Below, piece by piece: positions 1-39,444 of a stretch of 39,444 nucleotides of DNA. This stretch comes from Desulfobacteraceae bacterium (GTDB lineage: Bacteria > Desulfobacterota > Desulfobacteria > Desulfobacterales > ETH-SRB1). The notes under the pieces are model-generated. The model was not told the DNA's origin, did no database searches, and saw nothing but the letters and a program-made list of their open reading frames with translations. The stretch is taken from positions 1-39,444 of the forward strand of contig VMSQ01000214.1 of assembly GCA_013792055.1 (NCBI GenBank). The letters run 5' to 3'. The position numbers and the translations under genes are program-made. The stretch's first letter is position 1. Each line of letters starts with the position of its first letter.

Positions 1-98
1 GTGTCGTGCCTCGTACTGCAAGTTTTTCCTTTTGGGGAAATATGAATATTGTAAATAGAAACATCTGAGATGGGTGAAATCAGCTTGTGGAATGCGGG

Positions 99-3000
99 TT
101 AAACCCGCTCGATACTAACTGCGCAGACTTTGAATTCCGGTATCCGGGCTACAGGATCAAGGGCATCGTTGGTCAGGAGATTAACCGGCATTTCCCCGAA
201 ATGGAATGGAATAAAAACAGTCCCTTCCGGGCTTCTTCTGGTAATACGGACACGGACTTTAATTTCTCCGCGGCGGGATACAATCTTAACCATATTTCCG
301 TTTTCTATTTCCGTTTTCTCAGCGTCCGAAGGATGGATTTCTGCAATAACTTCAGGCGAAATGGCATGGAGCCCCTTAACCTTACGGGTCATAGTTCCGC
401 TGTTGTAGTGATAGAGTTCTCTTCCGGTTGAAAGAAGAAAGGGATATTCTTTATTTGGGAGTTCATTTGGAAGGATAAATTCAACTGCCTGAAACAGGCC
501 TTTCCCGCGGGTAAATTCAGTATTATGAAGATATGGCGTACCAGGATGCTCCCAGCTTGGGCATGGCCATTGAAGTCCATGATTTTTGAGGCGTTCGTAG
601 TGAATTCCTCCATAACTCGGCACCAGGTTGGCGATCTCCTCCATAATCTCTTCAGGGTGATTATAATTCATCGGAGTCCCCATCTTCTCAGACAAATTGC
701 AGATAATCTCCCAGTCGGGCCTTGAATCGCCGATAGGATCTATTCCCTTTCTCACGCGCTGGATACGCCTTTCCGTATTGGTAAATGTGCCGTCCTTTTC
801 TGCAAAACTGGCGGCAGGAAGTATTACATTGGCAAGTTTAGCTGTCTCTGTCATGAAAATATCCTGAACAACTAAAAAATCCAGTTTTTTAAGGGCTGCT
901 TCAACATGTTTCAGATTAGGATCACTTACAACAGGATTTTCACCCATGATGTACATACCTTTTAGTTCTTCCTTAAGAACGGCAGGCCACATATCCGTTA
1001 CAGCAAGACCGGGTTTTGGAGAAAGCTCAATGCCCCAGGCCTTTTCAAATTTTCTAACATTCTTCCGTTCAGAAACGCTTTGGTAACCGGGAAAAACATT
1101 GGGAAGGGCGCCCATATCGCAGGCTCCCTGTACATTATTCTGGCCGCGCAAAGGATTAACCCCTCCTCCTTCGATCCCGACATTGCCGCATAACATAGCT
1201 AAATTTGCTATTGACTTAACATTGTTTGTTCCAAATGCATGCTGAGTTATTCCCATGGCATATGCAATAGAACCCTTGCCGGCTTTAGCATAAATACGTG
1301 CTGCTTTTTTAAGATCCTCTGATGGTATACCGGTGAGTTTTTCAACAAATTCAGGATTGTATTTCATCACAGTCTCTTTAAGGGCCTTAAAATTCTCTGT
1401 TCGTTCTTCCACATAAGAGACATCATACAGATTTTCCTCAATAATGACATATATCAGTCCATTTAACCAGACCACATCTGTTCCCGGTTTTGGGCGAAGC
1501 CAGATTTCAGCATATTTCACCATCTCGATTTCACGGGGATCGACAACTATAAGCTTTGTCTTGTTTTCAATTATGGCCTTTTTCATATTAAGAGCTATAA
1601 CGGGATGGTTCTCAGTAGGATTGCTGCCGGTCAAAAGAATTACATCTGCTTTTCTAAAATCAGAAATCGAGTTGGTCATGGCCCCGCTGCCAAAAGATAT
1701 AGCCAGGCCGGCGACTGTTGAAGCATGGCAGAGCCGAGCGCAGTGATCAATATTGTTAGTGCCGACAACCGCTCGCATAAACTTCTGCATGAGAAAATTC
1801 TCTTCATTCGTACACTTTGCCGAACTCAAACCAGCCAGACTATCGGGGCCGAATTTGGCCTTTATCTCCAAAAATTTCCGGGCAATAAGCGAAATCGCTT
1901 TTTCCCAGCTCACCTCCCAAAAATACCCCCCTTTTCTAACAAGTGGAGTCTTAAGCCGGTCAGGGTGACGGACAAACTCGCTTCCAAATCTGCCCTTGAC
2001 GCATACATTCCCGAAATTGGGTGCATTGAGAGGATCTGTGGTAACTTCGATAATCGACTGCCCTTTAATATTCAAAATGATAGAACATCCACAACCGCAG
2101 AATGGACAAACCGTTTTAATCTTCTTAATTTCGTTTGCAGCAACAGGCAGGGTAACATTTTCTTTCACAAGAGCGCCGGTTGGACAGTTGTCAACACAGG
2201 CGCCGCAGGAAACACATTTGTCATTAATTCTAATAGAAACAAGATTGGGGAACCCATCCTCTTCAAACTCTTTTCCTTCTAACTCCAAGGCTCCATATTC
2301 ACAGCTATTCATGCAGCGCTGACAAAATATACATTTGTTTGGATCAACAATAATAAAGGGATGGCTGCTGTCTATCTCATACTGACGGCGTTTGAGCATT
2401 TTTGAAATTGGGAATCTAACTCCGTAATCGATAGACAGGCTGCGCAATTCACATTTATTAAGAGCTAAGCATCCGCACTGCAAACACCTTTTAGACTCAC
2501 GAAAAGCTGTTTCCTCGGTGAATCCCAGTTCTATTTCGTCAAAATCCCGTGTACGCCTTTCCGGTGACCTGACCGGCATCTTTTCGCCTAAACAAAGGGT
2601 AATGTTCTCGAAATTATGCAAATCAATATCTTCAAACTTTTTACCCTTAGTAAAATTAATCTGGCGTTTAAGAGAGGGCAACGGCGTGTCGGTAAGATAA
2701 GCATTAATGGCTTTAGCTGCCTTTCTGCCGCCGGTAACAGCCTGAATAACTGTTCTGGAACCACGGACAACGTCCCCACCTGCAAAAACCCCTTTTTCTG
2801 AAGTCTGAAATGATTGGGGGCTGGCAATAATGGTACCGCCGGGAAGAACATGAGGTTTTACACTTTCTTCCGGTATTTCCATCCATGAAAGGTCAGGAAC
2901 CAGTCCGGGTGCCGTAATTACATTATCTACTTCAAGAATTTTTTCTGATCCTAAATGAGGAATAGGAAAACGGCTCCCTTTATCATCGGGCTCACTCAAC

Positions 3001-4208
3001 TTCATCCTGACTGTTTCAAGTTTAAGATTGTCTTTCCACCTGCTAATCTTTGAAACACCCGTCATAAAAATAAACTTTACACCCTCTTTTTCAGCTTCCT
3101 TAACTTCTCGGTGAATTGCAGGCATCTCCATCATTGAGCGCTGATATATAATAACAACTTCATCTACGTCCATCCTCACGCAGGTCCTGGCTGCATCAAC
3201 CGCCGTATGACCACCACCTATAACTGCGACTCTTCTACCTATTACAGGGGCTTGCCCAAGGCTTACCTTCAGAAGAAAACCAGAGCCTGAAAGCACTTCA
3301 CCCAGATCCTCTCCTTCAATGCCTGATTGCTGTTTTTTCCATGCACCTATACCCAGGAAAATAGCCTCAAAACCTTCTTCTTTAAGGCTTTTAATAGTAA
3401 AATCAACTCCCAGCCTCTGCCCCATCCGGGTATTCACCCCTGCTCTGAGTATATTCTCTATTTCCTGGTCGACTATCTTTTTTGGAAGACGAAATTCAGG
3501 TATGCCATAACGAAGCATGCCTCCAAGTCGCGGCATGGTCTCGAATATTGTTACACAATGACCCATTTGTGAAAGATAATAAGCAGCCGAAAGCCCGGCG
3601 GGCCCTCCTCCTATCACAGCGATTCTATGCTCGGAGGAAGGAGCAGGGGGGATGACATCAGTATCCTTATGTTGAATAGCATAATCCGCCACAAAACGTT
3701 TTAAATGATTTATACCTATGAATTCTTCAATAAGAATGCGGCGACATCTTGATTCACAAAAATGTGGGCATACTCTACCAATAGAAAGTGGAAGGGGGTT
3801 CTTCTCTTTGATAAGTTTCAGGGCTTCAATAAACTCACCCCGTGCAATCAGGCTGAGGTATCCCTGAATATTAATGTGGGCAGGACAGGTCTGGGAACAT
3901 GGCGCAATGCAATCGCCATAATGTCTTGACAGCATGCTGGATAGAATGCGCTGGATAGACTCTATAACGCGGTCACTTTGAGTAGCGACCTCCATGCCGT
4001 CTTCCACAGGAGTGGAACAGGCCGGCAATAAATCCTCTCTACCATCGACTTCAACTACACATATACCGCAAGGGTGTTCGACCGTTTTTGTCGGCACATA
4101 GCATAGCGTTGGGATAATGACCCCTGCCGCATTTGCAGCTTCTAAAATTGTTGCGCCGGGATCAACCCATAACGTTTGACCGTCAATCGTTATTTCAAGC
4201 TCAGCCAT
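99..4208 (-). CDS. fdhA: Formate dehydrogenase-like fusion: N-terminal 2Fe-2S (NuoG-like) + GltD/NfnB-like FAD/NAD(P) module + 2x[4Fe-4S] + FdhA molybdopterin catalytic domain (Cys type)
   Basis: 1369 aa; GGGPAGLSAAYYLSQMGH and GGGHTAVDAARTC Rossmann motifs, CIFCQRCMNSCEYGAL and CVSCGACVDNCPTGAL ferredoxin motifs, CPFCGCGC MGD N-terminal cluster, IDHCARLCHASTVAG active-site motif. Confidence 0.9.
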   Translation of the reverse strand: MAELEITIDGQTLWVDPGATILEAANAAGVIIPTLCYVPTKTVEHPCGICVVEVDGREDLLPACSTPVEDGMEVATQSDRVIESIQRILSSMLSRHYGDCIAPCSQTCPAHINIQGYLSLIARGEFIEALKLIKEKNPLPLSIGRVCPHFCESRCRRILIEEFIGINHLKRFVADYAIQHKDTDVIPPAPSSEHRIAVIGGGPAGLSAAYYLSQMGHCVTIFETMPRLGGMLRYGIPEFRLPKKIVDQEIENILRAGVNTRMGQRLGVDFTIKSLKEEGFEAIFLGIGAWKKQQSGIEGEDLGEVLSGSGFLLKVSLGQAPVIGRRVAVIGGGHTAVDAARTCVRMDVDEVVIIYQRSMMEMPAIHREVKEAEKEGVKFIFMTGVSKISRWKDNLKLETVRMKLSEPDDKGSRFPIPHLGSEKILEVDNVITAPGLVPDLSWMEIPEESVKPHVLPGGTIIASPQSFQTSEKGVFAGGDVVRGSRTVIQAVTGGRKAAKAINAYLTDTPLPSLKRQINFTKGKKFEDIDLHNFENITLCLGEKMPVRSPERRTRDFDEIELGFTEETAFRESKRCLQCGCLALNKCELRSLSIDYGVRFPISKMLKRRQYEIDSSHPFIIVDPNKCIFCQRCMNSCEYGALELEGKEFEEDGFPNLVSIRINDKCVSCGACVDNCPTGALVKENVTLPVAANEIKKIKTVCPFCGCGCSIILNIKGQSIIEVTTDPLNAPNFGNVCVKGRFGSEFVRHPDRLKTPLVRKGGYFWEVSWEKAISLIARKFLEIKAKFGPDSLAGLSSAKCTNEENFLMQKFMRAVVGTNNIDHCARLCHASTVAGLAISFGSGAMTNSISDFRKADVILLTGSNPTENHPVIALNMKKAIIENKTKLIVVDPREIEMVKYAEIWLRPKPGTDVVWLNGLIYVIIEENLYDVSYVEERTENFKALKETVMKYNPEFVEKLTGIPSEDLKKAARIYAKAGKGSIAYAMGITQHAFGTNNVKSIANLAMLCGNVGIEGGGVNPLRGQNNVQGACDMGALPNVFPGYQSVSERKNVRKFEKAWGIELSPKPGLAVTDMWPAVLKEELKGMYIMGENPVVSDPNLKHVEAALKKLDFLVVQDIFMTETAKLANVILPAASFAEKDGTFTNTERRIQRVRKGIDPIGDSRPDWEIICNLSEKMGTPMNYNHPEEIMEEIANLVPSYGGIHYERLKNHGLQWPCPSWEHPGTPYLHNTEFTRGKGLFQAVEFILPNELPNKEYPFLLSTGRELYHYNSGTMTRKVKGLHAISPEVIAEIHPSDAEKTEIENGNMVKIVSRRGEIKVRVRITRRSPEGTVFIPFHFGEMPVNLLTNDALDPVARIPEFKVCAVSIERV

Positions 4209-4214
4209 TTTTAT

Positions 4215-4249
4215 AATTGAAAATTGACTATTGAAAATTGAAAATTGGT
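4215..4249. repeat. Heptamer tandem array (AATTGAA-type)
   Basis: AATTGAA AATTGAC TATTGAA AATTGAA AATTGGT. Confidence 0.8.
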
Positions 4250-4387
4250 GGTACGCCTTCGGCGTGCTAATTAATAAGGCAAAGTTACTTACTTTTCGTT
4301 CATAGTCTCTGCCTACTGTTAAATGTAAACTGACAAATGAAAGATGCCAAATATCGAAGATTGTCGATTAATTTGTATCCTTACATT

Positions 4388-4421
4388 CAATATTCAATCG
4401 TCAATCTTCAATCTTCAATTC
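4388..4421. repeat. Heptamer tandem array (CAATCTT-type)
   Basis: CAAT at 4388, 4395, 4402, 4409, 4416 (exact 7-nt spacing). Confidence 0.85.
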
Positions 4422-5306
4422 CTAAGCAGTAAGCCATGAATGTGAATAAAGAACCTTGCCCATGAGAACTCGCGTTGTTTTATAATGTTCAAGTTCCCTT
4501 TGACCTAAGGAAGCAGGGTCGGGTTCGTTTCCATCCATAATATCATGGACTAATTTTACATGCTCCTGTCTCTCTCCTTTTGCAATACTCAAAAGCTCTT
4601 TATCAAACCCATCAACTATTGCTGAATGAATGCCGTATTTCATAAGCATTATCATATATGTACGGTTCAGGTAGGGACGAAGATCCTCGGGCGCACCATT
4701 GGAAACATTGGAAAGACCTACAATGGATTTGGCTTCAGGTGCAATTTCCCCTAACATACTCATGAATTCCAGTCCAGATAGAACCTGGTTTACATCAACA
4801 TATATTGGGGTAGCAATAGGATCGATCCATATGTCTGATGTGGGAATCCCTGCCTCATTTGCCTGATAGATAAAATCAACGGCCATAGCAGCTCGTTCAT
4901 TTGCATCCCTTGGCATTCCTTCCTTGCCCCAGAGAAGTCCTATAACGTCCGCTTTATATTGAGTAACCATTGGAATACCTTTTTCCAACCTTTCAGGCTG
5001 TAATGAAACGGAATTCATCAATGGCTTTGCTTTTGTATTTGCCTTTAATCCGGCTTCCATAGCAACTAAATTTGTCGTATCAAGAGAAAGAGGAAGATCA
5101 CTAACCTCTTGAACCGTTTTTACCAGCCACTCCATCATTTCATCACCGCCCTTGCGGGCTGGACCTATATTCAAGTCAAGATAATCTGCACCATTTTCTG
5201 TTAATGTACGAGCCAGATCCTGAATGGGCTTGGGGTTTTTCTCCTTCATTGCCGGCCCGATTGTTTTCGACATTATATTAATATTTTCTGCAACACAGAT
5301 AACCAT
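4422..5306 (-). CDS. acsE: 5-methyltetrahydrofolate:corrinoid/iron-sulfur protein methyltransferase
   Basis: 294 aa pterin-binding type methyltransferase (NGADYLDLNIGPARKGG, LSLDTTNLVAMEAGL); GGAGG Shine-Dalgarno at 5313-5317. Confidence 0.93.
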   Translation of the reverse strand: MVICVAENINIMSKTIGPAMKEKNPKPIQDLARTLTENGADYLDLNIGPARKGGDEMMEWLVKTVQEVSDLPLSLDTTNLVAMEAGLKANTKAKPLMNSVSLQPERLEKGIPMVTQYKADVIGLLWGKEGMPRDANERAAMAVDFIYQANEAGIPTSDIWIDPIATPIYVDVNQVLSGLEFMSMLGEIAPEAKSIVGLSNVSNGAPEDLRPYLNRTYMIMLMKYGIHSAIVDGFDKELLSIAKGERQEHVKLVHDIMDGNEPDPASLGQRELEHYKTTRVLMGKVLYSHSWLTA

Positions 5307-5319
5307 AAGAAACCTCCGG

Positions 5320-5350
5320 TTATTGGGTATTAGTTATTGGTTATTGGTCA
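5320..5350. repeat. Heptamer tandem array (TTATTGG-type)
   Basis: TTATTGG GTATTAG TTATTGG TTATTGG TCA. Confidence 0.8.
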
Positions 5351-5370
5351 TAAAATTGACAGAATTCCTT

Positions 5371-5432
5371 CAATATTCAATTTTCAATATACAATCTTCA
5401 ATTTCCTTGGTCTTCAATCTTAAATCTTCAAT
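5371..5432. repeat. Heptamer tandem array (CAATNTT-type) running into the acsC stop region
   Basis: CAAT at 5371, 5378, 5385, 5392, 5399 then CAATCTT AAATCTT CAAT at 5415-5432. Confidence 0.8.
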
Positions 5433-6766
5433 TGTTTCAAATACGCCGGCAAATGACTTGCTTCTCTTGGCCCTATGAGTATTTCCCAATCAGGCAGTTC
5501 TTCTTCCAGTTCGCCGCTTATGGTTGCAAGATAACCAGGAATAACCAGTTTGCGATGTTTAACTTTTTCCTCTATACCGGATTTTTTAACAAAGGTCGCA
5601 ACAGTATCGGCTGCAAATTTACCTGCCGCCCAGGCAGTCAAGACTGAAAGCCCTTCCGTGTCTTTTATCAACAGATAGGACGGTACCCGGCTGGAGTCTA
5701 TCTCACCGGAAACAATAAAATAGGTGAGAGAGAAATTTCCGGTAATAAGAACCGGTGAGCTTTCATTTGTAGCACCAATTTCATAGATCTTCTGTTCAAC
5801 GGCCATAGGACGTTGAGGATCTGTAAAAATATTCATGCTTGCAAGCAAAAGCGGAAATATGCTGTGCCCCTCTATTTCCGACATTACAATAACACCGCCA
5901 TATTTTGCTGTCATCTGACAGGCGATCATAGTTTCCTTCATCAAGTTGTCTGCCATTTCGCAGGGAAATACAATTGTTGGGAATCCAAAAGGTTTAGATT
6001 TCTTTAACAAAGCGGATCTTCTTATAATAATCTGATCCTCAAACGCCTGCTTGGCAGACCTTGCCCCTGAATCTAATACCAAATCCTTTAGACCCATTGC
6101 TATTAATTTTTCAGAGACCTCAAACAATTCTTCAAGGTTGCCGGCTTTAACGGCTAATGGACAAGAAAGCTCTTTTGCAAAATTGCCCATTGTCTCAAAA
6201 TTATTCTTATTGGCAGCATAAAGTAATGGCTTTCTGTTTGAACAGCTTCTGGCCACCTGAGAAAGCGCCTCTGTATCTTCGTTCATTAATACCAGACCCG
6301 CATCGGTTTCGTTGCAAACCTTCTCAACTAATGTCCCAAACCTGGAAGCATCCCCGGATTCTGCTTTTATCGCAACCAGCTCGGGCCTCAACACAACACC
6401 GACTCGCTCATAGACAGTATAATTAAACTTTTTGAGCCTGGTTGTAATCTCTGCTTCATCCATTTTATCAGAAAGGAGAAGCGTAAATGCAGGAGGATTT
6501 TCAAAACGTTTCTCATGACGGAATAACACAGTTTCCCCGCCCAACTTTACTGCGCGGTCACCCGTACCTATAACCACAGTTTTTACTGGAGGTGCCGAAG
6601 CTTCACCGATCTCTTCTTTCACAGCATCAGGGATATCCGGGCATGCATCGAGTTCCGCCTGACCGGTTGCCAGCTTCATGGCAAACGCCAAGCAGGTGGG
6701 AACCCCGCACTTGCCGCAGTTAGTTTTCGGAAGCTTTTTAAAAATCTCTATACCTGAAAGTCCCAT
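5420..6766 (-). CDS. acsC: Corrinoid/iron-sulfur protein large (gamma) subunit
   Basis: MGLSGIEIFKKLPKTNCGKCGVPTCLAFAMKL N-terminal [4Fe-4S] motif; start chosen at the third Met in the ORF, with GGAG upstream (ORF opens at 6841). Confidence 0.93.
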   Translation of the reverse strand: MGLSGIEIFKKLPKTNCGKCGVPTCLAFAMKLATGQAELDACPDIPDAVKEEIGEASAPPVKTVVIGTGDRAVKLGGETVLFRHEKRFENPPAFTLLLSDKMDEAEITTRLKKFNYTVYERVGVVLRPELVAIKAESGDASRFGTLVEKVCNETDAGLVLMNEDTEALSQVARSCSNRKPLLYAANKNNFETMGNFAKELSCPLAVKAGNLEELFEVSEKLIAMGLKDLVLDSGARSAKQAFEDQIIIRRSALLKKSKPFGFPTIVFPCEMADNLMKETMIACQMTAKYGGVIVMSEIEGHSIFPLLLASMNIFTDPQRPMAVEQKIYEIGATNESSPVLITGNFSLTYFIVSGEIDSSRVPSYLLIKDTEGLSVLTAWAAGKFAADTVATFVKKSGIEEKVKHRKLVIPGYLATISGELEEELPDWEILIGPREASHLPAYLKQLKI

Positions 6767-6787
6767 AACCATTCTTCTCCTTATGCC

Positions 6788-6819
6788 TTGATGATTTGAT
6801 AATTGGTAGATTTGATGAT
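6788..6819. repeat. Octamer tandem array (TTGATGAT-type)
   Basis: TTGATGAT TTGATAAT TGGTAGAT TTGATGAT. Confidence 0.8.
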
Positions 6820-6845
6820 TCGTTAAATCCACCCAATCCAATCCC

Positions 6846-6956
6846 CAATCAACTAATTATCAAATCATCCAATTATCAAATCATCCAATCCCCAATCAAC
6901 CAATCATCCAATCATCCAATCACCTACTCGACTACTTGACTACTCGACCAATCTAC
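6846..6956. repeat. Octamer tandem array (~14 units, CAATCATC/TACTCGAC-type)
   Basis: CAATCAAC TAATTATC AAATCATC CAATTATC AAATCATC CAATCCC CAATCAAC CAATCATC CAATCATC CAATCACC TACTCGAC TACTTGAC TACTCGAC CAATCTAC. Confidence 0.85.
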
Positions 6957-9157
6957 ATCAACGGATCCATTGTAAGAGCAGGATGCCCTTTCTCCTCGAG
7001 AAAAGGAAGAATTTCTTCTTCTGTGGTTCCAACTGTTTCATCAGCAATCATATCCGCAAAATTCGGAATACCCATTTCCTCGCATATTGGTTTCATTCTT
7101 TCGGCAAGTTCCTCTTTCAGCATCTTTGGAAGCCATGCAACACGCTTCAAGCCTCCCTCAGCTACAAGAAACTTTTTGCTGCAAATATAATACTTGCTTA
7201 CACCAAGGAAACCGGGAGTCTGGTTTCCACCGCCTACCATGCCGGCAAGAGTTGTAAACTTCATTCCGCATGGTGTCATGCCCATAAAGTCTCTGTTAAC
7301 TACCATAATGCCATTACACATGGGAAGGATTGTAGCCACACACTCAAAGCAGCCACATGCAGTCATTGGAGAATTCATCAGGCTGTATGCAGATACTTGT
7401 TCTACTTTCTGGCGTGACGCTTTGTAAACAAAATCAGTGATTCCCTTCCACTGTCCAAGAACAGGTGCCGTACATTCGCCTTTTATAATTGGCTGGTTTG
7501 GGCCCGTAGGGTTGATCTCAAAAGAAGCCTTACAGTCAAGCCAGTTATAGGCGCCGCACATCCCTGCACGTTCAGGGGTAATTACGCATACATGGCTGGG
7601 AGCAAAAGACTGACACAATGTACATGAATAGTATGTCTCCTCTGTTTCATCGGTCATACCTTCAACTCTTGCATCTCTCTGTTTATATACTCTCTTTGCC
7701 TGTTCTAAAACCTCTTTGACCTTTTCTTCATCTGTATAAATTTTAACCTGGACTTTATCAACAATATTACCAAAATCCTGGTGGTATTTTGCATGCATAA
7801 CCTTGCCAAGATGTTTGAGCAAGAATCCTTTTTCAACAGCAGCCTTTCCAACCCTGATCCACATAATGCTTCTCTGCCCGATATGCATTATACCCTGGAC
7901 ATAGTTAACAAGATGATGGATCTGGCGTTCTAATATCGGTTCAAAGTCAGACTGCATCTGGCGCCCGGCAACCTCTATAAGCATTGCAAATGGAAGCTTA
8001 TCACCCTCTTTAACCTGATCAAGGTCAGGGCCGACCATTTCAACCTTTCCGTCCTCTACCTCTGACATATCTTTTGAAACGGTCAGCTCGACTCCGAGAG
8101 TTCTTCCGCCGCCGCATTCAAAATAGAGATCATCCTTGCGGATACGCTCTCCCTCAAATGCAGGACCGTAAGACATGGGAATATCGATTTTGGTAACCGA
8201 GACTTTTAACCCCCTGACTTCAACAGCTCTGGCCACAATCTTATCGTGGGGGACGTTACTGACCACATGCTCATATGTACAAACACCTGTGGGTAAAATC
8301 TCAGGTATCGGCGTATCTGCTATTGTGGGGAAACCCCAGTTAATAGCACCTGCAGCATTGGCATACCACTCATCCGTTACTGTTCCCAAAGGCATTGCAA
8401 AAGCAAAGATTCTGTCTTTATTATAACGCAGATTTCTGGCAAAATCTCCTGGTTGAACTCCGCCGAAAGACATTGCAGCACGTGTCGCAAACCCCATAGC
8501 AAAGACTGCTGCTGTATAGCTCGGCCCAAAAGATACCAGCCGGGTAGGCCAACCGATCTGAACACCGGCCTCTATCAGTTGTTCCGACATGGTTTTGCCT
8601 TCGTGGTCAGCGCACATGAATACATAAAGATTTTTTTCCTGAAGTTCTAATGCAATTTTTACTGCTATCTCATTAGACGGCGCAGCGCCAAGAATTGCAG
8701 CAAAACCAGGTGCTGTACCGTCAACAAACTCAACTCCACGTTTCCTCAGAATAATGTCGTCGGCAGTACCCAGCCAGATATTATCAGGGAGCGGGTCCTC
8801 TCCCTTTGTATAAAAATCCGGTTCTTCAAGATATCTAATCGCCTCAATTATCTCTTCTGCAAAAAATGTGGCCATCCCTGCTTCAAGTGCCGGGGCCAGA
8901 TATGGAAGCCAGACATTATCACTTACTGCAGCAGGAACCAGCTCATTGCATTTGTCCATTACTTGTTTGACATCCCCTAAAGTGCTGACAGGAATGCCAA
9001 GCATACCATAGATAATTGGAAGATAATATGTTGTATTGGGGAATTCGATCTTTTGATCAGGCCCCCATTTTTTCAATGCTTCCTCATATTTTGCCTCTGC
9101 CATACCCACAATATTGCGGGCACCTCGAATTGCTGCCGAACAAATTATCTTAGACAC
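6953..9157 (-). CDS. acsB: Acetyl-CoA synthase (CODH/ACS) catalytic subunit, bacterial full-length type
   Basis: 734 aa; YSCTLCQSFAPSHVCVITPERAGMCGAYNWLDCKA and GCFECVATILPMCNGIMVVNRDFMGMTPCGMKF A-cluster region; GTG start with GAGGG upstream. Confidence 0.95.
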   Translation of the reverse strand: MSKIICSAAIRGARNIVGMAEAKYEEALKKWGPDQKIEFPNTTYYLPIIYGMLGIPVSTLGDVKQVMDKCNELVPAAVSDNVWLPYLAPALEAGMATFFAEEIIEAIRYLEEPDFYTKGEDPLPDNIWLGTADDIILRKRGVEFVDGTAPGFAAILGAAPSNEIAVKIALELQEKNLYVFMCADHEGKTMSEQLIEAGVQIGWPTRLVSFGPSYTAAVFAMGFATRAAMSFGGVQPGDFARNLRYNKDRIFAFAMPLGTVTDEWYANAAGAINWGFPTIADTPIPEILPTGVCTYEHVVSNVPHDKIVARAVEVRGLKVSVTKIDIPMSYGPAFEGERIRKDDLYFECGGGRTLGVELTVSKDMSEVEDGKVEMVGPDLDQVKEGDKLPFAMLIEVAGRQMQSDFEPILERQIHHLVNYVQGIMHIGQRSIMWIRVGKAAVEKGFLLKHLGKVMHAKYHQDFGNIVDKVQVKIYTDEEKVKEVLEQAKRVYKQRDARVEGMTDETEETYYSCTLCQSFAPSHVCVITPERAGMCGAYNWLDCKASFEINPTGPNQPIIKGECTAPVLGQWKGITDFVYKASRQKVEQVSAYSLMNSPMTACGCFECVATILPMCNGIMVVNRDFMGMTPCGMKFTTLAGMVGGGNQTPGFLGVSKYYICSKKFLVAEGGLKRVAWLPKMLKEELAERMKPICEEMGIPNFADMIADETVGTTEEEILPFLEEKGHPALTMDPLM

Positions 9158-9210
9158 TGTTTATCCCTCTCATAAAGTTAGCTCATTAGCTCATAGCAAA
9201 AAGGAAATTC

Positions 9211-10161
9211 CTATTTCCCAGTCATTAAATCTTTAATTGATTGTTTGACCAAGCTAATCGCCTCAGGATGTCTCATTACCAGAATATTAGCTCCGGCAAG
9301 GAGTACACACTGAGCCGTTAAGGCCTCCATTAATATCCCTCTTTTACCCAGATCTCCCAATAACGGTGCTTCGGCTTCAGTTACTTTTACTTCTTTCGTT
9401 TTCCAAACTTCTTTTGCGAGATTAGAAATAATCGGGAACTGAAGTCTTTCATCTTCCTGAACCAGCGCTGCCATCCGAATTCGTTCCATTACACTGTAAC
9501 AATATTCAAGTCCATATCCCAGAGCACCGGTAGAAGGATCAATAATAATCTTTTCATCCGGCACATTTAAATTTCCTAAAAGTATATTGAGCTGTTTGGC
9601 AAGATTAATGTCGATCGGTGTTGATGCAACCACAGTATGCTTATAGGCTATTGCCGCTGCCCCAATCGCCCGATAGTTGCCCTCCACAACAGGACCTATA
9701 ATCAGGTTTTTACCTTCGCAAACTTCGCAAACCGCCTTCAATACCTCTGTATCCTTTTCGACATTTGCACATCCCCACACAATCAGTGGGACTTCCACTG
9801 CATCAGCGACTTTTTTAGTGATCTTAGCAGCCTCGTCAGCTGAAATATCCTTATCATTGGGATCGGTGCTGGCCAGTTGCAATGCAATCATTTCCGCCCC
9901 ATATGTGTCAATGCACTTACGAGCCCATGCAACAGGATCCTTAATAACATCAGCAAACGGTTCCAATGCTGTATCGGACCAGTCCTCTGGTTCACTGTCA
10001 TAAACCTCCATTGCTATCTTCGGAGTATAAGGCATTTCACCTTCAAAAAGATGAAACGAATAACACGATTCACCGCCAACAGTAACTGTGCTTCCTTCCC
10101 GTCCCAGCGGAATTTCTCTTATCTTCCCAGTGTAAGATACTTTTGGTACCTCAAAAGCCAT
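9211..10161 (-). CDS. acsD: Corrinoid/iron-sulfur protein small (delta) subunit
   Basis: 316 aa AcsD/CdhD-like TIM barrel; adjacent to acsB and acsC. Confidence 0.92.
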   Translation of the reverse strand: MAFEVPKVSYTGKIREIPLGREGSTVTVGGESCYSFHLFEGEMPYTPKIAMEVYDSEPEDWSDTALEPFADVIKDPVAWARKCIDTYGAEMIALQLASTDPNDKDISADEAAKITKKVADAVEVPLIVWGCANVEKDTEVLKAVCEVCEGKNLIIGPVVEGNYRAIGAAAIAYKHTVVASTPIDINLAKQLNILLGNLNVPDEKIIIDPSTGALGYGLEYCYSVMERIRMAALVQEDERLQFPIISNLAKEVWKTKEVKVTEAEAPLLGDLGKRGILMEALTAQCVLLAGANILVMRHPEAISLVKQSIKDLMTGK

Positions 10162-10174
10162 TATTCTTTCCTCC

Positions 10175-11050
10175 TTATATACCTGCTTGATCCAATACAG
10201 CAGGAATCATTTTCTCCCAGCCAAGTGCCATAATATGTACGCCCTGGCATAGATTTTTCAGTCTTTTTACTATACGAGCTGCAATCTCAACTGATTTTTT
10301 AACTTTATCTTTTGTATCTGTCATTTCTTTTATCAAAGGAATAGGCACAAAGACTCCTGCCACATTCTTGTTCATGAACCTTGCCATACCTGCTGATTTC
10401 AGCAATATGACTCCGCCTATAATCGGGACTTTAAACCCCTCTACCCGCCTTATAAACTTCTCAAAAAGATCTATATCATAAACCGCCTGAGTTTGAAAGA
10501 ACTTGGCACCCGCCTCAATCTTTTTCTCCATCTTCATAATCTGCAAATCCAGAGCTGCTTCGTTGTCTGCTCCTGGGTTAACCACCGCTCCAGGGAGAAA
10601 CTCGGGAGCCCCTTTCAATTCGTTCCCTGCCATATCATAACCGGAATTCAGTTTGCCAATCATTTCCAGAAGCGAGACAGAATCAAGATCAAAAACCGGT
10701 TTTGCATGAGGATGGTCGCCCATAGTCGGGTGGTCACCTGTTAAGGCAAGCACATTTCTAATCCCAAGGACCCAAGCACTCAGGAGATCTGATTGAAGGG
10801 CCAGGCGATTCCGGTCCCTTCCGGTCATCTGGAAAATGGGATCGATACCCATATCGGTCAATAAATGAGAAAAAGCCATGGAGCCAAGGCGCATTACCGA
10901 ACTCTGCAAATCCGTGACATTGATGGCATCCACCCGATCTTTGATAATATCTGCAGCTTTCAATAAATGCTCTACATCAGTTCCCTTGCCGGGTCCAACT
11001 TCAGCAGTCACCAGAAATTTCCCTGATTCTAGGCTTTCTCTAAAACTCAT
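10175..11050 (-). CDS. metF: Methylenetetrahydrofolate reductase, MetF family (copy 1)
   Basis: 291 aa; FLVTAEVGPGKGTD, NVTDLQSSVMRLGS, RDRNRLALQSDLL, ALTGDHP, FFQTQAVYD motifs. Confidence 0.9.
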   Translation of the reverse strand: MSFRESLESGKFLVTAEVGPGKGTDVEHLLKAADIIKDRVDAINVTDLQSSVMRLGSMAFSHLLTDMGIDPIFQMTGRDRNRLALQSDLLSAWVLGIRNVLALTGDHPTMGDHPHAKPVFDLDSVSLLEMIGKLNSGYDMAGNELKGAPEFLPGAVVNPGADNEAALDLQIMKMEKKIEAGAKFFQTQAVYDIDLFEKFIRRVEGFKVPIIGGVILLKSAGMARFMNKNVAGVFVPIPLIKEMTDTKDKVKKSVEIAARIVKRLKNLCQGVHIMALGWEKMIPAVLDQAGI

Positions 11051-11082
11051 AGTCGCACCCTTACAGTAACAGTAGCCATAAC

Positions 11083-11760
11083 TTATGTGGTCTCAACCTC
11101 CCGCAAATCTTCTCTTACCACTCTGCCTGGATGAACTGGCCAGTCCTTCACCTGCGGCTTCTGTTTCAGATAATGCAACCTGTTCAATCGTTTGAGAGCA
11201 TGGTAGATCTCCTGCCAGGCACAGGGTTGATCTTTTGAGACTTCGCATTTCCCCTCAGAAGCCCCACCACATGGTCCGTTCAGAAGTCCCTTGGCACAAA
11301 GAGTCACGGGACAGATACCTGCTGTTCTCCCTAAAACGCAGTCTCCACAGGCTAAACATGCCTCTGTCCAAACACCATGTTCTTCCGCTATCCCTGTAAA
11401 GTTTGTGTTCAATGCGGGTAGTACAAGCTTATCAGGAAATAATTTTGCTACAGTTTGGACGCCAGCTCCGCAGGCCATAGATAGAACAACATCATATTGA
11501 TTGGCCATCTTCTCCAAGATGGGTCTAATGCTTTCCGGTTCACACTGCAATTCTGTTGAAGCTTCGATAGTTATGACTTTCCTCCCTTTCTGTTTTCTGT
11601 CCATGCGGATAAGGGTTGATAATGTTTTCACCTCTTTAGGTCCTCCGGCACAACAGACTGTTACACAGCCTTTGCATCCTAGAACAAGGATCCTCTCAAA
11701 ATCTTCAATCATTCCCAAGAGCTCTTCCATTGGTTTTCTTTCGCCTACTATCATATGCAC
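11083..11760 (-). CDS. metV: MetV-like methylene-THF reductase C-terminal Fe-S/Zn protein (copy 1)
   Basis: 225 aa; LGCKGCVTVCCAGG, ACLACGDCVLGRTAGICPVTLCAKGLLNGPCGG, SEGKCEV motifs (MTHFR_C-like). Confidence 0.85.
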   Translation of the reverse strand: MHMIVGERKPMEELLGMIEDFERILVLGCKGCVTVCCAGGPKEVKTLSTLIRMDRKQKGRKVITIEASTELQCEPESIRPILEKMANQYDVVLSMACGAGVQTVAKLFPDKLVLPALNTNFTGIAEEHGVWTEACLACGDCVLGRTAGICPVTLCAKGLLNGPCGGASEGKCEVSKDQPCAWQEIYHALKRLNRLHYLKQKPQVKDWPVHPGRVVREDLREVETT

Positions 11761-11764
11761 CTCT

Positions 11765-12184
11765 CTAGGATCTGCTCTTGTTCAAAGGGCTATGGCCTAT
11801 TTTCTTTATAGCTTCTGTCATTTCTAAGGCCACATTAGCAAACTTGGTTCCTTCGGCGGCTGACATAAAATACATCTGCACCCGCTCAGGTTCTATATTT
11901 ATCTCGCTTAGCAAATCTTTCACGTACTGAACCCTTTTCTCGGCCTTATAATTGCCTCTGATAAAATGACACGTCCCTTTCAAACATCCAGCCACATATA
12001 CACCATCCGAACCATCTTCTAAAGCCATGAGGATATGATTAACGCTTACTCTACCCGTACATGGCACCTTGATAATCCTGATGTTTGGAGGATACTGAAT
12101 CCTTGATGACCCAGCCAGATCAGCGGCCGCATAACTGCAGTAATGACAACTAAACACAGCGATAAGAGGTTCAAAGTTGTCCAT
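11765..12184 (-). CDS. MvhD-like [2Fe-2S] electron-transfer protein (copy 1)
   Basis: 139 aa; VFSCHYCSYAAADLAG, VPCTGRVS, VAGCLKGTCHF motifs. Confidence 0.88.
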   Translation of the reverse strand: MDNFEPLIAVFSCHYCSYAAADLAGSSRIQYPPNIRIIKVPCTGRVSVNHILMALEDGSDGVYVAGCLKGTCHFIRGNYKAEKRVQYVKDLLSEINIEPERVQMYFMSAAEGTKFANVALEMTEAIKKIGHSPLNKSRS

Positions 12185-12202
12185 TAACCCTGCTCCTGAT
12201 CC

Positions 12203-13876
12203 CTATGATGCAAGCAATGCTTCACATGCTGCCATGATCTGCTTGTCGCTAATATATTTAAATTCGATGGCCTCAGCCGGACACTCGGCAACGCAGATAC
12301 CACACCCCTGGCATTGCATAGGCTCTATTTCAGCCCTGCCCCGTTCATTTATATAAGGAACATTATATGGACAGACCTTGATACAGGTAAAACAAGTGGA
12401 ACACAATTCTTCTTGAACAGAAGCGACCGTACCCACCCTTTCAATGGTATCATGCGATAGAGTAATACATGCCCGTGACGCGGCTCCTAATGCTTGACAA
12501 GTAGCCTCACGGACAGTTGCCGGATAACGGGCATTGCCGCACAAATAGATGCCATTGAAAGCAAAATCCAGGGGACTAAGCTTGGCATGTGCTTCCAAAA
12601 AGAATTTATTTCCATTGATTGGGACCTTCAGTATTCTTGAAATACTCTCAGCATCATCGTGAGCCACAATAGGTGTTGAAAGCACCACCAGGTCTGCCGG
12701 CAAAAAAATTTCCTTGCCCATTGCAGGATGATAGATTTTCACTTTGCCATTTTCAACAACAGGTGGGGTATCCGGCCTATACCTGATAAACCTGACACCC
12801 GCTTCTCTGGCCTTAAGTAAAAGTGCTTCGTTTTCCACTCCATAGGCCTGGATATCGCGAAACAGAACGAAAATCTTAGCGTCTTTAATAATATCTTTTA
12901 AATAAAGGCAGTTCTTGATAGCTACCATGCAACAGATGCGGGAACAATAGTTGCGCTCAGGAATGCGGGCACCTGCGCATTGGATCATCACGATACTCTT
13001 GGCCTCAATGTCTCTTTTTTTTAATTTTATCTCAAGTTCAGACTGGGTGATTACATTTTTCCCATCATAGTTGAACAGGCCCTCAGGCCTCAAGGGAATA
13101 CCACCGGTAGCCACTATAATAACTCCGACTTTGCAGGTATAGGAGTCATTGCCACATGAAAATCTTACTGAGAAATTTCCCACATAGCCCGTAACTTCTT
13201 CAAGTATAGCGGAAGTAAAATATTTAATGCGTTTATTCTTCTTGATGGCCGCAATCTTTTCTTCGATCAACTCAGAGGCAGCTACGTTAGCAGGGGCTAT
13301 CTTGTGTAGATGCCTTAACAGGCCGCCCATGTTTTCCTCTTTTTCTATAAGAATAACCTCAAAGCCTTGATCGGCTAATGCCAACGCTGACGTCATGCCT
13401 GCAATCCCAGATCCAATAACCAAAGTAAGGGGTTCGACCTTTGATTTAAATGTCTCAATCGGTTCCAAAAAAGCAGCCTTGGCAACCGCCATCCGAATAA
13501 GGTCTCCGGCTTTAGCCTGGGCAGCATCCTTGTTGTGCCTGTGCACCCAGGAGCAATGCTCCCGAATATTGACCATTTCAAACAGAAAGGGATTAATACC
13601 TGCCTCCTTGCATGAGGCCCTGAACAGGGGCTCGTGGGTACGGGGCGTACAGGCAGCCACGACAACCCGGTTCAAGTTATTATCTTTGACAGCTTTCTTT
13701 ATTGCGGATGTGCCTGTTTCAGCACAAGTAAACAGATTGGCCTGTGCTGTTACCACATTTGGTAAAGCTTTGGCGTACTCACATAAGCCTTTAATGTCAA
13801 GAACGCCGGCGATATTGATGCCGCAGTGACAAATAAAGACCCCTATTCTAAGTTCTGTGTTCACTTTATTTTCCAC
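12203..13876 (-). CDS. HdrA-like flavoprotein, C-terminal half (split HdrA)
   Basis: 557 aa; GVFICHCGINIAGV..CTPRTHEPLF, FAD Rossmann GSGIAGMTSALALADQGF, QCAGARIPERNYCSRICCM, two C-terminal [4Fe-4S] motifs; likely GTG start. Confidence 0.85.
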   Translation of the reverse strand: MENKVNTELRIGVFICHCGINIAGVLDIKGLCEYAKALPNVVTAQANLFTCAETGTSAIKKAVKDNNLNRVVVAACTPRTHEPLFRASCKEAGINPFLFEMVNIREHCSWVHRHNKDAAQAKAGDLIRMAVAKAAFLEPIETFKSKVEPLTLVIGSGIAGMTSALALADQGFEVILIEKEENMGGLLRHLHKIAPANVAASELIEEKIAAIKKNKRIKYFTSAILEEVTGYVGNFSVRFSCGNDSYTCKVGVIIVATGGIPLRPEGLFNYDGKNVITQSELEIKLKKRDIEAKSIVMIQCAGARIPERNYCSRICCMVAIKNCLYLKDIIKDAKIFVLFRDIQAYGVENEALLLKAREAGVRFIRYRPDTPPVVENGKVKIYHPAMGKEIFLPADLVVLSTPIVAHDDAESISRILKVPINGNKFFLEAHAKLSPLDFAFNGIYLCGNARYPATVREATCQALGAASRACITLSHDTIERVGTVASVQEELCSTCFTCIKVCPYNVPYINERGRAEIEPMQCQGCGICVAECPAEAIEFKYISDKQIMAACEALLAS

Positions 13877-13896
13877 ATAATTAAAATTGCGCAGTT

Positions 13897-15351
13897 TTAT
13901 CCCAGCCCCTTCACGGTCTGGGCGGCCATTGAAGCAGCCGCACTTGCCATGGACACTGATGAAGGTATATCCATCGGCCCATTAGCACAACCACATACAA
14001 AGATACCTTTGGCAGAAGTAGTGGTCGGTTTATTCGGATCTGTTTTAACAAAACCGCTTTGATCTGAATCAAAACCCATGATGTTAGCCAATTTTTCAAT
14101 ACCTTTGCTCGGCACACAGGCCGTTGCCAACACAATCAGATCAAAGGGAAGCTTTTTAACTTTTCGTGCATCCATATCTTCACACCATATAACAGGTCTG
14201 CCGTGGTCATCCTGGTTTATCTCCGCGACCCGGCCACGAACGAATTGGATGCCATACTCCGCCCCCCCCCTCAGGAAATATTCATGAAATTCTTTTCCAT
14301 AAGCTCTCATATCTGTAAAGAATATAGTAGACCTGATTTCTGAACCATGCTCCGTGGAAACAATAGCCTCCTTGACCGAGTGCATGCAACCATAACTACA
14401 GCAATGAGCGTTATATCTAAGATCACGAGAGCCTACGCACTGGACGAACGCGATGTCTTTGACATCACCCAACGCCGCTTCCTTGGCTTTTAAACCTGAT
14501 AGTCTTTCATCCAATGCTGCCAAAGTTTTGCGAGCTTCGTCAGTGGACCCCTGGTTTTTCTTCTCCAGGCTCTTTAACCGTGCCTTGGCCTTCTTGATTT
14601 TCTTTTCCGTTTGTTTGATTTCAGCTTTGATATTCAGGCTGGATGGACGTTCCAGGTGTCCCCTTGTGGGTCCGCTCGCATTCAGGAGCCGTTCAAATTC
14701 CAAGGCCGTAATCACATCGGCAATAGTACCGTATCCATAAGATTTAATATCTGACGGGTCAAACACCTCGAAGCCTGTTGCCACGATAATGGCTCCCACG
14801 TTGAGCTCGAAAACAATGTCCTTCTGTTCGTAATCAATAGCCTCTGCTTCGCAAATCTTGGCACAAATTTTACATTTTTTGCCCTGAAAAACGCGGCAGA
14901 CACTATCATCAATAGTATATACGGAAGGGATACCTTGAGGAAAGTATTTGTAGATTGCCCTCCTTGTCCCCAAGCCCATATTGAATTGATCCGGAACAAT
15001 CACTGGACACTTCTCGGCACATAGACCACAGGCAGTACATTTGTCTTCATCAATATAGCGAGCCTTCTTTTTAATCTTTACCATGAAGTTACCAGCTTCT
15101 CCATCGACTGCTTCAACTTCTGAATAAGTCAATAAGTGGGTATTGGGATGCCGCTCTACCTCGAAAAGCTTCGGGCCCATAATACAGATAGAGCAGTCAT
15201 TGGTCGGAAAGGTCTTGTCCAGTTGTGCCATTTTCCCGCCAATACTTGGAAGACGTTCCAGCAGATAAACAGTTATGCCCTGATCCGCCAAATCCAGGCA
15301 CGCTTGTATCCCCGCGATACCACCGCCAATTACCAGAACGTCTTTACTCAT
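13897..15351 (-). CDS. HdrA-like flavoprotein, N-terminal half (split HdrA) with coiled-coil insertion
   Basis: 484 aa; VLVIGGGIAGIQACLDLADQG, CTACGLCAEKCP, QCVGSRDLRYNAHCCSYGCM; ends at a genuine TAA. Confidence 0.87.
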   Translation of the reverse strand: MSKDVLVIGGGIAGIQACLDLADQGITVYLLERLPSIGGKMAQLDKTFPTNDCSICIMGPKLFEVERHPNTHLLTYSEVEAVDGEAGNFMVKIKKKARYIDEDKCTACGLCAEKCPVIVPDQFNMGLGTRRAIYKYFPQGIPSVYTIDDSVCRVFQGKKCKICAKICEAEAIDYEQKDIVFELNVGAIIVATGFEVFDPSDIKSYGYGTIADVITALEFERLLNASGPTRGHLERPSSLNIKAEIKQTEKKIKKAKARLKSLEKKNQGSTDEARKTLAALDERLSGLKAKEAALGDVKDIAFVQCVGSRDLRYNAHCCSYGCMHSVKEAIVSTEHGSEIRSTIFFTDMRAYGKEFHEYFLRGGAEYGIQFVRGRVAEINQDDHGRPVIWCEDMDARKVKKLPFDLIVLATACVPSKGIEKLANIMGFDSDQSGFVKTDPNKPTTTSAKGIFVCGCANGPMDIPSSVSMASAAASMAAQTVKGLG

Positions 15352-15373
15352 ATGACCTCACCTAATGTCACTC

Positions 15374-16513
15374 CTAAATATTCATGGCCGAAGCCATCAC
15401 ATGAGTTAAGTCCTTAACTTCCATTTCTATATCGCTGGAAGATAAAGCACACGTAAAATGAATGTTACACTTTGGACAGGCAGTGATCAATGTATCTGCT
15501 CCTGTAGCTTTTGCCTCCTTAATTCTGTCCATTTGGATTTGCTTGGAATAACTGGAACAATTGGCCCAGCAACTTACCCCGCAGCAAACAGAACTTTCCC
15601 GGTTGCGCTCCATTTCCTTCAGTTTCATGCCTGGTATGCTGGCAATGATTTTCCGTGGAGCCTCGTAAATGCCGGCCATTCTTCCCAGCCTGCACGGGTC
15701 ATGATACGTCACTGTAGACTCAACAGGTGACAGATTAAAGGCATTGTTTGTGATTTTGTCGCTAATAAAATCATAAAAATGAATGATCTCAAAGTCTAAC
15801 TCTCCGAAATAAAGAGGATAATAAGTCTTAAAAGTAAGATATCCTTCAGGGCAACCAAATATAACTTTTTTACAACCACAGCGCTTTATCAATTCTATGT
15901 TGAAGGCTGCCAACTCCTTAAATAAATCCACATTGCCGTTCCATAGCATGTCGTGGCCGCAACAGCGTTCCTCATTTCTGACTACAGGATCGATCCCAAG
16001 TCTGTTGAGTATCTTTAACATACTGCCGGCAGAGCCAAGCGGAGAAACACCAAGTTCCCTGAAAACGACATCAAGATAAGGAAGACATCCTACAAACAGA
16101 AAGTACTCGCCCTCATCCTGAATCCTGCCGGCTTCCCGCGCCCAAGCGGTCTTGCTCTGTGGCATACCTGCAGTCTGCATTTGAACAAGGGTCTGAGTAA
16201 TCCCGTCGTGAGCATATCTGGTTTTGTTTCCAATCCTAAACGCTTCTTCGCGCACAGCTCTAACAAATTCAAGATATTCCACCTTGGAAGGGCACCTTTC
16301 AAGACAACGGGCGCATGTCAGGCATGACCAAATATCCTCCTCTCTCAAAGACTCTTCCTCCATGTCCAAATCAGCACTGAGGATAAGTCTTCCTATCATC
16401 TGTCGAGGTGAAAAACTAGGCAACACCCTTGAAACGGGACAACTCCCAGTACATATCCCGCAATCCTGGCATAAAGACACCCTGGTTTTTTTGATCAGCC
16501 CTTGAATACTCAT
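15374..16513 (-). CDS. HdrC-HdrB fusion (heterodisulfide reductase-like, CCG domains)
   Basis: 379 aa; CQDCGICTGSCPVSR and CLTCARCLERCPSKV ferredoxin motifs; RCCGHDMLWNG and SSVCCGVSCWANC CCG motifs; ATGA overlap with the upstream gene. Confidence 0.85.
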   Translation of the reverse strand: MSIQGLIKKTRVSLCQDCGICTGSCPVSRVLPSFSPRQMIGRLILSADLDMEEESLREEDIWSCLTCARCLERCPSKVEYLEFVRAVREEAFRIGNKTRYAHDGITQTLVQMQTAGMPQSKTAWAREAGRIQDEGEYFLFVGCLPYLDVVFRELGVSPLGSAGSMLKILNRLGIDPVVRNEERCCGHDMLWNGNVDLFKELAAFNIELIKRCGCKKVIFGCPEGYLTFKTYYPLYFGELDFEIIHFYDFISDKITNNAFNLSPVESTVTYHDPCRLGRMAGIYEAPRKIIASIPGMKLKEMERNRESSVCCGVSCWANCSSYSKQIQMDRIKEAKATGADTLITACPKCNIHFTCALSSSDIEMEVKDLTHVMASAMNI

Positions 16514-18621
16514 GCTGTTCCTGCGCCTTTTCTAAGAGGATTTGGTCCCAGTGACCTAATTCCCTCAATTGTCCTGGCCAACCACGACTCTTCAAAAAGC
16601 CCTTCCTTCGGCATTGTGTATAAGATCAAACGTTCTTCACCTAAGCCCAGGAGTTTAAGAATCTCTTTGGCTATTCCGCTCCGTTTTTCTATCAATGACC
16701 GGGTCCCAGGAAATGGAGGCTTTTCTTCGGGTGCTTCGGCCATCAAAATCCCGTCAGCTCCGAGTTGAAATGTTCGCAGCAAATCAGAGATACTGACCCT
16801 TTCCATACCAAATATCATTACGGGGACAACCTGTGGAAAGTCCCTGCCAAGAGCATCTAAATGATTAGAGGTGAAGTTGCCGTATTGAGAAAACAGGCCC
16901 ACTGTGAAAGAGTCGTCAATCTGTGATTGTCTGAGCCCCTTTTCAACCTCACAGACAATGTATCCTCTGGGACAAAGGTTTATATCGATAGCCTGCACCG
17001 GACATTCAGCGACACAGGTTCCGCATGCCTGACATTGAAAGATGTCAATATCCGCTCTCCCGTCCGCATCTACAGAAGGAATTTCCAGGGGGCAAACCTT
17101 TGCACAAGTACCGCACCCAATGCATAGCTCATGATTTAAACGTGCTCCCAGGTTGCAGTGAAGGCAACGTTGAGCTTCCTGGATGGCTTCAATTTCAGTA
17201 AAACCTGTCGCCACCTCATCAAAGTTAGGAAGTCTACTTTCTGCTGAAAGGGTTTGCGCCTTACACCTTGGCATGGACTTGGCCTTTTCCACTATACGCT
17301 CAGGGAGTCTTCGTGTCTCAGGCATTTCCGATTGCTTAGCCGTTGGCAACGATTCTCCCCTTAAAAAGAGATCTATGGAAATGGCGGCTTTTTTGCCGGC
17401 AGCAATGGCCTTGATGGCTGTGGCAGGCCCGGTCACTGCATCACCCCCGGCAAAAACCCCTGAAATTGGCATCTGCAAAGTTGTGGGGTCAGCTTTAAGA
17501 CCACCCCTTTCTGTCACAGCAATATTATCCATTTTAATAAAAGACAGGTCGGCAGCCTGACCGATTGCAACGATCACCGTATCAGCCTCTATCTCCGTGA
17601 GTTGCGTTTCATCATAGCGAGGACAAAAGGCGCCTTTTTCATCAAAAAGGCAGGTGCAAATCTTAAACTCTACACCGGAGAGCTTCCCGTTTTCTTCCAA
17701 AAATCTCTTCGGGCCATAGCAATTCAAAATGGCAATACCCTCTTCACGGGCTTCATCGATTTCAGAAACCGATGCAGGCATCTCCTCTTGTTTTTCAAGA
17801 CAAACCATTGAAACATCTTGTGCCCCTACCCGTAAAGCTGTCCTGGCTACATCGATAGCAACATTGCCCCCACCAATGACAATAACCCGTTTTCCTACAG
17901 CCACTGACTCTCCAAGAGCCACATGTCGCAAGAAGTCAACACCCTTCAGCACACCGGCAAGGTCTTCCCCTTCGACGTTTAACCTTCGGCTCAAGTGCAG
18001 ACCTGTTGCCAAAAAAACTGCATGATAGCCATCATCTTTAAGACTCTTAATTGTTATATCTTGTCCAAAGGTAACACCGGTCTTCATCTCAACACCAAGA
18101 TCTTCAATGGCTTTTATGTCTGCTGAAAGGATGTCCCTGGGGATTCTGTACCGAGGTATCCCAACGGCCATCATACCGCCAAGTAGAGGAAGTTTTTCAA
18201 AGATCGTAACATGGTGGCCAAGTAAAGCCAGATCATGAGCGGCTGAAAGAGCCGCAGGTCCAGAGCCAACTACTGCGACTTTGTATCCTGTTGATTTTTC
18301 GGGCAAGGTCACCTTATAATGGTTTGCCCATGGGCCGTCAGAGGCAAAGCGTTTCAAAGACGCTATAGAAATCGGTTCTTCTATCTGCCCGCGTTTGCAG
18401 GCTATTTCGCAGGGATGTACACATATACGGCCACAAACCCGTGGCAAAGGATTTAGTTTTCTTATTGAAGCAAATGCCTCTTCAAATCTTCTTTCAGCAA
18501 TGAACTGAACGTATTCCCGCGCATCGGTCAGAATAGGGCAGGCTATCTGACAAGGTGGAAAATCTTTATGCTCTGTATGAGTTGTATTATACATTTTACG
18601 ATTAATTACTTTCTTATGCAA
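16510..18621 (-). CDS. GltD/NfnB-like FAD-NAD(P) oxidoreductase + 2x[4Fe-4S] + C-terminal cysteine-free MvhD-like domain
   Basis: 703 aa; VVGSGPAALSAAHDLALLGHHV, IGGGNVAIDVARTALR, AGGDAVTGPATAIKAIAAGKKAA, CIGCGTCAKVCP, CQACGTCVAECP. Confidence 0.85.
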   Translation of the reverse strand: MHKKVINRKMYNTTHTEHKDFPPCQIACPILTDAREYVQFIAERRFEEAFASIRKLNPLPRVCGRICVHPCEIACKRGQIEEPISIASLKRFASDGPWANHYKVTLPEKSTGYKVAVVGSGPAALSAAHDLALLGHHVTIFEKLPLLGGMMAVGIPRYRIPRDILSADIKAIEDLGVEMKTGVTFGQDITIKSLKDDGYHAVFLATGLHLSRRLNVEGEDLAGVLKGVDFLRHVALGESVAVGKRVIVIGGGNVAIDVARTALRVGAQDVSMVCLEKQEEMPASVSEIDEAREEGIAILNCYGPKRFLEENGKLSGVEFKICTCLFDEKGAFCPRYDETQLTEIEADTVIVAIGQAADLSFIKMDNIAVTERGGLKADPTTLQMPISGVFAGGDAVTGPATAIKAIAAGKKAAISIDLFLRGESLPTAKQSEMPETRRLPERIVEKAKSMPRCKAQTLSAESRLPNFDEVATGFTEIEAIQEAQRCLHCNLGARLNHELCIGCGTCAKVCPLEIPSVDADGRADIDIFQCQACGTCVAECPVQAIDINLCPRGYIVCEVEKGLRQSQIDDSFTVGLFSQYGNFTSNHLDALGRDFPQVVPVMIFGMERVSISDLLRTFQLGADGILMAEAPEEKPPFPGTRSLIEKRSGIAKEILKLLGLGEERLILYTMPKEGLFEESWLARTIEGIRSLGPNPLRKGAGTA

Positions 18622-18676
18622 TTATACACAGAACCTTTTTCACCTCTTAACCAGCAGATGCTATCGCAATATTAGT

Positions 18677-20161
18677 CTATTTCTCCAGCGGAAGAGAAAC
18701 TATAAACATAGTGCCTTTCCCAACTTCGCTCTCTACACTGATAGTGCCTCGATGGGCATCCACAACACGTTTCACAATATAAAGGCCAAGACCTGATCCG
18801 CCTATGCTCTTTGTCTGTTCAGTTTTAATGCGATAAAACCTGTCAAAAATATGGTCCAAGTCACCTTTTTCAATACCTATTCCATTATCAACTACCTTTA
18901 AACGAAGATCCTTGCCGGCCTTTTTCAATTCAACCTGCACCTGTCCACCGGTTGACGTGTATTTAATAGCATTGCTGATGAGGTTAACAAAAACAGCTTC
19001 TATTCCGGTTCTGTCGCCACTTAATAGAGGGAGGTTCTCAACAATCTTTACATCAAAGTTAATGTTCTTGTCTTTAGAAGATAAAGTCATTATGTCGATG
19101 CTTCTATGCAAAATCTCTCCTAAATCTAAGGGCTCTATCTCTACAACAGCCTTACCTTCTTCAATACGGCGTAAGTCTAAAAGATCATTCACAAGAGCGA
19201 TCATTCGTTTTGTCCTTTGCTTAGCCTTGCCCAAAAGCTCTTTCTGTTTTGTGGTAATATCGCCGGCAAGGCCATCTAAAACCACTGATAGTTGCATCAG
19301 TAAAGCACTCAAGGGAGCCTTCAGCTCATGGGAAACCATAGAAACAAGATCGCCTTTCAATTGATCCATAGTTTTTTTCTGAGAAACATCATGAAGCATA
19401 GATACAGAGCCGATAGTTTTACCATTATCACCTTCTATTGAATTTGTAAGGACACGCATCATCATGCCCCCAATCTCTACCGAGCCGACTTTCTGATGCC
19501 CGAAAGAATGTCCGGAACGGCTCAAATTCATAGACTCCGTTATAAATGATACAAGATCTGCGTTTTTTAAGGTTTCCCCGATAGGAAGGCCAAGCGCAGT
19601 ATCACCTTGCAGGCCAAACAGATCAGCCGCCTTAGAATTATAAAAAACAATACGCTCATGATGATCGGTAACAATTAAACCTTCCGGAATGGCATTCATT
19701 ATAGCACGCACTGTATCTTCATCATAGCTGTCCTTCTTCAGAATCGACAGCCTCTGCTTCTTTAATATCTCAAGCTGACGGGCAAGTGTAAATCTCTCCA
19801 CCACTCTGTCCATCTTGGTCCAGAACCGCTCAATTGTAAATGTTTTCCGGATGCAGTCATATGCTCCTGCATGAATTGCCTCTATCGCCTCTTCACCGCA
19901 GTCAGCAGACATAGCCATGACCAGTATCCTGCTCTTAGTCTTCTTGAGAACCTCAATGATTGACATAGCTCCCAGACCGGGAAGTTCCAGGGAAAGGAGC
20001 AATATATCAACCTCTCTACGGTATTTTCCCAGAATCTGTAAGGCTCCCTTACTGCTTTGGGCTGTACGAACCTCAAAACCTTTACCTAACAAGAGCTGAC
20101 TGCACTTATTCAAAATAGCTACATCATTGTCAACCACCAGCATTTTTGGCTTGGTCAACAT
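18677..20161 (-). CDS. Hybrid sensor: (degenerate) receiver + PAS + HisKA + HATPase histidine kinase
   Basis: 494 aa; MVSHELKAPLSALLMQLS H-box, NLISNAIKYTSTGG N-box, DNGIGIEKGDLDHIFDRFYR, GSGLGLYIVKRVVDAHRG. Confidence 0.9.
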   Translation of the reverse strand: MLTKPKMLVVDNDVAILNKCSQLLLGKGFEVRTAQSSKGALQILGKYRREVDILLLSLELPGLGAMSIIEVLKKTKSRILVMAMSADCGEEAIEAIHAGAYDCIRKTFTIERFWTKMDRVVERFTLARQLEILKKQRLSILKKDSYDEDTVRAIMNAIPEGLIVTDHHERIVFYNSKAADLFGLQGDTALGLPIGETLKNADLVSFITESMNLSRSGHSFGHQKVGSVEIGGMMMRVLTNSIEGDNGKTIGSVSMLHDVSQKKTMDQLKGDLVSMVSHELKAPLSALLMQLSVVLDGLAGDITTKQKELLGKAKQRTKRMIALVNDLLDLRRIEEGKAVVEIEPLDLGEILHRSIDIMTLSSKDKNINFDVKIVENLPLLSGDRTGIEAVFVNLISNAIKYTSTGGQVQVELKKAGKDLRLKVVDNGIGIEKGDLDHIFDRFYRIKTEQTKSIGGSGLGLYIVKRVVDAHRGTISVESEVGKGTMFIVSLPLEK

Positions 20162-20169
20162 ATGGCTTT

Positions 20170-20556
20170 CTACTCCTCTCGTTTAAGCAAAACTTCAATT
20201 CTCTCTACCAGCTCCTCAGGTTCAACCGGCTTGGCGATATAATCGTCGGCTTCTGTCATAAGCCCCATTTCTTTGGTAAATGATGTCTTAAACATCTCTT
20301 GGCTAACAGCCGTTAAAAGGATTACGGGGATACGGTTTAATTCCGGATCTGCCTTCATGACGACACAGACATCGTAACCATTCATCTCGGGCATCATAAC
20401 GTCTAAAATAACTAGATCCGGCTGTTCAGATCTTGCCATGTTAAGCCCTTCCTTACCGTCATAGGCCAAGCTTACCTTGAAAGCCTTGCTTTCCAGAATA
20501 AGCTTTGTTGCCTCACAAAAGTCAAGATCATCATCAACTAAAAGTATTTTTTTCAT
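20170..20556 (-). CDS. Stand-alone response-regulator receiver protein
   Basis: 128 aa; ILLVDDD, LVILDVMMPEMNG, VILLTA, DYIAKPVEPEEL; no output domain. Confidence 0.9.
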   Translation of the reverse strand: MKKILLVDDDLDFCEATKLILESKAFKVSLAYDGKEGLNMARSEQPDLVILDVMMPEMNGYDVCVVMKADPELNRIPVILLTAVSQEMFKTSFTKEMGLMTEADDYIAKPVEPEELVERIEVLLKREE

Positions 20557-20582
20557 CTGCTCTCTCTAAATTAATTCTTCTT

Positions 20583-20990
20583 TTATGCCTTTCCGATTTT
20601 GTTCAATATTTTTGCAACTCTCTCCTGCAATACCTTGCTCTCGATAGGTTTTTCCACATAATCATCCACATCAAGTCTTACTCCGGTCTCCAGTTCATAA
20701 CGACGTTGACTGGCATCTTCTCGAACAGAAGTAAGAATGATGATAGGCATCTTCGCATACTTGGCGCGTCTCGGATCTTTGAGTTCTTTGCAAACGGCAA
20801 ATCCGTCCATCTTTGGCATAAGGAGGTCAAGTATAAGTAAATCCGGGCATTCGGTCTTTAATCTGGCCAAACATTCCTCGCCATCAGCAGCGGTCACAAC
20901 TGTATGACCTGCAGCTTCAAGAATAATTTGTAAGGTTTCTCTCATATCCGGGTCATCATCTACCACCATAATTTTGGCTCCTGATCCCAT
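20583..20990 (-). CDS. Stand-alone response-regulator receiver protein
   Basis: MGSGAKIMVVDDDPDMRE..LLILDLLMPKMDG..DDYVEKPIE; start at internal Met preceded by AAAGGAGG (ORF opens at 21014). Confidence 0.9.
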   Translation of the reverse strand: MGSGAKIMVVDDDPDMRETLQIILEAAGHTVVTAADGEECLARLKTECPDLLILDLLMPKMDGFAVCKELKDPRRAKYAKMPIIILTSVREDASQRRYELETGVRLDVDDYVEKPIESKVLQERVAKILNKIGKA

Positions 20991-21035
20991 TTGACACCTC
21001 CTTTGTATGGTCATTGGTCATAAAATTGAATATTG

Positions 21036-21184
21036 CCTGCCCGCCATCGCACTCGCCGTAACCAGATATGCGAAATTCAAGCGCTTGTGCTCAGGCGAGG
21101 CGGGCGGGTCGATTGAATATTGAAGATTTGTGGAATCGCTCCTGCCCGCCATCGGCTTCGCCTTCAGGCGAGGCGGGCGGGTCG
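21036..21184. repeat. Two copies of a GC-rich inverted-repeat hairpin (CCTGCCCGCCATCG ... CAGGCGAGGCGGGCGGGTCG)
   Basis: Copy 1 arms 21036-21050 and 21092-21111; copy 2 21141-21184. Confidence 0.8.
21112..21132. repeat. Heptamer array, left arm of composite intergenic element
   Basis: ATTGAAT ATTGAAG ATTTGTG followed by GAATCGCT. Confidence 0.7.
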
Positions 21185-21219
21185 CTCCATTAATTCATAT
21201 AAAATTGACAGAATTCCTT

Positions 21220-21261
21220 CAATATTCAATATTCAATATTCAATATCCAATATCCAATGAT
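21220..21261. repeat. Heptamer tandem array (CAATATT-type), right arm
   Basis: CAATATT x3, CAATATC x2, CAATGAT, exact 7-nt period, ending next to the metF2 stop. Confidence 0.9.
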
Positions 21262-21263
21262 CA

Positions 21264-22181
21264 CTAAATTACCGGTCTTGGCATAAGTCCTGCCTTCTCC
21301 ACAATCTCTGGCACAATATCTTCCCATGCTACTGCCATAATATGAACTCCATGAATTCCATCTATTTCTTTGAGCAGCTCAATGGTTTCCAGACAAATTT
21401 TAACGCCTTCTTCTTTTGCATCTTTTGCATCCGCCATACGATCAACCAATTCCTTTGGTACGCTTAATCCAGATACATTATTCCTCATATAACGCGCCAT
21501 ACCAACAGACTTCACAGGGATTACTCCAGCAAGTATATGGACTTTCTGATCCAAGCCTCGGTCTCTGACCATTTCCATCCATCTGATAAATTTCGGAACA
21601 TCAAAAATAGCCTGAGTCTGAATAAAGTCTGCACCAGCCTTGATTTTTTTTGCCAGGCGGGTAACACGAAATTCAAAAGGATCGGCAAAAGGGTTGGCTG
21701 CTGCTCCAAGGAAAAGTGGCACCTCTCCTGAGATATCATCTCCGGATAAGAATTTTTTTTCATCGCGCATCTTCTTTAAGGTCTGAATAAGCTGCATAGA
21801 ATCAATGTCATATACGCCCTTGGCGGTAGGGTGGTTGCCGAACTTCTGATGATCACCGGAAAGGCACAATACATTTCGAATCCCAAGTGCAACTGCCCCT
21901 AAGATATCGCTCTGAATAGCAAGACGATTCCTATCCCGCACGACCATCTGCATTACAGGTTCTACATTAACTTGTTTTAAAAGAACACACCCGCTCAGAC
22001 TTGACATACGAACAATTGCCGTCTGATTATCAGTTACATTTAATGCATCGCAATGGAATTTAAGAAGTTCTCCCTTTCTCTGAATCACTTTTACAGAAGT
22101 ACCCTTTGGAGGACCACATTCAGCAGTTACAGCAAACTGCCCGCTGGATAAAATTTTTTCTAAATTACTACCCGATTTCAT
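21264..22181 (-). CDS. metF: Methylenetetrahydrofolate reductase, MetF family (copy 2)
   Basis: FAVTAECGPPKGTSV, NVTDNQTAIVRMSS, RDRNRLAIQSDILG, CLSGDHQKFG, FIQTQAIFD; ATG at 22181 preferred over GTG at 22190 because of upstream GGAAGAG. Confidence 0.9.
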   Translation of the reverse strand: MKSGSNLEKILSSGQFAVTAECGPPKGTSVKVIQRKGELLKFHCDALNVTDNQTAIVRMSSLSGCVLLKQVNVEPVMQMVVRDRNRLAIQSDILGAVALGIRNVLCLSGDHQKFGNHPTAKGVYDIDSMQLIQTLKKMRDEKKFLSGDDISGEVPLFLGAAANPFADPFEFRVTRLAKKIKAGADFIQTQAIFDVPKFIRWMEMVRDRGLDQKVHILAGVIPVKSVGMARYMRNNVSGLSVPKELVDRMADAKDAKEEGVKICLETIELLKEIDGIHGVHIMAVAWEDIVPEIVEKAGLMPRPVI

Positions 22182-22186
22182 AATAA

Positions 22187-22627
22187 TCACTCTTCCTTTG
22201 AGTTAGATATTGCTTTGGTCTTCAATGGTATTGGGCCCAAACTTCTGACCGTTTCAGTAACTTCTCTGGCGACCTCACAAAATTTCCGGGCTTCGCCGGC
22301 TGAAATATTATATATCTCCAACCTTTCTTTTTCTATAGACAGCTTGCCCAGGAGATTTTTAACATATTGAACCCGTTTCCTGGCCCTGTAATTCCCTGAA
22401 GAATACTCGCATTTTCCTTCCGAACATCCCACCAGGCAGACGCCATCTGCCCCGTTTTCCAAAGCCTTTAATATATGTATTGCCCCTATTGTTCCTATGC
22501 AAGGCACCTTGACAATCCTTATATTCGACGGGTACTGCATTTTTAACGATCCTGCCAGATCAGCCGAGCAAGACGGACAGTAATTACAGCAAAAGGCAAG
22601 AATTAAAGGCTCAAATTTACCTTTCAT
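22187..22627 (-). CDS. MvhD-like [2Fe-2S] electron-transfer protein (copy 2)
   Basis: LAFCCNYCPSCSADLAG, VPCIGTIG, LVGCSEGKCEYSSG; ORF track opens with GTG at 22660 inside a heptamer array, so the internal ATG at 22627 is preferred. Confidence 0.85.
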   Translation of the reverse strand: MKGKFEPLILAFCCNYCPSCSADLAGSLKMQYPSNIRIVKVPCIGTIGAIHILKALENGADGVCLVGCSEGKCEYSSGNYRARKRVQYVKNLLGKLSIEKERLEIYNISAGEARKFCEVAREVTETVRSLGPIPLKTKAISNSKEE

Positions 22628-22646
22628 TGGATATGTTCCATTTGCC

Positions 22647-22674
22647 GGTTCATGGTTCACAGTTCACGGTTACA
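22647..22674. repeat. Heptamer array (GGTTCAC-type)
   Basis: GGTTCAT GGTTCAC AGTTCAC GGTTACA. Confidence 0.75.
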
Positions 22675-25240
22675 AAAACGCTTCACATTCAGTTAGTATC
22701 AAATCGTTATTGAAATGTTCTAATGAAATTGCCTTAACAGGACACTCTACAGCGCAAATACCACACCCGAAGCATTTTTGCGGCTCAATATATGGCTTGC
22801 CCATACCATTTATAATCAGCGCACCAGCAGGACAAATCCTGGCACATGTGAGGCATGCAACACATAATTTCAGATCAATTGATGCTACTTCTGTATTAGT
22901 TGAAATATATTCCCTGGAAAGAACTGTTACCGCCTTAGCTGCAGCGGCCTGCGCCTGAGAAATAGCTTCATCAATGGGCTTTGGGGAATGAACAAGCCCT
23001 GCAAAATAGATACCCTTTGCGGTAAATTCAACGGGTTTGAATTTTTTGTGAGCTTCTTTTAAAAAACCATCTTGATCAACAGGCAGCTTAAAAAGCTTTG
23101 CCAGATTTTCATTATTTCCAGGAACAATAGCTGTCTGCAAAGTAACAAAGTCGGGTTGAATAATTAAATCTTCTCCAAGCAAATTATCTTTCACCCTGAC
23201 CATTAGCTTGCCATCTTGGTCTTCTTCAACCTCTGGTTTGCCGTCGAGTTTATACCTGATAAATACTATCCCTTTATCCCGGGCTTCTGTGTATAAATCT
23301 TCTATTAAGCCGTATGTTCTCATATCCCTGTAGAGCACATATATTTCCATGTCTGGATTTAGTTTTTTAAGCTCCATGGCATTTCGAAGTGCACTGGAAC
23401 AGCAAATTTTACTGCAATATGGCCTTTCAGGTTCCCTTGAGCCTACACAGAGTATAAAGACCCAGGTGTTTGCCTTTTCGATTGTATTGGGTTCTTCAGA
23501 TAAGATTTTATCTGTATGGAACCAGATTAAAACACGGGAATTCTTTCCGTAAAGGTACTCACTGGTTCTAAGAAAATCCGCCCCTGTTGATATAATAGTA
23601 ACACCGTGCTTAATGTTTTTTGTTTCAGTTGAACTCGAGATTGCTATTCTGGTACTGAAATTACCTGCATATCCATCCGTATGTTTAACCTCGGAATTAA
23701 GACAAACATCAATCAGAGGGTGATTTTCTACTTTATCTATAAGTTCTTTAATATAGGACTTTACATCTTCACCCTTAAAAGTCTTCCTCAGTTTAAGGGC
23801 ATGTCCTCCAAGCTTATTGGTTTTTTCTACAAGATATACTTTATATCCCTGATCGGCTAAACACAGGCCGCTTACCATGCCGGTTACACCGCCACCAATG
23901 ATAAGCCCTGCCGGCACCGGTTTTTGCTCAGTCACTTCAAAAGGCTCAGGTAATGCCACTTTGGATACTGCGTTCAGCGATGAAGCACAGGCGGCTGCGC
24001 TGGCCTCTGTTATGGATTCAGAAATATCTTTGGGAGCATTAAAGGCCCCGCACACATAAATGCCCGGGATAGATGTGTTAACCGGTGTAAAACTGCTGGT
24101 TTCTACGAAATTATTTTTATCAAGAGTTATGCCGAGATTTCCAGCAAGTCTTACAGCGTCATGAGAAGGTTCTAAACCAAGAGAAAGAACCACCATATTG
24201 AATATTTCTTCATAGATATTCCCCTGTTCATCAGCATAACGAATTAAAAGGTCATCAGTACCTGAAACCGGGAAGACATTGTGAACCTTTGATCTAACAA
24301 AGCGAATATTATCTTCATTTTTCGCATGATTGTAATATCTCTCATGATCCTTCCCGCATACCCTCATATCCATGAAAAAAATAGTGGCATTCAACATTTT
24401 GTTGCTTCGCCTGGCAAGAATCGCCTGTTTAATCGCATACATACAACAAACAGATGAACAGTAATTATGATAAATATCTCGCGACCCTATACACTGAAGC
24501 CATGCAATGTTTGATGGTTCCTTTCTATCAGAAGGTCTAACCAAATGACCACCATAAGGACCATTGAGGCTGTGAATTCTCTCAAATTCCATACTGGTAA
24601 TGACGTTGGGAAGTTTATCATAATCATAATATGGAGGAATTATAGAATCAAAACCTGCGGCAAAGATAATTGACCCTACATTAAGAGAAATATTCTGTTC
24701 TTTTTGATCAAAATCTATGGCTTTTTCCATGCAAGCTTCCTTGCAAATATTGCATCCAGCTTCTGTAAAGTGGAGGCAGTTTTTTCTGTCAATCACATAG
24801 CTGTTGGGAGCGGCCTCAGGAAATTCTAAATATATAACTTTTCTTTTTCCCAGGCCTTCGTTAAATTCGTCATTAACCTCCTCAGGACATCTTTCTGCAC
24901 ACAAGCCACAGTTAGTACATTTATCGATATCAACATATCTCGGGTGCTGAATTATTGTTGCCTCAAAATCTCCTGAACTACCTTTAATGTCTTTAACCTC
25001 TGATAAAGTTAATATCTTTATATTTGTATGTGAAATACACTCCATATGCTTGTCAGATCTAATACAAAAAGAGCAGTCGTTGAGAGGATATGTCTTATCA
25101 AGTTGAGCTGTTTTACCGCCAATAAACGACGCCTTCTCAATCAAGTAAACAAAATACCCTGAATCAGCCAAGTCAAGGCTTGCCTGTATTCCAGCAATAC
25201 CTCCGCCGATTACTAATACTGATCCAACTTTAGAAAACAT
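22670..25240 (-). CDS. HdrA-like flavoprotein, tandem form without the inter-FAD 'FICHCGINI' linker
   Basis: 856 aa; two HdrA-type Rossmann motifs (VIGGGIAGIQASLDLADSG; IGGGVTGMVSGLCLADQG), LQCIGSRDIYHNYCSSVCCM and LCVGSREPERPYCSKICC, C-terminal 2x[4Fe-4S]. Confidence 0.88.
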   Translation of the reverse strand: MFSKVGSVLVIGGGIAGIQASLDLADSGYFVYLIEKASFIGGKTAQLDKTYPLNDCSFCIRSDKHMECISHTNIKILTLSEVKDIKGSSGDFEATIIQHPRYVDIDKCTNCGLCAERCPEEVNDEFNEGLGKRKVIYLEFPEAAPNSYVIDRKNCLHFTEAGCNICKEACMEKAIDFDQKEQNISLNVGSIIFAAGFDSIIPPYYDYDKLPNVITSMEFERIHSLNGPYGGHLVRPSDRKEPSNIAWLQCIGSRDIYHNYCSSVCCMYAIKQAILARRSNKMLNATIFFMDMRVCGKDHERYYNHAKNEDNIRFVRSKVHNVFPVSGTDDLLIRYADEQGNIYEEIFNMVVLSLGLEPSHDAVRLAGNLGITLDKNNFVETSSFTPVNTSIPGIYVCGAFNAPKDISESITEASAAACASSLNAVSKVALPEPFEVTEQKPVPAGLIIGGGVTGMVSGLCLADQGYKVYLVEKTNKLGGHALKLRKTFKGEDVKSYIKELIDKVENHPLIDVCLNSEVKHTDGYAGNFSTRIAISSSTETKNIKHGVTIISTGADFLRTSEYLYGKNSRVLIWFHTDKILSEEPNTIEKANTWVFILCVGSREPERPYCSKICCSSALRNAMELKKLNPDMEIYVLYRDMRTYGLIEDLYTEARDKGIVFIRYKLDGKPEVEEDQDGKLMVRVKDNLLGEDLIIQPDFVTLQTAIVPGNNENLAKLFKLPVDQDGFLKEAHKKFKPVEFTAKGIYFAGLVHSPKPIDEAISQAQAAAAKAVTVLSREYISTNTEVASIDLKLCVACLTCARICPAGALIINGMGKPYIEPQKCFGCGICAVECPVKAISLEHFNNDLILTECEAFL

Positions 25241-25266
25241 TTTTTAATATGAATTTTTTAATATGA
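25239..25266. repeat. Perfect 14-bp tandem duplication at hdrA2 start
   Basis: ATTTTTTAATATGA x2. Confidence 0.9.
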
Positions 25267-25289
25267 TTAAATGTAATAGTTCAGCCTCA

Positions 25290-25313
25290 AAGACACTAAG
25301 ACACCAAGATATA
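25290..25313. repeat. Octamer array
   Basis: AAGACACT AAGACACC AAGATATA. Confidence 0.55.
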
Positions 25314-25336
25314 AAATATGATTTTTGAAGCATTTT

Positions 25337-25364
25337 AACCGTGAACCGTGAACTGCAAACCGTT
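25337..25364. repeat. Heptamer array (AACCGTG = reverse complement of the GGTTCAC class)
   Basis: AACCGTG AACCGTG AACTGCA AACCGTT. Confidence 0.75.
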
Positions 25365-25366
25365 TC

Positions 25367-26035
25367 TCAAGCGGTGAGGTCCTCTCTTACAATCTTCCGA
25401 GTCCCCCCATGCCCGCTAACATCCCAGTCTTTAATAGGAAATATTTCTTCTAACTTTTCCAGTTGATTTAAAGCCGTTAACCTATCTATGATTAGTTGCC
25501 ATACGCAATCAACATCAGGACTGATTTCGCACTTGCCATCCATAGAACCACCACATGGGCCATTAAACAATCCCTTAGAACACCTGGCAATGGGACATAA
25601 TCCTCCTGTCTTGTCCAAAATACAATTCCCACATCCAGCGCAGCGTTCAGACCAAACGCCCATCTTCTCGGTTAAACCCATAAATGTGGTATTAAGACCC
25701 GGCAATATTACCTTGTCCGGATATCTTTCCGCCAATGCCTGGACACCTACACCGCATGCAAGAGAAAGAACCGCATCACAATTATCAACCCGGTTTTCAA
25801 CCGAATCAAGAAACTCAAAATCGCATTGCCTCAAGGTTGCATCCTCTACGATTTCAATATCCTGACCGGCCATTTTTCTGTCCATACGAATCATTGATGC
25901 CAGAATTTCCACTTCGCGCATACCACCGGCAAAAGAAATGGCAACACAGGTCTGACAACCCAATACCAGGATGCGGTTATAACCACTGATCATTTTTTTG
26001 ATTTCGTCAAAGTCCTTCTGCTGTCCTACAATCAT
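25367..26035 (-). CDS. metV: MetV-like methylene-THF reductase C-terminal Fe-S/Zn protein (copy 2)
   Basis: 222 aa; LGCQTCVAISFAGG, CAGCGNCILDKTGGLCPIARCSKGLFNGPCGGSMDGKCEI. Confidence 0.85.
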   Translation of the reverse strand: MIVGQQKDFDEIKKMISGYNRILVLGCQTCVAISFAGGMREVEILASMIRMDRKMAGQDIEIVEDATLRQCDFEFLDSVENRVDNCDAVLSLACGVGVQALAERYPDKVILPGLNTTFMGLTEKMGVWSERCAGCGNCILDKTGGLCPIARCSKGLFNGPCGGSMDGKCEISPDVDCVWQLIIDRLTALNQLEKLEEIFPIKDWDVSGHGGTRKIVREDLTA

Positions 26036-26092
26036 AATCTTTTACCTTCCGTATATAGTTCACAGGGAGCAAGATCTTTTTTTACAAATTCG

Positions 26093-27901
26093 TCATTCCC
26101 CGACCCCTGACCCCTGACCTCTGTTACCTTTACTCTGAGTTCCACATATCCTAAGACACCGTCCAGCCTCCAGTCTGGCCTGCTGCTCACTGAAACCTGA
26201 ATCGATCTCTTCAAAACTGTTCCTTCGCCGAGTAATAGAAAGTCGCTGCATTTGTTGCCTGGCTAAATGTTCTACATCTTGTGGTTCAAGCTCAATACCT
26301 TTCCATTCCAAAGGACGATCTGCCCCAATGTCCTCTCCTTTAAGATAGCGATCAATAGATATGGCCGCCTCTCTCCCGGAAGCGACTGCCTCTACCACTG
26401 ATCGCGGCCCATAAGAAGCATCACCTCCCACAAAAAGTCCCTGGATATTTGTTTCAAGAGTAATGGGATCCTTAACTGATGGGCCTCTCGGAGAAACATC
26501 AAGATCAGGTACACCGTCAGCAAAAGACATATCACAGGCCTGGCCTATAGATAACAGCACCGTATCTGCTTCAAGCGTCATTAATTCAGATTCATCATAT
26601 TGAGGATTGAACCGACCTTTTTCATCAAAAACCGCGGTACATCGTTTAAATTCTACACTTTTAACTTTTCCGTTTTCTTCGATAAAACGTTTTGGGCCCC
26701 AACTATTATTTATTTTTATTCCTTCGTCCAGAGCATCCTTTATTTCATGTTCCCATGCCGGCATTTCTTCACGTGACTCAAGACATACCATCTCAACTTC
26801 TTTGGCTCCGCTTCTAAGAGCAGTAAGAGCTACATCTATGGCCACATTGCCGCCGCCGATGACTATCGTTCTTGCACCGATGGTTACATTGCCTTTAAGA
26901 GAAACGTCTCTTAGAAAATTTATGCCATGAATTATTCCATCAAAATTCTCCCCTTCCACATTCAAGCCACGGCTCACATGAAGACCAACAGCAATGAAAA
27001 ATGCCCTATAGCTCTCATTTTTAAGGCTTTCTATTGTGATATCTTTTCCGAAACTAACTCCGGTCTTGATTTCAACGCCCATATCAACAATAGTCTTTAT
27101 TTCTTCCCTGAGGATATCGCGGGGAAGACGATATTCCGGGATACCAACGGCCATCATGCCACCGGCAACCGGCAGCCTTTCGAAAACCGTCACAGGATAT
27201 CCCTTAATAGCGAGAAAATATGCTGCACTTAAACCAGCAGGGCCTGCCCCTATAACCGCTACTTTTTCTTCTTTCTTTTCTTCTGTTTCGGGCACATAAC
27301 CAATGTCCTCCGACAAGCCCCTGTCAGCTAAAAAACGCTTGAGGTACTCGATTGCCAAGGGTTCATCTACTTTACCCCTATTGCACTTCATTTCACACGG
27401 ATGGTGGCATATGCGGCCGCAAATGCCCGGGAAAGGCATTGTCTCTTTGATTAATCTCAGGCCTTCCCTGTATCTTCCCTCTGCAATCATCCCAATAAAT
27501 CCCTGGATGCTGATGTGAGCCGGACATGCGGCTTTGCATGGAGCAGTACCGAATTTTTCAAAGGCATCAGGTGTAACATATTTATCCCTTACAGCCATAT
27601 GCTGCAAAGCATCCATAATTTCACTCAGGTGGACACCCTGGGGACAGGAAAATTTACAGGTTTCACAGTGAGAACACCGCCAGATATTTTCAGAGGAAAG
27701 GACTCGATCTTTAAGCCCAAGAATAATCATGTGTATGATCTTTCTTGGATCATATTCAGAAAAGGTATTGCTGACAGGACAAATTGCAGTACAGGTTCCA
27801 CATGTAAAACAACGCTTAAGAAGTTCGCTGCCTGGAATATTGGCTATTTCAAATTTAAACTTTGGATCCAGGTCTTTAGCGCTTATTGCCAAATTAAACA
27901 C
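26093..27901 (-). CDS. HdrC-like ferredoxin + GltD/NfnB-like FAD/NAD(P) oxidoreductase fusion
   Basis: 602 aa; CFTCGTCTAICPVSNTFSEYDPRKI, CSHCETCKFSCPQGV (HdrC), then CKAACPAHISIQGF, IGAGPAGLSAAYFLAIKG, IGGGNVAIDVALTALR. Confidence 0.87.
   Translation of the reverse strand: MFNLAISAKDLDPKFKFEIANIPGSELLKRCFTCGTCTAICPVSNTFSEYDPRKIIHMIILGLKDRVLSSENIWRCSHCETCKFSCPQGVHLSEIMDALQHMAVRDKYVTPDAFEKFGTAPCKAACPAHISIQGFIGMIAEGRYREGLRLIKETMPFPGICGRICHHPCEMKCNRGKVDEPLAIEYLKRFLADRGLSEDIGYVPETEEKKEEKVAVIGAGPAGLSAAYFLAIKGYPVTVFERLPVAGGMMAVGIPEYRLPRDILREEIKTIVDMGVEIKTGVSFGKDITIESLKNESYRAFFIAVGLHVSRGLNVEGENFDGIIHGINFLRDVSLKGNVTIGARTIVIGGGNVAIDVALTALRSGAKEVEMVCLESREEMPAWEHEIKDALDEGIKINNSWGPKRFIEENGKVKSVEFKRCTAVFDEKGRFNPQYDESELMTLEADTVLLSIGQACDMSFADGVPDLDVSPRGPSVKDPITLETNIQGLFVGGDASYGPRSVVEAVASGREAAISIDRYLKGEDIGADRPLEWKGIELEPQDVEHLARQQMQRLSITRRRNSFEEIDSGFSEQQARLEAGRCLRICGTQSKGNRGQGSGVGE
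26102..26122. repeat. Heptamer array (GACCCCT-type) inside the 3' end of the HdrC-GltD gene
   Basis: GACCCCT GACCCCT GACCTCT. Confidence 0.75.
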
Positions 27902-27949
27902 CCCCTTCGCTATCTGTCAATTTAGGATGAAGCACTCTTTTCCATTTAA

Positions 27950-28936
27950 CTATTTCCCCTTTAACGGACTTGGGCCTAATATTTTGATCCGCTCTGTCAT
28001 ATCTTTAGCAACATCAATAAATCCCCGATTCGGCTCACGGGAAATCATATACATTTCAATACGCGAAGAGTCTAAGTTCAACTGCGAAAGAATATTTCTC
28101 ACATAATTCACTCTATTCGATGCTATCCGGCTTCCTTTAACATTATGACAAGTATCATCCAAACATCCAGCTACATATACACCATCTGCTCCCTCTTCAA
28201 ACGCGTTCAACAAACGGCTTATGCTAATGCTGCCGCTACAGGGAACTATTTCCACGCGAACATTCTCTGGAAATCCCAATTTAGGCAAATTCTGCAGATC
28301 CTGTGAACACGCATAAGCTGTATAATGGCAGCAAAATGCTACTATGTTAGGTTCACCCATTTCTTCCTTGCGCAACAAATCAAATGAGCTAAAGCGCCTA
28401 ACATCTTCCGATATTTTTAACTCAATAGCCTTAACCGGACACTCTGCTACACAAATTCCGCATGCTACACATTTAAGCGGTTCAATATAAGCGACTCCCT
28501 TTCCCATCTCGATACTCGGAGCAAAGAATGGACACGAACGCACACAGGTAAGACAGCCCACGCAACGCATTTCATCTACAACAGCGAGCTTGCCCATTTC
28601 ACTTAAAGTATCTGCATCAACATATCCATCCTGCAATGCCAAGAGCTTCAGGGCCTTAATAACATCATTAAATCGAACATCCTGCGGACATACAAATTTA
28701 CAAGTGCTACAGCCCGTACAATACCATGGCAAATCAGATGAAAGCAGGTGTTTTTTCAGGCCGAGAGATATCATGTGAAGGATCTTCCTGGGATCAAATT
28801 CAGGTATTATCTGACTGACCGGACAGACACCAGTACAGCTTCCGCATGCAAAACATTCTTTGACATTCTGACCTTCCGGAAGTTCTGCAACTTCAAATTT
28901 AAATCGAGGTTCTAAATCTTCTCTGTATATTGTCAT
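27950..28936 (-). CDS. HdrC + 2x[4Fe-4S] ferredoxin + MvhD tri-domain fusion
   Basis: 328 aa; CFACGSCTGVCPVSQIIPEFDPRKI, CTGCSTCKFVCP, CVGCLTCVRSCP, CVACGICVAECP, VAFCCHYTAYAC, VPCSGSIS, VAGCLDDTCHN. Confidence 0.88.
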   Translation of the reverse strand: MTIYREDLEPRFKFEVAELPEGQNVKECFACGSCTGVCPVSQIIPEFDPRKILHMISLGLKKHLLSSDLPWYCTGCSTCKFVCPQDVRFNDVIKALKLLALQDGYVDADTLSEMGKLAVVDEMRCVGCLTCVRSCPFFAPSIEMGKGVAYIEPLKCVACGICVAECPVKAIELKISEDVRRFSSFDLLRKEEMGEPNIVAFCCHYTAYACSQDLQNLPKLGFPENVRVEIVPCSGSISISRLLNAFEEGADGVYVAGCLDDTCHNVKGSRIASNRVNYVRNILSQLNLDSSRIEMYMISREPNRGFIDVAKDMTERIKILGPSPLKGK

Positions 28937-28942
28937 AATTTC

Positions 28943-28963
28943 GTTACTCGTTACTCGTTGCTG
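28943..28963. repeat. Heptamer array (GTTACTC-type) overlapping the mvhD stop
   Basis: GTTACTC GTTACTC GTTGCTG. Confidence 0.7.
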
Positions 28964-29723
28964 ACAACTTGCCGTTTGTCTCAGTCACTAATCCTTTTTT
29001 GCTGAATGCCGACACATATTTCTCAACGTCTGCGGTGGGCTGTCCAACCTTCTTTGTCAAGACGTCCAAAGATATAGGCCCTTCTTGCTGTATCCATAGA
29101 AGTGTTTCCTGCTTGCCAATTGCACTATCTATACTCTTAGCGATCTTCTGATCAATCTTATCTTCAATGGTTTGTGCAGAATAATCACCTTCTTTTCGGA
29201 ATCCTTTAGTAAGATTTCCAAGACCTGTCCGCAATTTCATATCTTCTACGGAATGTCTTGCCGCTGATAGTTTAACCTTCAAAACATCCATGTCTACCTT
29301 ATCAGTGGTTCCAAGCGGCCCCAATGATTTTAAGTTATTGGTGAACTCTGTAATCATCTGGACATACCTGGACCCTTCGGCTGCTGAGGCCCATTCCAAT
29401 AAAAGCCGTTCAGGAGAAATACCGATCTTGGTCATAATCTTTTTTGTCAATGCTGTTGCTAACATGACGTCGTAATTACCGAGCTGGTAATGACACTCAC
29501 CAAGATGGCAGCCGCCGACAAACACACCATCTGCTCCACAAGAAAACGCTTCGAAAATAAAGACCGGATCAACTCTCCCAGAACACATTACCCTAATAAC
29601 TCTAATGTTCGGTGGATACTGGTACCTGGCTACCCCTGCCGAATCTGCTGCTGTGTAACAACACCAGTTACATAAGAACCCCATTATCCTCGGCTCAAAT
29701 TTGTCACTCGTCATTTCGCTCAC
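28944..29723 (-). CDS. MvhD-like [2Fe-2S] protein with C-terminal helical/winged-helix-like extension
   Basis: 259 aa; GFLCNWCCYTAADSAG, VMCSGRVD, VGGCHLGECHYQLG; alternative start at Met4 (29714) with GGAG upstream. Confidence 0.85.
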   Translation of the reverse strand: MSEMTSDKFEPRIMGFLCNWCCYTAADSAGVARYQYPPNIRVIRVMCSGRVDPVFIFEAFSCGADGVFVGGCHLGECHYQLGNYDVMLATALTKKIMTKIGISPERLLLEWASAAEGSRYVQMITEFTNNLKSLGPLGTTDKVDMDVLKVKLSAARHSVEDMKLRTGLGNLTKGFRKEGDYSAQTIEDKIDQKIAKSIDSAIGKQETLLWIQQEGPISLDVLTKKVGQPTADVEKYVSAFSKKGLVTETNGKLSATSNE

Positions 29724-29729
29724 TCCGTT

Positions 29730-32700
29730 CTAACTGCTCTCCCCAAATGCCCTTATTTGAGCTATTATCTGTTCATTTGTAAAGCCCCCCATTGATATAG
29801 CGAATGTTGGGCAATGTGAGGCACATATGCCGCACCCTTTGCACGATGCTGAAATCGTCTCCGCTTTTTTCTTTTTACCTACTTTAATCGTCCTGATAGC
29901 TTTGTATGGGCAGAGACTCTCACAAATGCCACAGCCGATACAGGAGTCTGGATTAACGACAGAAACTATCGGATCAACTGATACAAATCCCTTTGCAAGA
30001 CAGGCACCGGCCTTTGACGCTGCTGCCTTAGCCTGTGCAATCGACTCATCAATTGGTTTTGGAGAATGTGCCAATCCACAGAGATATATCCCGCTTACCG
30101 AAAATTCTACCGGACGAAGCTTGGCATGGGCTTCCAGGAAAAACTTATCACTGGTAAGAGGAACTTTAAGACCCTTTGCAAGCTTATCGACGTCGTGTGG
30201 CACAACCCCTACACTCAATGCCAGAATATCAGGCTCAACGACCACCCTTTCATCAAGTAAAGGATCCAGAAATTCAACTTTAATTTTTCCGTTCTCTTCG
30301 GTAACCGATGGAGGCATATCTTTCTCATAGCGGATAAAGATGACACCCTTTTCCCTAGCCTCTCTGTAATAGTCTTCCGCAAACCCGTAAGTCCGCATAT
30401 CTCGATAAAGAATATAGATATTTGTGTTTGGATTTAACGCCAATATTTTCAGGGCATTTTTAACTGCCTGCCCACAACATATCTTACTGCAATAGGCAAG
30501 GTCTTCTCCCCGTGATCCCACACATTGAATCATAACGATATCCTGAATCTTCTGAACATCATCAGGAGAAGATAGAATCTTTTCAAGCTCAAGCTGGGTA
30601 ACAACCTGGTTTGATTTCTCATACAAATATTGTGTGGGTTGATAAGGTCTTCCACCGGTTGCAACAATGACAACACCGTGTTCCACGCTCTCAGTCTCAG
30701 AACCGTAACTAATCGATGACGTAAAATTACCCACATAACCGGACACATTATCAACATTTGCTCCGGTATAAACATTTATAAGGGGTTCTTTTTCTACCTT
30801 ATTTTTGAGTTCTTCGAGAAGTGTATGTGGTTCCTCCCCAGTGAGAGTAAAAACAAGATTCTTGAGGTTTCCACCAAGCTCATCGTTCTTCTCTACGAGA
30901 AAACACTCAAATCCTTGCTCCGCAATACTTAAAGCCACGGTCATACCAGAAACACCTCCGCCAATAACGAGAGCCCTTGGAATAACCGGTACACTCTGTT
31001 CTGCAAGAGGTGTAAGGAGCTTTGCTTTTTCCACCGCCATCTTTACCAGTTCTTTAGCCTTGTCTGTTGCCTTTTCCGGTTCATGCATATGTACCCATGA
31101 ACACTGATCTCTTATGTTAACCATTTCAAAGAGTGCGCGATTCAAACCGGCAGCTCTAAGCGTTTCCTGAAATAAAGGCTCGTGCGTACGGGGTGTACAT
31201 GCAGCAACTACTATACGGTTTAACTTATGTTCTTCAATTTTTTCCTTAATGGTAATCTGCGTATCCTGCGAACAGCTATACGGATTTCTGTCAAAAAACA
31301 CGACATTCCCCAGGGTGGAAGCATACTCTTTTACTGCCGGCACATCAACTACACCACCAATGTTTATCCCGCAATGGCATATAAACACACCAATCCGTGG
31401 TTCCTTCTCTATCTCGATTTCAGTGGGATATTCTTTTTTTACAGTTTGGGTTCCGCGAGCATCGCGGAGGATTTCAGCAGCATGGGCAGCCGCACCGCTT
31501 GCCTGAGTAACACTATCAGGTATATCCTTTGGCCCTTGAAATGCGCCGGCAACAAAAATCCCTGGACGAGTTGTCTCTAGGGGCTCAAAACTGTTAGTTT
31601 TGCAAAAATTGTAGTGATTAAGGTCAATTTCAGCGGCTTGCGCCAAAGATTCAGCATCAGCGGGCGACTCAAGGCCCTGAGCTAACACCACGATATCGAA
31701 ATCTTCGGCTAAATGCTCTCCCTTCTCGTTAACGTATGGTATCCTGAGCTGCTCACCATTTTCGTTGACTCCCGCGACCCTTGCACGTACAAATCTGAGA
31801 CCGTATTCTTCTTTAGCTCTTTGACGAGCAGCGTCAAAACCTTTACCCTGAGTCCGCATCTCCATATAAAATATAGTAATCTCAAGATCAGGGTCATGTT
31901 CTTTTACAACAGTAGCTTCCTTTATAGCGTACATACAACAGACAGAAGAACAGTATCCATTGCCGCATGTAATATCTCTTGAGCCAACACATTGGAGAAT
32001 TGCAATGCGTTTTGGATGCTTCTCATCAGATGGTCGAAATAGCACTCCATTGGACGGGCCTGAAGCACACATCATCCTTTCAAATTCCATGCTGGTAAGT
32101 ACATTGGGATAGACACCGTAACCAAAGCGGCTCAATATGTCTTCACTCAAAGAGCCAAAGCCGGGAGAAAGTATTACAGCGCCCACAGAAAGCTCGATCG
32201 TCTCTTCTTTTGCATCAAGATCGATAGCCTGAGCCTGACATGTAGACACACATATCCGGCAAGTCTCATGATTGGCAAAAAGACATTCTTTAGGATCGAT
32301 ATAAAAGCTCGCAGGAACGGCCTGAGGATAATCCATATGAGGATTTCTTGTTATGGTAAATCCTTCATTGTAAATGTCAGGGATGACAATAGGACAATAC
32401 ATAGTGCACGTACCGCAAGCAGTGCATAAGTCTCCATTTATGTAACGAGGTTCACAGTGAACTTTGGCAGTGAAATTACCCGCAGTTCCATCAACTGACG
32501 TCAGCGTAGCTTTCGTTATAAGCTTTATGTTCGGTGATCGCCCGGCCTCAACCAGCTTGGGTGCGAGGATACAGATAGAACAGTCATTTGTAGGAAAAGT
32601 CTTGTCCAGGCGCGCCATAACTCCTCCGATTGACGCTGATTTCTCGACCAGGTATACATAATAACCCAGATCAGATAGGTCGAGTGCCGATTGAACACCT

Positions 32701-32759
32701 GCCACACCGCCACCAACGACGAGGACAGAACCCATTTTTGTCGTTTTACTTTTTTTCAT
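29730..32759 (-). CDS. HdrA-like flavoprotein, full-length two-FAD form
   Basis: 1009 aa; GGGVAGVQSALDLSDLG, LQCVGSRDITCGNGYCSSVCCM, GVFICHCGINIGGV..CTPRTHEPLF, IGGGVSGMTVALSIAEQGF, IQCVGSRGEDLAYCSKICC, CIGCGICESLCP, CKGCGICASHCP. Confidence 0.9.
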   Translation of the reverse strand: MKKSKTTKMGSVLVVGGGVAGVQSALDLSDLGYYVYLVEKSASIGGVMARLDKTFPTNDCSICILAPKLVEAGRSPNIKLITKATLTSVDGTAGNFTAKVHCEPRYINGDLCTACGTCTMYCPIVIPDIYNEGFTITRNPHMDYPQAVPASFYIDPKECLFANHETCRICVSTCQAQAIDLDAKEETIELSVGAVILSPGFGSLSEDILSRFGYGVYPNVLTSMEFERMMCASGPSNGVLFRPSDEKHPKRIAILQCVGSRDITCGNGYCSSVCCMYAIKEATVVKEHDPDLEITIFYMEMRTQGKGFDAARQRAKEEYGLRFVRARVAGVNENGEQLRIPYVNEKGEHLAEDFDIVVLAQGLESPADAESLAQAAEIDLNHYNFCKTNSFEPLETTRPGIFVAGAFQGPKDIPDSVTQASGAAAHAAEILRDARGTQTVKKEYPTEIEIEKEPRIGVFICHCGINIGGVVDVPAVKEYASTLGNVVFFDRNPYSCSQDTQITIKEKIEEHKLNRIVVAACTPRTHEPLFQETLRAAGLNRALFEMVNIRDQCSWVHMHEPEKATDKAKELVKMAVEKAKLLTPLAEQSVPVIPRALVIGGGVSGMTVALSIAEQGFECFLVEKNDELGGNLKNLVFTLTGEEPHTLLEELKNKVEKEPLINVYTGANVDNVSGYVGNFTSSISYGSETESVEHGVVIVATGGRPYQPTQYLYEKSNQVVTQLELEKILSSPDDVQKIQDIVMIQCVGSRGEDLAYCSKICCGQAVKNALKILALNPNTNIYILYRDMRTYGFAEDYYREAREKGVIFIRYEKDMPPSVTEENGKIKVEFLDPLLDERVVVEPDILALSVGVVPHDVDKLAKGLKVPLTSDKFFLEAHAKLRPVEFSVSGIYLCGLAHSPKPIDESIAQAKAAASKAGACLAKGFVSVDPIVSVVNPDSCIGCGICESLCPYKAIRTIKVGKKKKAETISASCKGCGICASHCPTFAISMGGFTNEQIIAQIRAFGESS

Positions 32760-32764
32760 ATCTA

Positions 32765-34723
32765 TTATTCCAACTCACGTCTCATTTCCATATCATAGAG
32801 GACTCTTTCCTTCTTTTCCTGGATACCCAGAGCCTCTCGCCCTTTTTCGATACGCTGGATCATCAATTGAGCCATCTTTACTGGGTCGGATTCAACCGCC
32901 CACATTCCGCCGTACAGGTTTTCCATCTCTTTGAACAGGTAATCAGTCAAAACCTTGCTGCCCGTTGTCGGAAAGGTTCTCCCAAATACTACAAAAACGC
33001 CGCTCGCTACAAAATATTGCCCAATCGCTATCGCCTTCTCACTCATCCATTCCGGCGCACATCCTGCCGCTGGTATCTGGTAAATATCATCACCAAGACC
33101 ACCCTCCCGGACAATCTCGGTAGCAGCAATCAAAATACGACTGTTGTCCACACATGATCCCATGTGCAATACCGGTGGCATACCTACTGTCTCACAAACT
33201 TCCCTTAATCCAGGGCCTGCCAGCTCCGCTGCTTCAGGACGCAATAATCCGGCTCTTCCACAAGCAGTGGCAGCACATCCTGTGACAAGAACCAACACAT
33301 CATTGGCGATTAACTCTTTTACAACAGTAGTATGTACATAACCGGAACGCACACGCATGCTGTCACATCCAACTACCGCCCCGACACCTCTAATTCTTCC
33401 GTTTATAATATTATCATTTAATGGACGATACGAAGCACGAAAAGCCCCACCAAGCATATGATTAATAGTCTCATGACTGAAGCCCGCAACAACATCCATC
33501 TTGTTTTGTGGAATATTGACCTTTCCTCTCTGCGGATATTTATCAATAGCGCGCTGAATGATCTTCCGAGCTGCTTCCAGGGCGTTATGATGATGCACTT
33601 CGATATGCTCGGCACCAGGGATCCGAGCTCTATCAGAAGTCGTTATCACCGCTGTATGAAAACATCCAGCCACTACCGGCAGGGACTGCATAACACACTG
33701 GACATCAACAACCATGGCTTCCACAGCACCAGTTGCAAGCACAATTTCCTGTTGAATAAAACTACCTGCTATAGGGATGCCGTGACGCATAAGGACTTCA
33801 TTTCCTGTACAGCACACACCAGCCAGATTAATTCCTTTTGCTCCAACTTTTTTTGCGGCCTCAATCAATTCGGGATCCTGGGAAACAATTGCCATAGCCT
33901 CAGATAAAATAGGCTCATGGCCATGTACAATAATGTTGACCTCATCTTCTGATAGTACACCAAGATTTACCACAGCCCTGATCGGAACCGGAGTCCCGAA
34001 CATGATATCCTGCAATTCTGTGGATATCATTGAAGCGCCCCATCCGTCTGCTAAAGCACATCTGGTCGCCTGGAAAATCAGGTTATGATAATCCTGGTCG
34101 GTTCCCATATGAGTTCTATGCATCAGCTCAACAACTTCCCGCTGTATGCCACGAGGTATAACTCCCAATTTTTTCCATAATTCCTGCCTTTTTTCAGGAG
34201 CACGTTTAATACAGTATAAGCTGCCATCTTGTTTTCCGAATTCAGCTAAAGCCTTTTCACCCAACTCAATAGCTATATCCTTTGTACTTCGGCCTTCTGT
34301 CTTTATTTCAAAGACCTCTGCCAAAGCACGCAGCTTCTTTTCATCCTTGATTTTATACTCTGATTCTCCCTTAGCCACAGCCAGAAATGCCTTTGCTGTC
34401 TCAAGGGCATGATCCATGTGAGCAGATGATCCGGCAGCCACCATGCGACTAAAATTACGTGCAGCTACGGTAGCAGGAGTAGCGCCACAAAGCCCTATTG
34501 ACTCAGGGACACCCTCTATCATCATACATGGCCCAAAGGAACAATTTCGACAGCACGTTCCTCCCTGACCGAAAAGGCATGGCTCAATAGCACGCCTGTT
34601 CATACGCTGTATATATGTAACAACCCCCTGTTTCTCAGCTTGCTCCGCAACACATGTGCTTCCCTCGCAATCAATACCCATACAGCGCTGAGCAATACCT
34701 ATGGGAGATCTTTTTGTTGCCAT
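32765..34723 (-). CDS. cooS: Ni-dependent carbon monoxide dehydrogenase catalytic subunit
   Basis: 652 aa; CLFGQGGTCCRNCSFGPCMM (B/D-cluster region), GVCCTGNEVLMRHG, TGCAATACGRAGLL, HMGSCVDNSRI. Confidence 0.95.
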   Translation of the reverse strand: MATKRSPIGIAQRCMGIDCEGSTCVAEQAEKQGVVTYIQRMNRRAIEPCLFGQGGTCCRNCSFGPCMMIEGVPESIGLCGATPATVAARNFSRMVAAGSSAHMDHALETAKAFLAVAKGESEYKIKDEKKLRALAEVFEIKTEGRSTKDIAIELGEKALAEFGKQDGSLYCIKRAPEKRQELWKKLGVIPRGIQREVVELMHRTHMGTDQDYHNLIFQATRCALADGWGASMISTELQDIMFGTPVPIRAVVNLGVLSEDEVNIIVHGHEPILSEAMAIVSQDPELIEAAKKVGAKGINLAGVCCTGNEVLMRHGIPIAGSFIQQEIVLATGAVEAMVVDVQCVMQSLPVVAGCFHTAVITTSDRARIPGAEHIEVHHHNALEAARKIIQRAIDKYPQRGKVNIPQNKMDVVAGFSHETINHMLGGAFRASYRPLNDNIINGRIRGVGAVVGCDSMRVRSGYVHTTVVKELIANDVLVLVTGCAATACGRAGLLRPEAAELAGPGLREVCETVGMPPVLHMGSCVDNSRILIAATEIVREGGLGDDIYQIPAAGCAPEWMSEKAIAIGQYFVASGVFVVFGRTFPTTGSKVLTDYLFKEMENLYGGMWAVESDPVKMAQLMIQRIEKGREALGIQEKKERVLYDMEMRRELE

Positions 34724-34775
34724 AAGTCAGTCCTCCGACATTAACGATCAGCTTCAACTGATCCATTTTTTAACC

Positions 34776-35654
34776 TTAAAGAGTATTTCTTGCTGCTTCG
34801 ACCGTATTTTTCATCAGCATAACAATTGTCATGGGTCCTACGCCACCAGGTACCGGTGTTATTGCTGCAGCTTTTTCTTTAACACTATCAAATTCAACAT
34901 CGCCTACTAAAATCGCCTTTCCTTCAGGGGTTTTTCCAATCCTGTTAACTCCAACATCAATAACAACAACCCCTTCTCTGACCATATCGCCGGTAACTGT
35001 CTTGGGATGACCGGTAGCTACAATAAGGATATCCGCACGCTTGGTGTGGAAAGATAGATCCTTGGTCCTTGTATGGCACAGAGTTACCGTTGCATTTCCA
35101 GAGGGCCTCTTCTGAAGCATTAGATTTAGAACCGGTTTTCCAACGATGTTGCTCCTCCCGACTATTACCACTTCAGCTCCTTCTGTTTTTACTCCTGAAC
35201 GACTTAGAAGCTCTAAAACTCCATGAGGTGTACACGGAAGAAAACATTTCTCTCCGATAACCATTTTCCCAACATTTACAGGATGGAAACCATCTACATC
35301 CTTATTGGGATCAATTGCATAAAGTACACGGGTTTTATTAATGTGCTTGGGGAGAGGCAACTGGATTAAGATCCCGTGAATACTCGAATTATTGTTCAAT
35401 TCATCAACCAACTTCAGGAGATCTTCCTCTGAAGCGTCTGCCGGCAAGTTAATCATCTTCGAATAAATACCCAGGTTATTACAAGACTTCTCCTTTTGAC
35501 CGACATATACTTTTGATGCAGGATCATCACCCACAAGTACTGTGGCCAATCCCGGAGTCAAGCCATGTTTTTCCTTTAATTCTGCTATCTCTTTTTTAAG
35601 CTCTACTCTTATTTCTTTGGCAATTTCGGTTCCACTGATAATTTTTGCGGACAT
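34776..35654 (-). CDS. folD: Bifunctional methylene-THF dehydrogenase/methenyl-THF cyclohydrolase
   Basis: 292 aa; VGDDPASKVYVGQKEKSC, GILIQLPLP, DVDGFHPVNVGKM, VVIVGRSNIVGKP, TPVPGGVGPMTI. Confidence 0.96.
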   Translation of the reverse strand: MSAKIISGTEIAKEIRVELKKEIAELKEKHGLTPGLATVLVGDDPASKVYVGQKEKSCNNLGIYSKMINLPADASEEDLLKLVDELNNNSSIHGILIQLPLPKHINKTRVLYAIDPNKDVDGFHPVNVGKMVIGEKCFLPCTPHGVLELLSRSGVKTEGAEVVIVGRSNIVGKPVLNLMLQKRPSGNATVTLCHTRTKDLSFHTKRADILIVATGHPKTVTGDMVREGVVVIDVGVNRIGKTPEGKAILVGDVEFDSVKEKAAAITPVPGGVGPMTIVMLMKNTVEAARNTL

Positions 35655-35676
35655 TATTTAAATCTCCCGTTTGTGG

Positions 35677-35786
35677 ATTGAATATTGTCGATTGAATATT
35701 GAATATTTGTGGAATCGCTTCGCTCTGCCTTTTTTAAAAATTGACAGAATTCCTTCAATCTTCAATAGTCAATCTTCAATCTTCAA
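35677..35786. repeat. Composite intergenic element bounded by inverted heptamer arrays
   Basis: Left ATTGAAT ATTGTCG ATTGAAT ATTGAAT ATTTGTG GAATCGCT; core AAAATTGACAGAATTCCTT; right CAAT at 35756, 35763, 35770, 35777, 35784. Confidence 0.85.
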
Positions 35787-37550
35787 TTAAAATAGCCCTT
35801 TTACTTTTCCGGTCTCAACATCTACGTCAATGCGCCTGTAAGCTGGATCTGAGGCTGTACCTGGCATAAGGCTAATTGCTCCAGCAACCGGCACAACAAA
35901 TCCTGCCCCCTTATAAGTCAAGATATCACGAACAGGAAGAGTCCATCCATTTGGGACTCCTTTTATGTTAGGATCATGAGAAAGACTAAGGTGTGTCTTG
36001 ACCATACATGTTCCCAATTTCGAAAGTTCAGGATCCTGCTCAATTCTCTTGGCCTTGGCCTCGGCCTCAGGAGTATAGCTCACACCGTCAGCACCATAAA
36101 CCTCTTTTGCAATCATTTCAATCCGTTTACGGAGCGGAGTATCCAGTTCATAAAGAAGGCGAAAATCGTTTTCTTCTTCACATGCATCAACAACTGCATC
36201 GGCGAACTCCAAAGCCCCGTCACCACCCTTAAGCCAATGCTCAGAGACAGCGACACGGGCACCTGAAGCTTCAGACAACCTGCGAACCGTATTTATCTCA
36301 TCCTTTGTGTCAGTATAAAATGAATTAATACAAACAACTGGATTAATTCCGGCCTTTTTTACCGTCTTAATGTGATGAACAAGATTTTCACACCCCTTTT
36401 CAACCCAGTCAACATGCTCCTCAAGATATGCGGGGTCCATTGGCTTGCCTGGAGGTACTGGAGGTCCGCCACCATGACATTTCAACGCACGAATAGTTGC
36501 AACCACTACAGCGCAATGAGGTTTCAGCCCGCTAAAACGGCATTTTAAGTTCCAGAATTTCTCAAAGCCAATATCTGCTCCAAAACCACTTTCAGTAACA
36601 TGATAGTCTGATAATTTTAATCCTACCCTGTCTGCAATGATTGATGATTGTCCTATGGCTATGTTTGCAAATGGCCCTGCATGTACAAAAACCGGCTGCC
36701 CTTCTAAGGATTGAAGGAGGTTTGGATTCAGGGCTTCCACCATCCATGCAGTCATGGCACCGTCAACCTCAAGGTCTGCCGTAGTAACGGGATCTCCATT
36801 TTTGTTATAAGCAACCACTATCTTGCCCATTCGCTCACGCATATCTTTCAGACTGGTAGCAACAGCCAAAATAGCCATAATCTCGGAACTTACTGCGATT
36901 CCAAATTTGGACTGCATGGGAAAGCCATCCATCTTTCCACCAAGACCTATTATTATATTACGGAGTGACTGGGCGCAAAAATCAATTATCCATCCCATTT
37001 CAACATTTTTTGGATTAATATCCAGGCGTTTCAAATTCTTTTTAGCCAGAATCTCATCAGAATAATTGTTTTCATGCTGCATCCTTGATGTCAAAGCTAC
37101 CATGGCTAAATTATGAGCATTCATGATGGCATTGATATCACCTGTCAAACCCAATGAAAAAGGCGTAAGAGGAATACACTGCGCCAGACCACCACCGGCA
37201 GCGCTACCCTTAATATTCATTGTGGGACCTCCGGAAGGCTGTCGTATAGCACCTATTACTCGCAGGCCTCTCTTGCCAAGTCCCTGCACCAATCCCATGG
37301 CAGAAGTACTTTTTCCTTCTCCGAGTGGAGTTGGGGTTATAGCTGTTACATCAATATATTTTGCGTCTGGTTTTCCTTCAAGACGTTTAATAACCTTTGT
37401 AAAATCTACTTTTGCCACATAATGCCCATGCGGAAGTAACTCGTCTTTCTCAAGTCCAAGTTCCTCTCCGAGTTGATATACAGTTTTCATATTCTTTTCC
37501 GCATCTTCGGCAATTTCCCAATCATGATGCTTAGTCGGATCAAGAGACAT
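35787..37550 (-). CDS. fhs: Formate-tetrahydrofolate ligase
   Basis: 587 aa; [20 protein letters not shown]-loop, [42 protein letters not shown] upstream of ATG. Confidence 0.96.
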
Positions 37551-37794
37551 AGATTCCTCCTTTTATTATTTTATGCGCATGAAATTTGATGGTCTCGTAA
37601 AAGTCAAATTCATCATGTTTTAAGTGTTAAGTTATGATATTATATTGTTATAACGAGTGGTTAAATCTTAAAACCTAAAACGTTTGTGAAAAGCTGATAT
37701 TAAAATATTAGAGAAAGTTGTGGAAAGAAAATGCATACAACCTTTATTTCTGTATTTCCATAATTTACTGAACCATATTTATTTATTCATGTTA

Positions 37795-37823
37795 TATATA
37801 AATGCTGCCTTTTATTTAGTCAA
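37795..37823 (-). promoter_or_regulatory. Sigma70-like promoter upstream of fhs (TTGACT-N17-TATATA)
   Basis: Minus strand reads TTGACT AAATAAAAGGCAGCATT TATATA; -35 at 37818-37823, -10 at 37795-37800; lies in the only large spacer of the block. Confidence 0.5.
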
Positions 37824-37948
37824 GCAAAAAAAACAGCGATTAAATTGAACTATATCTTTGGAATAAAATAATAACGGCTAATTATGAATAGGCCAAGGAA
37901 CTCGATATGCTAAACTAAATAATATAAATCTGGGTTTCTGTAAAATAA

Positions 37949-38593
37949 TTACACCATATTTATATATAGGGAGGCATTTTTTTGCATTATATCATAGTCA
38001 TTCTCGGTCAAACCGGCTCCACAAACAACTTTTTTTGCCATTTTATCATTAATCAAATCTTCAGGTGCATGCGAATCACTGTTAATGACAAGCTTGGCCC
38101 CTATTTTCATGGCAAGCATGGCAACATGTCCGTTGGTCAGAGAGTGTCCTTTACGAGCTGATATCTCCAAAAAAATTCTATTTTCTTTTGCTTTTAAAAC
38201 TTCCTCCTCGCTTATCAGGCCAGGGTGTGCCAGAATATCGATATCTGCTTCTAGTGCAGCACTATTAGTGCCTGGAGCAACTGGCTCGCTAATTGTTTCT
38301 CCATGTACTATAATGATTTTTGCTCCTAAAGAACGAGCTTTTTTTGCAGCATCTGATATCAGACCGGGCGGCACATGAGTTATTTCTATTCCAGGAACAA
38401 CCTTTATGCTTAAAACACTATTTAGTTTTTCTGCTACGGCAACTATCCTTGGGACTATAAAATCAATATTTGAAAAATCGCCATGATCTGTTATTCCAAT
38501 TCCTTTTAATCCGACAAATTCCGCTCTTCTAACTAGCTCGGAAGGTATCAAAACGCCGTCACTGAAAACCGTATGTGTATGAAGATCTATCAT
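37949..38593 (-). CDS. PHP-domain metal-dependent phosphoesterase
   Basis: 214 aa; MIDLHTHTVFSDG, GITDHGD, VHGE, LAHPGL, INSDSHAPEDL. Confidence 0.88.
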   Translation of the reverse strand: MIDLHTHTVFSDGVLIPSELVRRAEFVGLKGIGITDHGDFSNIDFIVPRIVAVAEKLNSVLSIKVVPGIEITHVPPGLISDAAKKARSLGAKIIIVHGETISEPVAPGTNSAALEADIDILAHPGLISEEEVLKAKENRIFLEISARKGHSLTNGHVAMLAMKIGAKLVINSDSHAPEDLINDKMAKKVVCGAGLTENDYDIMQKNASLYINMV

Positions 38594-39087
38594 ATCTTAT
38601 ATTTCCCAAAATCTTCGGGCGAAAGCTTTTCGAGATAATCTGCCCACTTTTTACCATCTTCAGTCTTATCAAGGGCTTCAGCATGGCTGTCAGACATTTT
38701 CGATTTTTCAATAACAATATCATCAACATAAATTGGGGCCTTAAATCGAAGGGCAAGAGCAATTGCATCGCTAGGACGAGCATCCATACTGAAATTACCT
38801 TTTTCATAAATAAAATGAATTTTGGCGTAGAAAGTGTTATTCTTTAAATCACACACCTCCACTTTTTCAATGCTGATATCAATAAGATCTGTAAAATTTT
38901 TAAAAAGATCGTGGGTCATGGGACGGTCAAACTTTATATCTTGAAGAGTAGAGGCAATAGAGGTAGCTTCCAGCAACCCTATCCATATAGGAATTGCCTG
39001 ATCATCTTTATCAGACTTTAAAATAACGATAGGTGTATTTGAAGTTGGATCAATTGTCAGTCCCGCTATGCTAACTTTAAGCAGCAT
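38590..39087 (-). CDS. DUF151/bifunctional nuclease family protein
   Basis: MLLKVSIAGLTIDPTSNTPIVILKSDKDDQAIPIWIGLLEATSIA..RPSDAIALALRFKAPIYVDD; internal ATG start preferred (ORF opens at 39171); ATGA overlap with the PHP gene. Confidence 0.87.
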   Translation of the reverse strand: MLLKVSIAGLTIDPTSNTPIVILKSDKDDQAIPIWIGLLEATSIASTLQDIKFDRPMTHDLFKNFTDLIDISIEKVEVCDLKNNTFYAKIHFIYEKGNFSMDARPSDAIALALRFKAPIYVDDIVIEKSKMSDSHAEALDKTEDGKKWADYLEKLSPEDFGKYKI

Positions 39088-39444
39088 AACTTTGTTCTCC
39101 TTCCGAAGCAAAAAGTGTTGCTTCCATTTGAACTGGTTTCCCCCAGAGTGAATGGGAATATGCTTTTTCAATTTTCACGTTCACTATTTTCCCTTTTAAT
39201 ATTTTATCGCGTGGAATAGTATCCTCAATCTGGATAAAGTTTACTACCTTGTTAGTTGCGGTACGTCCTGACCACTGAATGTGTTGACATTTTCTTTGAG
39301 TATCACTATCTACCCTTTTTTTACTTAAACCCTCAACAAGGATCAACTCATTTGATCCAACCAGCTCACTGTTTTTTTTAGTTGTAAAATATTCCTGCAA
39401 ATCCAGCAGGATTTGCAATCTTTCTTTATTTTCCTGCTCTGTAA
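39077..39444 (-). CDS. miaB: tRNA-2-methylthio-N6-dimethylallyladenosine synthase-like, C-terminal part (truncated by window end)
   Basis: NKERLQILLDLQEYF..GSNELILVEGLSKK..QWSGRTATNKVVNF..GKIVNVKIEKAYSHSLWGKP (TRAM region); frame stays open to the window edge, and the listed 'Met' at 39418 is a TTG. Confidence 0.75.
   Translation of the reverse strand, partial: TEQENKERLQILLDLQEYFTTKKNSELVGSNELILVEGLSKKRVDSDTQRKCQHIQWSGRTATNKVVNFIQIEDTIPRDKILKGKIVNVKIEKAYSHSLWGKPVQMEATLFASEGEQSYAA

Follow-up and report, generated by a model that had tools for sequence, protein, structure and literature searches.

The fhs-folD spacer of a Desulfobacteraceae genome is probably one copy of a family of short mobile palindromes with heptamer arms

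The PATEs are palindrome-associated, non-autonomous relatives of IS200/IS605 elements, defined by hairpin ends common to an autonomous tnpA-bearing element (PMC7290912). The REP and REPIN sequences associated with RAYT are, in the parts of the reports consulted, short intergenic inverted palindromes present in many copies and encoding no protein (PMC3116915, PMC3733652). Arrays of tandem octa- and heptanucleotides are described in Geobacter metallireducens as ‘global regulator sites’. The text and legends of that source report insertion sequences at a fixed distance from the class 1 arrays and interpret the paired arrays as protein-binding sites (PMC2700814). Heptamers are reported to be the commonest class of repeats in many bacteria, and the TAACTGA heptamers of Beggiatoaceae and cyanobacteria are direct repeats of one fixed unit found mostly upstream of start codons (PMC4679880).

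The locus described here lies in the window, the whole 39,444-nucleotide stretch analysed (contig C131 of G000, a 3.17-Mb MAG of 340 contigs). It occupies the spacer between FolD (34776-35654) and the formate-tetrahydrofolate ligase gene fhs (35787-37550), both on the minus strand. Read on the plus strand, the element begins with a left arm of four heptamers, ATTGAAT ATTGTCG ATTGAAT ATTGAAT (35677-35704), about where the similarity among genomic copies ends. There follow the left core ATTTGTGGAATCGCT (35705-35719), a compact middle TCGCTCTGCCTTTTTTAA (35720-35737) comprising the inner helix and part of an unpaired CGCTTCGCT bulge, the right core AAATTGACAGAATTCCTTCAAT (35738-35759) and a right arm of four inverted heptamers (35760-35787). 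Its final heptamer overlaps the fhs stop codon by a single base, the first of the TTA at 35787-35789 on the plus strand. The preliminary description of this composite was accurate in all its coordinates, including the recurrences given below. The imperfect palindrome that it saw around GAATTC is also real, matching at 16 of 20 positions; the predicted fold pairs those bases with the left half of the element. A promoter scan places TTGACA-17-AATATT matches on the plus strand, in a variable part of the core. The whole fhs-folD unit is the best covariance-model match in the window (35684-35780, E 3.9e-20).

A second copy lies on the plus strand between genes for a methylenetetrahydrofolate reductase (metF2) and a response regulator (21112-21258; model match 21105-21244, E 2.7e-8), with its left core at 21126-21140, its right core at 21202-21223 and a GC-rich palindrome in the bulge (21141-21181). 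Another GC-rich palindrome, CCTGCCCGCC...GGCGGG (21036-21107), splits the left heptamer array of this copy and leaves an arm remainder at 21025-21035. The spacer between AcsC and the AcsE-like methyltransferase holds a partial copy on the same strand (5318-5402; model match 5322-5395, E 0.002), in which the right core (5353-5374) and right arm (5375-5402) are retained and a TTATTGG heptamer array replaces the left half. The left boundary of the fhs-folD element recurs at 21119-21140, and the 30-mer TAAAATTGACAGAATTCCTTCAATATTCAA at 21200-21229 and 5351-5380. A 19-mer occurs three times in the window against 0.05 expected by chance, and the left 15-mer twice against 0.14. Two more distant relatives are present on the plus strand: a divergent core flanked by related inverted heptamer arms, between acsE and the next gene (4215-4419; model match 4353-4412, E 0.004), and a weak relative with inverted 7/8-mer arms of 35 nt that are 89% complementary (6788-6887; E 0.0019). 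Separately, TGAACCG-type heptamer arrays with no paired partner nearby are found at 22646-22671 and 25337-25353, and one such array overlaps the start of the gene at 22187-22660.

The family extends well beyond the window. The right core occurs at 47 places in the parent genome at three mismatches or fewer, with none for the reversed-pattern control, and the left core at 56 places at two mismatches or fewer, against 6. Of the 47 right cores, 31 are preceded by a left core 14 to 261 bases upstream, which bears out the proposal of a dispersed element with conserved ends and a variable middle. About 14-21 bases separate the cores in the compact form; in longer forms the middle is filled by the GC-rich palindromes or other repeats, usually in the bulge at GCT^TCGCT. 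The GC-rich palindrome is itself a second dispersed repeat (58 places genome-wide, none in the control) that nests in the heptamer-armed element, seemingly right before T or TCG. Pairwise, the own-genome copies are 88-94% similar. This similarity repeatedly ends at +50/+51 from the start of the right core and, in compact copies, at about -64 on the left. The boundaries, taken from individual stretches of the genome, define a unit of about 115 bp in which inverted arms of about four heptamers each flank a structured core.

The covariance model built from the element finds 40 copies in the parent genome, and copies in all 17 genomes of the family and, elsewhere in the order, in 15 of 41 genomes. 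In an even sample of the phylum, under a stricter threshold and stricter filters, only 4 of 196 genomes contain copies, G000 and G009 not being counted. A scan of named genomes finds the core almost confined to Desulfobacterales MAGs, including Desulfobacteraceae bacterium Eth-SRB1 and Candidatus Desulfaltia. Stray 22-mer matches in Xenorhabdus, Holdemanella and C. difficile have neither arms nor partner core and are ascribed to chance. One complete element (L142) sits on a 4-kb contig binned as Phycisphaerae, through either transfer or a binning error. At two loci (L026, L102) a separate MITE-like repeat, GATGAACTCGTAAAAAGTC...GACTTTTTACGAGTTCATC with CCGTCATTCCGGCGAAAGCCGGAAT inside, lies within or adjoins element copies. 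Literature searches with the element sequences, and on palindromic repeats of Desulfobacter, returned no account of the element.

The sites are strongly intergenic: 7 of 44 fall in stop-free frames of at least 150 codons, compared with 76% of positions drawn at random from those stretches. The preliminary description had placed the element just after a stop codon. Its intergenic position stands, while only about half of the genes facing an element have their stop codon 35 bases or less from the core (our count from the orientation data). It had also held the orientation relative to transcription to be constant, which is true of the three window copies and fails for the family. By mechanical gene calls, 26-29 complete copies between co-directional genes have one orientation and 15-16 the opposite, with a further 5-7 sites between convergent and 2-4 between divergent genes. 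A core found nowhere else, or scattered at random through coding regions and in both orientations, had been named as evidence against such an element; of this, the mixed orientation alone is found. Arrays of ATTGAAT/ATTGAAG, GTGAAAA and ATTGTTG give stops in all three frames when read inward from either end and none when read outward. Stops in all frames are not general, since GCGGATT and GAACATC arms contain no stops at all.

Comparison of orthologous junctions shows that the element is absent from some of them. The fhs-folD junction is empty or nearly so in G001, G002, G003 and G007, where the stop codon almost adjoins the presumed ribosome-binding sequence. It holds the element in G000, a short remnant resembling the right arm in G005, and an element with GTGCCTAAA-type arms in G006. 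No target-site duplication is evident at fhs-folD when it is compared with the four empty sites, and the analysis as a whole establishes neither such a duplication nor a fixed target. The acsC-acsE junction is empty in G002, holds full elements that differ in their arms in G016 and G010, and is partial in the window. Between murC and murB, compact junctions without the element (G008, G011) occur alongside full elements with ATTGAAG arms (G012) or GTGAAAA arms (G006), and heptamer arrays without the core (G015, G009, G013); in G000 a full element with ATTGAAG arms follows a GAGCTGA array. At one further locus (L160, CSMAG_340) the element directly joins a metF-like 3′ end to folD, unlike the arrangement in G000; either two copies have recombined or the assembly is in error at a repeat close to the contig end.

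Junctions are thus reused, with arms that vary and a core that stays the same. At the same junction GTGAAAA stands against AAGATTG (murC-murB) and ATTGAAG against GTGCCTAAA (fhs-folD). Elsewhere the same core bears AAAGTGCCT, GTGAAAA, GCGGATT or GAACATC arms that are still mutually complementary, and the covariance model adds AAAGTGAGCT/AAAGTGCCT in G008, TTTCCAATACTCAA in G030 and GAACAAGGAATTTCGAATGATGAA in G010 and G032. In MAGs this may mean either repeated insertion or rewriting in place. It is possible, on a tentative reading, that the element is a mobile hairpin with a conserved core and a stem that is rewritten. Entirely different yet still complementary arms at one junction in related species would then imply that one arm is copied onto the other and that both expand in 7-nt steps, perhaps starting from the final codons of the gene upstream.

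The core folds through GGAAT/ATTCC and then CTGYC/GRCAG, with the CGCTTCGCT bulge unpaired on one side. RNAalifold predicted no consensus pairs on the copy alignment, and the structure was therefore assessed by a named-pair test. The arms, GGAAT/ATTCC and the inner CTGYC/GRCAG together pair 82.4% of cells in 39 compact copies, against 78.3% when shuffled and 30-45% when slid; in the same copies, cells changed on both sides number 72 against 42 expected, and kinship among copies inflates both the pairing and the double-change figures. The arms within one copy are complementary beyond what other copies predict. When arms were permuted between copies, none of 5000 permutations reached the observed complementarity, and 4 of 5000 did so among ATTGNNN arms alone. 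The match is one of unit type more than of individual bases: the conserved ATTG positions pair well and the three variable heptamer positions pair poorly, less so outward.

The strongest evidence for mobility comes from G008 (Eth-SRB1) and is indirect for the window. In that genome the armed core forms the interior of a 277-bp non-coding repeat, present in seven copies that are 96-99.6% identical with unrelated flanks. Its ends match the 47 nt (87%) and 53 nt (92%) flanking a 144-aa tnpA in the same genome (L284), the product of which matches NCBIfam NF033573, the IS200/IS605 transposase. This element (L262-L266, L221) has the feature that characterises PATEs, hairpin ends in common with an autonomous tnpA element. 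No duplication is seen by eye in the flanks of the seven copies, and a TTTAT common to their left edges could belong to either target or element. A different repeat of about 264 bp in G030, with copies 86-94% identical, also bears the armed core; 43 nt of its right end match the sequence downstream of another tnpA, in G008. The IS200-type ends of G008 have no match in the window or in the fetched stretches of the parent genome, and the armed core alone is shared; the window copies lack hairpin ends common to an autonomous tnpA element. Only two Y1 transposases are detected in G000, both long RAYT-like proteins whose genes (L183, L184) are flanked by a repeat of their own, GGGACGCCCTTTAGTTTTGCAGTTTACAG. 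The RAYT proteins are rejected as mobilisers in G000, as their genes have these other flanking repeats and the covariance model finds no element copy near either. The GTAG/CGTC tag of REPINs is not evident in the element consensus. The element is also not a classical TIR MITE, as its arms are inverted but not conserved in sequence.

Taken together, the fhs-folD spacer probably belongs to a family of mobile palindromes that are short, non-coding and non-autonomous, and related to PATEs and REPINs. This reading fits the dispersal, the empty sites, the mixed orientation, the bounded unit and the connection to IS200/IS605. The module would spread as single-stranded hairpin DNA, hitch-hiking on Y1 (HUH) transposases, as is thought for PATEs and REPINs. 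Positions at gene 3′ ends may be the survivors of selection against gene disruption, helped by the three-frame stops that the commonest arms (ATTGAAG/ATTGAAT, GTGAAAA) give when read inward. The arms would turn over by 7-nt slippage, with complementarity kept by strand-switching within the hairpin.

In mRNA the element would form a stem-loop, and a conserved intercistronic RNA structure (a processing signal, stabiliser or terminator) selected at gene 3′ ends has been weighed as a separate explanation. The location between co-directional genes, often right at the stop, agrees with it, as do the co-varying helices. On either strand the window copy also has a stronger fold than shuffled sequence (z -4.5 for the transcript strand, -3.4 for the other), but folded as DNA it is about equally strong (z -4.3). 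Counts of G-U against A-C show no dependence on the transcribed strand (p 0.32 and 0.83, in only 25 copies), no intrinsic terminator (a GC-rich stem followed by a U run) is called at 21015-21266 or 35655-35790, and an Rfam scan of the window returns no family. The element occurs in either orientation to transcription and is missing from orthologous junctions of close relatives. An RNA role is accordingly considered unlikely, and no conserved RNA function is indicated. Less probable still is that the arms are paired binding sites for a global DNA-binding protein of the IHF/HU type. The proposal made for G. metallireducens concerns, as far as its text and legends go, the same layout, with 7/8-mers in tandem on the two strands, a variable distance apart (PMC2700814). 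Here, however, the constant part is the core and not the arms, and these are wholly different between some copies and species with complementarity kept, leaving no fixed arm site; such a role is given very little credence. The RNA reading and the protein-site reading account for position or layout but leave mixed orientation, empty sites and arm turnover unexplained.

Heptamer arrays grown independently at each junction by local slippage, in the manner of STRR/LSSR repeats and with an incidental core, would account for murC-murB, where almost all species possess an array of their own that continues the final codons of murC, in several cases with no core. The reported abundance of heptamers in many bacteria (PMC4679880) is in keeping with this. 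The 22-base core and its 15-base partner nevertheless occur as a pair at unrelated loci, and also in different families of the order. Slippage alone does not give inversion, and in contrast to direct STRR-type heptamers without a core, the arrays are inverted around a conserved core at 31 of 47 places. Given the shared, bounded core, slippage as the whole explanation is already disfavoured and appears improbable; the murC-murB arrays without a core indicate that local slippage, and not insertion, may lie behind some of the pattern.

If the mobile-palindrome reading is correct, a set of puzzling intergenic heptamer arrays in Desulfobacterales would fall within one family of mobile hairpins, which would offer a test of how complementary stems persist through sequence change. 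For annotators, such spacers, including those of the Wood-Ljungdahl cluster, would then probably not be regulatory sites dedicated to the genes beside them.

Among the described systems, PATEs are resembled by the G008 element, which lacks an ORF, occurs in multiple near-identical copies with unrelated flanks and shares terminal hairpin ends with a tnpA-bearing IS200/IS605 element. The window copies differ in lacking those IS200/IS605-type ends, and the interior is a conserved armed core of many genomes instead of a tnpA/tnpB remnant (PMC7290912). The element is like the REPINs, as the consulted parts of the reports present them, in being short, intergenic, palindromic, multicopy and without a protein. 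It is unlike them in that it is not associated with the RAYT-like genes of its own genome and its arms consist of tandem 7-mers whose sequence varies between copies (PMC3116915, PMC3733652). With the Geobacter arrays it shares multicopy tandem 7/8-mers on opposite strands; judged from the text and legends, the unit sequences there are different and no such core is described (PMC2700814). Like the TAACTGA heptamers, the element is intergenic, can supply stops in all frames and sometimes overlaps stop codons, and it is distinguished from those direct repeats by variable units inverted around a core (PMC4679880).
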